Below, piece after piece: positions 1-64,000 of a DNA stretch of 64,000 bases. The position numbers and the translations under genes were made by a program. The stretch's first letter is position 1; every line of letters starts with the position of its first letter. The stretch covers positions 1 to 64,000 of the forward strand of contig JANQPH010000046.1 of assembly GCA_028285405.1 (NCBI GenBank). The letters run 5' to 3'. Origin of the DNA: Thermoleophilia bacterium. Lineage in GTDB: Bacteria; Actinomycetota; Thermoleophilia; Miltoncostaeales; Miltoncostaeaceae. The notes beneath the pieces are model-generated. The model worked only from the letters and a program-made list of their open reading frames with translations. It made no database searches and was not told the origin of the DNA.

Positions 1-209
1 CCGCCGCCGACAGGCCCGCCGCGACCGCGTCCGGGCCGAGATTCGCCGCGAGGAACGCACGGCCGCCCGAGCGTGCGCCGAGCAGGATCGCGGCGCCGGC
101 GCCCAGCCGATCCCGCAGCTGATCCTGCTCGGCGCACGCTCGGACGGCCGTGCGTTCCTCGCGGCGAATCTCGGCCCGGACGCGGTCGCGGCGGGCCTGT
201 CGGCGGCGG
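1..209. repeat. Inverted repeat (fold-back) at the window's left end
   Basis: Bases 1-89 are the reverse complement of bases 121-209 with one mismatch (C66 opposite A144). The 31-nt spacer 90-120 is not random: its reverse complement encodes LRDRLGAGA, which reads directly into the AlaS residues AILLGAR that the arm encodes. So bases 1-120 as a whole look like an inverted stretch of alaS joined to the forward gene near the palindromic hexamer CAGCTG at 116-121. This is the signature of a strand-switch chimera in amplification, library making or assembly at a contig end. A genuine genomic inverted duplication is possible but less likely, because it would destroy alaS. Confidence 0.85.
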
Positions 210-376
210 ACATCATCGGCGTCGCCGCGCCGATCATCGGCGGAGGCGGCGGCGGCAAGGAGCGGCTCGCGCGAGCCGGAGGCAAGGATCCGGCCAAGCT
301 TCCCGAGGCGATCCGCGCCGCGGAGGACGCGATCACGGCGACGCTCGCCGGCAACGGGCGCCCGTCGCCTGAGTGA
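121..376 (+). CDS. alaS: Alanine--tRNA ligase, C-terminal fragment (5' part missing)
   Basis: This is the last 84 or so residues of alanyl-tRNA synthetase, the cytoplasmic enzyme that charges tRNA-Ala. The reading frame runs LILLGARSDGRAFL, a strand of the C-terminal DHHA1 domain, then the glycine-rich block GGGGGGK that is characteristic of the AlaS C-terminus. It ends with TGA at 374-376. Sequence before about 121 is an inverted copy and not authentic coding sequence, so the rest of alaS lies off this contig. The stop overlaps the GTG start of ruvX (GTGA, 373-376). The order alaS-ruvX-mltG-aroE is common in bacteria, which supports the call. Confidence 0.88.
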
Positions 377-768
377 AGGTCCTCGCGATCGACCACGGCG
401 AGGCCCGTGCGGGCCTGGCCGTCTCCGACCCGTCCGGCACGATCTCCCGACCGCTGCCGGTGATCCAGCGCGTTACATCTCGTCCGGGGTGGCAGCGGCT
501 GCTCGAGACGATCGCCGCAGAGGCTCCGGACCGGGTCATCGTGGGCGATCCCCGCACGCTGCGCGGCGAGCGGGGCACACAATCGCGCTCGGCACGCGGA
601 TTTGCCGATCGGCTCGCGGCGGCCGTCGAGATCCCGGTCGAGTTGCACGATGAGCGTCTGACGACCGTCGAGGCGACCCGTCGCAAGCGCGAAGGCGGCT
701 CTGGTGAACGGATCGACAGCCTCGCTGCATGCGTGCTGCTCGATGCGTATCTTGCACGCGTCCCATGA
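373..768 (+). CDS. ruvX: Putative pre-16S rRNA nuclease / Holliday junction resolvase-like YqgF
   Basis: The 131-residue product has the RNase H-like YqgF fold. It opens with the nucleotide-binding type strand VLAIDHGEARAGLAVSD, carries the central motif VIVGDPRTLRGERG, and ends with the acidic LHDERLTTVEATR block and the conserved DSLAACVLLDAYL helix. These are the family hallmarks, and its length matches the usual 130-150 residues. YqgF/RuvX processes the 5' end of 16S rRNA in E. coli and was earlier proposed as a resolvase. The GTG start at 373 overlaps the alaS stop, and the stop overlaps the mltG start, so the three genes are translationally coupled. Confidence 0.9.
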   Translation: MKVLAIDHGEARAGLAVSDPSGTISRPLPVIQRVTSRPGWQRLLETIAAEAPDRVIVGDPRTLRGERGTQSRSARGFADRLAAAVEIPVELHDERLTTVEATRRKREGGSGERIDSLAACVLLDAYLARVP

Positions 769-1652
769 GTGCCCGCCGATCAGGCGGCCATCGGCCCACT
801 CGTGCCCACGGCCGAACCGTCCTCTGGTTGATGCTCTTCCTCGCCGTCGTGGGGATGGTTGGCTGGGCCGTGGGCTCGAACGTCATCAGGAACGGTGACG
901 ACGAGGCCGCTCAGCCGACCGAGACCGCCCCGCCACCGATTCCGTTCACGATCCCGGAGGGGCTTCGTCGCGAGGACACGGCCGGGCTGATCAGCGACCA
1001 GATCAGCCCCGAGCGCCCGACCCTCCAGTCCGAGAACTATCTGAACCTCACCAAGCCCTCACGGCGTGGCCAGCGGCTCGCGGGCACGGACGAGCCCGTC
1101 TCGCTCGAGGGGTTCCTCTTTCCGAAGACCTACGACATCGGCATGGAGACCACCGCGAAGATCCTGGTCGATGCGCAGATCGACGAGTACCGGCGGATGA
1201 GGGACAACATCAACTACCGCTACGCGAAGAAGCGCAACCTCACCGAGTACGACGTCCTGATCATCGCGTCGATGATCGAGCGCGAGGCCCAGGCCGACCC
1301 CGAGCGCAAGCTCATCGCGAGCGTGATCTACAACCGCCTCAGGGCCGGGATGCCGCTCGAGATCGACGCGACGGTCCAGTACGCGCTCGGCGAGTGGAAG
1401 AAGCAGCTGACCCAATCCGATCTGGAGATCGACTCCCCGTACAACACACGGGTCTTCGCGGGTCTCCCGCCAGGGCCGATCGCGAACCCCGGCGAAGCGA
1501 GCCTGAGGGCGGCCGCCCGGCCCAAGGAGACCGACTTCCTGTTCTATGTCGCCCGCAACGACGGCTCCGGTCGCCACTACTTCGCGCGAACCGCAGACGA
1601 GCACGTGGCGAACATCCAGCGCGCCCGCGCGGCCGGCGGGGACAGCTTCTAG
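765..1652 (+). CDS. mltG: Endolytic murein transglycosylase MltG (YceG-like)
   Basis: MltG cleaves nascent peptidoglycan strands and is anchored in the inner membrane with its catalytic domain outside. The ATG at 765 was chosen because it overlaps the ruvX stop (ATGA) and leaves a short basic cytoplasmic tail, followed by one membrane helix at residues 17-36 (LWLMLFLAVVGMVGWAVG). The motif IIASMIEREAQ contains the catalytic glutamate, and DATVQYALG and SPYNTRVFAGLPPGPIANPG are conserved MltG blocks. At 295 residues it is shorter than many actinobacterial MltG proteins, with little before the LysM-like part. Confidence 0.92.
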   Translation: MSARRSGGHRPTRAHGRTVLWLMLFLAVVGMVGWAVGSNVIRNGDDEAAQPTETAPPPIPFTIPEGLRREDTAGLISDQISPERPTLQSENYLNLTKPSRRGQRLAGTDEPVSLEGFLFPKTYDIGMETTAKILVDAQIDEYRRMRDNINYRYAKKRNLTEYDVLIIASMIEREAQADPERKLIASVIYNRLRAGMPLEIDATVQYALGEWKKQLTQSDLEIDSPYNTRVFAGLPPGPIANPGEASLRAAARPKETDFLFYVARNDGSGRHYFARTADEHVANIQRARAAGGDSF

Positions 1653-1668
1653 TCGTGGCGGGTCGGTA

Positions 1669-2493
1669 GTGGCCGTCGGCGGCGGCACCCGCGTTGCCGG
1701 CGTGATCGGCTGGCCGATCGCGCACTCGCTGTCGCCCGCGATGCACAACGCCGGTTACGAGGCGCTCGGCCTCGACTGGGTCTACGTCCCGATCGCGGTG
1801 CCGACCGATCGGCTCGCCGAGGCGGTGCCGGGTCTGGCGGCGGCGAGCTTCGCGGGCCTGAACGTCACGATTCCGCACAAGGAGGAGGCGCTCGAGCTGG
1901 CAAGCGGCGCATCGGACGTCGCTCGCCAGATCGGAGCCGCCAACACGCTGATTCCGGACGGCGACGGCGGCTTCACGGCCGACAACACTGACGCGATCGG
2001 CTTCGAGCGCGCGGTCGAGGAGGTCGCGCCGGGGGCGCTGGACGGCGCCGAGGCGCTGATGCTGGGTGCCGGGGGCTCCGCGCAGGCGGTCGCGTGGGCA
2101 CTCCGAAACCGCGGATGCCGGGTCACGGTCGCCAACCGCACCGCCGAGCGGGCGCGGGGGCTGGGCGACGTCATCCCGTTCGATCCCGACGCCATCGACG
2201 AGGCGGCCTCATCGGCCGGCGTCGTCGTGAACGCGACGAGCCTCGGCATGAATGCCACCGAGCCGCCGCCCGAGCTTCCGCTCGCGGCGATCCGCCCGGG
2301 GGCCGTCGTGGTCGACCTGGTCTACTCGCCCGGCGGGACCGCATGGCTCAGGGCGGCGGGTGAGGCCGGCGCGATCACGGTCGACGGCCGGGGCATGCTG
2401 CTCCACCAGGGGGCGGCCTCGTTCACGATCTGGACGGGTGAGGACGCTCCGCTGGATGCGATGCGCGCGGCGCTCGGGGGGGCGGCGTCGTGA
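1669..2493 (+). CDS. aroE: Shikimate dehydrogenase (NADP+)
   Basis: AroE reduces 3-dehydroshikimate to shikimate, the fourth step of the chorismate pathway. The 274-residue protein shows all family motifs: SLSPAMHN (shikimate binding), NVTIPHKEEAL with the catalytic lysine, NTDAIGF with the catalytic aspartate, GAGGSAQAVAWAL (dinucleotide fold), NRT, NATSLGM and GMLLHQGAASF. The GTG at 1669 gives a normal N-terminus 16 nt after mltG, so the two are probably co-transcribed. The other shikimate genes present (aroC, K, B, Q) lie 16 kb downstream. The stop is 10 nt from the convergent tenA-like gene. Confidence 0.94.
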   Translation: MAVGGGTRVAGVIGWPIAHSLSPAMHNAGYEALGLDWVYVPIAVPTDRLAEAVPGLAAASFAGLNVTIPHKEEALELASGASDVARQIGAANTLIPDGDGGFTADNTDAIGFERAVEEVAPGALDGAEALMLGAGGSAQAVAWALRNRGCRVTVANRTAERARGLGDVIPFDPDAIDEAASSAGVVVNATSLGMNATEPPPELPLAAIRPGAVVVDLVYSPGGTAWLRAAGEAGAITVDGRGMLLHQGAASFTIWTGEDAPLDAMRAALGGAAS

Positions 2494-2503
2494 CCGCGCG
2501 GCG

Positions 2504-3166
2504 TCAGGTGGCCGGCGGGCCCGTCCCCACCTGCCAGAGATAGCGCCACAGCGAGAGCTCGCGCGCGAAGACGTCTCGTGCGATCGGCGTGGCCGTCTCC
2601 AGATCCGAGTGCCGGTCCGCCAGGTCGGCGAGCGCGCTCACGAACGTCGCGAACTCGGGGCTCGACCAGTTCTCGATCCAGCCGCCGTAGGGTCCGTCGG
2701 CTCCCACGCGGGCGCGGACACGGCTCCAGGCCCACCAGTAGGCGTGCTCGAGTGCCCAATACGACGCCAGCGCGCTCGCCGGTCCCGCGCTGAACGCCGC
2801 CCGCACGGCCTCGTTGAACGCTCCGACCACGGGCCCCGGCCCGGCGCCCAGATCGACGCCGCGGCGCGCGATCTCGCCTTCGAACCGATCCAGCTCGGCC
2901 CGAACGACGGGAAACGCCGCACCGACGAGGTCGACCGTCTCCTCGTCCGGCGCCTCGGCTACGAGCACCCCGAGCGAGCGCCGCATCGCGACCACGAAGT
3001 GCCAATCCTCCCGGAGCCAGGCGTCGAGGCAGGGGTCTGGCAACGACCCGTCGGCCAGACCCTCCAGGAAGGGCTCGGCCGCGATTCGCTCGAGCGCCTC
3101 CTGCTCGTCGGCGAGCAGCGCTCCCGTGACGCTGTCCGGCGGCCGTTGATCGGGCGTTGCGCTCAT
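2504..3166 (-). CDS. TenA-family (thiaminase II-like) protein without active-site cysteine
   Basis: The 220-residue all-helical protein matches the TenA/heme-oxygenase-like fold: LREDWHFVVAMRRSLGVL in the first part, ALEHAYWWAW in the middle and PYGGWIENWSSPEFATFV near the C-terminus, the last being the classic TenA signature. TenA proteins hydrolyse aminomethylpyrimidine thiamin breakdown products for salvage. The canonical active-site cysteine is absent and a glutamate (ALEHAY) sits in that region, as in the TenA_E group. The exact substrate is therefore uncertain. The ATG at 3166 (MSATPDQ) was preferred over an upstream extension, which lacks family similarity. No thiamin gene or TPP riboswitch is nearby. 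Confidence 0.7.
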   Translation of the reverse strand: MSATPDQRPPDSVTGALLADEQEALERIAAEPFLEGLADGSLPDPCLDAWLREDWHFVVAMRRSLGVLVAEAPDEETVDLVGAAFPVVRAELDRFEGEIARRGVDLGAGPGPVVGAFNEAVRAAFSAGPASALASYWALEHAYWWAWSRVRARVGADGPYGGWIENWSSPEFATFVSALADLADRHSDLETATPIARDVFARELSLWRYLWQVGTGPPAT

Positions 3167-3246
3167 CCGCTGTCCCCCTCGGTGCAGGTTCGACCGGCGA
3201 GCCACAGTACAGCGCCACGGGCTACGAGCGGTGGCGTCGGGAAGGG

Positions 3247-3597
3247 GTGCGCCCGGCTGCGGCGAACACAGGGCACGTGTCCGGAGCTGTCGCATACGAC
3301 CGATCCGACGAGTACGGCCAGGTTCTGCCGTTTCGACGCCCCATGCGGGTGGACATCTCGCACCCGCGCAGCTTCAACGACGCCCGTCGCATCGGCGACG
3401 TCCTGAAGCGCGGCTCGGTCGTGGTCGTCGTGCTGCACGAGGCCGACGCCAATCTGGCGAGCCGGATCCGGGACTTCGCCTTCGGCCTCGTCGCGGGCCG
3501 CGAAGGAGGGGTCGCTCAGGCAGGCCACGGAATCCTCGTCCTGACCCCGCCCGGGGTCGAGATGTCGGGCGTGGAGGCCCTGAAGCCGAGTTCCTGA
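3247..3597 (+). CDS. sepF: SepF-like cell division protein
   Basis: The C-terminal 75 residues match SepF (DUF552), a cytoplasmic FtsZ-binding ring protein that helps anchor the Z-ring in Gram-positives: DISHPRSFNDARRIGDVLKR, then VVVVVLHEADANLASRIRDFAFG and GILVLTPPGVEMSG. The N-terminus is poorly defined. I chose GTG 3247, giving 116 residues. GTG 3277 and ATG 3343 are alternatives, and the frame stays open upstream to 3157, which would collide with the divergent tenA-like gene. No amphipathic membrane-targeting helix is obvious. It stands away from ftsZ, so it could be a SepF paralogue. Confidence 0.72.
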   Translation: MRPAAANTGHVSGAVAYDRSDEYGQVLPFRRPMRVDISHPRSFNDARRIGDVLKRGSVVVVVLHEADANLASRIRDFAFGLVAGREGGVAQAGHGILVLTPPGVEMSGVEALKPSS

Positions 3598-3617
3598 CCG
3601 GGCCCGCGCGGGCCCGG
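3598..3617. terminator. Perfect 20-nt palindrome between convergent genes
   Basis: Directly after the sepF stop lies a perfect palindrome whose ten-base half is CCGGGCCCGC. It can fold into an 8-bp GC stem with a 4-nt loop on either strand. It sits between the ends of sepF (+) and sua5 (-), the right place for a bidirectional terminator. There is no T-run on either side, so intrinsic termination in the strict sense is not shown. Confidence 0.5.
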
Positions 3618-3634
3618 GATCGAGCCTGGGACCG

Positions 3635-4600
3635 TCAGGCGCCGCCGGTCGCCCGGCGGAGCCGGTCGACGATGGCCTCGGCGATGTCCGTTCCCGTAGG
3701 GGGCACCGCCAGCACGACGTCGACAGCGAGGTGATCGCTCTGACGAAGCGCCGCGTAGAGTTCGCGCGCGTACCCCGTGCCGTGGCCGAGCCCGTCGATC
3801 ACCAGGACGGCTCGATCGACCGAGACCGGCTCCGGCGAGAGAACGGCGACACGCCCTCCCGCGCTCGTGAGCTCGGCGGCCCGGGTGGCGAGCCCGTCTG
3901 CCGATACCAGCTCGACGCTGGCGTCGGGCGAGTAGTGCACGGCGAGCCGTCCTGGCGCCCGCGGCCCCGCATCCCGCGCGACCCGACCGACCGGCCGCTC
4001 GAGCGCGCGCGCGAGCTGGCTGCTGCTGACCGCCCCGGGGCGAAGGATCGTCGGTTCGCCGCCGCTCAGGTCGAGGACCGTCGACTCGATCCCGATCGTC
4101 GGCGCGCCGCCGTCGAGCACGACCTCCACGCGCTCGCCGAGCTCGGCTCGCACCGCCTCGGCGCTCGTCGGGCTCACCCGCCCGAACCGGTTCGCCGAGG
4201 GCGCGGCGACTCCACCGCCGAACCCCGCGATCAGCGCGAGCGCGATCGGGTGGTCGGGAACCCGAAGGCCAACGGTGTCCTGGCCCCCTGTCACCTCGTC
4301 GGGCACATGCCGGGAGCGAGGGACGACGAGCGTCAGGGGCCCAGGCCAGAACGCGTCCGCGAGCGCACGGGCGTCGCGTCCGGGTCCGACCGAGTAGCGC
4401 TCGAGCAGGCTGGCATCGGCGCCGTGCACGATGACCGGATGGGACCGTGGGCGTCCCTTCGCGTGGAAGAGCCGCGCGAGCGCAGTCGGCCGCTCGGCGG
4501 CGGCACCGAGCCCGTAGACCGTCTCGGTTGGGAAGGCCACCAGGCGGCCGGCGTGGAGCGCGGTGATGGCCAGCTCGAGGTCTGTGTCGGGGTCGCTCAG
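3635..4600 (-). CDS. L-threonylcarbamoyladenylate synthase (long Sua5 form)
   Basis: The enzyme makes threonylcarbamoyl-AMP from threonine, bicarbonate and ATP for the t6A37 modification of tRNA. The YrdC domain is clear: VAFPTETVYGLG, FHAKGRPRSHPVIVH, TLVVPRS, VGLRVPDHPIAL, VAAPSANRFGRVSPT. It is followed by the Sua5 C-terminal domain (LAVHYSPDASVELV onward), giving the long form. The first ATG/GTG in frame (GTG 4540) would cut off the opening helix of the YrdC fold. The frame continues upstream with family-like residues (LELAITALHAGRL) to CTG 4600, which overlaps the stop of the preceding radical SAM gene (CTGA). I therefore place the start at 4600; 4540 is the conventional alternative. Confidence 0.85.
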   Translation of the reverse strand: MSDPDTDLELAITALHAGRLVAFPTETVYGLGAAAERPTALARLFHAKGRPRSHPVIVHGADASLLERYSVGPGRDARALADAFWPGPLTLVVPRSRHVPDEVTGGQDTVGLRVPDHPIALALIAGFGGGVAAPSANRFGRVSPTSAEAVRAELGERVEVVLDGGAPTIGIESTVLDLSGGEPTILRPGAVSSSQLARALERPVGRVARDAGPRAPGRLAVHYSPDASVELVSADGLATRAAELTSAGGRVAVLSPEPVSVDRAVLVIDGLGHGTGYARELYAALRQSDHLAVDVVLAVPPTGTDIAEAIVDRLRRATGGA

Positions 4601-5688
4601 TGGCGCTCCGTCACGGCAGTGGGGCCCGTCGGCGCGACATCGAGCGCGAGCTGCCGGTCGTCGGCGACGGGAGGGGGAGGGAAGACGCGCCTCGGGCCCA
4701 CGTCACGAACCACAGGTCGGACTCCGCCGTGGCGTGCCGTGAGGCGCTCGACCCGTCGGGCGAGCGCATCTCGATCGGCGCGCGGCCCGTACGCCGAGCG
4801 GTACCGGCGCTCGATCTCTCCGGCCAGCCGCTCGTCCCGGGCGCCGAGCCACGACAGGTAGTGCTCGCGTACGCCGGGGCGAAGGTGCAGCAGTACCGCC
4901 GAGATCGATGTGGCGCCGGCCTCGACCGCGGCGCGGACGACCGCGTCGATCGAGTCGTCGCCGTCGGTCAGGCCGGGAATCACCGGAGCGATCAGGACGC
5001 CGCACGGGATGCCGGCCTCGTTGAGGCGCGAGACCGCCTCGAGGCGCTTGGCGGGGCTCGGCGCGCGTGGCTCGGTGAGCCGGGCCATCTCGGCGTCGAG
5101 GGTACCGATCGAGAGCGCCGTGGCGACCTCGACTCGCTCGGCGGCGGCCTCGAGCACGTCCAGGTCTCGCAGGATCAGCGGCGACTTGGTGAGGATCGAG
5201 AACGGCGTGTCGCACTCGGCGAGTGCGCCGATCAGGCCCCGCGTGAGCCGGTACCGCGACTCGACGAGCTGGTAGGGGTCGGTGTTGGTGCCCATCGCGA
5301 CGTGCGCTGCCGCCCACCGTGGCGACGACAGCTCGGCGCGCGCGCGCTCGACCGCGTTCACCTTGACGACGATCCGCCGGTCGAAGTCGTCGCCCATGTC
5401 GAGGCCGAGGTACTCGTGCGTCGGGCGCGCGAAGCAGTAGACGCACGCGTGGGTACAGCCGCGATACGCGTTGATCGTCCACCGGAAGGGCACGACCGCC
5501 CCGTCCGGGACCTCGTTGACGACCGAGCGGGCGCGCACGTGCAGAAGCTCGATTCCCGCGAGCTCGTCTCGACCTGGGATCCAGCCGCGTTCCTCGAAGA
5601 GGCTCGGCTGCCCCGCGTCGTCGTCGGTCAGCCGCCACCGAAGTGGCTCGGGAGCGCTCTTGGCGTACTCGTCGCTGCGAGCCGGCAT
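4597..5688 (-). CDS. Rv2578c-like radical SAM protein (SplB/COG1533 type)
   Basis: This 363-residue protein carries the radical SAM cluster motif CTHACVYC shortly after the strand WTINAYRGC, then HVAMGTNTDPYQLVE and FSILTKSPLILRDLD, typical of the COG1533 'DNA repair photolyase' group that includes mycobacterial Rv2578c. The reaction is unknown. The ATG at 5688 was chosen because the sequence just upstream is a promoter: a perfect LexA box occupies 5702-5715 and a -10-like TATGCT lies at 5700-5695. Control by DNA damage supports a DNA or nucleotide repair role. Its stop overlaps the probable CTG start of sua5. Confidence 0.82.
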   Translation of the reverse strand: MPARSDEYAKSAPEPLRWRLTDDDAGQPSLFEERGWIPGRDELAGIELLHVRARSVVNEVPDGAVVPFRWTINAYRGCTHACVYCFARPTHEYLGLDMGDDFDRRIVVKVNAVERARAELSSPRWAAAHVAMGTNTDPYQLVESRYRLTRGLIGALAECDTPFSILTKSPLILRDLDVLEAAAERVEVATALSIGTLDAEMARLTEPRAPSPAKRLEAVSRLNEAGIPCGVLIAPVIPGLTDGDDSIDAVVRAAVEAGATSISAVLLHLRPGVREHYLSWLGARDERLAGEIERRYRSAYGPRADRDALARRVERLTARHGGVRPVVRDVGPRRVFPPPPVADDRQLALDVAPTGPTAVTERH

Positions 5689-5701
5689 CGTCGAAGCATA
5701 G

Positions 5702-5715
5702 CGAACACATGTTCG
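5702..5715 (-). promoter_or_regulatory. LexA (SOS) box
   Basis: The sequence CGAACACATGTTCG matches the Gram-positive/actinobacterial LexA operator CGAAC-N4-GTTCG exactly, and its arms extend to GCGAAC/GTTCGC (5701-5716). It lies immediately upstream of a -10-like TATGCT (5700-5695) and 13 nt before the ATG of the radical SAM gene, so a bound repressor would block the promoter. No other GAAC-N4-GTTC match was noticed in the intergenic regions of the window. Confidence 0.82.
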
Positions 5716-5746
5716 CATGCAGCCCGGCCCGGGCGACACGTCATTC

Positions 5747-5773
5747 CGCCCGGCGGCGAAAGACCGCCGGGCG
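5747..5773. terminator. GC hairpin downstream of the small gene
   Basis: CGCCCGGCGG (5747-5756) pairs perfectly with CCGCCGGGCG (5764-5773) around the loop CGAAAGA. It follows the stop of the 60-residue gene on the minus strand by 11 nt and precedes the SOS promoter of the next gene. It probably isolates the two transcription units, although no T-run follows. Confidence 0.55.
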
Positions 5774-5784
5774 CCGAACCTCAG

Positions 5785-5967
5785 CTAGGCAGCGAGCTTC
5801 TCGTCGCGCACGCGACCCGGGCTGAGGATGATCTCTCCCGGAACGCCCCCCGGCTGGCCGACCTTGGGGTCGAGCCGGTCCAGGAGCGCGTTGATGCGCG
5901 CCATCTCGAGGTCCGCGACCGTCGCGGACGTCGTTGTCAAGCGACCTGCAGCGCGGTTCGAGCTCAT
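5785..5967 (-). CDS. Small conserved-looking hypothetical protein (60 aa)
   Basis: I do not recognise the family. The gene is well supported by its signals: a strong ribosome binding site (GGAGGGA, 9 nt before ATG 5967) and a stable hairpin directly after the stop. The product begins with a short polar stretch (MSSNRAAGRLTTTSATVADL), continues with a helix ARINALLDRLDPKVG, and ends with a flexible PGGVPGEIILSPGRVRDEK segment. It has no cysteines, no signal peptide and no membrane segment, so it is likely a small soluble cytoplasmic protein. It diverges from hsp20-lon, with 154 nt between the start codons. Confidence 0.65.
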   Translation of the reverse strand: MSSNRAAGRLTTTSATVADLEMARINALLDRLDPKVGQPGGVPGEIILSPGRVRDEKLAA

Positions 5968-6121
5968 CGTGCGTCCCTCCGTCAGTCGTGGTCTCAACTT
6001 GCGGGAGCATCCTTTCCTTCGCAGGTTCCGTGGGGGTTGGCGCTCCATTAGGGGTTCGTGAAGGCGCACTCGGAGCCCACGAGCAGGCTCGAGCGGGGGT
6101 CCGGCGGGGCCCGGGTCCCGC

Positions 6122-6610
6122 GTGGACTACAGTCCGGTCGTGCGCCGGCGACAGTGGCCTCCGGAAGACCCGCGAACGCTTCGAGGAGAGGCCGATCGGC
6201 TGATGGCCGAGCTGCTTCGCGGCGGCCGCGGCGCGGCGCAGTTCCGGCCCGCCGTGGACGTGTACGTCTCGGGCGAGCCGCCGGTGATCAACGTCGAGCT
6301 CGACGCCGCGGGCATCGATCCGGATGCCGTCCACGTCACGATCGACGGGGATCTGCTGACGATCGAGGGTGAGCGCCGGCCACCGGTCGAGCGGCGCGCC
6401 TACCAGCACGCCGAGATCGAGTGGGGGCGGTTCGAGCGGCGGCTGCGGCTTCCCACGACGGTGGACGTCGAGCGGGCGCGGGCCGACTACACGGCGGGCC
6501 TGCTCACGATCTCCCTGCCGGTGAGCCAGGCATCGCCGGCAGGTCCGATCCTCGTCGACGTCAGGCGACGTGGGCGAACCCGGTCCGACGCGGAGCCGGG
6601 GTCGGCGTGA
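6122..6610 (+). CDS. Small heat shock protein, Hsp20/alpha-crystallin family
   Basis: This is an ATP-independent chaperone that binds unfolding proteins. The alpha-crystallin domain spans about residues 40-140: FRPAVDVYVSGEPPVINVELDA, LTIEGERR, then FERRLRLPTTVDVERARADY and LLTISLP, which is the A-x-x-x-n-G-v-L signature in the variant form ARADYTAGLLTISLP. The C-terminal tail lacks a clear I-x-I motif, though ILVDV may serve. The GTG at 6122 is the first sensible start; GTG 6140 is an alternative. The stop overlaps the lon GTG (GTGA, 6607-6610), coupling chaperone and protease. No CIRCE or HAIR element was found upstream. Confidence 0.9.
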   Translation: MDYSPVVRRRQWPPEDPRTLRGEADRLMAELLRGGRGAAQFRPAVDVYVSGEPPVINVELDAAGIDPDAVHVTIDGDLLTIEGERRPPVERRAYQHAEIEWGRFERRLRLPTTVDVERARADYTAGLLTISLPVSQASPAGPILVDVRRRGRTRSDAEPGSA

Positions 6611-8988
6611 GCGAGGGGGCTGAGCCGGACGAGGTCGAGGAGGCGGGCGAGATCGTTCGCGCCGATCGCCTGCCGGTGCTGCCGCTCAAGACCGTGGCGT
6701 TCCCCGGCGGCGTGGCGCCGCTCGTGATCGGGCAGGAGCGCTCGGTCCGCCTCGTGGACGAGGTCATGAACCGGCCGGACCGGGCGCTGGCGATGGTCGC
6801 CCAGCGCGACCCGGAGCAGGACGAGCCCCCGCCGGACGGGCTGTACGAGATCGGCGTCGCCGGGGTCGTCCAGCGGATGCTGAAGGCGCCGGACGGGACG
6901 GTTCGCGTTCTGGTGGAGGCGCAGCGGCGGGTCCGCATCGGGCCGTTCGCCGAGACCGAGCCCTTCCTCGTGGCGGAGGTGGCCGACGAGGCCGAGGTCA
7001 TCGTCGACACGCCGGAGCTCGAGGCGCTCACGCGCAACCTGCAGTCGCTTTTTGCGCGTGTGATCGAGCTCGTGCCGTACTTGCCGGAAGAGCTCCAGAT
7101 GGCGGTCGCCAACGTGGAGGACGCCCGATCGCTCAGCTACCTGGTCGCCGGGTCGCTGCGCCTCGAGACGGCGGAGCAGCAGCGACTCCTCGAGGAGAAC
7201 GACGTCGAGGCGCGACTCCGGGAGCTGACGGTCATCGCCAATCGGGAGCTCGAGGTGCTCGAGCTGGGGGCGAAGATCCAGGAGGACGTCCGCTCCGACC
7301 TGGAGCAGGGGCAGCGCGAGATGTTCCTGCGTCAGCAGCTGCGGGCGATCCAGGAGGAGCTGGGAGAGACCGACGAGGCGCAGGCAGAGGTCAACGAGCT
7401 CCGGGAGCGGCTGGCCGAGCTCGACCCGCCCGAGGTCGTCCGGGTCGCCGCAGAGCGCGAGCTGGGTCGCCTCGAGCGGCTGCCGCCCGCGTCGGCCGAG
7501 CACGGCGTGATCCGGACGTACATCGACTGGATCCTCGCGATCCCGTGGGGCGAGACGACCGACGACAACCTCGACCTGGAGCGTGCCGAAACGATCCTCG
7601 ACGAGGATCACTACGGCCTCGCCAAGGCGAAGGACCGGATCCTCGAGTTCCTCGCCGTCGGGCGGCTGAAGGACGACGCCGCCGGGCCGGTGGTGTGCTT
7701 CGTCGGGCCCCCGGGGGTGGGAAAGACCAGCCTGGGGCGGTCGATCGCCCGGGCCCTCGGACGCAAGTTCGCGCGCATCTCGGTCGGCGGGGTCCGCGAC
7801 GAGAGCGAGATCCGCGGCCATCGGCGCACCTACGTCGGCTCGATGCCGGGCACCGTCGTCCGCGCGATCAGGGACGCCGAGTCGATCAACCCGGTGCTGA
7901 TGATCGACGAGATCGACAAGATGGGTGCGGACTTCCGAGGCGATCCGGCATCGGCGATGCTCGAGGTGCTCGACCCCGCCCAGCACGACGAGTACCGCGA
8001 CCACTACCTGGATCTGCCGCTGGATCTGTCGCGGGTGCTCTTCATCTGCACCGCCAACGTGCTCGAGACGATCCCTCCGGCCCTGCTCGACCGGATGGAG
8101 GTCATCCGCCTGTCGGGATACACCGACGACGAGAAGGCCCACATCGCCCGCCGCTTCCTCCTGCCCCGGCAGATCTCGGACGCCGGCCTGCCGCCCGAGT
8201 CCATCGAGCTGACCGACGATGGTCTCGAGACCGTGATCGGCGAGTACACGCGCGAGGCCGGGGTGCGGGGGCTGGAGCGCCAGCTGGGCGCGGTGGCGCG
8301 CAAGGTCGCGCGCGAGGTGGCCGAGGGCAACGGCACGCCGGCGACCCGGGTGCTCGATCGCGAGGCCGTGCGGGATCTGCTCGGGCACGAGCGCTTCCAC
8401 GACGAGGTGAAGCGGCGCACGAGCGAGCCGGGAGTCGCGACCGGCCTCGCGGTCACCGGCGCAGGGGGCGAGATCCTGTTCGTCGAGGCCCAGGTGATGC
8501 CGGGCTCGGGGCGCCTGACGGTCACCGGGCAGCTCGGAGACGTGATGCGCGAGTCGGCCCAGGCGGCGCTCTCGTACGTCAGGGCGCGGTCAGGCGCGCT
8601 CGGGCTCGACCTGGACGAGGACTACTTCACGACGCACGACGTGCACGTGCACGTCCCGGCGGGGGCGGTTCCCAAGGACGGGCCCTCGGCGGGGGTGACG
8701 ATCACGACGGCGCTCGTGTCGGCGCTGTCGGGGCGCCCGGTGAGCGCGGACGTCGGGATGACCGGCGAGGTGACGCTGACCGGTCAGGTGTTGCCGATCG
8801 GCGGGGTGAAGGAGAAGGTCCTCGCGGCCAGCCGGGCGGGCCTCGGGACCGTGGTCCTGCCCAAGCTGAACGAGGATCAGCTGGCGGATCTCCCGGATGA
8901 TCTGGAGGGCCGGATCGACATCGAGCTCGCCGATCGGGTCGAGCGCGTCATCGAGATCGCGTTGGCGGCCGCGGAGGCTCCTGCGTGA
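6607..8988 (+). CDS. lon: ATP-dependent protease La (Lon)
   Basis: Lon degrades misfolded and regulatory proteins in the cytoplasm. Domain order in the 793-residue protein is: N-terminal LON substrate domain starting at LPVLPLKTVAFPG; coiled linker with DLEQGQREMFLRQQLRAIQEELGE; AAA+ module with Walker A GPPGVGKTSLG and Walker B VLMIDEIDKM, then the GYTDDEKAHIARRFLLP block; and the S16 protease domain with the catalytic serine in KDGPSAGVT and lysine in GGVKEKVLAA. Length and motifs are those of a complete LonA. The GTG at 6607 overlaps the hsp20 stop. The last 41 nt overlap the end of the opposing M50 gene. Confidence 0.96.
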   Translation: MSEGAEPDEVEEAGEIVRADRLPVLPLKTVAFPGGVAPLVIGQERSVRLVDEVMNRPDRALAMVAQRDPEQDEPPPDGLYEIGVAGVVQRMLKAPDGTVRVLVEAQRRVRIGPFAETEPFLVAEVADEAEVIVDTPELEALTRNLQSLFARVIELVPYLPEELQMAVANVEDARSLSYLVAGSLRLETAEQQRLLEENDVEARLRELTVIANRELEVLELGAKIQEDVRSDLEQGQREMFLRQQLRAIQEELGETDEAQAEVNELRERLAELDPPEVVRVAAERELGRLERLPPASAEHGVIRTYIDWILAIPWGETTDDNLDLERAETILDEDHYGLAKAKDRILEFLAVGRLKDDAAGPVVCFVGPPGVGKTSLGRSIARALGRKFARISVGGVRDESEIRGHRRTYVGSMPGTVVRAIRDAESINPVLMIDEIDKMGADFRGDPASAMLEVLDPAQHDEYRDHYLDLPLDLSRVLFICTANVLETIPPALLDRMEVIRLSGYTDDEKAHIARRFLLPRQISDAGLPPESIELTDDGLETVIGEYTREAGVRGLERQLGAVARKVAREVAEGNGTPATRVLDREAVRDLLGHERFHDEVKRRTSEPGVATGLAVTGAGGEILFVEAQVMPGSGRLTVTGQLGDVMRESAQAALSYVRARSGALGLDLDEDYFTTHDVHVHVPAGAVPKDGPSAGVTITTALVSALSGRPVSADVGMTGEVTLTGQVLPIGGVKEKVLAASRAGLGTVVLPKLNEDQLADLPDDLEGRIDIELADRVERVIEIALAAAEAPA

Positions 8989-10144
8989 CCGAGTAGGGCG
9001 GCGCCGGATCTCTTGGCGGCGCCGGTGGCGGCGCGGGTCGCGTCTGGCGCGCCGCGACCATCCGCTCGAGGTCGGCCGGCGTCAGGAGGCCGACCAGCAC
9101 ACCCCGCTCGACCACGAACGCGCGACCGAGCCGCGACTCGCCGAGCTCCTCGGCCGCCTCGATCAGGTCGTCGTCTGGCGCCACGACGGCGACGTCCGAC
9201 AGCGGCTGCATGCGCTCGCGCACGCGGACCCACTCGCGTCGCTGCTCCGGGGTCTCGAGGATTTGCGAGAAGGCGACGACCCCGATCGGCGCGCCCATTC
9301 GGTCGACGACCGGATACGACGAGTGGCGACCGACCCAGGCGACGTTGTCGATGAACATGCCGAGCGTCTGGTCGGCTCCGGCGACCACCGGGCGGGCCAT
9401 GAGATCCCTCACGCGAAGGCCCTGGAGCGCGGCTCGCGCCAGGCTGGCCCGCGACTCGGACGAGGCGGCGCTATAGACGAACCAGCCGATCACCGCCAGC
9501 CACGCCCCGCCGAAGCTGTTCAGGCGAATCAGCATGAAGACGCCCAGGGCGATCAGGCCGATCGCGAGCACGCGACCCGTCGTCGCGGACCATCGGGTCG
9601 CCTTCACGAAGTCGCCACGGAAGTGCCAGATGGCCGAGCGCAGCACCCGGCCGCCGTCCAGCGGCAGCGCCGGGATCATGTTGAAGGCCAGGAGCAGCAG
9701 GTTGATCAGGCCGATGTAGCCGACCACCGCCGCCACCGGCACCGGTACCCCCGGAACGAACGCCAGGCCGAGGAAGATCGCGCCGAGCGCGAGCGAGACG
9801 AGCGGTCCGGCGATCGCGATCCTGAACTCCGAGCCGGCGGTCGGAAAGCCGCCGCGGAACCGAGCGACGCCGCCGAACAGCCACAGCGTGATGCCGTCGA
9901 TCGGCAGCCCCTCGCGGCGGGCCTGAAAGGCGTGCCCGAGCTCGTGGAGCAGGATCGACGCGAGGAACAGCACGGCACCGATCAGCGCCATGGTCAGGTA
10001 CGCGGCGGGGGAGAGGCCCGGTGCCGACTGCGGGAAGATCGCCGCCGCGAGCGTCCACACCAGGAGGGCGGTCAGGACCAGCACGCTCCAGTTCACGCCC
10101 ACGTGGATCCCGCGGATCCGTCCGAGCGAGACCGAGTCGTTCAC
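8948..10144 (-). CDS. Site-2-type M50 metalloprotease with CBS domains
   Basis: This polytopic membrane protease (398 aa) carries the zinc motif HELGH in the second helix pair (ASILLHELGHAF) and the third ligand in NMIPALPLDGG, the S2P LDG motif. Six or so hydrophobic segments cover residues 15-225. Two CBS domains follow (LRVRDLMARPVV... and ...MQPLSDVAVVAPDDDL), which in this subfamily sense adenosine ligands. The tail is proline-rich. Family members cleave membrane-bound anti-sigma factors or similar proteins; the substrate here is unknown. GTG 10144 has a good ribosome site (GGGAGGT). The 3' end overlaps lon tail-to-tail by 41 nt. Confidence 0.9.
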   Translation of the reverse strand: MNDSVSLGRIRGIHVGVNWSVLVLTALLVWTLAAAIFPQSAPGLSPAAYLTMALIGAVLFLASILLHELGHAFQARREGLPIDGITLWLFGGVARFRGGFPTAGSEFRIAIAGPLVSLALGAIFLGLAFVPGVPVPVAAVVGYIGLINLLLLAFNMIPALPLDGGRVLRSAIWHFRGDFVKATRWSATTGRVLAIGLIALGVFMLIRLNSFGGAWLAVIGWFVYSAASSESRASLARAALQGLRVRDLMARPVVAGADQTLGMFIDNVAWVGRHSSYPVVDRMGAPIGVVAFSQILETPEQRREWVRVRERMQPLSDVAVVAPDDDLIEAAEELGESRLGRAFVVERGVLVGLLTPADLERMVAARQTRPAPPPAPPRDPAPPYSVTQEPPRPPTRSR

Positions 10145-10231
10145 CGAGACCTCCCGTCAGCCACCGTTCGTCAGCCTCGGTTCAGGTTGACACGGCTGTG
10201 TTAGGGCTGCCCTGGGTCGCGGGGCCCGCCG

Positions 10232-11128
10232 TCACGGGAGCGCTGCGGCGAGCGTCGCCGCGTGGACCGGGTCGCCCTCCAGGTAGGCGGCGCCAGCCTG
10301 GCGCGCGAGCTCGGGCGTCGCACCCGGTCCCGCGAGCGCGAGGGCCGGCAGCTGGAGCTGCGCGAGCACGAGACCGAGCCCGCGCATGTGCGTGGCGGTG
10401 CCGGCGAGCACGACCAGATCGGGCCGAAGCGCCGTCGCGGCCTCCGAGACCGCCTCGAGCGGGGTGTCCGCTCCGAGGAAGGTGATGCGCCACCCCTTGT
10501 TGCGAAGCGTGAGACCGAGGCACAGGAGCCCGAGGTCGTGCCGCTCACCGGGCGGGCATGCCAAGAGCGCCCGCGGCCCCGTGCCGGAGCTCCAGCCCCG
10601 CGTGAGGCCGAGCAGGCGACCCCGAAGGAGCGCCGTCGCGAAGTGCTCCTGGGCCACCGTGACGCGGCCCTCCTCCCAGAAGTCTCCGATGGAGCGCAGA
10701 CAGGGCAGCACGATGTCGCGGATCGCCGAGTCCTGGCTGCGCGTGGCGAACGCCCGGTCCAGCAGTCGCTGGGCTCCGTCCTCGTCGAACCGCTCGAGCG
10801 CGGCGGTCAGCGCGGGGGCAATCTCGCTGGAATCGGTCTCCGGTGCCGCCGGGCTGCTGGCGGGCGGATCGTCTCTCACCACCACCGCGGCGCGCGCGGG
10901 GGCCTGGCCCTCGGCGACCAGCTGACACATCGCTCGCAGCCGGGCCTCGTCGGCTGACGAGTAGAGCCTGAACCCGCCCTTCGTGCGGGTCGGCTCCGGA
11001 ATCCCGTAGCGGCGCTCCCAGGCCCGGATCACGTGGACCGTCACCCCGACCCGGCGGCTCAGCTCGCCGATCCGGATCCACTCTTCGTCCGCGGCGGGCC
11101 CGGGAACCGCTGGCTCGCGCTCTCTCAC
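10232..11128 (-). CDS. MerR-family regulator with B12-binding domain (CarH/LitR-like photoreceptor)
   Basis: An N-terminal MerR helix-turn-helix (residues 18-66, IRIGELSRRVGVTVHVIRAW) is joined to a four-helix bundle and a Rossmann-like cobalamin domain. The bundle has the W-x9-EH motif (W151, E161, H162) and the B12 domain has E-x-H-x-x-G (E195, H197, G200). These are the two adenosylcobalamin motifs of CarH photoreceptors, in which H162 would be the upper and H197 the lower axial ligand. Such proteins repress in the dark and release DNA on illumination. The 298-residue length fits. It diverges from 11330-13308, the likeliest target besides itself. Confidence 0.88.
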   Translation of the reverse strand: MREREPAVPGPAADEEWIRIGELSRRVGVTVHVIRAWERRYGIPEPTRTKGGFRLYSSADEARLRAMCQLVAEGQAPARAAVVVRDDPPASSPAAPETDSSEIAPALTAALERFDEDGAQRLLDRAFATRSQDSAIRDIVLPCLRSIGDFWEEGRVTVAQEHFATALLRGRLLGLTRGWSSGTGPRALLACPPGERHDLGLLCLGLTLRNKGWRITFLGADTPLEAVSEAATALRPDLVVLAGTATHMRGLGLVLAQLQLPALALAGPGATPELARQAGAAYLEGDPVHAATLAAALP

Positions 11129-11134
11129 CGATCA

Positions 11135-11163
11135 ACCCTAGCAAGCTGTTCAGGGTCTGTCTC
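11135..11163 (-). promoter_or_regulatory. Candidate promoter of the B12-MerR gene
   Basis: On the minus strand GAGACA (11163-11158) and TAGGGT (11140-11135) are separated by 17 nt, and the GTG start follows 6 nt after the -10-like hexamer. This spacing implies a leaderless or nearly leaderless transcript. There is no ribosome binding site before the GTG, which agrees with that. Confidence 0.35.
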
Positions 11164-11250
11164 GATCACTCCGCGCTCGCGATCTCGCCGGGATACGCCA
11201 CAGATGCGCAACATTCGATCTCTCCTGGTGAGACGGGCCGCGCCGACGCC

Positions 11251-11280
11251 TTGACATGGGATCACCCGACTGTCTAGCTT
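11251..11280 (+). promoter_or_regulatory. Candidate sigma-70-type promoter for the zinc-tail/SDR operon
   Basis: A consensus TTGACA (11251-11256) is followed after 18 nt by TAGCTT (11275-11280). A strong ribosome site GAAGGAGG lies just downstream at 11288-11295. The short dyad CTGT-N11-ACAG (11270-11288) covers the -10 region and could be an operator for the divergent B12 regulator. That is conjecture, since no consensus is available here. Confidence 0.5.
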
Positions 11281-11329
11281 CCGTACAGAAGGAGGCACCA
11301 CCGGCTGGTGCGACGAACGCTCGGCCGGT

Positions 11330-11779
11330 TTGGGTGAGCGCGTCGTGTTCGAGCACAGCAGAGACCTGTTTCGTCTTCTTCGGCCGGAGCTTGCGTCCGG
11401 CCCAGTCGACCCTGAACGCTCGAGCCGCGTGCTCGTGGCGGCGTGTGAGGAGAGCGTCGAGCGGCTGGCCCAGGACTCGCGCTTTCGACTCCACGCGGCC
11501 CGCCAGCTCTTCCGGCAGGTCCGCTTCCTGTTCCCGCTCGACCGGCAGGTCCAGGTGTTCGGCATGATCGAGCACGGCGTGGGCGAGGTCGCGGACCGTC
11601 TCGACGAGGAGCGGGTTGAGGACGGGCGCGACAATCTGCTTCGCTGTGCTGCGGTCAACCGGAAAGGCAAGCCCTGCGGCCGGGAGCCGATGCGCGGCAG
11701 CCGGTACTGCCCGTCTCACAAGCGATACGAGGAGCAGGCGGCCCCACCGGGTCTCGAGGCCGTCGCCGTCGCCGCCTGA
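11330..11779 (+). CDS. Uncharacterised protein with C-terminal Cys/His zinc-type tail
   Basis: I do not recognise the family of the main body (about residues 1-105), which is helical and rich in arginine and glutamate (FEHSRDLFRLLRPELASG, LARQ-type repeats, FGMIEHGVGEVADRLDEER). The C-terminus holds a compact motif, LRCAAVNRKGKPCGREPMRGSRYCPSHK, whose three Cys and one His resemble the small zinc motif found at the end of many unrelated proteins. The start is weak: TTG 11330 lacks its own ribosome site. A strong one at 11288 instead serves a possible nine-codon leader. The gene is followed after 17 nt by the SDR gene and diverges from the B12 regulator. Confidence 0.6.
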   Translation: MGERVVFEHSRDLFRLLRPELASGPVDPERSSRVLVAACEESVERLAQDSRFRLHAARQLFRQVRFLFPLDRQVQVFGMIEHGVGEVADRLDEERVEDGRDNLLRCAAVNRKGKPCGREPMRGSRYCPSHKRYEEQAAPPGLEAVAVAA

Positions 11780-11796
11780 GCCCGAGCGGGTCGGCG

Positions 11797-13308
11797 GTGC
11801 CCGCGGCCGGGCCGCCGCGCATCCTCGTCACCGGCGCGACCGGCTACGTCGGTGGGCGCCTCGTGGCCGCCCTCGAGCATCAGGGGCGGCGGCTGCGGTG
11901 CCTGACGCGGCGACCGGAGACCCTCGAGGCCCGAACGGCCGACACGACCGAGATCGTGGCCGGCGACGTCCGCGATCCGGCGTCGCTCGACGCGGCGCTC
12001 GAGGGCGTGCGCGTGGCGGTCTACCTGGTCCACTCGATGGGTCGGTCTCGCGAGTACCGGCGCGAGGACGCGATCGCGGCCCGGGACTTCGGCATGGCGG
12101 CCGCCAAGGCCGGCGTCGGGCGCATCGTCTACCTCGGCGGCCTCGGGCAGGGCGAGGGGCTCAGCCCACATCTGGCGAGCCGGCAGGAGGTCGGGCGGGA
12201 GCTGGCGGCGAGCGGCGTTCCGACCGTCGAGCTCCGCTCGTCGGTCGTGATCGGCTCGGGCAGCCTCTCGTTCGAGCTCGTCCGGGCGCTCGTCGACCGG
12301 CTCCCGGCGATGGTCACCCCGCGGTGGGTCGCGACACGGACCCAGCCGATCGCGATCGAGGACGTCACCGAGTATCTGGTCGCGGCGATCGACCTTCCGG
12401 ACGACACCGGGTCTCAGGTCGTCGAGATCGGCGGCCCGGACCGGGTCAGCTACGGGGATCTGATGAGGGAGTACGCACGCCAGCGCGGCCTGCGGCGGGT
12501 GATGCTCCCCGTGCCCGTGCTGACGCCGCGCCTCTCGTCGCTGTGGCTCGGCCTCGTGACGCCGGTGTACGCGCGGGTCGGGCGCGAGCTACTCGAGGGA
12601 CTCCGGAACGAGACGGTGGCCGACCGCCGCCAGGCGGAGGCGCTGTTTCCGTCGGTGCGCCCTCGGAGCGTTCGCGAGGCGATTGCCCGGGCGCTCGCCA
12701 ACGAGGATCACGCCTTCGCGCAGACCCGCTGGAGCGACGCCCGGCTCCCCGTGACGGCGGGGCGCCCCTATGGCGGCGCCAGGCATGGGACGCGGCTCGT
12801 GGACGCCCGTGCCCGGCGCGTTCCCGTCGGGCCCGCCGACGCGTTCGCGCCGATTCGGCGAATCGGTGGCGACACCGGCTGGTACTTCGCGAACTTCCTC
12901 TGGCGGATACGCGGAGCCATGGACCTGGCGGTCGGGGGTCCGGGGATGCGCAGGGGGCGCCGGGACCCGGAGCGTCTCGCTCCGGGGGAGGCCCTCGACT
13001 GCTGGCGGGTCGAGGAATACGACCCGGACAGGATCCTGCGGCTGCGAGCCGAGATGCGCCTCCCCGGGCGGGCCTGGCTCCAGTTCGAGGTCCGCCCGGC
13101 GGCCGGGGGCGCGACGATCCATCAGACCGCGGTGTTCGATCCGGTCGGCCTGCTCGGCCTCGCGTACTGGTACGGCATCTGGCCGATCCACGAGCTCGTG
13201 TTCGCGGGCATGCTCAGGCGAATCGGCGAGGCCGCCGTTCGGGGTGCACGCGGTGCAGGGCGCACACGGCACGGTTCCCGGTCAGGGAGGCCTCCCGCCA
13301 GCGGGTGA
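11797..13308 (+). CDS. NAD(P)-binding SDR-family protein with C-terminal DUF2867-like domain
   Basis: Residues 8-290 form an atypical short-chain dehydrogenase/NmrA-like Rossmann domain, with the nucleotide loop VTGATGYVGGRLV, then LVHSMG and RIVYLGGLG. The C-terminal 200 residues match the DUF2867 type, with GDTGWYFANFLWRIRGAMDLAVGGPGMRRGRR, LDCWRVEEY and the final GLAYWYGIWPIHELVFAGML. The two-domain architecture and 503-residue length are normal for this actinobacterial family. The reaction is unknown; quinone or polyprenyl substrates have been suggested for relatives. Its placement behind a B12-photoreceptor locus hints at a light or oxidative-stress role. Confidence 0.82.
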   Translation: MPAAGPPRILVTGATGYVGGRLVAALEHQGRRLRCLTRRPETLEARTADTTEIVAGDVRDPASLDAALEGVRVAVYLVHSMGRSREYRREDAIAARDFGMAAAKAGVGRIVYLGGLGQGEGLSPHLASRQEVGRELAASGVPTVELRSSVVIGSGSLSFELVRALVDRLPAMVTPRWVATRTQPIAIEDVTEYLVAAIDLPDDTGSQVVEIGGPDRVSYGDLMREYARQRGLRRVMLPVPVLTPRLSSLWLGLVTPVYARVGRELLEGLRNETVADRRQAEALFPSVRPRSVREAIARALANEDHAFAQTRWSDARLPVTAGRPYGGARHGTRLVDARARRVPVGPADAFAPIRRIGGDTGWYFANFLWRIRGAMDLAVGGPGMRRGRRDPERLAPGEALDCWRVEEYDPDRILRLRAEMRLPGRAWLQFEVRPAAGGATIHQTAVFDPVGLLGLAYWYGIWPIHELVFAGMLRRIGEAAVRGARGAGRTRHGSRSGRPPASG

Positions 13309-13355
13309 GCGGAGGGTGCCCGTAGGCTGCATCGGGTCAAGCCCGGGGAGGTCTA

Positions 13356-14564
13356 TTGGAGGGCGAGCTTCTCTTCGTTGCTGGATTGCTCGCGCTCTTT
13401 GCTGTCGGCTCGGCGGCTGCGGCGGTCCGGCTCGGGGTCCCCGCGCTCGTCGCGTTCCTCGTGCTCGGCATGCTCACCGGATCGGATGGTCCGGGGGGTG
13501 TCGACTTCGACAACCCCGACCTGGCCCGGTCGGTCGGAACCGTCTGCCTGATCGCGATCATGTGGGAGGGCGGCCTCACCGCCCAGTGGGACAGCGTGAT
13601 CTCTGCGATCCGGCCGTCGGCACTGCTCGCCACGGTCGGCGTGGCGATCACGGCGGGCTTGACTGCCCTCGCCGCCGGTCCCCTGCTCGGTCTCGGACTC
13701 CTCGAGTCGCTGCTCGTTGGTGCGGTCGTGGCATCGACCGACGCGGCCGCGGTGTTCGCCACGATGCGGACGATCGGCGTCAGGCCGAGGCTGTCGGGGC
13801 TGCTGGAGTCCGAGTCCGGTCTGAACGACCCGATGGCGATCGCCCTCACGATCGGTCTCATCTCGTGGATCCAGCAGCCGGCGTACGGCTTTGCCGACAT
13901 GGCGCTCCTTCTGGTTCGCGAGCTGGGCATCGGCCTGATCGTCGGGGTCGGGCTCGGCGTGGTCATGGCGTACCTCGCGCCACGGGTCTTTCCCGCGCTG
14001 TCGCCGTTCGGGCCGCTCGCATCGCTCGGGCTCGCCGCGGTCAGCTTCGGCGCCGCCGACCTCGTCGGGGGGAGCGGCTTCCTGGCGGTCTACCTCGTCG
14101 CGCTGATCATGGGGAGCGCCAGCCACGAGGCGCAGGAGGAGCTCGAGGTCTTCCACGAGGGCCTGGCGTTCGTGGCGCAGATGGCCCTCTTCTTCCTGCT
14201 CGGGCTCCTGGTGTTCCCGGGTGAGCTCGGAGCGGTGCTGCTACCCGGGCTGCTGATCGCCGCGATGCTCGCCCTGGTGGCGCGACCGATCGCGGTCGCG
14301 CTCTGCACGCTCGGGACGGGCATGAGCCTGCGGGCACGCGCATTCGTCTCGTGGGCGGGCCTGCGCGGCGCGGTCCCGATCGTGCTGGCGACCTTCGTCC
14401 TCTCGGACGAGCTCCCGGCCAGCGATGAGATCTTCAACGCGGTCTTCTTCGTCGTGCTCGTCTCGGCGACGATCCAGGGACCGACGCTCGCTCCGCTGGC
14501 GCGGCTGCTGCGTCTGTCGGGGCCGTACGCGGGCGGCGTCACCCGGCCCCCGGGCGATCCGTGA
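13356..14564 (+). CDS. Cation:proton antiporter, CPA1 family (CvrA/NhaP2-like)
   Basis: A polytopic inner-membrane protein of 402 residues with about twelve hydrophobic segments. The ion-binding region has STDAAAVFATMR in one helix and ESGLNDPMAIAL with the Asn-Asp pair that marks electroneutral CPA1 exchangers. SWAGLRGAVPIVLATF near the C-terminus is the conserved LRGA block. It lacks the cytoplasmic TrkA_C/CorC regulatory domains found in longer CvrA proteins. It probably exchanges K+ or Na+ for H+. TTG 13356 follows a good ribosome site (GGGGAGG). The end converges on rnhA with a 4-nt gap. Confidence 0.88.
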   Translation: MEGELLFVAGLLALFAVGSAAAAVRLGVPALVAFLVLGMLTGSDGPGGVDFDNPDLARSVGTVCLIAIMWEGGLTAQWDSVISAIRPSALLATVGVAITAGLTALAAGPLLGLGLLESLLVGAVVASTDAAAVFATMRTIGVRPRLSGLLESESGLNDPMAIALTIGLISWIQQPAYGFADMALLLVRELGIGLIVGVGLGVVMAYLAPRVFPALSPFGPLASLGLAAVSFGAADLVGGSGFLAVYLVALIMGSASHEAQEELEVFHEGLAFVAQMALFFLLGLLVFPGELGAVLLPGLLIAAMLALVARPIAVALCTLGTGMSLRARAFVSWAGLRGAVPIVLATFVLSDELPASDEIFNAVFFVVLVSATIQGPTLAPLARLLRLSGPYAGGVTRPPGDP

Positions 14565-14568
14565 CCGG

Positions 14569-15078
14569 CTAGAGATCCAGGCCGAGCTGGCCCTCGCCCC
14601 GGTCGTCGTCCTCGTCGGGGGGGTCGACCGCGGCGTCCTGGGCCAGCCGGTCGACCCGCTCGTTGTCGACGTGGCCGGCGTGGCCCTTCACGAGCGTCGG
14701 CCGGACGGATCGATGCCGGGCCAGCTGCTCGAGCAGGCGCTCCCAGAGGTCCCGGTTGGCGACCGGTTGCCGCCGTGAGTTGCGCCAGCCTCGCGCCTGC
14801 CACCCGTCGAACCACCGGTCCTTGATGGCGTTGGCCACGTACGCCGAGTCGGTGACCAGCTCGACGTCCGACCCCTCGGGCGTCGCCGCCAGCCCCTCGA
14901 TCACGGCGGTCAGCTCCATGCGGTTGTTCGTCGTGCGCCGGCGTCCGCCGGAGAGGACGAGTTCGTCGCCGCTGGGGTCGCGGACGATGGCCGCCCAGCC
15001 TCCCCGGGCCGCCTCGGTGCCGTTCGCCGAGCAGGCGCCGTCGGTGATCACGGTGATGGGTTCAGACACTCCGCCCAT
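14569..15078 (-). CDS. rnhA: Ribonuclease HI
   Basis: RNase HI cuts the RNA strand of RNA-DNA hybrids. The 169-residue protein contains the four acidic catalytic residues in order: D in ITDGACSANG, E in NNRMELTAVIEGL, D in LVTDSAYV, and D in GHVDNERVDRLAQ. The basic protrusion WFDGWQARGWRNSRRQPVANRDLW is of the E. coli type. The ATG at 15078 gives MGGVSEPITVITDGA; a GTG three codons later is possible. The frame stays open far upstream, but that extension has no family similarity. The acidic C-terminal tail (DEDDDRGEG) is an addition beyond the domain. Confidence 0.93.
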   Translation of the reverse strand: MGGVSEPITVITDGACSANGTEAARGGWAAIVRDPSGDELVLSGGRRRTTNNRMELTAVIEGLAATPEGSDVELVTDSAYVANAIKDRWFDGWQARGWRNSRRQPVANRDLWERLLEQLARHRSVRPTLVKGHAGHVDNERVDRLAQDAAVDPPDEDDDRGEGQLGLDL

Positions 15079-15230
15079 TCTGCTCGAACTCGGGACGCCG
15101 ACCAAGCCGTCGCCGCCCGTGTCGAAGCGCCGCGGATGTCTGTACATCTCAGGCCTCATGCGGGTGAACATGACCCCGAGCATCGGCTCGTGGACGGGAT
15201 CGACGGGCGCGGACCCTGAGCGGGACGTCG

Positions 15231-15866
15231 GTGGTCGCGGTTGCGCTCGGTGCGGCCGCCGGGGCCGTCTGGGCGCCGGTCGCGGCGGCACTCGTCGAGC
15301 GGTGGCCCGAGCGCGTCGCCCCGTCGCTTCGGCCACAGCGCGCCTGGCGTCGATGGTGCCTCGCTCCCGCGTGCGTTCTCGTCGGGGCGGGGATGGCGGC
15401 GCTCGGAGGCGCGTCGGCCGCGGGCGTCGGCGCGGTGGTGCTGGGCCTCGTGCTCGTCCCGGTGGTGCTGATCGACATCGAGCACCTCCTGATCCCGGAC
15501 GTCCTCGTCCTTCCGGCGACTGCGCTCGCGGCGATCGTGTCGGCGGCCGCGGACCCGGGGCGGTGGTGGGTTCCGATCGCCTGGGGGCTCGGCGCCGGCG
15601 GGCTGCTCGGCGCGATGTCGATCGTGTCACCGCGTGGCATCGGTCTCGGGGACGCCAAGCTCTGCCTGCTGCTCGGGGTCACGCTCGGCGCCGCGGTCGT
15701 CCACGCGCTCGTGGTCGCGTTCGCGCTCGGTGGGCTGGTCGGAGTGGTGCTCCTCGCACGCAATGGAGCGGCGGCCAGGACAATCGCGCTGCCGTTCGGC
15801 CCCTTTCTGGCGGTCGGCGCGATCGTCGCGCTCGCCTGGGATCCGAGTCAGCCGCTGTGGCTGTGA
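15231..15866 (+). CDS. Prepilin peptidase, A24 catalytic domain
   Basis: This 211-residue membrane aspartyl protease is predicted to process prepilin or Tad-type leader peptides. The two catalytic aspartates are visible: IDIEHLLIPD and GIGLGDAKL. Five to six hydrophobic segments surround them. The N-terminal methyltransferase part with the CxxC zinc motif is missing; only a short stub with W-P (ERWPERVAP) remains, so processing without methylation is likely. GTG 15231 begins the first membrane helix. No pilin or secretion ATPase gene is in the window, so its substrates lie elsewhere. Confidence 0.87.
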   Translation: MVAVALGAAAGAVWAPVAAALVERWPERVAPSLRPQRAWRRWCLAPACVLVGAGMAALGGASAAGVGAVVLGLVLVPVVLIDIEHLLIPDVLVLPATALAAIVSAAADPGRWWVPIAWGLGAGGLLGAMSIVSPRGIGLGDAKLCLLLGVTLGAAVVHALVVAFALGGLVGVVLLARNGAAARTIALPFGPFLAVGAIVALAWDPSQPLWL

Positions 15867-15894
15867 GGAGCCTCGGTCTCGCCGTCGGTGATGC

Positions 15895-16596
15895 CTACAG
15901 GGCCGCGTCGACCAGCACGCCGACGGCGACGCTGATGGCCATGGCGATCACGCCCCACGAGGCGACGCGCATCGACGCCCGCATCGGCGGCGCGCCACCG
16001 ATCGCGGCACCCGCCCAGCCGAGCGCGGCGAGTCCGACGATCGTGACCCCGATCGTGACCGGAATCCGCGCCCCTCCCGCCGCCGCGACCGCGATCAGGG
16101 GGATGATCGCGCCCGAGACGAAGGCCAGCGCCGACGCGCCCGCGGCCTGCAGCGGGCGCGCTCGCCGCAGATCGTCGAGGCCGATCTCGTCGCGCGCATG
16201 GGTGGCGAGGGCGTCCGACTCGGTCAGCGCGACGGCGACCTCACCGGCGAGCGCTCTGCTGAGCCCGCGGTCCTCGTAGATGCGCGTCAGCTCCTCGAGC
16301 TCCTCGGCGGGGTGCTGCTCGAGCTCGCGCGCCTCGGTTGCCAGGTCGGCTTCCTCGGCGTCCTTCTGCGAGGAGACCGAGACGTATTCGCCGGCGGCCA
16401 TCGAGAGGGCGCCGGCGACGAGGCCCGCGATTCCCGCGATCAGGATCTCGGTGAGGCCCTGGCCGGCGGCCGCGACCCCGACGACGAGCGCCGATGTCGA
16501 CAGGATTCCGTCGTTCGCCCCCAGGACCGCGGCTCGAAGCCAGCCACCGCGCTGGCTTCGATGGGCCTCCTGATGCCACGAGCGCGATACCAGCAT
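15895..16596 (-). CDS. VIT1/CCC1-family iron/manganese transporter
   Basis: A 233-residue inner-membrane protein of the vacuolar-iron-transporter family. It starts with the family signature LRAAVLGANDGILSTSALVVGVA, followed by IAGIAGLVAGALSMAAGEYVSVSSQKD, where the conserved glycine-methionine-glutamate pattern forms the transport path. A soluble helical hairpin rich in Glu (EEADLATEARELEQHPAEELEELTRIY region) would be the cytoplasmic metal-binding domain. Three more membrane helices close the protein. Eukaryotic relatives export Fe2+ or Mn2+ from the cytoplasm into the vacuole; bacterial members are thought to act in metal detoxification. It converges with the prepilin peptidase gene. Confidence 0.88.
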   Translation of the reverse strand: MLVSRSWHQEAHRSQRGGWLRAAVLGANDGILSTSALVVGVAAAGQGLTEILIAGIAGLVAGALSMAAGEYVSVSSQKDAEEADLATEARELEQHPAEELEELTRIYEDRGLSRALAGEVAVALTESDALATHARDEIGLDDLRRARPLQAAGASALAFVSGAIIPLIAVAAAGGARIPVTIGVTIVGLAALGWAGAAIGGAPPMRASMRVASWGVIAMAISVAVGVLVDAAL

Positions 16597-16646
16597 GCAC
16601 CCGAAGGCTAGACGCGTCGGCGCGCGATCCGCCGCGGCGCCGCGAG

Positions 16647-16698
16647 GGGTCCGTCGGACCGGGGCGGAACCGCTCGCGCCGCGCGAGGCGAGCGGTTC
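16647..16698. repeat. Two adjacent perfect dyads in a divergent promoter region
   Basis: The first dyad is GGTCCG-T-CGGACC (16647-16659). The second pairs GAACCGCTCGC (16666-16676) with GCGAGCGGTTC (16688-16698) across 11 nt. Both lie in the 144-nt gap between the divergent VIT and DUF4190 genes, so operators or a transcript-borne structure are possible. No T-run accompanies them. Confidence 0.6.
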
Positions 16699-16740
16699 GG
16701 CAGAATCCCGGCGGCAGGTGACACCCCGGAGCGGAGCGCA

Positions 16741-17040
16741 ATGGCCAAGAGGAAGCGGCAGAGCGGCGGACGACCGCGACGCCCCCGTGAGAAGCCGCAG
16801 GCGGCAGCCAGCGGCACGAACAAGAAGGCGGTGTTCGCGTTCGTGGCGGGGATCGTGGGGTTCGTGCTCCCGCTCGCGGCGGCGGTCGTCGCGATCCTCT
16901 TCGGCGTGACCGCGCGGCGCGAGATCGCCGCCGACCCCACGCAGTCGGGGGACGGGTACGCGAAGGCGGGCATCGTGTTGGGGATCATCGGCATCCCGGT
17001 CGGGATCGTGCTGCTCACGCTGCTGGTCACGTCAGGCTGA
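16741..17040 (+). CDS. Small DUF4190-type membrane protein
   Basis: The 99-residue protein has a very basic N-terminus (KRKRQSGGRPRRPREK) and two hydrophobic helices, residues 32-50 (FAFVAGIVGFVLPLAAAVVA) and 76-97 (AGIVLGIIGIPVGIVLLTLL), with the intervening loop FGVTARREIAADPTQSGDGYAKAG. This matches DUF4190, a family of unknown function in which the loop segment 'sG.GlA.AGiilG' is diagnostic. It is probably an inner-membrane protein with both ends inside. The lipoprotein gene at 17044 follows with only 3 nt between them, so they are likely co-transcribed. Confidence 0.75.
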   Translation: MAKRKRQSGGRPRRPREKPQAAASGTNKKAVFAFVAGIVGFVLPLAAAVVAILFGVTARREIAADPTQSGDGYAKAGIVLGIIGIPVGIVLLTLLVTSG

Positions 17041-17043
17041 GCC

Positions 17044-17448
17044 ATGCCTGGCGGGGGGTGGCACCGCGTGTTCGGGGTCGTCGGTGTCTGCGTGCCCACC
17101 GCCGCCCTCGCCGGCTGCGCCGGCCCCGGCGGCGATGAGCACGCAGACCCCGAGCCGCCCGATCGGCTGGACGTGACCCGGGATGACGGGCGCGGCACGA
17201 CGTTCCGCATCGAGCTGGACTGCGACCGAGGGGATCGCGACCGCTGCGCGCGGATCGCGGGGCAGCTGTCGGCGCTGCGACCCGACCCGGACGAGGTCTG
17301 CGCCGAGGTCTTCGTCGGACCCGAGTCCATCGCGGTTTCGGGTCGGCTCGGCGGGGAGCCGGTCTTGTTCGCCCTGGATCGGTCCGACTCGTGCGCCGAC
17401 GCCCGCTACCGCGTCCTCGACGCGCTGCTGCGCCCGTCGGCCGACTAG
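17044..17448 (+). CDS. Lipoprotein with subtilisin-inhibitor-like (SSI) domain
   Basis: The 134-residue product has a signal peptide and lipobox LAGC (cysteine at about residue 25), so it would be attached to the outer face of the membrane. After an acidic linker, residues 42-130 resemble a Streptomyces subtilisin-inhibitor fold: FRIELDC, DPDEVCAEVFVGPESIAVSGRLGGEPVLFALDRSDSC, then RYRVLDALL. The paired cysteines and the 'C-x(n)-GP-x-A-V-x-G' pattern fit. The P1 reactive-site region is hard to define, so inhibitory activity is not assured. Its last 4 nt overlap the opposing gene. Confidence 0.62.
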   Translation: MPGGGWHRVFGVVGVCVPTAALAGCAGPGGDEHADPEPPDRLDVTRDDGRGTTFRIELDCDRGDRDRCARIAGQLSALRPDPDEVCAEVFVGPESIAVSGRLGGEPVLFALDRSDSCADARYRVLDALLRPSAD

Positions 17449-17843
17449 GTGCTCTCGGCCGCGTCCTCGGTCGGTGCCTGCGAGGGCTGCTGCTGTTGTG
17501 CCCCGGGGGGTGGCTTCGGCGGCGCGATCAGCGGCGGGAGGCCGTCGATCGCGAACACCCGCCCCTGCGGCGACTCGAACACCACGCCGTCCTTCGGGAC
17601 GAGTCGGCGGGCACGCATCGTCCCGGCCTCGAGGCTCGCCTTGATCGGGGCGGACTGCTCGGCGGACATCTGCTCGGAGATGTTCCGGAGATAGTCGAGC
17701 GCGCGCTGCTGGTCGAGCGGGCCGTTCATGGCCACTCGCCACCGCACGCTCCGCGCGCCGACATAGCGCTTGAGCGCCGCCTGGCGAGCGGCGTTCAGCA
17801 TCGCCAACTCCGGCGACTGCTGGGCGCCCTGCTCGGTGCTCAT
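17445..17843 (-). CDS. Hypothetical protein with low-complexity tail
   Basis: I do not recognise this 132-residue protein. The first 100 residues are amphipathic and helical (LAMLNAARQAALKRYVGARSVRWRVAMNG, QRALDYLRNISEQMSAEQSAPIK), followed by a short beta-rich part (RRLVPKDGVVFESPQGRVFAIDGLPPL). The tail is proline- and glutamine-rich (APPKPPPGAQQQQPSQAP) and probably disordered. There is no signal peptide, membrane helix or cysteine. It is transcribed against the lipoprotein gene and diverges from the fluoride channel genes, with 74 nt between start codons. Confidence 0.6.
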   Translation of the reverse strand: MSTEQGAQQSPELAMLNAARQAALKRYVGARSVRWRVAMNGPLDQQRALDYLRNISEQMSAEQSAPIKASLEAGTMRARRLVPKDGVVFESPQGRVFAIDGLPPLIAPPKPPPGAQQQQPSQAPTEDAAEST

Positions 17844-17917
17844 CGCGCTAGCCCCATCACGGTCGGAGCCTAGTCGAGTTCACCGGGAGGAAGCGCCTCC
17901 GCGAGTAGGCTGCTGCG

Positions 17918-18307
17918 GTGCTGGGCCTCGGACTGCGCTGGTCGCTCGCGATCGTGCTCGGCGGGGCCGCCGGAGTGCTCGCTCGGCTCGGCCTGGCGGA
18001 GGGAATCGGCCTGACCGCAGGCTTTCCGTGGCCGACGTTCGTGGCGAACGTGCTCGGCGCGGCGCTGCTCGGCTTCCTCGCGGGGGGCGTGTTCTGGCGT
18101 GAGCCGACGGGCCGGCGCCTCGTCCCGTTGCTGGGTACGGGGTTCTGCGGCGCGCTCACGACGTTCGCCTCGCTCCAGATCGAGGCGGTGCTCCTCGTCG
18201 AGCGCGGGGACGTCGCGATCGCGATCGCCTACGTGGGCGCCAGCCTGGTCGCCGGACTCGCCGCGGTGGCGAGCGCCGAGTCGGTCGCGAGGCGGTACCT
18301 GCGATGA
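17918..18307 (+). CDS. crcB: Fluoride channel subunit CrcB/Fluc (first of a pair)
   Basis: Fluc proteins export toxic fluoride through a dual-topology dimer. This 129-residue copy has four hydrophobic helices and the family motifs GGAAGVLARLGL, FPWPTFVANVLGAALLG (with the conserved pore asparagine) and GTGFCGALTTFASLQIE (the TTFS-like pore segment). GTG 17918 is the start. The stop overlaps the second copy (ATGA), and the pair probably forms a heterodimer of opposite orientation, as in many Gram-positives. No crcB fluoride riboswitch was recognisable in the 74 nt upstream. Confidence 0.92.
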   Translation: MLGLGLRWSLAIVLGGAAGVLARLGLAEGIGLTAGFPWPTFVANVLGAALLGFLAGGVFWREPTGRRLVPLLGTGFCGALTTFASLQIEAVLLVERGDVAIAIAYVGASLVAGLAAVASAESVARRYLR

Positions 18308-18672
18308 GCGCGGTCGTCTGGATCGCCGCCGGCGCGCTCGGGGGACTCGGCGCGCTCGGGCGAGCACTCGTCGATCTCGGGCTGCGCAGGTCGCTCGGGC
18401 CGGGCTTCCCGTACGGGATCCTGGTGGCGAACCTCACGGGCGCCTTCGCCGAAGGTGTCGTGATCGGCGCGATCGACTCGACCACGGCCAGGTTCCTCGT
18501 CGGCGGGGCGCTTCTGGGCGGGTACACGACGTTCTCGACGTGGATGCTCGACACCCTCGCCATGTGGCGCGACGGGCGCCGCCGCCTTGCCGCGATCAAC
18601 CTCCTCGGCAGTCTCGTCGCCGGAGCCGCGGTCGCCGCGCTCGGGTGGTCGGTGGCGCACGCGATCGCCTGA
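18304..18672 (+). CDS. crcB: Fluoride channel subunit CrcB/Fluc (second of a pair)
   Basis: This second Fluc homologue, 122 residues, shares the fold with its upstream partner but is clearly diverged. It has GGLGALGRALVDLGLRR, FPYGILVANLTGAFAEG with the pore asparagine, and GGALLGGYTTFSTWMLD, the most conserved pore segment of the family. The ATG at 18304 overlaps the stop of the first gene. Two unequal copies in one transcript normally specialise as the inward- and outward-facing halves of one channel. The aroC gene starts 48 nt downstream, so transcription may continue into the shikimate block. Confidence 0.92.
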   Translation: MSAVVWIAAGALGGLGALGRALVDLGLRRSLGPGFPYGILVANLTGAFAEGVVIGAIDSTTARFLVGGALLGGYTTFSTWMLDTLAMWRDGRRRLAAINLLGSLVAGAAVAALGWSVAHAIA

Positions 18673-18719
18673 GCCGGCAGCATCGGCTACGTGGCGGGAC
18701 GGCGCTCCTCTACACTCCC

Positions 18720-19889
18720 GTGCCCGTGGGTCTCAGCTATCGCACCGCAGGGGAGTCGCACGGGCCCGCGCTCTTGGCGCTGGTTGAGGGCCTGCCGGCC
18801 GGGCTCGAGCTCGCCCCCGACGACATCGACGCCGACCTGGCGCGGCGCCAGCTCGGCTATGGCCGCGGCGGGCGGATGAAGATCGAGCGCGACCGCGTGC
18901 AGGTGAAGGGCGGCCTCCGTCACGGGCGGACGATCGGCAGCCCGCTGGCGCTCGAGATCCCCAACCTCGACTTCCCGAACTGGGCCGAGGACCGGATGGC
19001 GGTGTGGGAGCCGGCGAGCGAGGTCCCGCCCGTGACGCTTCCTCGACCGGGGCACGCCGACCTCGCGGGGATGATCAAGTACGAGACCGACGACCTGCGC
19101 CCGATCCTGGAGCGGGCGAGCGCGCGTGAGACCGCGGCGCGGGTGGCGGCGGGCGGAGTCGCGAAGGCGCTGCTCCGGCGCTATGGCACCGAGATTCGCA
19201 GCCACGTCGTCCAGATCGGCCACGTCGCCGTACCGGCCGGTGGCCCGCTTGCGCTGTCGGACTTCGACGGCGTCGACGAGAGCCCGGTGCGGTGCCTCGA
19301 CGAGACCGCCTCGCAGGAGATGGTGGCGGCCATCAAGTCCGCCGGTCAGGCTCACGACAGCCTCGGCGGGGTGTTCGAGGTCGTCGCGTTCGCGCCGCTG
19401 CGCGGGCTCGGGTCGCATGTGAGCGGCGAGTCCCGCCTGGATGGCCGGATCGGCCAGGCGATGCTCGGCATCCAGGCCATCAAGGGCGTCGAGATCGGCG
19501 CGGGCTTCGCGCTGGGCGGCATGCGCGGGAGCGAGTCGCACGACGAGATCTTCCATTCCCCGGATCAGGGCTATCACCGGCGGACGAACCGGTCCGGAGG
19601 GCTCGAGGGCGGGATGACCCACGGGGAGCCGGTCGTCGTGCGGGCCGTGATGAAGCCGATCTCGACGCTGAGCCGTCCGCTCGCGTCGGTCGACGTCCAC
19701 ACCAAGGAGGCGGTCAAGGCCTTCAAGGAGCGCGCGGACATCTGCGCGGTGCCGGCAGCGGCGGTGGTCGCCGAGGCGGCGCTCGCGTTCGTGCTCGCCC
19801 AAGCGCTGATCGAGAAGTTCGGCGGTGACTCAATCGAGGCGCTGGACGCGGCGGTCGCCCGGTACCGCGAGGCGGCTGGCCGGTCGTGA
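18720..19889 (+). CDS. aroC: Chorismate synthase
   Basis: AroC converts 5-enolpyruvylshikimate-3-phosphate to chorismate using reduced FMN. The 389-residue protein starts with LSYRTAGESHGPAL, the first family signature, and continues with RRQLGYGRGGRMKIERD, ERASARETAARVAAG (FMN and substrate binding), SLGGVFEVVA and the C-terminal GG-MRGSESHDE / NRSGGLEGGMTHGEPVVVRA blocks. GTG 18720 was chosen; GTG 18726 two codons later is equally plausible. It opens a run of nine genes joined by eight 4-nt overlaps. The pathway step between aroK and aroC (aroA) is not in the window. Confidence 0.95.
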   Translation: MPVGLSYRTAGESHGPALLALVEGLPAGLELAPDDIDADLARRQLGYGRGGRMKIERDRVQVKGGLRHGRTIGSPLALEIPNLDFPNWAEDRMAVWEPASEVPPVTLPRPGHADLAGMIKYETDDLRPILERASARETAARVAAGGVAKALLRRYGTEIRSHVVQIGHVAVPAGGPLALSDFDGVDESPVRCLDETASQEMVAAIKSAGQAHDSLGGVFEVVAFAPLRGLGSHVSGESRLDGRIGQAMLGIQAIKGVEIGAGFALGGMRGSESHDEIFHSPDQGYHRRTNRSGGLEGGMTHGEPVVVRAVMKPISTLSRPLASVDVHTKEAVKAFKERADICAVPAAAVVAEAALAFVLAQALIEKFGGDSIEALDAAVARYREAAGRS

Positions 19890-20404
19890 CCAGCTGGATC
19901 GCGCTGACCGGGTACATGGCGGCGGGCAAGTCGACCGTGGGCCGTCGCCTGGCCGAGCGACTCGGCACGACGTTCGTGGACACCGACGCCGCGATCGAGG
20001 CGAAAGCCGAGATGGAGATCCCGAAGATCTTCTCGGACAAGGGCGAGCTGTGGTTTCGTCGCACCGAGGAGCGCGTGATCCGCGACCTCCTGGAGGGTGA
20101 GGCCGGGGTGATGGCGCTCGGCGGCGGGGCGCTCATGAGCGAGCGAACGCGGGGCGTGCTCGGCCGGCAGGCGCGGGTCGTCTGGCTGAAGCTCGATCCG
20201 GCCGCGGCATGGGAGCGGGCGAGCGGCACGGGTCGTCCGCTCGCGACCGACGAGCGTCGGTTCGTGCGCCGCTACGAGAGCCGCGAGCCAGGGTATCGGG
20301 AGGCCGCCGACCTCACGGTCGACGCGAGCGCGCCGATCGAGGACGTCGTGCTCGAGATCGTCGCGTGGGCGTCGCCGCCGATGACGGCCCGGTCGAGCAC
20401 GTGA
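19886..20404 (+). CDS. aroK: Shikimate kinase
   Basis: The enzyme phosphorylates shikimate at the 3-OH with ATP. In 172 residues it shows the P-loop GYMAAGKSTVGRRLAERL, the DTDAAIE shikimate-binding motif, FRRTEERVI, the ALGGGALMS loop, and the adenine/LID region RPLATDERRFVRRYESREPGYREAAD. All are diagnostic. Length is normal; the last dozen residues (SPPMTARSST) are an unconserved tail. Its GTG overlaps the aroC stop and its TGA overlaps the aroB start, so translation is coupled on both sides. Confidence 0.95.
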   Translation: MTSWIALTGYMAAGKSTVGRRLAERLGTTFVDTDAAIEAKAEMEIPKIFSDKGELWFRRTEERVIRDLLEGEAGVMALGGGALMSERTRGVLGRQARVVWLKLDPAAAWERASGTGRPLATDERRFVRRYESREPGYREAADLTVDASAPIEDVVLEIVAWASPPMTARSST

Positions 20405-21498
20405 GCGCCGTGGCGGCGGGACGCGTGATCGAGGCGCCGCCGTCGGCGGGGGGCTACCCGGTCCACCTCGGCGCGGGGATCCTGTCGGGTATCGGCGACG
20501 TCTGGTCGGGCCGCGCGCGCGGGGGGCGGGTGCTGCTGGTGCACGACGCCGCCGTCGTGGAGATCGCCGGCATGGTGGAGGCGTCGATGGTCGACGCCGG
20601 TCTGCACGTCGTGCGGGCCCCGGTGCCGAGCGGGGAGTCCTCGAAGTCGCTGGCCGAGGTCGAGCGCCTCTGCCGGCTCGCCGCCGACGCGGGGCTGCGC
20701 AGGGCCGACTCGGTGGTGGCGCTCGGCGGCGGCATGATCGGCGACCTCGCCGGTTTCGTCGCGGCGAGCTACCAGCGCGGCATCGATCTGGTGCACGTTC
20801 CGACCACGCTGCTGGCGATGGTCGACTCGGCGATCGGCGGCAAGACCGGCGTCAATCTCCCGGAAGGCAAGAACTACGTCGGGGCGATCTGGCAGCCGAA
20901 GCTCGTGTACATGGACGTCGAGGTTCTCGACAGCCTGCCCGAGCGTGAGCTCGCCAGCGGCTTCGCGGAGGTCATCAAGTACGCGTTCCTCGAGGGCGGG
21001 GACCTGCTCGAGCTGGTCGAGTCCTGGCCGGTGCTCCCGGGCCCGAGGGAGGCCCTGATCGACCTCGTCGCGCGGTGCGTCGAGCACAAGCTCCGCGTCG
21101 TCGCCGTGGACGAGCGCGAGAGCGGCCTGCGCGCGTCGCTCAACCTCGGGCACACGGCGGGGCACGGCATCGAGGCGGCCACCGAGTACGAGCGCTACGC
21201 CCATGGCGAGGCGATCTCGCTGGGACTCCTGGTCGCGCTGCGGCTCTCGGCCGACCATGCCGGGCTGGACGAGGCGCACCGGGACCGCGCGGCGACGGTG
21301 CTGCGCCGCCACGGGCTGCCAGACAAGCTCCACCCCGAGGTCGACCTCGACCGGGTGATGGACGCGCTCGGGCGCGACAAGAAGTCCGACGGGACCGCGC
21401 TCAACATGGTGCTCATCTCGGCCCCGGGCGAGGTGATCCTGGGGGCCGACCCGCCCCGCGACGAGGTTCGGCGCGCGATCTCGGAGCTGCGGCGATGA
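20401..21498 (+). CDS. aroB: 3-dehydroquinate synthase
   Basis: AroB converts DAHP to 3-dehydroquinate using NAD+ and a divalent metal. The 365-residue protein carries SGESSKSLAEVERL, ALGGGMIGDLAGFVAASYQRG (NAD binding), VPTTLLAMVDSAIGGKTGVN, GFAEVIKYA with the metal-binding glutamate, and LNLGHTAGHGIE with the metal-binding histidine. It ends normally. GTG 20401 overlaps the aroK stop. Fused aroK-aroB genes exist in some bacteria; here the two are separate but adjoining. Confidence 0.95.
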   Translation: MSAVAAGRVIEAPPSAGGYPVHLGAGILSGIGDVWSGRARGGRVLLVHDAAVVEIAGMVEASMVDAGLHVVRAPVPSGESSKSLAEVERLCRLAADAGLRRADSVVALGGGMIGDLAGFVAASYQRGIDLVHVPTTLLAMVDSAIGGKTGVNLPEGKNYVGAIWQPKLVYMDVEVLDSLPERELASGFAEVIKYAFLEGGDLLELVESWPVLPGPREALIDLVARCVEHKLRVVAVDERESGLRASLNLGHTAGHGIEAATEYERYAHGEAISLGLLVALRLSADHAGLDEAHRDRAATVLRRHGLPDKLHPEVDLDRVMDALGRDKKSDGTALNMVLISAPGEVILGADPPRDEVRRAISELRR

Positions 21499-21935
21499 GC
21501 GATCTCAGGATCGCCCTGCTGCACGGGCCGAATCTCGGAGCGCTCGGCCGGCGCCCATCGGCCCACTACGGCGACTTCACCCTGGCCGAGCTGGAGCGGC
21601 AGGTGCGCGAGTGGGGCGCCGAGCGCCAGATGCGGGTCGGCTGCTTCCAGACCGACAACGAAGGCGCGTTCATCGCGCACTGCCACGGGCTCGCCGGGCT
21701 CGTCGACGGCGCGATCGTCAACCCCGGAGCGTGGACCCACTACCAGTGGTCCATCCGGGACGCGCTCGAGGTGACGGGCGCGCCGTTCGTCGAGGTGCAC
21801 ATCTCGGACATCGAGGCGCGCGAGGCGCATCGCAAGGTCTCGGTGATCCGCGACGTGGCGCTGGCCGCGGTGTGGGGCAAAGGGATCGAGGGGTACCGCG
21901 ATGCGCTCGAGGCCTTGGCCGAGGAGCTGTCGTGA
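21495..21935 (+). CDS. aroQ: Type II 3-dehydroquinate dehydratase (divergent)
   Basis: The enzyme dehydrates 3-dehydroquinate to 3-dehydroshikimate as a dodecamer. The 146-residue protein keeps the catalytic layout of the type II family: HGPNLGALGRRPSAHYG with the lid arginine and the tyrosine nucleophile, NPGAWTHYQWSIRDAL with the substrate Asn and His, and FVEVHISDIEAREAHRK with the EVH motif and arginines. Compared with the usual LSNVHARE, Asn is Asp and His is Glu, and the tryptophan-tyrosine pair in NPGAWTHYQW is unusual. Function is still likely because this is the only dehydratase in a full shikimate block. Confidence 0.88.
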   Translation: MSDLRIALLHGPNLGALGRRPSAHYGDFTLAELERQVREWGAERQMRVGCFQTDNEGAFIAHCHGLAGLVDGAIVNPGAWTHYQWSIRDALEVTGAPFVEVHISDIEAREAHRKVSVIRDVALAAVWGKGIEGYRDALEALAEELS

Positions 21936-23044
21936 GCGGCCTCGTCGCACGGGGGGACCGTGTGCTCGACGCGATCGCCCAGGAGGGTGTCACCGCGCTT
22001 CTGGTCACCGAGCCGGCCAACGTCCGGTACCTGACCGGATACGTCGGCTCGAACGGGATCGCCGTGCTCTCGCCGGCCGGCCGGCGCCTCATCACCGACG
22101 GGCGCTATTCGGTGAGCGCGCGTGAGCAGGTGGACGGCGCCGAGGTCGTGATCGGTGAGCGCGACCTCATGGGCGAGGTGGCGAGCGCGGTGCACGACCT
22201 CGGCGGGGAGGGCCCCGTCGGCGTGGAGGCCGAGCACGTCACCCTCGCCAGGGCGGCCACGCTCGAGCGGCGGCTGGCGCCCATCGAGGTGGTTCCCACG
22301 AGCGGGATCGTCGCGCGCCAGCGAATCGTCAAGGACGCCGGCGAGATCGTCGCGATCGAGCGGGCGGCGCGAGTCGCCGACGCGGCGCTGATGCGGGTGC
22401 TCGCCGACGGGCTGGTCGGGCGCACCGAGCGGCGGGTCGCGCTCGCCATCGAGGAGGCGCTGGTCGACGAGGGGGCCGAAGGGGCGAGCTTCGAGGTGAT
22501 CGTCGCGTCCGGTCCGCGCGGCGCGCGACCGCACGCGGTGCCGGGCAACGACCCGATTCCCGACGACACGCTGGTGGTGATCGACCTCGGCGCTCGGGTC
22601 GACGGCTACTGCTCCGACATGACCCGGACGATCCCGCTGGGCGTTCCGGACCCGGCGCTCGCCCGTGCGTACGAGGTGTGTCTGGAGGCGCAGCGAGCCG
22701 CCGTCGAGGCGACGCGGCCGGGAGTCCGGGCATCGGATCTCGACGGTGTCGCGCGGTCGGTCATCGAGGATGCGGGGTTCGGTGATGCATTCGTCCACGG
22801 ACTCGGGCATGGTGTCGGGCTCGACATCCACGAGCGCCCGGGCGTGCGGCGGACCTCGGACGAGACCTTGGTCGCGGGGATGGTCGTCACGATCGAGCCC
22901 GGGATCTACCTGGAGGGCCTCGGAGGGGTGAGAATCGAGGATCTGTTGCTGGTGACCGACGACGGCGCGCGGGTCCTCTCCGGCGCACCGATCCCGAGCG
23001 TGCCCACGGGGGCCGTGCCGGCAGGCGGCAAGGAAGGCGAATGA
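21932..23044 (+). CDS. Xaa-Pro aminopeptidase/dipeptidase, M24B family
   Basis: A cytoplasmic two-metal peptidase of 370 residues that cleaves bonds next to proline. The N-terminal creatinase domain (residues 1-130, [19 protein letters not shown]) is followed by the pita-bread catalytic domain with ligands in [18 protein letters not shown] (two Asp), [17 protein letters not shown] (His), [12 protein letters not shown] (Glu) and [12 protein letters not shown] (Glu). It is encoded between aroQ and efp, a very common bacterial arrangement (yqhS-yqhT-efp in Bacillus). GTG 21932 overlaps aroQ, and the stop overlaps the efp ATG. Confidence 0.92.
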
Positions 23045-23598
23045 TCTCGACGAACGAACTGAAGAACGGCTTCGTGCTCGAGGTGGACGGCGAGCTGGTC
23101 AGCGTCGTGCAGTTCCAGCACGTGAAGCCCGGCAAGGGCGGGGCCTTCGTCCGGACCAAGCTCAAGCGGCTGTCCGGTGGCGCCGTCGTCGACAAGACGT
23201 TTCGCGCGGGCGAGAAGGTCGAGCGCGTCACGACCGACAGCCGAACCATGCAGTTCCTGTACCGCGACGACGACGACCTGCACCTGATGGACAACGCGAC
23301 GTACGACCAGATCGTCGTGGCGGCGGGCTCAGTCGAGAACGTCGACCTGCTGGCGCCGAACACCGACGTGCAGGTGCTCTTCGTCCGCGACGAGCCGTTC
23401 CGCGTCGAGCTGCCGACGTTCGTCGACCTCGCGGTCACCGACACCGAGCCCGGCGTCAAGGGCGACACGGTCTCGAACGTGACCAAGCCCGCCCAGCTCG
23501 AGACCGGCGCGTCGGTCGACGTTCCGCTGTTCGTCGATGTCGGAGATCGCCTGAGGATCGACACGCGAACTCGGGCCTACAACTCGCGGGTGTCATGA
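23041..23598 (+). CDS. efp: Translation elongation factor P
   Basis: EF-P enters the ribosomal E site and relieves stalling at polyproline. The 185-residue, three-domain protein begins [42 protein letters not shown]; the lysine in PGKGGAF is the tip residue that is modified in many bacteria. The signature [18 protein letters not shown] and the C-terminal [32 protein letters not shown] are exact family blocks. No PoxA (EpmA) or DHS gene is present in the window, so the modification type cannot be read here. It overlaps pepQ and accB by 4 nt each. Confidence 0.97.
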
Positions 23599-25367
23599 GC
23601 GGCGCGCGCGGAGGTTCCGGTGACGTCGGGTACGTCGACACCACGCTGCGCGATCTCGGGCCCCTGCCCTCGGGCGAGGCGCTCGCGACCGACGACCTCG
23701 TCGCCGCCGCGGCCGCGCTCGCGGACGTCGGGGCCGGCACGCTCGAGGTGCTCGACGCCCGCAGCGTCCGCGCGGCGATCGGCGGCCGTCGCGAGAGCCC
23801 GTGGGACCGCCTCCGCGCGGTCGCCCGCGAGGTGCGAGGCGGTGACGTCGGCATCGTGGCGCTCGCGCGCTCGATCTGGGGGCAGCAGCCGGTCGCCGAG
23901 GACGTGATCCGTCAGTTCGTGGTGTGCGCCCGCGAGTCCGGGGCGACCCGCGTGCGCATCGTCGACCCGATGAACGACAGCGAGAGCATGGAGCCGCTCG
24001 CGAGGGCCGCCCGGGACGCCGGCGCGGCCATCGTGCCGACGCTGACCCTGGGGCCGGCGCCCGATCTGGCCGATCCGCGCTGGGCCGAGGAGGCGGCGCG
24101 AATGTCCGCGTTGCCCGGAGCCGTCGGCCTCTGCGTCAGCGACCTCGGCGGCTTCGTCGCCCCCCGGATGGTCGGCGAGGTCCTGGGCCGGCTGCGCGCG
24201 GCGGTCTCGGTGCCGATCGAGCTGCAGGTGCAGGCACCGGGGGGGATCGCCCCCCTGGCGGCCACCGAGGCGGTTGCGGCCGGCGTCGACGGGATCCATG
24301 CGGCCGCCGGCCCCATCGCCCTCGTCGCCGCGCGGCCCTCGGCGGAGACCCTGCGAGCCGCGCTGCGCGGAGGGAGCCGTGAGCTCGAGTGCGATCGCGA
24401 AGCCGTGGATCGGGCGGCGCGGGTCGTCGGACCGATGCTGCCGGCCGAGCGGCTCCGCCAAGCGGCGGCGGCCGTCTACGGGCCGGCGCTGCGGCTGCCG
24501 CCACACCTCGAGACCGGCCTGGCGTCTCGGATGGGCCGGCTCGGCCTCTCGCACTCGCTCCAGTCGGCCGCCGACGAGGTCGCGGAGGTCGCCGCCGACG
24601 TGGGGGGCGCGACGCTCGCGTACCCGATCGGCGAGGCCATCGTGGCCCAGGCGATCCGCCACGTGACCGGCGAGCGCCGGTTCGAGCAGATCGAGGCACC
24701 ACTCGCTCGAGTCGCGCTCGGAGAGTTCGGGGCGGCGCGGGTGCCGGTGGCCGACGACGTCGCCGACGCCGCCAAGGCCGAGGCTCTGGCCGAGCACGAG
24801 CTCTTCTCGCTCGGTGCGGTCGCCGCGGACGCGCCCGAGGGCATGTCCGACGAGGACCTCGTGCTTTGGGCGCAGTTCGGTTCGGTCGTCCAGCCGGTGC
24901 TCGAGCGCCGGCGATCGATCGGTGCGGAGGCCGAGGTGGCCGACGCGCCGGCGGCGATCGATCGGCAGCTCATCGACACGCTGGTCGACGTCGTGGAGCA
25001 GGCCAACCAGGCGGAGGTGTCGGTCGAGGTCGCCGGTGCGCGGCTCACCGTCAGGCGCACCGAGCCGGTGCCGGTCGCGGGGACCCCGCACGTCCCGTCC
25101 GGGGACGGCGCCGCACCGCAGGCGAGCGGGCTGCTGCCCGTGGAGAGCCCGATGGTCGGGACCTTCTACCGGGCGTCGTCTCCCGACGCGGAGCCCTTCG
25201 TCGAGGTCGGGCAGCGGGTCGAGGCCGGTCAGACCGTCTGCCTGATCGAGGCGATGAAGCTCTTCAACGAGATCGTCGCGGATCAGCCCGGCATCGTTCG
25301 CGAGATCCTCGCCGAGAACGAGGCGCCGGTTGAGTACGGGCAGGCCCTCTTCCTGATCGAGCCGTGA
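23595..25367 (+). CDS. accB: Biotin carboxyl carrier protein fused to a degenerate carboxyltransferase domain
   Basis: The 590-residue protein has two parts. Residues 12-430 are a pyruvate-carboxylase/OadA-type carboxyltransferase (HMGL-like barrel plus conserved carboxylase domain): [84 protein letters not shown]. Residues 455-590 are a complete AccB: helper segment [20 protein letters not shown], a linker, and the biotinyl domain with the biotin lysine in [10 protein letters not shown]. The metal aspartate D20 is kept, but the carboxylated lysine is S182 and the H-x-H metal pair is Q211/Q213. The barrel is thus probably catalytically dead and acts as a scaffold. It overlaps efp and accC. 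Confidence 0.88.
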
Positions 25368-26722
25368 AGCTGCTCGTCGCAAACCGCGGCGAGATCGCGG
25401 TGCGCGTCGTCCGTACGGCGCGCGAGCTGGGGATCCCGACCGTCGCGATCCACTCGACGGTCGACCGCGGCACCGCCGTGACCCGGCTGGCCGACGAGGC
25501 GGTGTGCATCGGCCCTCCGTCTCCCGGTGAGTCCTACCTCGACATGGACGCCGTGCTGTCCGCCGCCGAGATCACCGGCTGCGATGCCGTCCACCCCGGG
25601 TATGGATTCCTCAGCGAGAACCCCGAGTTCGCGAGCGCGTGCGCCCGCGAGGGGCTGACGTTCGTGGGCCCTGCGCCCGACGTGATGCAGCGGATGGGCG
25701 ACAAGGTCCAGGCCAAGGCCGCCGCCAAGGAGGCCGGGCTCCCGGTCCTCGGTGGATCCGACGGCCCGGTCGAGACGGCCGAGGAGGCCGTGGCCGCGGC
25801 GGAGGACGCCGGCTTTCCGGTGCTCCTCAAGGCCGCCGCCGGCGGCGGCGGCAAGGGGATGCGTCGGGTCGACGAGCCATCGGAGCTCGCGGGTGCATTC
25901 GACGTCGCGCGCCGTGAGGCCGAAGCGAACTTCGGCGACGGCGGGATCTACGTGGAGCGGATGCTCGTGGGGGCCCGTCACGTCGAGGTCCAGATCATGG
26001 CCGACGGGCTCGGCGGTGTGCTCATCTGCGGCGATCGGGAGTGCTCGATCCAGCGGCGACACCAGAAGCTGATCGAGGAGGCACCCGCGCCGCACCTGCC
26101 GGACGAGACGCGCCGGCAGATGCACGAGGTGAGTGCGCGTGCCGCCCGAGCATGGGGATATCGCAGCGCGGGCACGCTCGAGTTCCTGGTGGATCACGAG
26201 GGCAAGTTCTTCTTCCTCGAGCTGAATGCACGGCTCCAGGTCGAGCACCCGGTCACCGAGCTCGTCAGCGGTCTCGATCTGGTGGCCGAGCAGCTTCGGG
26301 TCGCCCAGGGCGGCGTGCTCTCGAGTACGGGCGTCGCGCCGGCCAGCGGCCATGCGATCGAGTGCCGGGTGAACGCCGAGGATCCATCGGTCGACTTCCG
26401 GCCGAGCGCCGGTCGCCTCGCGACGTTTCGGATGCCGGGTGGGCCGGGGGTCCGCATCGACACCTACGTCGAGCCCGGGTCTCCGATCCCCCCGAACTAC
26501 GACTCGCTGATCGCCAAGCTCTGCGTGTGGGGGCCGGACCGGCCGCGAGCGGTCCGCCGGCTGGCACGGGCGCTGGACGAGGCCGAGGTCGACGGGGTCC
26601 CGACGACCCTGGGCCTCTACAGGGAGATCGTGCAGGAGGAGCGATTCGCCGAAGGTCGCTACACGACGGCGTACCTCACCGAGCGGGGCGGGCTGCTTCC
26701 CACCCTCGCCGGCTCGGCGTGA
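25364..26722 (+). CDS. accC: Biotin carboxylase
   Basis: AccC carboxylates biotin on the carrier protein using ATP and bicarbonate. In 452 residues it shows [52 protein letters not shown] (ATP-grasp glycine loop), [20 protein letters not shown] and [23 protein letters not shown] with the bicarbonate/biotin residues. N-A-R replaces the usual N-T-R or N-P-R, leaving the catalytic arginine in place. It is encoded directly behind the fused AccB, so the two form a pair. The carboxyltransferase partner (accDA or an acyl-CoA type) is not in the window. Confidence 0.95.
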
Positions 26723-27165
26723 GCCCTCCGGTCCAGGAGCGAGGTCGCCGGGCCAGCCGCCGGCAGGCCGTGTTCCTGCTGTACCAGCACGACGTCACCG
26801 GACTCTCGATCGAGGAGCTCTCCGCGAACGCCGAGCGCGGGGGAGAGCCGATGGACGACTTCACCCAGGCCCTCGTGGACGGGGTCAGCGTGGATCGTGC
26901 CCATCTCGACGGGATCATCAGTCGCGAGTCGGCGGACTGGCCGGCCGATCGGATCGCGCCGCTCGAGCGCAACGTGCTCCGCGTCGCGGCGCACGAGATC
27001 CTCGACTGGCCCGACATCCCGGTGGCCGTCTCGATCAGTGAGGCGGTCGAGCTGGCGAAGCGCTACTGCCAGCCGGAGGCCGCCGGGCTCGTGAACGGAA
27101 TCCTCGGCGCGGTCGCGAGCTCGGCCGCGGCCGACGGGGAGGGAGCGGATGAGCACGCCGGATGA
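26719..27165 (+). CDS. nusB: Transcription antitermination factor NusB
   Basis: NusB binds boxA RNA with NusE/S10 and supports rRNA antitermination. The 148-residue all-helical protein opens with the canonical RRASRRQAVFLLYQHDVTG, then DFTQALVDGVSVDRAHLDGII, IAPLERNVLRVAAHEILDWPDIPVAVSISEAVELAKRYCQPEAAGLVNGILGAV, matching the family end to end. It closes the series of 4-nt overlaps (GTGA with accC) and overlaps the xseB-like gene by 17 nt. Confidence 0.94.
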   Translation: MSPPVQERGRRASRRQAVFLLYQHDVTGLSIEELSANAERGGEPMDDFTQALVDGVSVDRAHLDGIISRESADWPADRIAPLERNVLRVAAHEILDWPDIPVAVSISEAVELAKRYCQPEAAGLVNGILGAVASSAAADGEGADEHAG

Positions 27166-27343
27166 CGCGCCGCCGCCCGACGAGCTGACCGCGGCGACTC
27201 GACGCCTCACGGAGATCGCGGAGGCGATCCGCGACCCCGAGGCGGAGCCGGAGCAACTCGCGGCGCTCGCCGACGAGGCGGCCGAGCTGGCGGCCGAGGT
27301 CGCACGTGGAGTCGGTCGAGAGCTGCGGGGGGGCGACACCTGA
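27149..27343 (+). CDS. Exodeoxyribonuclease VII small subunit-like protein
   Basis: The 64-residue acidic helical protein fits the XseB pattern of a two-helix hairpin: LTAATRRLTEIAEAIRDPEAEPEQLAALADEAAELAAEVARGV, compared with the family form 'L.eIv..le.g..sLeeal.l.e.g..la..'. Size and position agree: in many Gram-positives xseB lies between nusB and dxs-tlyA-recN, as here. The large subunit xseA, normally just upstream, is absent, which is odd. Sequence similarity alone is weak, so a small unrelated helical protein is the alternative. It overlaps nusB by 17 nt. Confidence 0.5.
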   Translation: MSTPDDAPPPDELTAATRRLTEIAEAIRDPEAEPEQLAALADEAAELAAEVARGVGRELRGGDT

Positions 27344-27348
27344 GCGAC

Positions 27349-27759
27349 GTGCTCTACGACCCGCGGGTCGGCGTGGCCGTCGAGCCGCCCAACGAGCCGG
27401 GGGCTCCTGGGCACGACCAGCTCCAGGCGATCGGATCGGGGGAGGGGCGCCCGCCGATGCCCGAGCTCGCCGCCGCCTCCTGGCTCGACGCCGAGGCGCA
27501 CCGGCACGGAGCCCGGCTCGAGACCGTCGGCCTGACGATGAACGGCGGACACAAGGAGCTCGTGCTCTGGAACGTGCCGACGATGCTGATCGAGCCCGGC
27601 GTGCGCCTCCTGAAGGAGCTCGGCACGTACGTGCTGGCCGGGGGTGAGCTGACCGACGGCGACGTGATGCAGATGCGCGCGGACCTGCCGTGCCTCATCG
27701 GGGTGCACGATCCCGACCCGACCGGCGACGATCCGGTCCGGATCGTGTTCCTCGCCTGA
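27349..27759 (+). CDS. Hypothetical protein, 136 aa
   Basis: I do not recognise the family. The protein is soluble, with no signal peptide or membrane helix. The N-terminal 50 residues are proline- and glycine-rich (VEPPNEPGAPGHDQLQAIGSGEGRPPMPELAAASWLDAEA). The rest is more compact and probably beta-alpha: HGARLETVGLTMNGGHKELVLWNVPTMLIEPGVRLLKELGTYVLAGGELTDGDVMQMRADLPCLIGVH. GTG 27349 lies 5 nt after the xseB-like stop, suggesting the same transcript. The 83 nt between it and dxs carry a possible -10 (TAGTAT, 27829-27834). Confidence 0.62.
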   Translation: MLYDPRVGVAVEPPNEPGAPGHDQLQAIGSGEGRPPMPELAAASWLDAEAHRHGARLETVGLTMNGGHKELVLWNVPTMLIEPGVRLLKELGTYVLAGGELTDGDVMQMRADLPCLIGVHDPDPTGDDPVRIVFLA

Positions 27760-27842
27760 GCTCGCCAGGTGGTCTCCGCCCGTCACGCTGTCAGGGGCCC
27801 GAATCGACCCATGCGACCTGGCGCTCGTCTAGTATCGCCCGG

Positions 27843-29753
27843 ATGACGGAGCTTGCCGAGCGCTACCCGCTGTTGTCGGGGATCCAGGGGCCGTCGGACC
27901 TCGGCGACCTGTCGGACGAGGACCTCGAGTCGCTCTGCGAGGAGGTCCGTCAGGCGATCATCGACACCGTGGCCCAGACGGGCGGTCACCTGGGCGCCAG
28001 CCTCGGGACCGTCGAGCTGACCGTCGCGCTCCACGCCGAGCTGGAGTCGCCTCGGGACCGGATCCTCTGGGACGTCGGCCACCAGGCCTATGGGCACAAG
28101 CTGCTGACCGGTCGGCTCGAGGGGTTCGACACGCTCCGCCAGTACGGCGGCACGAGCGGCTTCCTGCGCCGCGTCGAGAGCGAGCACGACGTCATGGGCG
28201 CCGGCCACGCGAGCACGAGCATCTCGTACGCGGTCGGTCTGGCCGAGGCCCAGCGGCATTCGGGTCAGGACGACAGCCAGGTCGTCGCCGTCATCGGTGA
28301 CGGCGCGCTCACCGGCGGCATGGCCTACGAGGGGCTGAACCAGGCCGGGGCGCTCGGCTCGCCGATCAAGGTGATCCTCAACGACAACGGGTTCTCGATC
28401 TCCCAGAACGTCGGCGCGCTGTCCCGGATGTTCCAGCGCGTCCGTGTCGATCCGACGCTGACCAAGTACCGCGAGGACCTCGAGCGGAACCTCTCCCGGA
28501 TCCCGGGGGCGACGGGAATCGGCTCCACGCTCCGCGACGCGATCAAGTCGCAGTGGTTCGAGCCCGGTGCGCTCTTCGAGGCGCTGGGGTTCGCCTACGT
28601 CGGACCGGTCGACGGTCACGACCTGAAGGCCGTCCGCAACGCGCTTCGGGCGGTGAAGGACATGGACCGTCCGGTCCTTGTCCACCTGCACACGGTGAAG
28701 GGCAAGGGGTACGCGCCGGCCGAGGCGCACGGCGAGGCCATGCACGGGGCGACGCCGTTCTCGGTCGAGAGCGGGCAGGCCAAGAAGAAGTCCTCCGGTG
28801 GGCCACCCGCCTACACCGAGGTCTTCGGCAAGGCGCTGGTCGCAGAAGCCGAGCGCGACCCACGCGTGGTCGGCGTGACCGCCGCCATGCTGAAGGGCAC
28901 CGGGATGCAGCACATGATGGACCGCTTCCCGGACCGGACCTACGACGTGGGCATCGCCGAGCAGCACGGCGCCGTCTTCGCGTGTGGCCTCGCGATCGCC
29001 GGATATCGACCCGTGGTCGCCATCTACTCGACGTTCCTCCAGCGCGCGTTCGACCCGATCGTGCACGACGCGGCGATCCAGGAGCTGCCCGTCATCTTCG
29101 CGATCGACCGGGGCGGGCTCGTGGGCGACGACGGACCGACCCACCACGGCGTGTTCGATCTCGCCTACCTGCGTGGCGTCCCGGGCATGACGATCATGGC
29201 GCCCAAGGACGAGGCGGAGCTGGTCAACATGCTCCACACCGCGCTTCGCATCGACGGCCCGGTCGCGTTCCGGTACCCCCGAGGCGCGGGCGTGGGAGTG
29301 GACCTGCCCGAGCGGCCCGAGGTGCTCCCGATCGGCAAGGCCGAGGTGCTCGAGACCGGCCAGCGGGTCGCGCTCATCGGCTACGGCTTCGGGGCGACCC
29401 TGGCCGCGCAGTCGGCCGACCTGGTCGCGGACGGGCTCGGCGCTCGGCCCACCGTCGTGAACGCGCGCTTCTGCAAGCCGATCGACGCCCATCTGATGCG
29501 CCAGCTGGCGGCGCGCCACGACCTGCTGGTCACCATCGAGGACCACGTGGAGCACGGGGGGTTCGGATCGGCGGTCCTCGAGGAGCTCGAGGACGTTCCG
29601 GGCCGGCTGCTTCGCATCGCCGTTCCCGATCGCTTCATCGACCACGGCAAGCGCGAGCTGCTGCTCGAGGAGGTCGGGCTCACCCCGGAGTCCGTCGCCG
29701 AGCGCACGATCGGCGCACTCGAGGCCCCCGCCGGCATCATGCGGACCGGCTGA
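27843..29753 (+). CDS. dxs: 1-deoxy-D-xylulose-5-phosphate synthase
   Basis: Dxs condenses pyruvate and glyceraldehyde 3-phosphate with thiamin diphosphate, the first step of the MEP isoprenoid pathway. The 636-residue protein has TGGHLGASLGTVELTVALH, DVGHQAYGHKLLTGR, the ThDP motif VIGDGALTGGMAYEGLNQAG...ILNDNGFSIS, and the transketolase pyrimidine domain with YDVGIAEQHGAVFACGLAIAG and DRGGLVGDDGPTHHGVFDLAYLR. GHASTSISYAVG and NDNGFSISQNVGA differ slightly from the usual GHSSTSIS and NDNEMSIS. ATG 27843 gives the standard N-terminus. It heads the dxs-tlyA-nadK-recN series. Confidence 0.95.
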   Translation: MTELAERYPLLSGIQGPSDLGDLSDEDLESLCEEVRQAIIDTVAQTGGHLGASLGTVELTVALHAELESPRDRILWDVGHQAYGHKLLTGRLEGFDTLRQYGGTSGFLRRVESEHDVMGAGHASTSISYAVGLAEAQRHSGQDDSQVVAVIGDGALTGGMAYEGLNQAGALGSPIKVILNDNGFSISQNVGALSRMFQRVRVDPTLTKYREDLERNLSRIPGATGIGSTLRDAIKSQWFEPGALFEALGFAYVGPVDGHDLKAVRNALRAVKDMDRPVLVHLHTVKGKGYAPAEAHGEAMHGATPFSVESGQAKKKSSGGPPAYTEVFGKALVAEAERDPRVVGVTAAMLKGTGMQHMMDRFPDRTYDVGIAEQHGAVFACGLAIAGYRPVVAIYSTFLQRAFDPIVHDAAIQELPVIFAIDRGGLVGDDGPTHHGVFDLAYLRGVPGMTIMAPKDEAELVNMLHTALRIDGPVAFRYPRGAGVGVDLPERPEVLPIGKAEVLETGQRVALIGYGFGATLAAQSADLVADGLGARPTVVNARFCKPIDAHLMRQLAARHDLLVTIEDHVEHGGFGSAVLEELEDVPGRLLRIAVPDRFIDHGKRELLLEEVGLTPESVAERTIGALEAPAGIMRTG

Positions 29754-29800
29754 TCGGACGCCTCGTGCCGCGGCCTGCGGCTGTGCCATCATCGCCGGCG

Positions 29801-30586
29801 GTGAGTGGGCGCCTGGATGTCACGCTGGTCGATCGCGGGCTGTTCGCCTCGCGTGCTCGCGCGCGCGCCGCAGTGATGGCCGGCCAGGTGCGGGTCGAGG
29901 GGGCGCCGGCGACCAAGCCGGGCACGCCCGTGTCCGAGGGCGCCCTGATCGAGATCGCCGACACGCCCAGGTTCGTCTCGCGCGGTGGCGAGAAGCTCAC
30001 GACCGCGCTCGAGGCCCTGTCGGTGGACGTCGCGGGGCGACGTGCGCTTGATGTCGGGGCGAGCACAGGCGGTTTCACCGACGTGATGCTGCGATGGGGC
30101 GCCCGCGAGGTGATCGCCCTGGACGTGGGCTACGGCCAGCTCGCCTGGGAGCTCCGCACGGACCCCCGGGTCCACGTCGTCGAGCGAACGAACGCGCGCG
30201 AGCTCGACCCTGACGTCCTGCCGTATCGGCCCGAGCTGGTCACCATCGACGTCTCGTTCATCTCGCTGCGCACCGTGTGGCCCGCGGTCCGCGCCTGTCT
30301 GGCCGACCGGTGGGAGGCGCTGATGCTCGTCAAGCCCCAGTTCGAGGTCGGCCGCGGCCGGGTGGGGTCGGGCGGCGTGGTGCGCGATCCGCGAGACCGC
30401 GCCGAGGCCGTCAGGTCGGTCTGCCGCGCGATCGAGGCGCAGGGGGACGGGATCGCCGCGGCGGTCGACAGCGGTGTTCCCGGTCCCAAGGGCAACCGCG
30501 AGACGTTCCTCCACGTCACGTCCGACGGATCCCCGGATCCGGCCGGCGCAGACGAGCTGGTCCGCGCCGCGGTGGAGGCCGAATGA
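29801..30586 (+). CDS. tlyA: TlyA-family rRNA 2'-O-methyltransferase
   Basis: TlyA proteins methylate 16S and/or 23S rRNA, affecting capreomycin sensitivity in mycobacteria. The 261-residue product has an N-terminal S4 RNA-binding domain (RLDVTLVDRGLFASRARARAAVMAGQVRVEG) followed by the FtsJ-type methyltransferase with the SAM loop ALDVGASTGGFTDVMLRWGA, then VIALDVGYGQLAW, VTIDVSFISL and LMLVKPQFEVGR. These fit the K-D-K-E type tetrad. GTG 29801 was chosen as the first start giving the family N-terminus. The stop overlaps nadK (ATGA). Confidence 0.93.
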   Translation: MSGRLDVTLVDRGLFASRARARAAVMAGQVRVEGAPATKPGTPVSEGALIEIADTPRFVSRGGEKLTTALEALSVDVAGRRALDVGASTGGFTDVMLRWGAREVIALDVGYGQLAWELRTDPRVHVVERTNARELDPDVLPYRPELVTIDVSFISLRTVWPAVRACLADRWEALMLVKPQFEVGRGRVGSGGVVRDPRDRAEAVRSVCRAIEAQGDGIAAAVDSGVPGPKGNRETFLHVTSDGSPDPAGADELVRAAVEAE

Positions 30587-31497
30587 CCGAGGGCCCGCTG
30601 CGACCGACGGACGACGAGGCCGATGTCCCGATCACGAAGGCCCAGCCCGCTGAGCGGGTGGTTCTCGTCACGCACCGCGCGCCGGAGGTGACCGAGGCGG
30701 CGCTCCCGACAGTGCTCGCGACGCTCGGCGAGGCGGGCGTCGAGGTGCTCGCATCGGCCGAGGAGCACGAGAAGCACCCGAGCCTCGCGAACCACGGGAC
30801 CAGCGACGGCGTCGAGTTGCGGCCGGGTGGGCGCGATCTGGTCGTCGTCATGGCCGGCGACGGCACGATCCTGCGCGCACTCGGCGAGGAGGGCAGGCAG
30901 GGGGCTCCGGTGCTCGGCATCAACTACGGGCGGGTCGGGTTCCTCGCCTCGATCGAGAAGTCGGGAATCGAGCGCGATCTGCGCCGCGTGCTGGTCGGTG
31001 ACTACCTGATCATCCAGCTGCCCGCGCTCACCGCCGAGTGGGCGGGCTCTCGAGTCAGTGCCGTGAACGATCTGGCACTGATGCGGGGTGGGGAGGCACG
31101 GCTTGCAGAGCTCACCTACTCGATCGACGGCGAGACGGTCGCGTCGGTGCGCTGTGACGGCATGGTCTGCTCGACGCCGGTCGGCTCGACCGCCTACAAC
31201 CTCGCCCTCGGTGGCCCGGCGGTCTCGTGGCAGGTCCGGTGTTTCGTGCTCTCGTTCCTCGCGGCCCATCATCTCGAGGCCAGGCCGCTGGTGATCGGCG
31301 CGGGGGAGGAGCTGACGATCACGAGCGCCGCCATGATCGGGGACTGCGACATCCTGCTGGACGGCCGCAGGGTCGGGGCGCTGGCGCCCGGGCGATCGAT
31401 CACGATCGGCCTGGGCGACTCGAGCGTCAATCTGGCGACGTTCCCCGAGGAGTCGTTCTTCCGGCGCTACCGCGCGAAGTTCGGCCGGCCCACCTGA
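30583..31497 (+). CDS. nadK: NAD kinase
   Basis: The enzyme phosphorylates NAD+ to NADP+ and is the only route to NADP. The 304-residue protein has the signature AGDGTILRAL (GGDGT motif, with Ala replacing the first Gly), GINYGRVGFLAS, the NDLALMRGG motif with the conserved Asn-Asp, and CDGMVCSTPVGSTAYNLALGGP. About 25 extra residues precede the first strand (MTEGPLRPTDDEADVPITKA) and are probably disordered. ATG 30583 overlaps the tlyA stop. The order tlyA-nadK-recN is widespread. Confidence 0.94.
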   Translation: MTEGPLRPTDDEADVPITKAQPAERVVLVTHRAPEVTEAALPTVLATLGEAGVEVLASAEEHEKHPSLANHGTSDGVELRPGGRDLVVVMAGDGTILRALGEEGRQGAPVLGINYGRVGFLASIEKSGIERDLRRVLVGDYLIIQLPALTAEWAGSRVSAVNDLALMRGGEARLAELTYSIDGETVASVRCDGMVCSTPVGSTAYNLALGGPAVSWQVRCFVLSFLAAHHLEARPLVIGAGEELTITSAAMIGDCDILLDGRRVGALAPGRSITIGLGDSSVNLATFPEESFFRRYRAKFGRPT

Positions 31498-31515
31498 GCG
31501 GTGAGCGGTACGTAG

Positions 31516-33243
31516 TTGCTGCGCTCGCTCGAGATCCGTGACCTGGTCGTCCTGCGCCGGGCCGAGCTCGAGCCACCCTCCGGCCTGACCGCCGTCACCG
31601 GCGAGTCCGGTGCGGGCAAGACGGTGCTGGCACAGTCGCTGGGCCTCCTGCTCGGGGGTGCGCCGGACTCGGGCGCCGTGCGACCGGGCGCGAAGGGGGC
31701 CCTCGTCCAGGCGACGCTGGAGCTCCCCGAGGGACTGTTCGACGAGCTGGGCGACGAGCATCCGGCGAGCCCCGCGCGCGAGCTCATCGAGGACGAGTCC
31801 GAGCGCGAGGTCGTGGTCGCGCGCCGAGTCCCGCGCGAGGGACGAGCGCGCGCGCTCGTCGACGGGCAGGCGGCGCCGCGCGATGCCGTCGCCGGTTTGG
31901 TGGCTGAGCTGCTTCGCATGAGCGGCCAGGGCGAGTCCCGCCGGCTGCTGCAGGGGCGGGTCCAGCTCGAGACGCTCGACGCGTTCGCCGGCGAGGCCAC
32001 GGTGCGCCTCGCGCGGGACGTGCGCCGACTTCGCCGCGCGGCGGCCGCGTCGCGGCGGGCGCTCGGCGCCGCTCGAGACCGGCAGGCCGGCGCCGTCCGG
32101 GCACGGGAGGACCTGGAGCAGCTCGTGCGGGACGTTGACCGGGTGGGCCCCGATCCGACCGAGGAGGACGCGCTCCGGCGCGAGCGAGATCGTCTGCGCC
32201 ACCGCGCTCGCCTCGCGGCGGCAGCCGGGGCCGCGGCCGAGGCGGTCTCGGGTGACGACGCGGGTGGAGCCCTCGATCGCGCCGGCCAGGCGGCCGGCGA
32301 GCTGCGGGCGGTCAGCGAGCTCGACGCCGAGGTCGAGCCGCTGTCGCGAGAGCTGGAGGAGGTCGGTGCGCGGCTGCAGGAGGTCGCGCTCGGCCTGCGC
32401 GCCTACCTGGATGGCCTCGAGGGCGAGCCCGGACGGCTGGACGTCGTGGAGGCGCGGCTCGAGGACTACGAGCGGCTGTCCCGGCGGTACGGCCCGGGGA
32501 CCGAGCAGGTGCTCGCGCGCGCCGAGGCGGCTCGGGCGGAGCTCGCGGGCGCCGCCGAGGACGATCAGGAGATCGAGCGACTCGCGCGCGCTCACGACTC
32601 GGCGCTGACGGAGGCTCGCGGCGCGGCCGGCGAGCTCCATGCGGCACGCGTCGACGCCGCGCCCCGCCTCGCCGAGGCGGTCACGTCCGAGCTCGTCGCG
32701 CTCGCGATGCCCCAAGCCGTGCTGTCGGTGTCGGTCGAGACGGCCGGAGACGAGGATCCGCCGTTCGACAGGTGCGACATGACGCTCCAGGTGAACCCCG
32801 GGCTGCCCGCAGCTCCGCTGGCCGATGCAGCGAGCGGGGGAGAGCTGTCGCGCGTTCTGCTCGCGCTGCACTCGGTGGCGGCCGCCGGTGGGAGCGAGAC
32901 GTGGGTCTTCGACGAGGTGGACGCCGGCGTGGGTGGCGAGACCGCCGGCGCCGTCGCCGAGCGGCTCGCGCGCCTCGCCGAGGGTCGCCAGGTCGTCGTG
33001 ATCACCCACCTCCCGCAGGTGGCGGCCATGGCCGGCGCCCACTACCGGCTCGTCAAGGGCGTCGACTCCGACGGGCGGACTGAGACGCGGGTCGAGCCGG
33101 TGCCCGAGGACGAGCTGGTCGACGAGCTGTGTCGGATGCTCGGAGCCAGATCGGCGGACGCGGGGGCGCGGCGCCACGCCGAGGAGCTCCTGGCCCGTCG
33201 GGCTGGCACGCGCCGATCTCGGCGCCGCAGCGCGGCCGCGTAA
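31516..33243 (+). CDS. recN: DNA repair protein RecN
   Basis: RecN is an SMC-like ATPase that gathers broken DNA ends. The 575-residue protein begins LRSLEIRDLVVLRRAELEPPSGLTAVTGESGAGKTVLAQSLGLLLGG (Walker A), has a long Arg/Glu-rich coiled-coil middle (about residues 155-375), and ends with the signature SGGELSRVLLALHSV, Walker B TWVFDEVDAGVGGETA and VVVITHLPQVAA. TTG 31516 gives the normal N-terminus, 18 nt after nadK. No LexA box lies in the short upstream gap, so SOS control, if any, must act further upstream. Confidence 0.94.
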   Translation: MLRSLEIRDLVVLRRAELEPPSGLTAVTGESGAGKTVLAQSLGLLLGGAPDSGAVRPGAKGALVQATLELPEGLFDELGDEHPASPARELIEDESEREVVVARRVPREGRARALVDGQAAPRDAVAGLVAELLRMSGQGESRRLLQGRVQLETLDAFAGEATVRLARDVRRLRRAAAASRRALGAARDRQAGAVRAREDLEQLVRDVDRVGPDPTEEDALRRERDRLRHRARLAAAAGAAAEAVSGDDAGGALDRAGQAAGELRAVSELDAEVEPLSRELEEVGARLQEVALGLRAYLDGLEGEPGRLDVVEARLEDYERLSRRYGPGTEQVLARAEAARAELAGAAEDDQEIERLARAHDSALTEARGAAGELHAARVDAAPRLAEAVTSELVALAMPQAVLSVSVETAGDEDPPFDRCDMTLQVNPGLPAAPLADAASGGELSRVLLALHSVAAAGGSETWVFDEVDAGVGGETAGAVAERLARLAEGRQVVVITHLPQVAAMAGAHYRLVKGVDSDGRTETRVEPVPEDELVDELCRMLGARSADAGARRHAEELLARRAGTRRSRRRSAAA

Positions 33244-33252
33244 GCTTCCCCG

Positions 33253-35920
<2,668 letters not shown>

Positions 35921-35957
35921 GCGGCGAGCTCCGGTCGACGACCGGGCCGGCGGGTCG

Positions 35958-37097
35958 ATGAGCGAGCGGACCATGCAGATGCTGCCGCCGGTCGCGCTGC
36001 GCATGATCGAGCTGTGCGAGATCCCGTCGCCGTCCCGCGACGAAGGTGCGGTGGCCGCGGCGATCGTGCCCCAGCTGACGGCGCTGGGGGCCGAGATCAG
36101 CGAGGACGACGCGGCCGCGGCGATCGGTGCCGGCTGCAACAACATCACCGCCCGCTTTGCGCCGATCGTCGACGGCGGCACGCCGATCGCCTTCGTCGCG
36201 CACCTGGACACCGTGCCGCCGACGGATCGCATCGAAGTCGAGCTCGTCGACGGCGCGTTGACGAACCGCCATCCGACGATCCTCGGAGCCGACGACAAGG
36301 CCGCGGTCGCGGCGTTCATGACCGCAATCGAGACGGTGATCGGCGAGGGGCGCCCGCACGCGGGGATCGAGCTCGTGCTCACCCCCTGCGAGGAGATCGG
36401 CCTGCTCGGAGCCGCCCAGCTCGATCCGGCCACCCTCGCCGCCCGGATGGCGATCGTCTACGACCACACCGGGTCGATCGGCCGCGTCGTCCAGTCGTCG
36501 CCGTCGCTCTCCTCGATCGAGGCCACGTTCGTCGGACGTCCGGCACACGCCGGCATCGTTCCCGAGAATGGGCGGAGCGCCCTGCTCGCCGCCTCACGGG
36601 CCATTGCCGCGATGCCGCACGGCCGCATCGACGCCGAGACCACGGCCAATGTCGGGACCATCAGCGGAGGAACGGCCACGAACGTCGTCGCCGAGCGGTG
36701 CCACGTCACGGCAGAGGCTCGGAGCCGAAGCGAGCGCGCCCTCGCGTCGCAGCTGACCGCGATGCTCGATGCCCTGACCTGGGGCGCGAGCGAGTCCGAC
36801 GTCGACCTCGAGACCCGGGTCGACCGCGTGTTCACCGGATACGCGCTCGATCCCCAGGCCCCCCAGGTTCGTCTCGCCCAGCGAGCGCTCGAGCGCTGCG
36901 GTCACACCCCGGAGCTCGTTCCGAGCGGCGGCGGCTCCGACGTGAACGCGCTGATCGCGAACGGGCTTCCGGCCGTGAACCTCTGCAACGGGATGCAGGC
37001 CGTGCACACCGACGAGGAGCGGATCGCGGTCGAGGATCTCGTCGCCATGGTCGACGTCACGCTGGCGATCGTGGACGAGGCTCGCGCCGCCTGGTGA
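35958..37097 (+). CDS. M20/M28-type metallopeptidase (PepT-like)
   Basis: A 379-residue cytoplasmic zinc peptidase. The metal ligands are visible in order: AFVAHLDTVPP (His, Asp), LGADDKAAVAAFMTA (bridging Asp), LTPCEEIGLLGA (catalytic Glu-Glu), AIVYDHTG (Asp) and the final SDVNAL...AVNLCNGMQAVHTDEE (His). A dimerisation domain (residues 190-300) with the GRPAHAG motif is inserted. The overall pattern fits tripeptidase T-like proteins of the M20 clan. Substrate is unproven. The stop overlaps the Nudix gene (GTGA), which suggests joint expression. Confidence 0.87.
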   Translation: MSERTMQMLPPVALRMIELCEIPSPSRDEGAVAAAIVPQLTALGAEISEDDAAAAIGAGCNNITARFAPIVDGGTPIAFVAHLDTVPPTDRIEVELVDGALTNRHPTILGADDKAAVAAFMTAIETVIGEGRPHAGIELVLTPCEEIGLLGAAQLDPATLAARMAIVYDHTGSIGRVVQSSPSLSSIEATFVGRPAHAGIVPENGRSALLAASRAIAAMPHGRIDAETTANVGTISGGTATNVVAERCHVTAEARSRSERALASQLTAMLDALTWGASESDVDLETRVDRVFTGYALDPQAPQVRLAQRALERCGHTPELVPSGGGSDVNALIANGLPAVNLCNGMQAVHTDEERIAVEDLVAMVDVTLAIVDEARAAW

Positions 37098-37627
37098 CCC
37101 CATCGATCGATCCGCCCATCGAGAGCGAGGAGATCTTCGCCGGAGAGGTCGTGCGCCTGCGCGTCTCGCGCTACCGGCGGCCCAGCGGGCTCGTGGTCCG
37201 ACGTGAGGTGCTCGATCACAACGGCGCGGTGGTCATGGTCCCGGTCGAGGACGACCACGTCCTGCTCGTGCGCCAGCCGCGCGAGGCGACGGGGGAGTTC
37301 CTGCTCGAGCTTCCGGCCGGAAAGCTCGAGAGCCCGGACGAGGATCGGCTCGAGCGGGCGAGGGTCGAGCTCGGCGAGGAGGTCGGACGGGGTGCTCGGA
37401 GCTGGCGCCACCTCGGCGGCTTCTACACGGCGCCGGGACTCATCACCGAGTACATCGACGCGTTCCTGGCGACCGACCTGTACCCGGTGGACACGCCGCC
37501 GATCCCGGACGAGGAGATCGAGATCGTCCCGCGGCCGCTCTCGGACCTGCCGCAGCTGGTGACGGAGATCCGGGACGCAAAGAGCCTGGTCGGCCTGCTG
37601 TGGCTGGCCCGCGAGCTCGGTCGCTGA
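37094..37627 (+). CDS. Nudix hydrolase, ADP-ribose pyrophosphatase-like
   Basis: The 177-residue protein has the ADPRase layout: an N-terminal strand-exchange domain (EEIFAGEVVRLRVSRYRRPSG), VVRREVLDHNGAVVMVPVEDDHVLLVRQPREATGEFLLELPAGKLE, and a C-terminal FYTAPGLITEYIDAFLATDL. The Nudix box reads GKLESPDEDRLERARVELGEEVG. The metal-binding glutamates (E-L-G-E-E-x-G) are present, but the conserved arginine of the REx2EE core is valine, with an arginine one position before. Activity is likely but not certain. It is translationally coupled to the M20 peptidase. Confidence 0.85.
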   Translation: MTPSIDPPIESEEIFAGEVVRLRVSRYRRPSGLVVRREVLDHNGAVVMVPVEDDHVLLVRQPREATGEFLLELPAGKLESPDEDRLERARVELGEEVGRGARSWRHLGGFYTAPGLITEYIDAFLATDLYPVDTPPIPDEEIEIVPRPLSDLPQLVTEIRDAKSLVGLLWLARELGR

Positions 37628-37707
37628 ACCAACCTGACGCGATCCACATCGCGCATGGCGACGCCGATCCACCGCCCGACCGCGTGATCCCCTGAGAAAC
37701 TGAGCCT

Positions 37708-38487
37708 GTGATCGTGAGTCGGCGGGACGGCGAGCTCGTGCTCGTCCGACAGGTGGACCACCAGCTCCAGTGCCGCGTGATGGCGGACGCCTGGGGGAAC
37801 GACCAGTTCGAGCGGCTGCCGCATTGGGCGTCGCTGGTGACCGCGGCGGCCGTCCACGACGAGGGCTGGCGCGCCTGGGAGGAGTCACCGCAGCTCGATT
37901 CGGCCGGTCGCCCGGAGGACTTCATCGATGTCGATCGGGCGATCCACGTCGACATCTACCGGCGCGGGATCGAGCACGCGCTCGGCCTCGATCGCCGGGC
38001 GGGCCTGATCGTCAGCATGCACGGGCGCGGGCTCTACGAGGCTCGCCTCGGGCTGGACGGCGATGCGCCGGATCGGAGCGGGATGCGGCCCGAGGTCCAG
38101 CGGTTCCTCGGGGAGCAGGACGAGATCGCGGCGCGGCTCACCCCCGAGCTCGGGCCTGTCGCCGAGCTGTGGGACGCGTACCGGCTGCTCCAGGCCTGGG
38201 ACCTCCTCAGCCTCTATGTCGTCTGGCGCGCGCTTCCGGCCGGACGATCCGGTGAGCTCCCGCAGGTCCCGCGCCGGAGCGGGGACCCGGGGGTCGGCAT
38301 CCGCCTGCGCCCGGGGGGCGCCGATACCGTTGTGCTCGACCCGTACCCGTTCGCGGAGTCACCCGTCGCGCTTCCGGTCGAGGCCCGCGTGATCGCCGAT
38401 CGCGACTACCGGGACCCCGCCGCGCTTGGCGACGCGATCGAGCGGGCGCGACCGCGCCCGCTCGAGATCGTCGCACGGTCGGGCTGA
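37708..38487 (+). CDS. DUF3891 family protein
   Basis: The 259-residue protein matches the DUF3891 family of unknown function. It is soluble, with no signal peptide. It carries conserved-looking histidine/acidic blocks, VDHQLQCRVMADAWGN, AAAVHDEGWRAWEESPQLD, and IVSMHGRGLYEARLG, reminiscent of an HD-type metal-binding arrangement (VHDEGW with an H-D pair). The C-terminal third is beta-rich (VGIRLRPGGADTVVLDPYPFAESPVALPVEAR). I cannot assign a reaction. GTG 37708 lies 80 nt after the Nudix gene and probably begins its own transcript. Confidence 0.7.
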   Translation: MIVSRRDGELVLVRQVDHQLQCRVMADAWGNDQFERLPHWASLVTAAAVHDEGWRAWEESPQLDSAGRPEDFIDVDRAIHVDIYRRGIEHALGLDRRAGLIVSMHGRGLYEARLGLDGDAPDRSGMRPEVQRFLGEQDEIAARLTPELGPVAELWDAYRLLQAWDLLSLYVVWRALPAGRSGELPQVPRRSGDPGVGIRLRPGGADTVVLDPYPFAESPVALPVEARVIADRDYRDPAALGDAIERARPRPLEIVARSG

Positions 38488-38518
38488 GCGCCAGACACCG
38501 ACCGAGATCGCTGGCGGC

Positions 38519-38728
38519 TCAGGCCCCCTCGTACTTGAACGAGAGCTTGAGGCGAGCGCGGTAGCTCTCGATCGAGCCGTCCTCGGCAATCGTGACGTCC
38601 AGCTTCTCCACCTCGGCGACGCGCAGGTCGCGGAGGGTCTGGGACGCGGTCTTGACGGCGTCGGACGCCGCGTCCTCCCAGCTCTTCGGGCTCGTTCCGA
38701 TCACGTCGATCACGCGGTACACGCTCAT
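38519..38728 (-). CDS. Dodecin (flavin-binding protein)
   Basis: Dodecins are small dodecameric flavin-storage proteins. The 69-residue product is the complete family unit: MSVYRVIDVIGTSPKSWEDAASDAVKTASQTLRDLRVAEVEKLDVTIAEDGSIESYRARLKLSFKYEG; key features are the tryptophan in KSWEDAA, which stacks on flavin, and the C-terminal Y-R-x-R-L-K-L-S-F-K-Y strand. ATG 38728 has a ribosome site (AGGGAG) at the right distance. The frame continues open upstream but without similarity, so the short start is right. It stands alone between the DUF3891 and DUF429 genes. Confidence 0.93.
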   Translation of the reverse strand: MSVYRVIDVIGTSPKSWEDAASDAVKTASQTLRDLRVAEVEKLDVTIAEDGSIESYRARLKLSFKYEGA

Positions 38729-38805
38729 CTTGTGACTCCCTCTTCCTGTCGTTCTGCCAAGCGTCGTGACCATACCGGCGGGCGGCCGGGGATGTTGCGC
38801 CGTGC

Positions 38806-39603
38806 TCAGCCCAGGTCGTTCCGAAGCGCCACGGCCCCGTCGACCTCCCCGCCGGCCGCCATTCGGGCCAGGTTGATCTCCAGGCGATTCCGCAGGTTGG
38901 GATCGGTCGGGATGAGCATCTCCCCGCGCCCCTGTGCCCCCAGGAGCACGACCGCGGCGGGGTCGGCCAGGGCCCGATGGGCGGCGTACGCGCTCGCGAT
39001 CGCGTCGAGCCGGGCGGCGTCGGCGATCGCCTCGAGATCGTCGGGGTCCGTGGTCAGCCGGAAGTCGCCGAGCTCGAGCACCGATCCGAGCAGGCGGGCC
39101 GTAGGCTCGAGGCCCGCCGGCTTTGCCCGCGCCGCGCCCTTCGGTCGATAGACCGGCGGCCTGATCGAGAGCCAGCGCCCCCGGTACTCGGCCAGATCCG
39201 GCGGCGAGATGCCCCCGGACTCCTCGAAGAGGATCTGTCGCAGCACGAGCTCGGGGCTGACCTCGACGACGCGGAGCGCTCGCTCGCGCAGCGCCGGCGC
39301 GATACTCACCCCTCGGCGTCCGCCGAGCACCTTGTCCAGTCGCGCGCCCGCGACGGGGAAGAGGGGCACATCGCACCAGGCGACGATGCGCTCGATCTCG
39401 CGGTTGCCGGTCTCGTTCGGGATGTCGAGCGGGGTGTCGACCGCGAGCAGCGAATCGCGAGGCACCGCCGCGAGCACGTCGGCATCGGTGGCCAGGTCGA
39501 CCACATCGGTGAGACGGCCCGCCTCGTCGACCCGGGCGAGCGCCGACGGTCGGCTGGGGTGCGGAGGCAGGAGTGCCGACAGATGGAGGCCGACGGCCCT
39601 CAT
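38806..39603 (-). CDS. DUF429 family protein
   Basis: The 265-residue protein belongs to DUF429, a family with a predicted RNase H-like fold and unknown function. It has an early hydrophobic strand with an aspartate pair (LLAVDTPLDIPNETGNREIERIV), then CDVPLFPVAGARLDKVLGGRRG, VVEVSPELVLRQILF (the conserved E-V-x-P-E block) and the C-terminal DAIASAYAAHRAL, the usual 'DaldA..cA..a' helix. Predicted soluble and cytoplasmic. The start at ATG 39603 follows no strong ribosome site. It may share a transcript with dodecin, 77 nt downstream. Confidence 0.72.
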   Translation of the reverse strand: MRAVGLHLSALLPPHPSRPSALARVDEAGRLTDVVDLATDADVLAAVPRDSLLAVDTPLDIPNETGNREIERIVAWCDVPLFPVAGARLDKVLGGRRGVSIAPALRERALRVVEVSPELVLRQILFEESGGISPPDLAEYRGRWLSIRPPVYRPKGAARAKPAGLEPTARLLGSVLELGDFRLTTDPDDLEAIADAARLDAIASAYAAHRALADPAAVVLLGAQGRGEMLIPTDPNLRNRLEINLARMAAGGEVDGAVALRNDLG

Positions 39604-39733
39604 CCGTTGGCCTCCGGTGCTCGCGTCATGGCTCTTGGTGCGCGCCGCGCTGGGCAGGGCTGTCGGAGCATGCCGCTAGTGTGCCCTCGTTCCTCGACGC
39701 GACGAGCGTCGCACACGGACGAGACATGCGCGC

Positions 39734-40033
39734 ATGATCCTGCTTCTCGTGATCGGCCTGATCGCACCCTGGGTGGTGCACCTGGCGCCGCCTCGCCAGC
39801 GCCCACTCGGACTGGTGGTCATCGTCGCTGGCTACCTGCTGTACGCGATCTTCGTCGCGAACCCGATCGGCGCCTGGCAGATGTGGGCAGGGCTTGCGAT
39901 TGGGATCGTCTCGGTGCTCGTGTTCGTCGCCCTGACGGGTGACGGAGGACTGCGCATGCCCGCGCGACGCCCGCGACGCACGCCCCGGAGCCGCCGGATG
40001 ACGGGCGGCGAGGACCCGACCGAGGGCTACTAG
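39734..40033 (+). CDS. Small membrane protein, 99 aa
   Basis: I do not recognise a family. Three hydrophobic segments are visible: residues 2-17 (ILLLVIGLIAPWVVHL), 25-43 (LGLVVIVAGYLLYAIFV) and 47-68 (AWQMWAGLAIGIVSVLVFVAL). They are followed by a strongly basic C-terminal tail (RMPARRPRRTPRSRR) that should stay in the cytoplasm. The upstream 130 nt contain the small dyad CGACGC-GACGA-GCGTCG but no clear promoter. The last four bases overlap the end of the opposing hydrolase gene. Confidence 0.6.
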   Translation: MILLLVIGLIAPWVVHLAPPRQRPLGLVVIVAGYLLYAIFVANPIGAWQMWAGLAIGIVSVLVFVALTGDGGLRMPARRPRRTPRSRRMTGGEDPTEGY

Positions 40034-40854
40034 CGAAGGTCGCTGACCGGGGCGCCGTGCTCGATGCCGACCGAGACGGCCCGCGTGAAGACCTCGGGGC
40101 TGGTCCAGAAGCACGCGTGCCCGCCCGGCACCTCCTCGAGGGTCGCGTCGGGCAGGCCGAAGTGCAGGTCTCGCGAGCGGCGCGCGGGAACGACGCGATC
40201 GTCCACTCCTGAGATCACCGTCGTCGGGTGGGCGATCTCGCCGATGCGATCGACGCAGTCGTGTGCGGCGAGCGCTTCGAGCTGGAGTGACATGGCCTCC
40301 TGCTCGAACGCGTCGTGGTGGATGATCCGCTCGGCCTGCGCGATCTCGTCCTCGTGCGCCTCGACCAGGTCGGGGTCGAACGCCCACAGGAGCAGGAGGC
40401 GGCGAGTCGCCTCGACTCCCTCCGTGGCGAGCATGTGCCGCAGGATGGTGGCCAGTCGGGTGCAGTAGGGGCCCGGGGTCGCATAGGTGCAGGACAGGAC
40501 GAGCCTGCGCACCCGCCGCGACGCGTCGATCGCCATCCACTGGGCGGCCATGCCGCCGAGCGAGTGACCCACCACGTGGGCGGAGTCGACGCCCGCGGCA
40601 TCGAGCACTCGCAGTGCGTCTGCCGCCATGTCGATGGTCGAGTACGGCCCCGTGGCCGCACCGGACTCGCCGACTCCCCGATTATCGAAGGTGATCGCCG
40701 CCTGATGTTCCTCGAGCAGCTCGAGCTGGCGGCTCCAGGCGTGCCGGGTGTCCGCGAGGCCCGAGATGAAGAGGATCGGATCACCGTCTCCGCCGCTGAC
40801 CTCGTACGCGATCGCCGGCTCGCCGGCCGGGCCCGGGGCGGTCAGCTCCGCCAT
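40030..40854 (-). CDS. Alpha/beta hydrolase
   Basis: A 274-residue alpha/beta-fold hydrolase. The catalytic triad is evident: nucleophile S98 in VVGHSLGGMAAQW, Asp in VISGVDDRVVPARRS and His in EVPGGHACFW. The oxyanion and entry strands (ILFISGLADTRHAW, ITFDNRGVGESG) are typical of the 3-oxoadipate enol-lactonase/epoxide-hydrolase-like branch. Substrate cannot be told. ATG 40854 (MAELTAPGPAG) is preferred over an upstream ATG that adds 28 proline-rich residues overlapping the preceding gene. It lies 43 nt downstream of the PDZ-TPR gene, same strand. Confidence 0.85.
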   Translation of the reverse strand: MAELTAPGPAGEPAIAYEVSGGDGDPILFISGLADTRHAWSRQLELLEEHQAAITFDNRGVGESGAATGPYSTIDMAADALRVLDAAGVDSAHVVGHSLGGMAAQWMAIDASRRVRRLVLSCTYATPGPYCTRLATILRHMLATEGVEATRRLLLLWAFDPDLVEAHEDEIAQAERIIHHDAFEQEAMSLQLEALAAHDCVDRIGEIAHPTTVISGVDDRVVPARRSRDLHFGLPDATLEEVPGGHACFWTSPEVFTRAVSVGIEHGAPVSDLR

Positions 40855-40897
40855 CGAGCGCAGCGACGAGTCGATTGACGCCGGCGCGGGCCTGGGC

Positions 40898-42268
40898 TCA
40901 GGTCTGGGATGAGTCCAGGTGCTCCTCGATGAGGGCATTCGCGCGGGCGGGATCCGACAGGAGGCGCAGACCGGTGCGAAGCGCCTTGACCCCTGCCTGC
41001 TGCTGACCGAGGGACATCAGGGCGATCCCGAAGGGCAGGTGGGCGTCGGCGTACCGGGAGTCGAGGCGGATGGCCTGGGCGGCGGCGTCGCGGGCCTCCG
41101 CGACTCGCTCCGCGCGAATGAGGACGTAGGCGCGGAACGCGTGGGCCGATGAGTCGCCCGGATCGAGCGTGGCGACGGTCGCGAACTGCTGTGCCGCCTC
41201 GTCGTTTCTGCCGAGCCCCGCGAACGCGACCCCGCGGCCGAAGCGAGCGGCTGCCAGGTTGGGATCCTTCCGCAGGGAGCGATTGAACGCGCCGAGCGCC
41301 TGGCGGTGCTTCTCGTCGGCCTCGAAGACCTCGCCCGCGATGGACTCGCCGAAGCCGGTCTTGCGCCAGCTGGCCGGCCACCTCGCGCGCAGCGCCTTCG
41401 CCGCGGCCGGTTCCCCGGCCTCGAGGCGTTCCTTGGCCTGCGCGTACGCGACGACCCGCGAGCGGCGATCCCTGCTGCGGGCGACGTTCAGCACGCGCTG
41501 GTAGTCCGGCGCCTCGGTCCAGTCGGGCTTCAGCGCGAGCACGCCGGTGCGCTCCTCGCCGCGGCGCAGGAACGTCACCTGGGTCGGCTTGTCGGCCTTC
41601 AGCTGGCGCAGGGTCGCCTGCAGCTGGCCCGGTGTGTGGATGGTCCGGGTGCCGATCTGGGTGATCACGTCCCCCCGGCGGATACCCGCGTTGACCGCCG
41701 AGCCCCGCGGTCCAACGGCCGCGACGACGTGCCCGGAGTTGCGCGGCACCCCGGCCTCGCGCGCGAACGGCGCGGTCGTCGGGACCAGGAACGCGTCGAG
41801 CAGGCCCCGGGCTCGGGTGAGCCTGACCGCGACGGTCGAGGTGAGCGGGCGCGAGGCCTCGTCCTCGGTGTCGGTGGCGGTCACGCGGACCTGGTACTTG
41901 CCACCCGGAAGCTGGAAGTTGCGGTCGTCGATGAGGTCGACCAGCACGAACGTGCGGCCCGCCGCCTCGAGCTCCTCGCCCGTGAGGGTGCGAACCACCT
42001 TGCCGTCGCTGTTTCGGCTGATCAGCACGGTCACCCGGGCGGGCTCCGACAGGGTCAGGCCGATGAGGAAACGGGCGTGCCCGCGCTGCGCGGTCACGCG
42101 CTTCGGGATCTGCAGGCCGGTCAGCACCGGCGGCCCCGGGGTGCCCGAGAGATCCTCGTTCGCCGGTGCGTCGCCCGGAGTGGTCTGCGCGTCTGCCTGG
42201 GCAACGGCGACGCCACCGACGGCGAGCGTGACGGCAGCGGACGCGGCGACGGTTTTCCACCATTCCAT
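40898..42268 (-). CDS. Secreted PDZ-domain protein with TPR repeats
   Basis: The 456-residue protein has a signal peptide (residues 1-28, WKTVAASAAVTLAVGGVAVAQADA), so it acts outside the membrane. Residues 60-150 form an immunoglobulin-like beta domain (RARFLIGLTLSEPARVTVLI region). Residues 180-250 are a PDZ domain (HVVAAVGPRGSAVNAGIRRGDVITQIG...VTFLRRG) of the type found in HtrA proteases. The C-terminal 150 residues are TPR-like helices (HRQALGAFNRSLRKDPNLAAARFGRGVAFAGLG). No protease domain is present. It could be a docking or scaffold protein for secreted partners. ATG 42268 was chosen at the signal peptide. Confidence 0.78.
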   Translation of the reverse strand: MEWWKTVAASAAVTLAVGGVAVAQADAQTTPGDAPANEDLSGTPGPPVLTGLQIPKRVTAQRGHARFLIGLTLSEPARVTVLISRNSDGKVVRTLTGEELEAAGRTFVLVDLIDDRNFQLPGGKYQVRVTATDTEDEASRPLTSTVAVRLTRARGLLDAFLVPTTAPFAREAGVPRNSGHVVAAVGPRGSAVNAGIRRGDVITQIGTRTIHTPGQLQATLRQLKADKPTQVTFLRRGEERTGVLALKPDWTEAPDYQRVLNVARSRDRRSRVVAYAQAKERLEAGEPAAAKALRARWPASWRKTGFGESIAGEVFEADEKHRQALGAFNRSLRKDPNLAAARFGRGVAFAGLGRNDEAAQQFATVATLDPGDSSAHAFRAYVLIRAERVAEARDAAAQAIRLDSRYADAHLPFGIALMSLGQQQAGVKALRTGLRLLSDPARANALIEEHLDSSQT

Positions 42269-42316
42269 CGGCACGGCCGGTGACCCTACCATCGCCCCTG
42301 GTAACGTCGATACAAG

Positions 42317-43609
42317 ATGGTCGCGCGGTCGGCTCCGGTCCAGCTCCTCGAGCACGCGGCGCGCGGGGAGCAGCTCGACGCCAGCGAGTGGGCTGTCCTG
42401 GTCGGCGCGTGGCTGGACGGGGCGGCAACGGACGCTCAGATGTCGACCGCGCTCGCGCGCTCGAGCGTGGCCGGGCTCGAGGTGTCCGCCCAGCTCGAGA
42501 TGGTCGAGGAGATCGTCTCGCGGGGCGACCGCCTCGATCTGGCGCCACTGGGGGCCAGCTGCACGTTCGTCGCGGGCGCTGTCGGGGATGCGCTCGATCT
42601 GATCGTGCCGCCGCTCGCCGCCGCCATCGACGTCCCGGCCTGTGTGGTCGCGGTCCGTGGGCGCGACGGCGTCCTGGGCGGCGCGGACAAGCTCGAGGGG
42701 CTCTTCGGGATGCGCCTATCGATGACCGCGCCCGAGATCGCCCGACAGGTGCGCGACGCCGGCGTCGCGGTCGTGACGCCGACCGGACGCTTCGGCGAAG
42801 GCTCGGCGCGGATCGAGCGCCTCATGGAGCAGACGGGCCTCGGGCTCGCCGCGGCCGTGGCCGGGCCGGCGCTGGCCGCGCGGCTGTTGGTCAGCGGCGC
42901 GGCGTCGGCGGCGGTCAGCCTGACCCACGGCGCGGGCGGCCTGCTCGCCAGGCCGGCGCCGGCCGACGAGGTCCGCGCCCTGCTCGAGGCGGTTGCCGCC
43001 GACTGGGGGCGATCGATCACGGTCACGATCGAGGACGGATCGTCGCCGCTCGGTCCCGCGGTGGGCAGCTCGCTCGAGATCGCTGCGGCCGGAGTGGTCA
43101 TCTCGGGGGGCGGCGATGCTCGCCTGCGCGAGCGCGCGGTCGGCTATGTCGCGAGCCTGGCGGAGCTCGCGCAGGTGGCGAGCGACGGGGAGGGGCGATC
43201 GCTGGTCGAGGCGGCGATCGACGACGGGCGGGCGCTCGCGTCAGCCGAGCGCTGGCTGGAGGGCCAAGGTGCGCCCGCGTCGGTCTGGACCGATCACAGC
43301 CGGCTCCCCGAGGCGCCCCACCGCACCGAGCTGATCGCATCCGCCGACGGCGTGCTGCACGGCGTGGATGCCGGGCTCGTCGGCGAGGTCGCACGCTGGA
43401 TCGGTGCCGGGCGGCTGCATCCGAGTCAGCACATCGACCCGGTCGCGGGGGTGGAGCTCCTGGTGGGCGAGGGGGTGCCCGTTCAGGCGGGCGAGCCGCT
43501 GGCGGTGGTGCACTGTCGCGACGGGTGGCAGGCCACCGAAGGCGTGGCGATGCTCGAGCCCGCCTTCGCGGTCGTTCCCGTCGGTGGAGACGATCCCGCC
43601 GGTGCCTGA
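42317..43609 (+). CDS. Degenerate thymidine/pyrimidine-nucleoside phosphorylase homologue
   Basis: The 430-residue protein has the whole nucleoside-phosphorylase type II architecture: helical N-terminal domain, alpha/beta domain (GAVGDALDLIVPPLAAA, RGRDGVLGGADKLEGL) and the C-terminal PYNP_C domain (ADGVLHGVDAGLVGEVARWIGAGRLHPSQHIDPVAGVELLVGEGVPVQAGEPLAVVH). The active site is altered. The KHSTGGVGD phosphate motif reads TFVAGAVGD. The base-binding Arg-Ser-Lys of 'LRDVT...S...SKK' is replaced (LMEQT...GPALAARL), and DVKxGSGAFM has become SLTHGAGGLL. Phosphorolysis is therefore doubtful. The stop overlaps mutM by 8 nt. Confidence 0.75.
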   Translation: MVARSAPVQLLEHAARGEQLDASEWAVLVGAWLDGAATDAQMSTALARSSVAGLEVSAQLEMVEEIVSRGDRLDLAPLGASCTFVAGAVGDALDLIVPPLAAAIDVPACVVAVRGRDGVLGGADKLEGLFGMRLSMTAPEIARQVRDAGVAVVTPTGRFGEGSARIERLMEQTGLGLAAAVAGPALAARLLVSGAASAAVSLTHGAGGLLARPAPADEVRALLEAVAADWGRSITVTIEDGSSPLGPAVGSSLEIAAAGVVISGGGDARLRERAVGYVASLAELAQVASDGEGRSLVEAAIDDGRALASAERWLEGQGAPASVWTDHSRLPEAPHRTELIASADGVLHGVDAGLVGEVARWIGAGRLHPSQHIDPVAGVELLVGEGVPVQAGEPLAVVHCRDGWQATEGVAMLEPAFAVVPVGGDDPAGA

Positions 43610-44423
43610 GCTCCCCGAGGTCGAGACGATCCGGCGTCAGCTCGACGAGGCGCTGCCCGGACGCACGCTCGAGCACGCCACGATCGTCGACGAGCGGCTC
43701 ACTCGGCCGGTGCCGCCAGCCACCGTCGCGAGCGAGCTGCGCGGGCGGCGACTCGGCCGCGTGCGGCGGCGGGGCAAGTTCCTGCGCCTCGGCCTGGACG
43801 GCGGCGACGAGCTCGTCCTGCATCTGCGGATGACCGGTCGCGTGCATCTGGAGCCCGGCAACTCCGCGGAGCGGACGCACGTGCGAGCGGTGCTCTCGAT
43901 CGCAGCGGGCGACACGGTCGTCATCAGCGATCAGCGCCGGTTTGCCACCCTGCGTCTGGCGGGTCCGGCCGAGACGGACGCCGAGTGGAACGCGCGGCTC
44001 GGCGTGGAGCCGCTCGAGCCGGGTTTCACCGCCGCTCGGCTCCAGGCGCTGCTCGACGGCCGCATGACGTCGATCAAGGCCGCGCTGCTCGATCAGCGGC
44101 TCGTTGCGGGAATCGGGAACATCTACGCGGACGAGGCCCTGTTTGCGGCCGGGGTCGACCCTCGGCGGCCGGCGGGCGGGCTGACCGACCGCGAGAATCG
44201 GGGCCTCCATCGGGCGATCCGTGATCGACTTCGCGCAGGGATCCGAACGAACGGGGCATCGATCGACAGCTTTCACGACAGCCTTGGGAATCCCGGCACC
44301 ATGCAGCACGAGCTGCGCGTGCACCTGCGTGAGGGCCAGGCGTGCCCCCGCTGTCGCACGCCCATCACCAAGCTCCGGGTGGCGCAACGGGGCACCTATG
44401 TCTGCGAGGGCTGCCAGCGATGA
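43602..44423 (+). CDS. mutM: Formamidopyrimidine-DNA glycosylase (Fpg/MutM)
   Basis: MutM excises 8-oxoguanine and formamidopyrimidines and cuts the abasic site. The 273-residue protein starts with PELPEVETIRRQL, where the processed N-terminal proline is the nucleophile. It has the catalytic lysine in RRRGKFLRLGL, MTGRVHLEP, the helix-two-turn-helix DQRLVAGIGNIYADEALFAAGV, and the zinc finger CPRCRTPITKLRVAQRGTYVCEGCQR. All functional residues are present. GTG 43602 was chosen because only this start leaves the proline second. It overlaps the phosphorylase-like gene before it and the P1 peptidase after it. Confidence 0.95.
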   Translation: MPELPEVETIRRQLDEALPGRTLEHATIVDERLTRPVPPATVASELRGRRLGRVRRRGKFLRLGLDGGDELVLHLRMTGRVHLEPGNSAERTHVRAVLSIAAGDTVVISDQRRFATLRLAGPAETDAEWNARLGVEPLEPGFTAARLQALLDGRMTSIKAALLDQRLVAGIGNIYADEALFAAGVDPRRPAGGLTDRENRGLHRAIRDRLRAGIRTNGASIDSFHDSLGNPGTMQHELRVHLREGQACPRCRTPITKLRVAQRGTYVCEGCQR

Positions 44424-45397
44424 GCGCACCCCTGACGGTCGGAGACGTTCCCGGCGTCCGGGTCGGCCACTGGCACGATCTCGAGCGGGCGACCGGCTGC
44501 ACCGTGGTCATCCCCCCGGCCGGGACCGTCGGGGCGGTGGAGGTGCTCGGCGGGGGCGCGAGCACGCGCGAGCTCGAGCTGTTGCGCCCGAGCTCACCGA
44601 TCGTCGGGCCTTCCGCGGTCCTCCTGACCGGAGGGAGCGCCCTCGGGCTCGGTGCGGCCGACGGGGTCGTGCGCTGGTGCGCGAGCGCGGGCCTCGGCCA
44701 CGCCGCCGGCGCGGGGAGGACCGTGGTCCCGATCGTTCCGGCGGCGGTGATCCTCGACCTCTTCGTCGGCTCGTCCGACGCGTTTCCCGGGCCCGAGGAG
44801 GGATTGCTGGCGTGTGAGGCGGCCCGCGAGGGGGCTCACGAGCGCGGCAGCGTCGGAGCCGGCGCGGGCGCGACCGTCGGGAAGATCCTGGGCCACGAGG
44901 GCTGGTGCAAGGGCGGCGTGGGGGCCGCCGGGCTGAGGACCGCCGACGGCGTGACCGTGGCCGCACTTGCGGTCGTGAACGCGTTCGGAGACGTGATCGA
45001 CGCGTCCGGAGACGTGCTCGCGGGCGCGTTCGAGCCGGGGGTCGGCTTCGTCGGCGCCGCGCGGCGCCTGATCGACGACCCGCCCGCCGACCCGAGGTTC
45101 GACGTGCCCCAGCACACGACGCTCGTGTGCGTCGTGACCGACGCGGACCTCGGGTCCGTCGACGCGAGCCTCGTCGCTCGGATGAGCCACACGGGTGCGG
45201 CGAGGGCCGTGTCGCCCACCGCGACACCTGTCGACGGCGACGTGACCTTCGCGCTCGCGACCGGCGCGCGCCCGGCGAATCCCCTCAGATGCGGGGTCGC
45301 CGCTGCGGAGGTGACCGCCGAGGCGATTCGTGACGCTGTCCGGCAGGCCAGCTCGGTCGGCGCAGTTCCGACCGCGGCAGACCGCGCCGGGGCCTGA
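44420..45397 (+). CDS. P1 (S58, DmpA-like) family peptidase/amidase
   Basis: This 325-residue N-terminal-nucleophile hydrolase belongs to the DmpA/NylC family, which self-cleaves into two chains and acts on peptides or amides. It opens with VGDVPGVRVGHWHDLERATGCTVVI, has LTGGSALGLGAADGVVRW and the AVILDLFVGSSDAFPG block, GSVGAGAGATVGK and VAALAVVNAFGDVID. The expected cleavage/nucleophile site is HTTLVCVVTDADL, with a Thr near residue 233. The residue before it is His rather than the usual Asn. ATG 44420 overlaps mutM. The convergent glutaredoxin gene begins at the next base after the stop. Confidence 0.86.
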   Translation: MSAPLTVGDVPGVRVGHWHDLERATGCTVVIPPAGTVGAVEVLGGGASTRELELLRPSSPIVGPSAVLLTGGSALGLGAADGVVRWCASAGLGHAAGAGRTVVPIVPAAVILDLFVGSSDAFPGPEEGLLACEAAREGAHERGSVGAGAGATVGKILGHEGWCKGGVGAAGLRTADGVTVAALAVVNAFGDVIDASGDVLAGAFEPGVGFVGAARRLIDDPPADPRFDVPQHTTLVCVVTDADLGSVDASLVARMSHTGAARAVSPTATPVDGDVTFALATGARPANPLRCGVAAAEVTAEAIRDAVRQASSVGAVPTAADRAGA

Positions 45398-45664
45398 TCA
45401 GCCCGGGCCGACCCCGATCAGGGGATCGAGCTCGCCTCGGTCGTCGAGCGCCTTGATGTCGTCGAAGCCGCCGACCGGAGTGCCGTCGATCAGGATCTGC
45501 GGCACCGTGTAGCGACCCGTGAGCTCGGCGAGCCGAACCCTGGCCTCGGCGTCGCCCAGGCCCAGCTCGATCCGCTCGTAGTCGACGCCCTTTGCATCCA
45601 GAAGGCGGGCCGCGCGCACGCAGTAGGGGCAGCGGCTGCTGGTGTACATCGTGATCTCTGCCAT
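45398..45664 (-). CDS. Glutaredoxin (dithiol, CPYC)
   Basis: An 88-residue thioredoxin-fold protein that reduces disulfides. The active site SSRCPYCVRAARLL has the classical CPYC motif. The cis-proline segment YTVPQILIDGTPVGGFDDIKALDDRGELD matches the TVP / GG.DD glutathione-binding pattern. In Actinomycetota such proteins often use mycothiol-related reductants or act as glutaredoxin-like electrodoxins, so the physiological thiol is open. The ATG lies 7 nt after a -10-like TACAAT, which suggests a leaderless mRNA. Confidence 0.93.
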   Translation of the reverse strand: MAEITMYTSSRCPYCVRAARLLDAKGVDYERIELGLGDAEARVRLAELTGRYTVPQILIDGTPVGGFDDIKALDDRGELDPLIGVGPG

Positions 45665-45671
45665 TTCAGAA

Positions 45672-45677
45672 ATTGTA
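45672..45677 (-). promoter_or_regulatory. -10 element of the glutaredoxin gene (leaderless)
   Basis: TACAAT on the minus strand ends 7 nt before the ATG at 45664, so transcription would begin at or next to the start codon. No ribosome binding site precedes the ATG. A matching -35 element is not apparent. The region is unusually AT-rich for this genome. Confidence 0.45.
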
Positions 45678-45728
45678 GCGGGTATTTACGGGGATTTCCC
45701 GAGTGGGGTCTGGGCGCGACACCCCTTG

Positions 45729-45755
45729 GTGATACGATCACGTCTCACATGAGAC
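45729..45755. promoter_or_regulatory. Two adjacent palindromes over the tetR start (probable operators)
   Basis: GTGAT-ACG-ATCAC (45729-45741) is followed directly by GTCTCA-CA-TGAGAC (45742-45755). The first overlaps a -10-like TACGAT; the second contains the ATG of the TetR gene. Perfect arms at this position are typical of sites where a TetR-family repressor controls its own operon. Confidence 0.6.
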
Positions 45756-46315
45756 AGACAAGGTCCGATCGGCGGGGGGAGATCCTGAACAGGGCCGCGC
45801 AGGCGCTGGCCGAGGACCCCTCGCTCTCGCTCACCGAGCTGGCATCGCGCAGCGATGTCGGGCGCGCGACGCTGCATCGCCACTTCCGGTCGCGCGCGGA
45901 GCTGGTCGACGCCATCGCGGACGCCGCGCTCGAGTCGAGCGAGGACCTGGCGCTTCGCGCAGCGGACGGATCGGCGAGCGCCGGGGAGACGCTCGAGCGG
46001 ATGATGCGCGGCCTGGTCGAGATGGGCGCGGGCTACTCGTTCCTGGCGTCGGTCCCGCCGAGCGACCTCGGCGCGGACCAGCGCATGCGGTACGAGCGGC
46101 AGGTCGCGACGCTGCGTGAGCTGGTGGAGCAGGCGCGCGCCGAGCGATCCATCGGGATCGATCTTCCGAGCCGATGGGTGGCGCGCTTCTACGAGGGGCT
46201 GATCTACATCGCCTGGGCCGCGCTCGCCAGGGGCGACATCGCCGCGAACGACGCCGCCGAGCTCGCCGTGCGCAGCTTTCGCTCGGGCGTCGCCCCGATC
46301 GGGGCCGAGCGATGA
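45749..46315 (+). CDS. TetR-family transcriptional regulator
   Basis: The 188-residue protein has an N-terminal TetR helix-turn-helix (RRGEILNRAAQALAEDPSLSLTELASRSDVGRATLHRHFRSRAELVDAI), with the LHRHF recognition helix, and a helical ligand-binding domain (residues 60-185). The ligand is unknown. It is the first gene of a four-gene operon with 4-nt overlaps throughout, and two palindromes cover its start. It is therefore probably an autorepressor that is released by a substrate of the oxygenase it is encoded with. Confidence 0.9.
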   Translation: MRQTRSDRRGEILNRAAQALAEDPSLSLTELASRSDVGRATLHRHFRSRAELVDAIADAALESSEDLALRAADGSASAGETLERMMRGLVEMGAGYSFLASVPPSDLGADQRMRYERQVATLRELVEQARAERSIGIDLPSRWVARFYEGLIYIAWAALARGDIAANDAAELAVRSFRSGVAPIGAER

Positions 46316-47448
46316 GCACCGACTTCGTTCTCGGCCGAACTCCGCTGCTCCCGGTGGAGGCGTATCTGTCCGAGGAGTGGTTCGCGCGGGAACAGGAGCT
46401 GATCTTCGCCCCGAGCTGGATCTGCATCGGCGTGGAGTCCGATGCGGCCGAGCCGGGCGACTACCTCACCGCCCAGGTCGGGCGGTACGGGATCTTCGTC
46501 GTTCGCGGCGACGACCGCCGTCTGCGCGCGTTCCACAACGTCTGCCGGCACCGCGGCACCCAGCTGCTGCGTGCGACCGGCAGCTCGCAGACCGGGATCG
46601 TGTGCCCGTACCACAACTGGACGTACTCCATCAACGGCGATCTCGTGTCCATCCCCCAGCCGGAGTGCTTTCCGGGATTGCGGCTCGAGGAGCGAGGGCT
46701 CCACGCCGCGTCGGTCGAGACGTGGAACGGTTTGCTGTTCGTGCACCCCGAGCCCGATCCGCCGCAGAACCTGCGCGAGTGGCTGGGCGGTTTCCCCGAC
46801 AAGTTCGGGCCGCATCGGCCGGCGCTCCTCACCGAGGTCGAGCCCGATGTCCACGAGTGGGACGCCAACTGGAAGATCGTGGTCGAGAACTACATCGACG
46901 GCTACCACCTCATGCACCTCCACGCGACGACGCTCGACCAGTACGACCATCTCGCTGCGCAGACGGGCTTCCTCGGCCGCCACTTCCACTTCTGGGAGCC
47001 CCCGACGCCCGAGTACCGCAAGTGGCTCGAGCGGAACGGGGCCTGGCGGCTCGCGCACCTGTCGGCCGAGGACGACGGCGCGTACGTGCACATGCTGTGG
47101 CCCGCGACCGGCCTGGTGGGCCTCGAGTTCGCCTGGTCGCTCTTCCAGGTGATCCCGCTGTCTGCGACTCGGACCCGAATCGAGGTCCGCAACTGGTCCG
47201 ACGGCGGCGGCGGTGGCTGGAGTCGCCTCCTCTCGGTTCTCGGCGGGGGCGGGAAGGGGAAGGACGGCTCGGATCCGCTCGCATCCGGCGACTTCATGCA
47301 AGAGGACCGGTACGTGTGCGAGCAGCAGCAGCGGGCCATGCGCTCGCCGCTGTTCGGCGTCGGCGCGAGCGCCGAGCGGTACGAGGACTCGGTACGCGGC
47401 TTCCAGCGCAACGTCGCCGACGCGATGGGGGTCTCGGTCGACGCGTGA
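46312..47448 (+). CDS. Rieske-type aromatic-ring/quaternary-ammonium oxygenase, alpha subunit
   Basis: The 378-residue protein binds a Rieske [2Fe-2S] cluster through C78-x-H80 and C98-x2-H101 (NVCRHRGTQLL...GIVCPYHNWTY). Its catalytic domain has the mononuclear-iron site ENYIDGYHLMHLH (H199 and H204) with a likely third ligand in the C-terminal QEDRYVCEQQQ. The NWKIVVENYIDGYH pattern resembles alpha subunits acting on glycine betaine, carnitine, stachydrine or salicylate. The substrate cannot be told. A glycine/lysine-rich insert (GGGGGW...GGGGKGKDG) near residue 310 is unusual. It overlaps tetR and the reductase gene by 4 nt. Confidence 0.9.
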   Translation: MSTDFVLGRTPLLPVEAYLSEEWFAREQELIFAPSWICIGVESDAAEPGDYLTAQVGRYGIFVVRGDDRRLRAFHNVCRHRGTQLLRATGSSQTGIVCPYHNWTYSINGDLVSIPQPECFPGLRLEERGLHAASVETWNGLLFVHPEPDPPQNLREWLGGFPDKFGPHRPALLTEVEPDVHEWDANWKIVVENYIDGYHLMHLHATTLDQYDHLAAQTGFLGRHFHFWEPPTPEYRKWLERNGAWRLAHLSAEDDGAYVHMLWPATGLVGLEFAWSLFQVIPLSATRTRIEVRNWSDGGGGGWSRLLSVLGGGGKGKDGSDPLASGDFMQEDRYVCEQQQRAMRSPLFGVGASAERYEDSVRGFQRNVADAMGVSVDA

Positions 47449-48527
47449 GTCGCGGTGCCGTCCCCCTGACCGTCGCCGAGGTGCGGCCCGAGACCGCGCA
47501 GGCCCGGACCTTCGTGTTCGCGCAGCCGGGCGACTCTGGCGGCGTGCGCATCGGAGGCCACGCGGGGCAGCACCTCGTCCTGGAGCTGGTGGTCGACGGG
47601 AGCCCCGTGCGCCGGGCCTACTCGCTGAGCTCCAGCCCCGAGCTGGACGAGCCCCCGGCGGTGACCGTCAAGCGCGTGGAGGGCGGCCTCGCCTCGAGCT
47701 ATCTGCACGACGAGATCACCCCGGGCGCGGTGATCCCGGTCCACGGCCCGGCGGGCCGGTTCTGCGCGATGCCGTCGCCGACCGGGTATCGGACCTTCTA
47801 CATGTTCGCGGCCGGAAGCGGGATCACGCCCGTGATGAGCAATCTGCGCGCCATCCTGGCGTGTGAGCCGCACTCGGTCGTGCGACTGCTCTACGGCAAC
47901 CGACGGGTCGAGGACATCATCTTCGCCGACGAGCTCGACCGGCTCGCGGCCGAGCATCCGAGACGGCTCACCGTCGTCCACGCCCTCAGCGGACGCACAT
48001 GGCGCCGCAAGACCTGGACCGACGGGCTGCGCCGCTACCGTCGCGGCATCGTCGACGGGCCGGCGATCGACTGGTTCTTCGAGGCCTGGCCGCCGGACCC
48101 CCAGGACGCGCGTTACCTGGTCTGTGGGCCTCCGGGGATGATCGACCTCGTCACCGGCGTCCTGGCCGCACGGGGGGTGCCCGCGGCCGATGTCCTCGTC
48201 GAGCGCTTCGTCGCGCCGCCCGAGCCGTCCGCGGCCGCCAGCTCCGTCCGCGGCGCGACGGTCGTCGGACTGCTCGACGGCTCGGAGCATCGGGCGGTGC
48301 TTCAGGACGGCGAGCGCGTGCTCGACGCGCTTCGCCGCGTGGGCGCCGATGTTCCCTTCGCCTGCCAGAGCGGCGTCTGCGGCTCGTGCCGGGCGCGGCT
48401 GGTCGACGGCTCCGTCGACCAGGGGGTGACCTTCGCGCTCAGCGCGGACGAGCTCGCTCGGGGAGACGTCCTGCTCTGCCAGTCCGTTCCAACCAGCGAG
48501 CGGGTTCACGTCGAGGTGCGCACATGA
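47445..48527 (+). CDS. Ferredoxin-NAD(P) reductase-type electron donor with C-terminal [2Fe-2S]
   Basis: This 360-residue protein passes electrons from NAD(P)H to the Rieske oxygenase. The FAD domain has HAGQHLVLELVVDGSPVRRAYSLSSSPE (RxYSxSS flavin motif), the nucleotide domain FAAGSGITPVMSNLRAIL and YLVCGPPGMIDLV, and the C-terminal plant-type ferredoxin has its four cysteines in FACQSGVCGSCRARL and LLCQS. This is the class IA/III organisation (FAD-NAD-Fd order) typical of two-component oxygenases such as VanB/HmpX-like reductases. GTG 47445 overlaps the oxygenase stop. Confidence 0.92.
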   Translation: MSRGAVPLTVAEVRPETAQARTFVFAQPGDSGGVRIGGHAGQHLVLELVVDGSPVRRAYSLSSSPELDEPPAVTVKRVEGGLASSYLHDEITPGAVIPVHGPAGRFCAMPSPTGYRTFYMFAAGSGITPVMSNLRAILACEPHSVVRLLYGNRRVEDIIFADELDRLAAEHPRRLTVVHALSGRTWRRKTWTDGLRRYRRGIVDGPAIDWFFEAWPPDPQDARYLVCGPPGMIDLVTGVLAARGVPAADVLVERFVAPPEPSAAASSVRGATVVGLLDGSEHRAVLQDGERVLDALRRVGADVPFACQSGVCGSCRARLVDGSVDQGVTFALSADELARGDVLLCQSVPTSERVHVEVRT

Positions 48528-48802
48528 TCTCCGAGCGCGGGAGCGTCCGCCGGGTCGTCAGCGAGTCCGGCTCGCTCAAGTGGAAGGCGCTGCTTGCGAT
48601 CCTGCTGCTCTGGGTCGCGTTCTTCACCGACCAGGTGTGGGTCTTCGCGCTGCTCTTCGTCCTGTGGGCGCTCCAGAGCGTGGTCGCGGGCGAGACCCAC
48701 TTCGTCGAGCTGGTCCGCCGAGATCGGAACCCGGTCGTGTTCTGGGTCATCGTCGCGAGCTGGATCGCGATGAGCGTGCTGTGGGTGGTCTTCTCCGTGT
48801 GA
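48524..48802 (+). CDS. Small membrane protein of the Rieske operon
   Basis: The 92-residue protein has a hydrophilic N-terminus (MISERGSVRRVVSESGSLKWK) and three hydrophobic stretches: residues 22-33 and 38-52 (LLAILLLWVAFF, VWVFALLFVLWALQSV, possibly one hairpin), and 72-91 (VVFWVIVASWIAMSVLWVVF). I do not recognise a family. ATG 48524 overlaps the reductase stop, so it belongs to the operon. It could anchor the oxygenase system or move its substrate; both are guesses. It has no transporter signature. Confidence 0.72.
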   Translation: MISERGSVRRVVSESGSLKWKALLAILLLWVAFFTDQVWVFALLFVLWALQSVVAGETHFVELVRRDRNPVVFWVIVASWIAMSVLWVVFSV

Positions 48803-48836
48803 GGTGTGCACCCGGGGCGGCTGCCACACTCCCCGA

Positions 48837-49609
48837 GTGCCCGAGGAGACCGAGGCGATCGTCCTTCGCAGTGTCCGCTACGGGGAGGCGGATGCGGTCC
48901 TCGCCCTCTACACACCCGATCGGGGGCGGGTCTCGGCGATCGCCAAGGGCGCCCGCCGCCCGAAGAGCAAGCTGGCCGCCGCCGCCCAGCCGGGCGTCCG
49001 CGTGGCCGCGACGCTTCATCCCGGGCGCGGTGAGCTGGCGCGGTTCGGGGGCGCCACCTTGCTCGAGCCGAATGCCGGCATCTGGGCGCGGGCCGACCGG
49101 CTGCGGGCCGCGGGCGCGATCCTCGAGTCCGCGTATCGCGTGCTGCCCGAGGAGGACCCGAGCCCCGAGGCGTACACCCTGCTGACGCGAGCGCTCGGGC
49201 TCCTGTCGCGCGCCCAGGAGCACCCGGGCGCCGCGGACCTCCATCCGATCGTCCTCTCCGTTCGCGCGAAGCTCATCGTCGTCAGCGGCCTCCTGCCCGA
49301 GCTGGGCCGGTGCGCGAGCTGCGGCGGGGGTGGACCGCTCGTCGCCTTCGGCGCGGGGGCGGGGGGAGCCCTGTGTCCCGACTGTGCCGGCCTCGGGCAG
49401 CCCGCCGATCCGGCGGCGATCGACGGGTTCGCCCAGCTCGTCGGCCGTCCGTTGTCGGAGGCCTTCGACGCGCTGGCCGCAAGCAACGCCGCTGTCGTCG
49501 ACGTGATGATCGCCGAGGTGCTGGAGCACGGACTCGGCGTACGCCTCGGTCGGCCGAGCTCCAAGGTGCTCGGCCGTACGGGGCGAGCTGTGCGAGACTC
49601 GCCGGCCGG

Positions 49610-49613
<4 letters not shown>
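48837..49613 (+). CDS. recO: DNA repair protein RecO
   Basis: RecO anneals SSB-coated DNA and loads RecA with RecR. The 258-residue protein starts [43 protein letters not shown], the OB-fold N-terminal domain. A helical core follows, then a zinc ribbon with paired cysteines (RCASC and LCPDC). GTG 48837 is chosen because it leaves the canonical N-terminus; an in-frame upstream start would add eleven Cys-containing residues without similarity. The stop overlaps glyQ (ATGA). The recO-glyQ-glyS order is also common in Firmicutes. Confidence 0.93.
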
Positions 49614-50468
<855 letters not shown>

Positions 50469-50476
<8 letters not shown>

Positions 50477-52553
50477 CCTGCTGCTCGAGATCGGCTGCGA
50501 GGAGCTGCCGGCGAGCGCCTGCCGGGAGGCCCTGCGCCAAGCGCCGAGGCTCGTCGCCAGCGCGCTCGCCGAGCTCGAGATCGGTGGCGGTGAGCCGACC
50601 GCGCTGGTCGCGCCCCGGCGGATCGCGGTGCGCGTCGAGGGGGTACCCCTGGTCCGTGCCGCGTCACGCAAGATCCACGTCGGCCCGACCGAGGCGGCGG
50701 CGTTCGGTGAGGATGGCGCTCCCACCAAAGCGGCCGAGGGTTTCGCCCGCTCGCGCGGGGTGGCGGTCGGGGAACTCGCCGTCGAGGAGCGCGACGGACG
50801 GCGGGTCGTCGTCGCCGTGGTCGAGGAGCCCGAGGTCCCGGCGGCCGAGCTCGTGCCAGGTGTCGCGGCGAGCCTCGTGGACGGGCTGAGGTTCGGTAAA
50901 TCGATGCGATGGGGAGATGGGACCGGCTTGCGCTTCTCCCGCCCGGTCCGCTGGCTGGTCGCGCTCCTGGACGACCACGCCGTCCCCTTCGAGCTGCACG
51001 GCATCCTCGCCGGCCCGGAGACACGCGGGCACAGGTTCCTGGGCGGCCCCGTTCGCCTGGAGGCGGCCAGCGAGTACGTCGACCGCCTGCGCGAGGTGGG
51101 GGTCATCGCCGATCACGACGAGCGCCGGGCGACGATCGCCGCGGGCCTCGACGCCGCCGCGGCCGCGGTCGGCTGCACGTGGCGTGATCCCGGCAGGAAG
51201 CTCGAGGAGGTCCTCTACCTCGCCGAATGGCCCAACGTCATCAGCGGGAGCTTCGACGAGTCCCACCTCGGCCTGCCGGCGGGCGTCCTCGTCACCGCGA
51301 TGCAGTCCCACCAGCGCTACTTCCCGCTGGAGCGGTCCGACGGGAGCCTCTGGCCCGGGTTCCTCGCCGTGTCGAACGGCGACCCGGCCCACGCGCCCCT
51401 GATCGCGCGCGGCAACGAGGACGTGCTCGACGCGCGGCTCCAGGATGCGGCCTTCAGCTTCGAGCGGGACCGCCAGGCCGGCCTCGCGGCGCTCGACGAG
51501 CGGCTCGCGAGCATCGTGTTCCACGCCAAGCTCGGCAGCATGGCCGACAAGCGCGATCGACTGGTCCAGGCCGCGAGGATGCTCGGGGCCTCGGCGGGTC
51601 TCGACGCGCGCACCGTCGACGACGCCGAGGCGGCCGCTCGTCTCGCAAAGGCGGATCAGGCTGCGATCCTGGTGGCGGAGTTCGCCGAGCTGGAGGGCTA
51701 CGTCGGAGCCGAGTATGCGCGGCTGGAGGGGGCCGCCGAGCCGGTCTGGCGCGCAATCGCCGAGCAGTACCTGCCGACCGGCCTCGCGACGGGGCTCCCC
51801 GAGACGGACGCCGGCGCCGTGCTCGCGCTCGTCGACAAGCTCGACGGCGTCGTCGGAGCGTTCCTGGCGGGCGAGGGCCCGACCGGCTCACGCGATCCGT
51901 ACGGCGTTCGCCGGGCCGCGTCGGGGCTCGTCCGGATCCTCCTGGCGCGCGAGTGGGACCTCGATTTGGACCCGATGGTCGAGGCGGTCGCTCGCGGCCT
52001 CGAGGAGCAGGGCGCCGCCGCCGAGGTCACCGGCGCCGAGCTCGGCGGGCAGGTGGCGGCGTTCGTCGCCGACCGCCTCGCCTTCCAGCTTCGCGAGGAG
52101 GGTGTCGGCGCCGAGGCCAGCGCGGCGGCGATCGGGGCCCACGTGGGCGGTCCGGTCGCGACGGCCGCATGGGCGCGGCAGATCCAGGAGCTCCGGGACG
52201 GCGACGGCTTCCGTGCCGTCTGGACCGCAGCGCAGCGCAGCGACCGGCTGGCCGGCGAGGCCGCCCCGCTGGCGGCGGATGCCGCGCTCGACGAGCCGGC
52301 CGAGGTGGCCCTTCGCGACGCGATCACCGTTGCGGCTCCGGCGATCGCGACGGCGCGGGAGGCCCGTGCGCTCGAGGCGGCGCTTCTTGCGGGGCGCCCG
52401 CTCGCAGACGCCGTCGATCGGTTCCTCACGGACGTCCTGGTGAACGCGGACGATCTAGAGGTCCGCGCACGGCGCCTCGGGCTCGTTCGCGCCGCCGCCG
52501 ACACCCTCGCGGGAATCGCCGACTTCTCGAGGCTCACGGACGGGGGGAGCTGA
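50469..52553 (+). CDS. glyS: Glycyl-tRNA synthetase beta subunit
   Basis: The 694-residue tRNA-binding subunit begins [22 protein letters not shown], the invariant family opening, which fixes the ATG at 50469; an in-frame GTG at 50460 is less likely. Further blocks are [75 protein letters not shown]-type segments, and LARRIAQ-like C-terminal helices with [22 protein letters not shown]. It is complete. The final 20 nt overlap the end of the opposing MMPL gene. Confidence 0.95.
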
Positions 52554-54636
52554 CCGCCCGCGTCCGGCCCAGTCGGGACGGCCACCAGGTTCGCGCCCGC
52601 AGGTCGAGCACGAGCGCGGGGACGAGGATCGACCGCACCACGAGGGTGTCGAGCAGCACGCCGAACGCGACGACGAAGCCGATCTCGGTCAGCGTCACGA
52701 GCGGGAGCACCCCGAGGACGCTGAATGTCCCCGCGAGCACGACACCCGCCGCCGTGATCACCGATCCGGTCAAGGCGAGCGCGCGCAGGGTGCCCTCGCG
52801 CGTCCCGTGCACGACGGTCTCCTCGCGCACTCGCGCCATCAGGAAGATGTTGTAGTCGACCCCCAGCGCGACCAGGAACACGAAGGCGAACAGGACGAGC
52901 GTCGGACTCTCGCCGGCGAAGCCGAAGCCGAACTCGAACACGAGCGCGCTGAATCCGAGCGCTGCGGCGAAGCTGAGGATCACGGTCGCGACCAGGACCA
53001 GCGGCGCGACGAGCGCTCGCAGGAGCAGGATCAGGACCGCAAGCACGACGACGAGCACGAGCGGGATGACGACGAGGTTGTCCCGGATCGCGGCCTCGCG
53101 GAAGTCGGCCTCCTCGGCGGTCGGCCCGCCGATCAGCACGCTGCCGTCGGGATCGGCGCCTGACGCCACGTCGCGCAGTGGCGCGATCGCGTCGAAGGCC
53201 TCCTGGCTGTAGGGGTCCGCGACGAGGGTGATGTCGAACTTCGCGCCGGGCGGGCCGCGCTCGATCGACCCCGCTCCGGCGACGGCGGGGTCGGCGAGCA
53301 GCGCCGAGCGCACGTCCTCCACGGCCTCGGGCGTCGCGGGCTGCTCGACGATCACCGTCGTGGGCGCGACCGCCCCTTCGGGGAACGCCTCGGCGAGCAG
53401 CTCCTGACCCTCGACGGACTCGACGTCCCCGCGGAAGTCGTCCACCTGGGTGAGGTTCGTGTCGAGCGTGATCGTGCCGAGCGCCATCACCCCCAGGACC
53501 AGGGCGGTGCCGATCCACACGCGGCGCGGCCGCGGGCTGATCGCGTCGCCGAGCCTCCTGAAGATGCCGCTCGCCTCGCGCACCGTGCTCCCGTACTTCG
53601 GCACGAACGGCCAGAACGCCCGGCGGCCCGCGATCACGAGCAGCGCGGGGAGGGCGGTCAGCATCGCGATCATCGCGACCGCGATCCCCATCGCGCCGAC
53701 CGGGCCGAGCCCGGCCGTGCCGTCGACCTCGGCGAGCGCGAGGCAGAGGAGGGCGAGGATGTTGGTGCCCGCCGAGGCGAGGATCGCCGGGCCGCCTCGC
53801 CGGAGCGCCGTCGCCATCGCCACGTGGCGGTCCTCGTTGCGCCGGAGCTCCTCCCGGTAGCGGGACGTCAGGAGGAGGGCGTAGTCCGTGCCCGCTCCGA
53901 ACACCAGCACGAGCAGGATCCCCGCCGTCTGCCCGTTCACGGTCACGCCGGCTTCGGCGATCCCGTAGCCGGCGGCGCGCGTCACCCACTCCGCGAAGAG
54001 CACGGCGGCCAGCGGCAGGGCCCAGAAGATCGGGCTCCGGTAGATGAGGACGAGCAGGACGAAGACCAGGCCGGCGGTCGCCAGGAGCAGCGTCGTGTTG
54101 ATCTGACCGAAGACCGAGAGGGCGTCGGTCGCGAAGCCGGCCGGGCCGGTGACCGCGACCTCCAGGTCGCCTTCGCCCTCGCCGACCACGCCGCGGATCT
54201 GGTCGACCGCGTCGGAGAGGACATCCGAGTCGCCGTCCGAGATGATCTGGTACGCCAGGAGCGCCGACGTGCCGTCCTGGGAGGGGATCGGCGGGGGTGA
54301 GGGTGTGGTCCCCTCGGGGAGATCCGCGTTGATCTGCTCCCGATCGGCCCGGACCACGGCCTCGTCGGCGGCCGTGAGCCCGTCGGCGTTGCGGTAGACG
54401 ACGATCGCGGCGGAGACCTCGCCGCTCGGGAAGTCGTCGAGCAGGTCGAGGGCCTCCACCGACTCCGAGGAGCCCGGCAGGAAGCTCGCCGGCCTGTTCT
54501 CCTGGGCGTCCTCGAACTGGCTGGCAAAGGGCGCGAGCCCGATGAGCAGGAGCACCCAGACCGCGAGCGTCACCCATTTCCCGACCCTGCCCGCCGGAAA
54601 CACGGCGGCGCGGGCCACGCGCTCCCGGATCAGCAC
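52534..54636 (-). CDS. MMPL-family (RND) transporter
   Basis: A 700-residue membrane transporter with two repeats of one helix, one large extracytoplasmic loop and five helices. The first repeat has FGAGTDYALLLTSRYREEL (the GxxxDY proton-relay motif) and GPAILASAGTNILALLCLALAEVDG; the second has ALGVDYNIFLMARVREET and GSVITAAGVVLAGTFSVLG. Mycobacterial MmpL proteins export lipids; others export drugs or siderophores. Substrate here is unknown. ATG 54636 is 8 nt downstream of the CbiX-like gene, so the two form an operon. It lacks the long C-terminal domain of MmpL3. Confidence 0.92.
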   Translation of the reverse strand: MLIRERVARAAVFPAGRVGKWVTLAVWVLLLIGLAPFASQFEDAQENRPASFLPGSSESVEALDLLDDFPSGEVSAAIVVYRNADGLTAADEAVVRADREQINADLPEGTTPSPPPIPSQDGTSALLAYQIISDGDSDVLSDAVDQIRGVVGEGEGDLEVAVTGPAGFATDALSVFGQINTTLLLATAGLVFVLLVLIYRSPIFWALPLAAVLFAEWVTRAAGYGIAEAGVTVNGQTAGILLVLVFGAGTDYALLLTSRYREELRRNEDRHVAMATALRRGGPAILASAGTNILALLCLALAEVDGTAGLGPVGAMGIAVAMIAMLTALPALLVIAGRRAFWPFVPKYGSTVREASGIFRRLGDAISPRPRRVWIGTALVLGVMALGTITLDTNLTQVDDFRGDVESVEGQELLAEAFPEGAVAPTTVIVEQPATPEAVEDVRSALLADPAVAGAGSIERGPPGAKFDITLVADPYSQEAFDAIAPLRDVASGADPDGSVLIGGPTAEEADFREAAIRDNLVVIPLVLVVVLAVLILLLRALVAPLVLVATVILSFAAALGFSALVFEFGFGFAGESPTLVLFAFVFLVALGVDYNIFLMARVREETVVHGTREGTLRALALTGSVITAAGVVLAGTFSVLGVLPLVTLTEIGFVVAFGVLLDTLVVRSILVPALVLDLRARTWWPSRLGRTRAVSSPRP

Positions 54637-54643
54637 GGGGCGT

Positions 54644-55129
54644 TCAGCTGAGCGCGGCCGTGTGCGTCGCGCAGACCCCAGTCCCCTCGCACACCTCGCA
54701 CTCGGCCGCCTCCCCGCCCGCCCGCGCGAGGCAGTGCTCGACGCGGGAGTTCACGACCTGCGCCATCAGCGGGTGGAGACCGAGGGGGGCCGTGACGAGG
54801 AAGCGGCTTCCCGGGTGAGCGGCCGCCGCCTCGCGGGTGAGCTCGGGGATGTCCTGGCTCCAGTGGCGGCCCGGGAGCAGGAAGTAGGGGCTGACGACCA
54901 CGAGCTCGACCCCGGCCGCGACACAGCGGCCGTATGCCGTGGCGATCGACGGCTCGGCAAGCTCCATGTGCGCGGGCTCGACGACCCGGTACGGAACGAC
55001 GTCTCGGATCATGTCGACCATCTGCTCGAGCATCTCGTTCGACTCGGCGCGTCTGGATCCGTGATCGACGACGACGAGGCCGATGTCGTTCGGGCGCTCC
55101 CGCGGGATGGTCGTGGAACCTGGGCTCAC
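54644..55129 (-). CDS. CbiX/SirB-type chelatase-like protein with Cys-rich C-terminus
   Basis: The 161-residue single-domain protein matches the short sirohydrochlorin chelatases: VVVDHGSRRAESNEML with metal-binding H23, MELAEPSIATAYGRCVAAGVELVVVSPYFLLPGRHWSQDIPEL with H89, and LGLHPLMAQVV. Such enzymes insert Co2+ or Fe2+ into sirohydrochlorin. The C-terminus adds CLARAGG-EAAECEVCEGTGVC, with C133, C144, C147 and C153, resembling the Fe-S or metal site of long CbiX/SirB forms. GTG 55129 follows a -10-like TATCAT by 7 nt, so the mRNA may be leaderless. Other tetrapyrrole genes are not nearby. Confidence 0.82.
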   Translation of the reverse strand: MSPGSTTIPRERPNDIGLVVVDHGSRRAESNEMLEQMVDMIRDVVPYRVVEPAHMELAEPSIATAYGRCVAAGVELVVVSPYFLLPGRHWSQDIPELTREAAAAHPGSRFLVTAPLGLHPLMAQVVNSRVEHCLARAGGEAAECEVCEGTGVCATHTAALS

Positions 55130-55176
55130 GCCGACGATGATAGCCCTGGCCAGTTACGATCGAGGCAGAACCGCTG

Positions 55177-55920
55177 TTGTCAGCTGACGACGACATCGCG
55201 CCGGAGGCGCATCACCTCGGCAGCCTCGGAGACCTCGTCGAGTTCTTGATCGACGGCTGGCGGATCGAGGCCATGCACTACGCGGACCGATCCGGTCCGG
55301 GTGGGGCCGATGGCGCGCCCGCGGCCTTCTTCGATCTGTCGCGCGGACTCGACGAGCGCTACCGGATCTGCATCCCGGACGACGGGAGGACGCTCTCCCA
55401 TCGCGCCCTGGTCACCGCGTTCCGTGAGCGTCCGCAGATCTGGAAGCACCGCTCGCCGGCGAGCATTCCCCGTCCCGCCGACGACGCCCTCCGACCGGTC
55501 GAGGAGTGGGGGCCGGTGGTGGAGCCGTTCCCGGCGGCGCTCGAGATCGGACCCACGACACTTCGCGACGTGGTCCGGATCCACCAGATCCAGACCGTCG
55601 ACGGGACGACGATCGCGCTCACCCATCTCGAGCGCCACACCAGCGCCGCGCTGGCGCGCTTTCTGGTCGACGATCCCGACGGGGGCCCGGTCGAGACCGG
55701 CGACCTCCTCGTCGTCGACGATGTCGGCCGCATCTACCAGGCGGCCTCCCTGGCCTGTCGCACGCTGCCGGGCGGAGTCGACTGCGCCGTCGCGATCGCG
55801 CCCCAGATCCCAGCGGACGTGAGGACGCTCACCCTGACGGTCGGCACGCTGGGACTGCGGTCGTCCGGGCGGGCGGAGGGCCCCTGGGTGTTTCCGATCC
55901 CGCTCACGTTCCCCGCGTGA
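55177..55920 (+). CDS. Hypothetical protein, 247 aa
   Basis: I do not recognise the family. The soluble protein shows an N-terminal helix (LGSLGDLVEFLIDGWRIEAMHYA), a central part with repeated aromatic/acidic patterns (RYRICIPDDGRTLSHRALVTAFRERPQIWKHR) and a beta-rich C-terminal half (LLVVDDVGRIYQAASLACRTLPGGVDCAVAIAP). There is no signal peptide, membrane helix or known catalytic motif. The TTG start at 55177 lies 47 nt from the divergent CbiX-like gene. The stop overlaps the dgt GTG, linking it to dgt-dnaG. Confidence 0.65.
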   Translation: MSADDDIAPEAHHLGSLGDLVEFLIDGWRIEAMHYADRSGPGGADGAPAAFFDLSRGLDERYRICIPDDGRTLSHRALVTAFRERPQIWKHRSPASIPRPADDALRPVEEWGPVVEPFPAALEIGPTTLRDVVRIHQIQTVDGTTIALTHLERHTSAALARFLVDDPDGGPVETGDLLVVDDVGRIYQAASLACRTLPGGVDCAVAIAPQIPADVRTLTLTVGTLGLRSSGRAEGPWVFPIPLTFPA

Positions 55921-56888
55921 GGATGGGGGAGGGGCCGCTCGCGGCGCTCGCTGCCCGGCCCGAGTCGGCGACCAGAGCTCGCCCGGAACCACCCGACCCG
56001 CTCAGGTCCGCGTTTCACCTCGATCGCGACCGGATCCTCCGCTCGCGGGCGTTCCGGCGCCTGAAGCACAAGACCCAGGTCTTCGTCGCCCCTCGCGGCG
56101 ATCACTTCCGGACCCGGATGACGCACAGCCTCGAGGTCACCGCGCTGGCCCGCACGGTCTCGCGGGCACTCGGCCTCGACGAGGACCTGACCGAGGCCAT
56201 CGGCCTCGGTCACGACATCGGTCACGCCCCGTTCGGCCATGCCGGCGAGGACGCCCTCGATCAGGCGTCACGGGCCCGGGGTGGGCACGGGTTCTCGCAC
56301 CGCGATCACGGGGTGCGCGTGGTCGAGGTCCTCGAGCAGGACGGGCGGGGGCTCAACCTCACCGCGCAGACGCGTGACGGGATCCGGACGCACTCCGGCC
56401 CGATGCACCCCGGCACGCTCGAGGCCGAGGTCGTCCGGATCGTCGACCGCATCGCCTACGTCGGCCACGACATCGAGGACGCGGTGAGGGCGGGCGTCAT
56501 CACCTCCCGGGACCTCCCGGCCGCCGCGACCGAGCTCGGCGCGGACGGCGCGGAGCGCCAGCGGGCGCTGCTGGATGCGCTGGTGCGCGAGAGCGCCCTG
56601 CGGCGGGCGATCGTCCTTCCACCCGACATCGCCGGCGCGTTCGACCAGCTGCGCAGCTTCATGTTCGAGCGCGTCTACCTGGCGCCGCCGGCATCCGAGC
56701 AGGCCGCGCGCGGGCGCCGGGTCGTGGAGGGGCTGGTGGACTGGTACTGCGAGGACGTAACGCGCCTGCCGAGCGAGCCGGACGCAGACCCGCTGACGAT
56801 GGCGGTGGATCACGTCGCGGGCATGACCGACCGGTATGCGCTCGACGTCTACGAGCGAGAGCTCCTGCCGCCGATCGCGGCCCCCTGA
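55917..56888 (+). CDS. dgt: dGTP triphosphohydrolase-like HD protein
   Basis: The 323-residue protein is a dNTP triphosphohydrolase of the HD superfamily, splitting dNTPs to deoxynucleoside and triphosphate. The N-terminus has RSAFHLDRDRILRSRAFRRLKHKTQVFVAPRGDHFRTRMTHSLEVTALARTVSRALGLDEDLTEAIGLGHDIGHAPFGHAGEDAL; the metal ligands are the His in MTHSLEV, the HD in GLGHDIGH and the Asp in RIVDRIAYVGHDIEDAV. It is of the shorter, deoxyguanosinetriphosphate-like actinobacterial type. GTG 55917 overlaps the previous stop; ATG 55923 is an alternative. It is followed by dnaG after 1 nt, a common Gram-positive pairing. Confidence 0.92.
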   Translation: MRMGEGPLAALAARPESATRARPEPPDPLRSAFHLDRDRILRSRAFRRLKHKTQVFVAPRGDHFRTRMTHSLEVTALARTVSRALGLDEDLTEAIGLGHDIGHAPFGHAGEDALDQASRARGGHGFSHRDHGVRVVEVLEQDGRGLNLTAQTRDGIRTHSGPMHPGTLEAEVVRIVDRIAYVGHDIEDAVRAGVITSRDLPAAATELGADGAERQRALLDALVRESALRRAIVLPPDIAGAFDQLRSFMFERVYLAPPASEQAARGRRVVEGLVDWYCEDVTRLPSEPDADPLTMAVDHVAGMTDRYALDVYERELLPPIAAP

Positions 56889-56889
56889 C

Positions 56890-58614
56890 GTGGCCCGCCT
56901 GAGCGAGCAGACGGTTGCGGAGGTTCGCGAGGCGGCCGATCTGCTCGAGCTCGTCCGCGGTCGCGTCCAGCTGGTGCATCGCGGCGGCCGGTGGTGGGGC
57001 CGGTGCCCCTTCCACGACGAGGACACGCCGTCGTTCAGCCTGATTCCGCCCGAGAACCGTGCGTACTACTGCTTCGGGTGCAACGAGGGCGGCGACGCGA
57101 TCGACTGGATGCAGAAGCAGGAGGGCGCGGCGGACTTCGCCAGCGCGGTCGAGGCGCTCGCCGAGCGCTTCGGGGTCGAGGTTCGCTACGAGGAGGAGAG
57201 CCCCGATCAGCAGCGCAGACGGGCCGCCGCCGAGGCCCGCCGCCAGTTGCTGGACCGAGCCGGCGGCTACTACGCGCACGTGCTTCAGCGCTCGGCCGAC
57301 GCCGCCGCCGCACGCGAGTACCTGGCGGGGCGCGGGCTCGAGGGGGAGCTGCTCGAGCGATACGGGATCGGCTGGGCGCCGTCGTCGGGCACCGCCCTCC
57401 TGAGGCGGAGCTCCGATGCCGGCTTCACGCCGGAGCAGCTGGTCGCGTCGGGGCTGGCGCGGCGGGGGCCGGGTGGCGCACGCGACTTCTTCCACGGGCG
57501 GATCACCTTTCCGATCAAGGACGCCCAGGGTCGCGTGCAGGGGTTCGGGGCGCGCACGCTCGACCCGAACGAGCGCGCGAAGTACGTCAACTCCCCCGAG
57601 AGCCCGGCATTCAGGAAGCGCACGCTGCTGTTCGGGATCGACGTCGCGAGAGTCAGCGCAGCGAAGCTGAAGTGGTTGGTGGTCGCCGAGGGGTACACCG
57701 ACGTCATGGGTCTCGCGGCCGCGGGCGTCGAGAACGCGGTCGCGTGCATGGGGACCGCGCTGACGACCGAGCAGGTGCGACTCGCCGGCCGGTACGTCGA
57801 GGAGCTGCGGCTGTGCTTCGACGCTGACGCCGCCGGTGAGGGCGCGGCCAAGCGGAGCCTCGAGGCCGCGGCCGACACCCCCGTCCGCCTCACCGGAGTG
57901 CGGCTGCCGCCTGGAAGCGACCCGGGCGACCTCGCCCAGTCACCGGAGGGGCGCGAGGCGCTGCTGGCCGCGGTGCGGGACTCGGTCCCGCTCGTGGGCT
58001 ATCTGGTCAGGGCCCGCGTGGAGCGAGCGGGCTCGAGCGCCACCGACCGCCAGCACGCGTACGACGAGATCGCCGAGCTTCTGCGCGCGACCCCGGAGTC
58101 GATCGAGAAGGACGAGACCATCCGTCTGGCGGCCTCGTTGCTCCACCTCGGCCCTCACGGCGAGGAGCGCCTTCGGGCCGACGTGCGCGCGACCCAGCGC
58201 CACCAGGACGAGCCGGCGAGCGCGCCGTCCGCTCCGGACCCCCGCGCCCAGCGCGTGCATCATCTGCTCGTGCTCGGGGCCTCTCGGCCCGACCTCACCG
58301 CCGACGCGCTCGATGGCTTCCCCCTCAAGGAGATCGGCGATCCGAGCCAGCGGGCCGCGCTCGCGCAGCTCTCCAGGGGGGTGGCGCCCGAGGACTGGGA
58401 TGCGACGCTCAACGACCTCTCGCTGGCGGTGCGTGCCGCCTCGCCCTCGGAGGAGGTGTCTGTCGAGGAGCTCTCTGAGGCACGCGACCGGGTGCTCCTG
58501 GACGTGGTCGCCGGCCGCATCCAGACCGCAAAGCAGACGGGCGACGAGGCCGGCGTCCTGAAGGCCCTCGAGGTGGACCGTGCGCTCCGCGGTCGGCTCC
58601 GGGGCGAGTCGTGA
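56890..58614 (+). CDS. dnaG: DNA primase
   Basis: DnaG makes RNA primers for replication. The 574-residue protein has the CHC2 zinc domain (CPFHDEDTPSFSLIPPENRAYYCFGCNEGGD), the primase core with ITFPIKDAQGRVQGFGARTL and SPESPAFRKRTLLFGI, and the TOPRIM motifs VVAEGYTDVMGLAAAGVENAVACMGTALT and LCFDADAAGEGAAKRSL. The C-terminal 190 residues form a helical helicase-binding region typical of actinobacterial primases. GTG 56890 starts 1 nt after dgt. The usual downstream partner rpoD (sigA) is not here; the next gene lies on the other strand. Confidence 0.95.
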   Translation: MARLSEQTVAEVREAADLLELVRGRVQLVHRGGRWWGRCPFHDEDTPSFSLIPPENRAYYCFGCNEGGDAIDWMQKQEGAADFASAVEALAERFGVEVRYEEESPDQQRRRAAAEARRQLLDRAGGYYAHVLQRSADAAAAREYLAGRGLEGELLERYGIGWAPSSGTALLRRSSDAGFTPEQLVASGLARRGPGGARDFFHGRITFPIKDAQGRVQGFGARTLDPNERAKYVNSPESPAFRKRTLLFGIDVARVSAAKLKWLVVAEGYTDVMGLAAAGVENAVACMGTALTTEQVRLAGRYVEELRLCFDADAAGEGAAKRSLEAAADTPVRLTGVRLPPGSDPGDLAQSPEGREALLAAVRDSVPLVGYLVRARVERAGSSATDRQHAYDEIAELLRATPESIEKDETIRLAASLLHLGPHGEERLRADVRATQRHQDEPASAPSAPDPRAQRVHHLLVLGASRPDLTADALDGFPLKEIGDPSQRAALAQLSRGVAPEDWDATLNDLSLAVRAASPSEEVSVEELSEARDRVLLDVVAGRIQTAKQTGDEAGVLKALEVDRALRGRLRGES

Positions 58615-58666
58615 CCGGCGATCTGCCGGTGCGCGTCCTCGTCGGCCGGAGGACGGCCCCGGGCCG

Positions 58667-59158
58667 CTAGGCCGCCGCCGGCCGCTCCCGGACGAGCGCG
58701 ATGGCCTCGGCCCGGCGAACAGCTCCCTCCGGGCCGTGGGAGAGCGCGCACCGAGCCAGGACACGGTGCGTGCCGTCCTCCGCCTTGGGCGCTCGCGCCG
58801 GCGGACCGATCCACTCCACGTGCAGCGGGCGGCCGATCACCGCGGCACGCTGGGCCCAGACGAGGAGGCGGGCGATCGCGAGCGCGCCGGTGCTGACCCC
58901 GTCGGGTTGACCGCGCCGCGCGACGTACGCACCGTGTGCGGCCAAGCATGCGGCCAGCATCAGCCCGTCCGGATCACCCTCACCGTCGAGATGGAGGGAG
59001 GAGAGGGTGGCCACGCCGTCCTCGGGCTCGGCCACGCGCGGGCGAAGCTCCAGCAGCGTCGGGACGGCGGCGGCGCCGATGGCCTCCGCGGCGAGCCGCA
59101 GCTCGACGTCCAGCTCCCTCAGCGGGCCGCCGAGCTCGGATGTGACCTCGAGTGCCAC
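58667..59158 (-). CDS. Hypothetical protein, 163 aa
   Basis: I do not recognise the family with certainty. The protein begins ALEVTSELGGPLRELDVELRLAAEAIGAAAVPTLLELRPRV, has a middle helix LMLAACLAAHGAYVA, then VSTGALAIARLLVWAQRAAVIGRPLHVEWIG and a final strand pair HRVLARCALSHGPEGAVRRAEAIALV. The alternation of a hydrophobic helix and long strands could fit a hotdog (acyl-CoA thioesterase-like) fold, but the catalytic residues are not evident. There is no signal peptide. GTG 59158 is the likely start; the gene converges with dnaG. Confidence 0.55.
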   Translation of the reverse strand: MALEVTSELGGPLRELDVELRLAAEAIGAAAVPTLLELRPRVAEPEDGVATLSSLHLDGEGDPDGLMLAACLAAHGAYVARRGQPDGVSTGALAIARLLVWAQRAAVIGRPLHVEWIGPPARAPKAEDGTHRVLARCALSHGPEGAVRRAEAIALVRERPAAA

Positions 59159-59194
59159 GAGTCCCGGCGTGCGATGGCGCAGCCGAGAGCCGGG

Positions 59195-59356
59195 TCAGCC
59201 GGCGGGCGGCGCCCCGGGTGTGGCGTCGCTCGGCTCCGGAGCGCCCGGCGGGGGCGCCTCGGTGAAGACGAACTCGTCTGGCTCTCCGCCAAGCCGCGAC
59301 TTCACAAGCCAGAACACCAGCGCAGCGATGCCGAGCAGGATCAGGAGCTTCTTCAT
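59195..59356 (-). CDS. Small single-pass membrane protein, 53 aa
   Basis: The product starts MKKLLILLGIAALVFWLVKSRLGG, one membrane helix with a positive N-terminus (or an uncleaved signal anchor), followed by an acidic, proline-rich tail (EPDEFVFTEAPPPGAPEPSD). No lipobox is present. The ATG at 59356 is chosen because the longer frame adds polar residues in front of the helix. Similar short anchored proteins with acidic tails are frequent in Actinomycetota but have no assigned function. It lies 36 nt upstream of the 163-residue gene on the same strand. Confidence 0.58.
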   Translation of the reverse strand: MKKLLILLGIAALVFWLVKSRLGGEPDEFVFTEAPPPGAPEPSDATPGAPPAG

Positions 59357-59477
59357 TCGACCCGTGTCCCCTACGTCGTGTGTGGTCGGGCCGGACCGTA
59401 TCACTGGCGCCGGCCGCGACTCGCTGCGGTCGCTGCAACCCGTGCCGCGGCTGTCGCGGCAGGACCGGGTATGCGGG

Positions 59478-60452
59478 TCAGAGGCCGGTTGTCAGGACGA
59501 CCTTGCCGGCCGGCGCGTTGCGGGCGACGAGCTCGTGGGACTCCTGCACGGCCGAGAGCGGCAGCGTCGCCGCGACGATCGGGCGCATCCGCCCGTCGCC
59601 GAGCCGCGGCAGGCCCCAGCGGGTGAACTCCTGGACCAGGTCGGCCTTCTCCTTCGATCCGCGCGAGCGCAGGGTGCCGCCGGCCACCTGCGCCTGCAGG
59701 CGCATGAGGGCGGACAGGTCGACCTCGGTGCGGGCGCCGCCCAGGAGGCCCACGAGCGCGACCCGGGCGCCCTCGGCCAGGCACGCGACGGTGTCCTGCC
59801 AGTAGGCGGCTCCGACCAGATCGACCACGACGTCGACCCCAGCGCCCGCTGTCAGCCGCTCGACGTCGCCTGCGAATCCGTCCGCGCCCACCACGAGCGG
59901 GTGGGCGCCGAGCTCGTCGACGAGCCCCGCCTTGCCGGCGCTCCTGACCGTCCCGATGACCTCGGCGCCGAGCTCGCGTGCGATCTGGATCGCGCCGACG
60001 CCAACGCCGCTCGCCGCCGCGTGGATCAGCACGCGCTCGCCGGGCGCCACGGGCGCGAGGTGGACGAGGGCGCGCCAGGCCGTGAGGAACGCCTCCGGTA
60101 CCGCAGCGGCGTCGTGCAGGCTCATGGAGGGCGGCACGGGCATGACATGCGCGGCCGGGACCGCCGTCGCCTCCGCGTAGCCGCCCCCCGCGAGCAGCGC
60201 CATCACCGGGTCGCCCACCCGGTGCTCGTGCACGCCGCGTCCGACCGCGCTCACGACGCCCGCGCACTCGAGGCCGAGGACATCGGTCGCGCCGTGGGGT
60301 GGGGGGTACCTCCCGGCGGCCTGGAGCAGGTCGGCCCGGTTCACGGCGGTCGCCGACACCGCGATGACGATCTCCCCGTCAGCCGCCGCCGGAACTGGTC
60401 GCTCCACGAGCTGGAGCGCTCCGGATCCATCCTCGACGACCACGGCTTTCAT
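59478..60452 (-). CDS. NADPH:quinone oxidoreductase-like zinc-free MDR protein
   Basis: The 324-residue medium-chain dehydrogenase starts MKAVVVEDGSGALQLVERPVPA, continues with VNRADLLQAAGRYPPP and VLGLECAGVVSAVG, and has the NADPH Rossmann motif LIHAAASGVGVGAIQIARELGAEVIGT. The GroES-like domain lacks the cysteine/histidine zinc ligands, as in quinone oxidoreductases of the TP53I3/PIG3 type. The reaction is NADPH-dependent reduction of quinones or enones; the substrate is unknown. ATG 60452 was chosen over an upstream ATG (60506) that would run through a stable hairpin. Confidence 0.9.
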   Translation of the reverse strand: MKAVVVEDGSGALQLVERPVPAAADGEIVIAVSATAVNRADLLQAAGRYPPPHGATDVLGLECAGVVSAVGRGVHEHRVGDPVMALLAGGGYAEATAVPAAHVMPVPPSMSLHDAAAVPEAFLTAWRALVHLAPVAPGERVLIHAAASGVGVGAIQIARELGAEVIGTVRSAGKAGLVDELGAHPLVVGADGFAGDVERLTAGAGVDVVVDLVGAAYWQDTVACLAEGARVALVGLLGGARTEVDLSALMRLQAQVAGGTLRSRGSKEKADLVQEFTRWGLPRLGDGRMRPIVAATLPLSAVQESHELVARNAPAGKVVLTTGL

Positions 60453-60499
60453 TCCAGAGGCCTGCTCGTCGACCGGGGGAGGAGCGGGCGGTGAGGCGT

Positions 60500-60527
60500 G
60501 CCGCACGGGCCCGAAGGCCCGTGCGGC
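60500..60527. terminator. Stable 12-bp hairpin with CGAA tetraloop
   Basis: CCGCACGGGCC (60501-60511) pairs perfectly with GGCCCGTGCGG (60516-60526), extended by G60500-C60527, around CGAA. It lies 47 nt upstream of the quinone oxidoreductase start on the minus strand and 120 nt upstream of the 56-residue gene on the plus strand. Its position in a divergent region suits a 5' leader structure or an insulator better than a terminator. No T-run is present. Confidence 0.45.
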
Positions 60528-60647
60528 GTGTGCAGCCCAGGCATCATGACAGGGCCGGCGCGCTCATGGCGAATCCGCCGACCCGCGCGCAACGTGCGCG
60601 GCGGTGCCGGCGTCTTCGAACAGTTCGTAGCCGACGTGGGAGAGCGC

Positions 60648-60818
60648 ATGAGCAGCGAGATTGATCCGGCGATCGAGGCGACCCGCACGGCGCTCTTGGA
60701 GGCGATCCAGCGCACCGCGCGCGAGGGATCGTCGAACGTCGTCCTCCGGCTCGCGGAGGCGTATGCGTGGGTGACCGACCCCTCGCAGCCGCACGGGGGC
60801 AGCAAGTCCGACGACTGA
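60648..60818 (+). CDS. Small hypothetical protein, 56 aa
   Basis: The product [44 protein letters not shown] is a short two-helix protein with a polar tail ([11 protein letters not shown]). I do not recognise a family. The ATG at 60648 has a GGGAGAG ribosome site 4 nt upstream. The frame is open upstream to 60498, but that part is arginine/proline-rich and crosses the hairpin. No membrane helix or signal peptide is present. Confidence 0.6.
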
Positions 60819-61185
60819 GGCGCGCGGCGGGCGGTCGCGCCCCTTGCGCGCGATGCGTTCACACTGCTGAAACGCGCGCTGCTGGGCCTCCGCTTGTTCA
60901 CTCGGTCGCGCAAGAGGCCCGAGAACGGCTTGGGCATGGGGCTCATACCGGTCGCGCACCGGTGCCCCGAAGGGCGTGAAGCCCTTGGTCAAGCGGGTGC
61001 GATCGTGTTTGCCGGTTTGCAACGGCGCGGGCCGCGGCGTTCCGTGCCGGGCCACCGACGGATAGACACCACGCGGCCCGACGCACGCAGCCCGAACGAG
61101 AACAGAATCCCGGGGGTGTTCGACCTCGCGGATCCTCGAATGGCGCGGCGACCGGGCGTGCACCCGCTCCGAAAGGACGACAGAC
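60819..61185 (+). promoter_or_regulatory. Long leader/promoter region upstream of pstS
   Basis: This 367-nt stretch contains no convincing gene. Two GTTCAC hexamers, at 60857-60862 and 60896-60901, lie 39 nt apart and resemble the conserved half of Streptomyces PHO boxes, though the 11-nt tandem spacing is missing. A small hairpin AAGGGC-GTGAA-GCCCTT occupies 60970-60986. A ribosome site (AAAGGA) precedes the pstS ATG. Phosphate-dependent control is expected from the gene it serves; the actual operator is not proven. Confidence 0.45.
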
Positions 61186-62175
61186 ATGCCAAAGCGTCGC
61201 ACGTACCTGCTCTCGATTGGTGCAGCTGCGATTGCCGCAACCACCCTGACCGTTGCCGCGTGCGGCGGAGACGACGACGACGATGGTGGCAGCTCGGATC
61301 TCTCGGGAACCATCGTGATCGACGGCTCGAGCACGGTCGCTCCGCTCAGCGAGGCGGCGGCCGAGCTCTTCCAGGACGAGAACCCCGGCGTTCGGGTCAC
61401 GGTCGGTACATCGGGGACCGGCGGTGGCTTCGAGAAGTTCTGCCGCGGTGAGATCGACATCTCCGACGCCTCCCGTCAGATCAAGGACGAGGAGATCGAG
61501 GCCTGCGAGAGCAACAACATCACCTTCGAGGAGCTCGACGTCGCCAACGACGCGCTCTCGGTGATCCTCAACCCGAGCAACGACTTCGCGACCTGCCTCA
61601 CGACGGATCAGCTGAACACGATCTGGAAGCCGGGCAGCGACGTCAACAACTGGAACCAGGTCGACCCGAGCTTCCCCGACCTCAAGCTCAGCCTCTTCGG
61701 GCCGGGCACCGACTCGGGCACGTTCGACTTCTTCACCGACGTCATCAACGGTGAGGAGGGCGCGCAGCGCACCGACTACAACAACATCGGTGAGGACGAC
61801 AACGCCGCCGTGACCGGCGTCGCCGGCTCCGAGGGTGGCATGGGTTACCTCGGCTACTCGTTCTTCAGCGAGAACGAGGGCACGATCATCGCCGCCGAGA
61901 TCGATGGTGGCGAGGGCTGTGTCGCTCCGAGCCCCGATACCGCTCAGGACGGCACCTACGCGCCACTGGGTCGCCAGCTCTTCATCTACCCGAGCGGCGA
62001 GGCCCTGCAGAAGCCTGAGGTCCAGGCGTTCGTCGAGTTCTACATCAACAACAACGACGAGATCGCCGAGCGGGCTTCGGTCATCGCCCTGAACGACGAG
62101 CAGAAGGAAGAGGCGCTCGCGAAGGTCGAGGCCCTCGTCAGCGGTGAGGTCAGCGAGGACACCAGCACCTCGTAG
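61186..62175 (+). CDS. pstS: Phosphate ABC transporter substrate-binding lipoprotein PstS
   Basis: PstS captures phosphate outside the membrane and hands it to PstCA. The 329-residue protein has a signal peptide with lipobox TVAACGG (Cys at about residue 26), an acidic linker, then the binding motif [41 protein letters not shown] and [15 protein letters not shown] are the phosphate-binding loops with Ser/Thr/Asp. It belongs to the family also called SphX-like (PstS of the 'DASR' type). The downstream pstC starts 77 nt later; a gap often allows stronger expression of the binding protein. Confidence 0.95.
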
Positions 62176-62251
62176 GTAACAGACGTGCGTGCATCCGCCC
62201 GGCCAGCCGGCCGGGCGGGCCACGTACGATGCCCGAGCCCGGAGGTCGGTG

Positions 62252-63211
62252 TTGGCGTCGACGAAGAAAACTGAGGTGGGTGCGGCGCCGGACCCGGCCG
62301 CGAGCTTGCGGCGTCAGCGCGTGCGCTGGGGCGAGAAGCTCATCTTCGTGGTCTTGGTGCTCTGCGCGCTGGTCTCGGTCGTCACCACGATCGGGATCGT
62401 GGTCGCGCTCGTCTCGCCGACCATCGACTTCTTCCAGCAGGTCCCCATCTGGCGCTTCTTCTCGACCGAGGAGTGGGCGCCCACGTTCGAGCCCGCGATG
62501 TTCGGCGTCTGGCCGGTCGTCGTCGGGACGTTCAACGTCACCTTCTGGGCACTGGTCATCGCCGTGCCCTGTGGCCTCGGCGCGGCCATCTTCATGAGCG
62601 AGTACGCGAGCGAGCGGGTGCGCAAGGTGGTCAAGCCGACGCTCGAGGTCCTCGAGGGGATCCCGACGGTCGCCTACGGCTTCTTCGCGCTGACGTTCGT
62701 GACCCCGCTGCTGCGCGACAACTGGCCGAGCTTCCTCGGTGAGCCGCCCGGCATCTTCAGCGCCGGCTCGGCGGGCATCGTGCTCGGGATCATGATCATC
62801 CCCACCGTGGCGTCGATCGCCGAGGACGCCATGCACTCGGTGCCCAACAGCCTGCGCCAGGGTGCGTACGCCCTCGGCAGCACCAAGCGCCAGGTCGCGC
62901 TCAAGGTGGTGGTGCCCGCGGCGCTGTCGGGCATCGTCGCCGCGTTCGTCCTCGGGATCTCGAGGGCGGTCGGCGAGACCATGGTCGTCCTGCTCGCCGC
63001 CGGGAACACGCCCAACCTCACGATCAGCCCGGTCGAGTCGATTCAGACGATGACCGCGTTCATCGCGAACACCGCAACCGGCGACATCGGGGTCGGGACC
63101 CTCAAGTACAACACCATCTTCGCGGTCGGATCGCTGCTCTTCATCATCACGTTCACGATGAACTACTTCGCGGCGCGGGTCGTCCGCAGGTACCGCGAGG
63201 CCTACGACTGA
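62252..63211 (+). CDS. pstC: Phosphate ABC transporter permease PstC
   Basis: PstC is one of two membrane subunits of the phosphate importer. The 319-residue protein has six hydrophobic segments, the BPD-type permease loop NSLRQGAYALGSTKRQVALKVVVPAALSGIVAAF (EAA-like coupling motif ALGSTKxQ), LEGIPTVAYGFFALTFVTPLL and ISRAVGETMVVLLAAG. TTG 62252 is chosen because the GGAGGT ribosome site at 62241 lies 5 nt upstream, whereas GTG 62249 would be too close. The stop overlaps the pstA ATG by 1 nt (TGATG). Confidence 0.93.
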   Translation: MASTKKTEVGAAPDPAASLRRQRVRWGEKLIFVVLVLCALVSVVTTIGIVVALVSPTIDFFQQVPIWRFFSTEEWAPTFEPAMFGVWPVVVGTFNVTFWALVIAVPCGLGAAIFMSEYASERVRKVVKPTLEVLEGIPTVAYGFFALTFVTPLLRDNWPSFLGEPPGIFSAGSAGIVLGIMIIPTVASIAEDAMHSVPNSLRQGAYALGSTKRQVALKVVVPAALSGIVAAFVLGISRAVGETMVVLLAAGNTPNLTISPVESIQTMTAFIANTATGDIGVGTLKYNTIFAVGSLLFIITFTMNYFAARVVRRYREAYD

Positions 63212-64000
63212 TGGGCACGCTCCGACGCTCTCAGCAGGGAACGGTCGACGCGGCGGGTGCCGCGGTACGCCAGGGCCTCACCGGCGACGGCTCCCGCGTC
63301 GAGCCGATCAAGGGCTACATCTTCGTCGGGTTCCTCGTCCTCAGCATCGTGCTTGGCATCGCGATGCTGCTGACGCTGGTGGTCGACTCGATCATCGAGG
63401 GCGCGCCGTTCCTGCGATGGAACCCGCTCGTCACCGGGGTGCCCTCGAGCATCCCGAGCGAGGCCGGGCTCTGGGTGGCGATCGTCGGGACCTTCTGGGT
63501 CATCGGCCTCATGATCATCACCGTCGTGCCCCTCGCGGTCGGCGCCGCGATCTACCTCGAGGAGTACGCCGACGGCGACCGCTGGTACAACCGCGCGATC
63601 GAGCTCAACATCCAGAACCTGGCCGCGGTGCCGTCGATCGTCTTCGGGATCCTCGGCCTCGGCATGATCGTCCGGGGTGGGCTGAGCCTCGGCCCGGTCG
63701 TCTATGCCGGCTCGCTCACGCTGGCGCTGCTCGTGCTGCCGACGGTCATCCTCGCCTCGCGTGAGGCGCTGCGGGCGGTGCCGCCGTCCCACCGTCTCGG
63801 TGCGATGGCCCTCGGCTCGACCAAGTGGCAGGCCATCTGGAGGAACGTCCTCCCCGCGGCGATCCCGGGCATCGCGACCGGCTCGATCCTCGCGACGGCG
63901 CGCGCCATCGGGGAGACGGCGCCCCTGCTCCTGATCGGCGCGACGGTCTTCATCACCTTCACGCCCGAAGGTCCGCTGTCCGAGGGCTACACGACCCTGC
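63211..64000 (+). CDS. pstA: Phosphate ABC transporter permease PstA (3' end beyond window)
   Basis: The frame is open from ATG 63211 to the window edge, giving 263 residues. It shows the partner permease of PstC: an N-terminal cytoplasmic segment, FVGFLVLSIVLGIAMLLTLVVDSI, IVGTFWVIGLMIITVVPLAVGAAIYLEEYAD, NLAAVPSIVFGILGLGMIV and the coupling loop LGAMALGSTKWQAIWRNVLPAAIPGIATGSILATARAIGETAPLLLIGA. These are diagnostic PstA blocks. The ATPase PstB and PhoU probably follow outside the window. Confidence 0.93.
   Translation, partial: MGTLRRSQQGTVDAAGAAVRQGLTGDGSRVEPIKGYIFVGFLVLSIVLGIAMLLTLVVDSIIEGAPFLRWNPLVTGVPSSIPSEAGLWVAIVGTFWVIGLMIITVVPLAVGAAIYLEEYADGDRWYNRAIELNIQNLAAVPSIVFGILGLGMIVRGGLSLGPVVYAGSLTLALLVLPTVILASREALRAVPPSHRLGAMALGSTKWQAIWRNVLPAAIPGIATGSILATARAIGETAPLLLIGATVFITFTPEGPLSEGYTTL

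Follow-up and report, generated by a model that had tools for sequence, protein, structure and literature searches.

A radical SAM gene with the fold of spore photoproduct lyase (SPL) is very probably switched by DNA damage through a working LexA operator on its leaderless promoter, and on comparative grounds we regard LexA control of this gene as near certain. In the mechanism that we propose, bound LexA would extend over the spacer and onto the edge of the -10 element, blocking transcription of the gene. Upon DNA damage, RecA filaments would lead to LexA self-cleavage, and the gene would be switched on. Its SPL-fold product probably acts on damaged nucleic acid, through what would be a reaction other than that of spore photoproduct lyase as known.

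The operator and its promoter

The window, by which we mean the whole stretch of 64,000 nucleotides that was analysed, carries both the radical SAM gene and its box on the minus strand (Table 1). Read in that direction, the box is followed by a single C, a -10-like element, six further nucleotides and an ATG. This is exactly the order described in the initial annotation, which had called the palindrome a perfect LexA box in a promoter, with TATGCT directly after it and the ATG 6 nt beyond; the annotation gave no strand for the gene. The box core, CGAAC-N4-GTTCG, is identical to that of the actinobacterial and Gram-positive LexA consensus, TCGAAC-N4-GTTCGA, whereas the outermost pair is G/C in the window box (GCGAACATGTGTTCGC) and T/A in the consensus. 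A LexA protein is encoded in this genome, and its binding to the box is predicted from these letters and from their conservation.

Table 1 Features at the predicted operator and promoter in the window
Feature	Position	Strand	Basis
Predicted LexA operator (SOS box) CGAACATGTGTTCG	5702..5715	-	sequence; exact core conserved in orthologues
-10-like element TATGCT	5695..5700	-	1 nt (C) after the box; TANNNT spacing in homologues
Spacer TCGACG	5689..5694	-	
Start codon ATG	5686..5688	-	shared spacing in homologues
SPL-like radical SAM gene, 363 aa, nearest the Rv2578c family	4597..5688	-	NCBIfam and Pfam profiles, structure model

Because the reading frame upstream of the ATG at 5688 stays open as far as a GTG at 5739, the assignment of this ATG as the start is a choice, but one that is supported by the many homologues sharing the same spacing of box, -10 element, six nucleotides and start codon. 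Among 122 homologues, 72 have a TANNNT element 0-3 nt after the box, where shuffled sequences lead one to expect 1.9, and the first ATG or GTG after the box falls at a modal distance of 6 nt beyond the -10 element. Box, -10 element and start are thus spaced as in a leaderless actinobacterial promoter, with predicted occlusion by LexA. A scan with the sigma-70 consensus found no promoter at the site; leaderless actinobacterial promoters lie outside that model.

A second arrangement was seen in much of the rest of the class, where the box runs directly up to the start codon (loci L028-L057). These start-abutting boxes nearly always read GAACAT-N2-GTTC, and their left half may double as the -10 element. 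With either arrangement, a separate -10 element or one internal to the box, bound LexA would block RNA polymerase.

Conservation of the box and its place in the SOS regulon

Taken by itself, the motif in the window is not significant, since GAAC-N4-GTTC occurs once in the 64 kb against 0.39 expected, and at least once in 31 of 100 shuffles of the window. Such figures are what a chance palindrome in GC-rich DNA beside a start codon would give, yet we assign this explanation next to no probability, because the exact box recurs in the same place in 122 of 130 orthologues from genomes across the phylum with unrelated flanks, while control motifs were found in only 0-2. Within the order, all 11 genomes that have the gene carry the exact box before it; in their alignment the half-sites do not vary (100% identity), whereas identity over the 46 bases upstream drops to 30%. 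In a first joint set of 71 loci (the 11 order orthologues plus 60 others from the class and the phylum), the exact box was present in 64 and a box with at most one mismatch in 69, as compared with 0-1 of 71 for each of four control palindromes. In a second set, the testable loci scored 20/20, 19/20 and 19/19 (58/59 together), with 0-1 occurrences for each control motif. By contrast, the box was found in none of 20 distant radical SAM relatives. The initial annotation had proposed conserved damage control and had named as its refutation the absence of a LexA box upstream of orthologues in sister genomes, together with a lack of induction after damage; these counts for order and phylum support the proposal, and the refutation by absence of a box clearly failed.

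A set of 80 named, mostly Actinomycetota loci carried the exact box in 39 cases, or in 55 when one mismatch was allowed, with 5 of the 80 matches beginning too far downstream of the true start to show a box. Degenerate left half-sites were common in this group, many of them reading CGTAC or CGCAC. Mycobacterial and other actinobacterial members of the Rv2578c family have a LexA box before the gene, as in the window, and in named Mycobacterium and Mycolicibacterium homologues (e.g. L279, L284 and L290) the exact CGAAC-N4-GTTCG stands just before the start. The neighbouring genes sua5, hsp20 and lon were absent beside the radical SAM gene in 40 other loci, and an operon with sua5 or a conserved hsp20/lon context was rejected on these grounds.

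The pattern CGAAC-N4-GTTCG occurs seven times in the 2.41-Mb genome, as compared with no occurrence of a reversed control pattern. Three of the seven boxes precede genes of SOS type, namely dnaE2, a DprA-like gene and the primary sigma factor gene; one each stands before a glyoxalase-like gene and the radical SAM gene, and two lie without a clear target. Besides the exact box of dnaE2, boxes with one mismatch precede lexA (GGAACACCTGTTCG) and recA (AGAACAGATGTTCG), so that SOS genes of the same genome share the motif. Among the other exact boxes, that of the sigma factor gene lies shortly upstream of it (L004 1501-1514; G000:C24:25752-25765) and recalls rpoD of the E. coli SOS regulon, while that of the DprA-like gene (PF02481, E 1.6e-58) lies directly before it (L001 1501-1514; G000:C10:18406-18419). 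Exact boxes without a clear target were seen next to mraZ and in the vicinity of a GCV_T-domain gene (L007 and L003); a 132-aa open reading frame after the L007 box had no Pfam match.

In 30 sampled genomes of the class, the exact box precedes lexA in all 30, but recA (loci L205-L234) in only 5 (7 of 30 with one mismatch), so that most of the sampled genomes show no recognisable box at recA. The link of the box to the radical SAM gene is tighter than its link to recA, and resembles that to lexA. Co-occurrence of lexA with the radical SAM gene was dropped as evidence, being uninformative because lexA is nearly universal (LexA is present in 276 of 299 genomes of the class).

A real box might still be read by another regulator whose motif resembles that of LexA, for instance an ArsR-type repressor; sharing of mycobacterial SOS boxes by such a repressor has been suggested, and the E. 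coli ArsR motif resembles the mycobacterial SOS box (PMC8151990). This is very unlikely to be the case here, given that the same motif precedes lexA in every one of the 30 sampled genomes as well as dnaE2 and recA in this genome, and that proteobacterial homologues of the radical SAM gene switch to the LexA motif of their own lineage.

That switch was seen in a Proteobacteria sample limited to plasmid records and two MAG loci. On alphaproteobacterial replicons, homologues of the PA0069 family have the alphaproteobacterial LexA motif GTTC-N7-GTTC upstream in 11 of 13 records, and the E. coli-type motif CTGT-N8-ACAG stands before the homologue in an Aeromonas record and in one proteobacterial MAG. 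The homologue in Legionella adelaidensis was preceded by neither of these motifs; to our knowledge, Legionella is without a classical SOS system. In a Nitrosomonadales MAG (L313), the palindrome ahead of the PA0069 homologue, at 174 bases from the match, is of a Gram-positive-like kind (AGAACGTTCGTTCT) and not CTGT-N8-ACAG. Across lineages, the regulator motif changes while the predicted LexA wiring of the gene persists.

Regulation of this kind is not new, since papers on Actinobacteria, Proteobacteria and Bacteroidetes have already described LexA control of a radical SAM or 'splB' gene. The core Gram-positive SOS regulon includes a radical SAM protein (PMC7739468), splB was predicted to be LexA-regulated in alpha- and betaproteobacteria (PMC3323433), and SplB/COG1533 has been called SOS-regulated in several species (PMC8565304). 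In Streptomyces venezuelae, the radical SAM gene vnz_31145, a putative family member, is induced 20-fold by mitomycin C and bound by LexA, with a published box, TCGACCGTTCGCTC, at -61 (PMC9380542). This box differs from the one in other Streptomyces orthologues and was not found in those searched. The link is thus less new than the initial annotation had implied, LexA control of this radical SAM group having been described in the four papers just cited. The present analysis confirms that link and extends it; new are the near-universal occurrence of the box, a comparison with recA and lexA, the spacing of the promoter elements, and the observation that the name splB does not fit the protein.

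The protein and its probable task

In a comparison with NCBIfam, the protein matched the Rv2578c family best (NF038135, E 1e-110). As its 369.7 bits fall below the curated cut-off of 430, a score that no genome of the class sample reaches, 'Rv2578c-like', the wording chosen in the initial annotation, is the right one. The protein shares with this family full-length similarity and the CX3CX2C cluster motif (C78-C82-C85), and it matches Pfam Radical_SAM (PF04055) at E 6e-15, with 56.2 bits against a gathering cut-off of 29.5. The second NCBIfam match was the proteobacterial PA0069 family (NF033668, E 1e-76), which is homologous and likewise preceded by a local LexA motif, although its proteins are 29-38% identical to the window protein and the motif differs. 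This family is apparently the group called splB in the LexA regulon papers.

An AlphaFold2 model built on an alignment of 46 sequences (mean pLDDT 76, most of the core >90) had spore photoproduct lyase as its best structural match (PDB 4fhc; VIA Z 16.4, rmsd 3.5-3.6 Å over 257-261 residues), followed by LipA (Z 14.0), with PFL-AE (Z 12.6) and RlmN (Z 11.6) among the other matches. Plain Foldseek placed the PFL-activating enzyme first and SPL third, while a search of the PDB with the family profile placed SPL first (E 0.003). SPL is thus the nearest solved fold, but at about 14% identity.

Could the protein then be a genuine SPL, as the name 'splB' in several papers on LexA regulons would have it? 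The fold and the breadth of COG1533, which takes in both SPL and this radical SAM group (PMC8565304), would allow it; however, the score against the SPL profile TIGR04070 was 16.6 bits, where the cut-off is 400, and no position between residues 86 and 228 has a cysteine in at least 30% of the 46 aligned members. The donor cysteine of SPL, which we take to be C140 and to donate a hydrogen atom (from the titles of PDB mutant entries and general knowledge), has no conserved counterpart in the stretch from the cluster motif to residue 229. Score and missing cysteine both disfavour this identity, which we consider highly improbable. Beyond the cluster cysteines, only C229 is frequent (32 of 46 members, with V or P in the others).

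A weightier alternative is that LexA control is real and that the enzyme, rather than repairing DNA, serves to modify an RNA, nucleotide or protein in the stress state. The matches to the RNA- and protein-modifying enzymes LipA, RlmN and PFL-AE and the absence of the SPL-type conserved cysteine are compatible with such a task, and LexA regulons contain non-repair genes too (PMC9380542). A DNA-repair link of the Streptomyces Rv2578c-family gene, into which the phage Samy integrates, has been called speculative (PMC12924846, 2026). Nevertheless, SPL is the best match both in structure (Z 16.4 against 14.0 for the next group) and in PDB sequence, and a direct function in damage is favoured because the LexA wiring appears to be independent in several lineages. 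We accordingly hold a non-repair task to be possible but rather doubtful, whereas repair, as judged from regulation and fold, is the moderately probable task of the enzyme. Tentatively, and at a little short of even confidence, we suggest that the enzymes of the Rv2578c/PA0069 group may belong to the core of the SOS response and undo some DNA lesion directly, by radical SAM chemistry that dispenses with the cysteine donor of SPL, and that a different cysteine (C229 here) may serve in part of the actinobacterial members.

Of the 'real DNA-damage role' put forward in the initial annotation, the part that concerns the timing of expression holds, while neither enzymatic nor genetic evidence turned up for the remainder. 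Damage control of the enzyme family is predicted in almost all sampled genomes of the phylum, more consistently than for recA there. Together with the own-lineage LexA motifs of homologues elsewhere, the phylum-wide boxes are strong evidence for a damage-related role, and make a search for the lesion on which the enzyme acts worthwhile.

In many homologues (e.g. L030, L040, L042, L046 and L049), the matches extend over about 1.8-1.95 kb within a single open frame, which is consistent with an intein-containing form (NF038136) having the intein in the radical SAM core.
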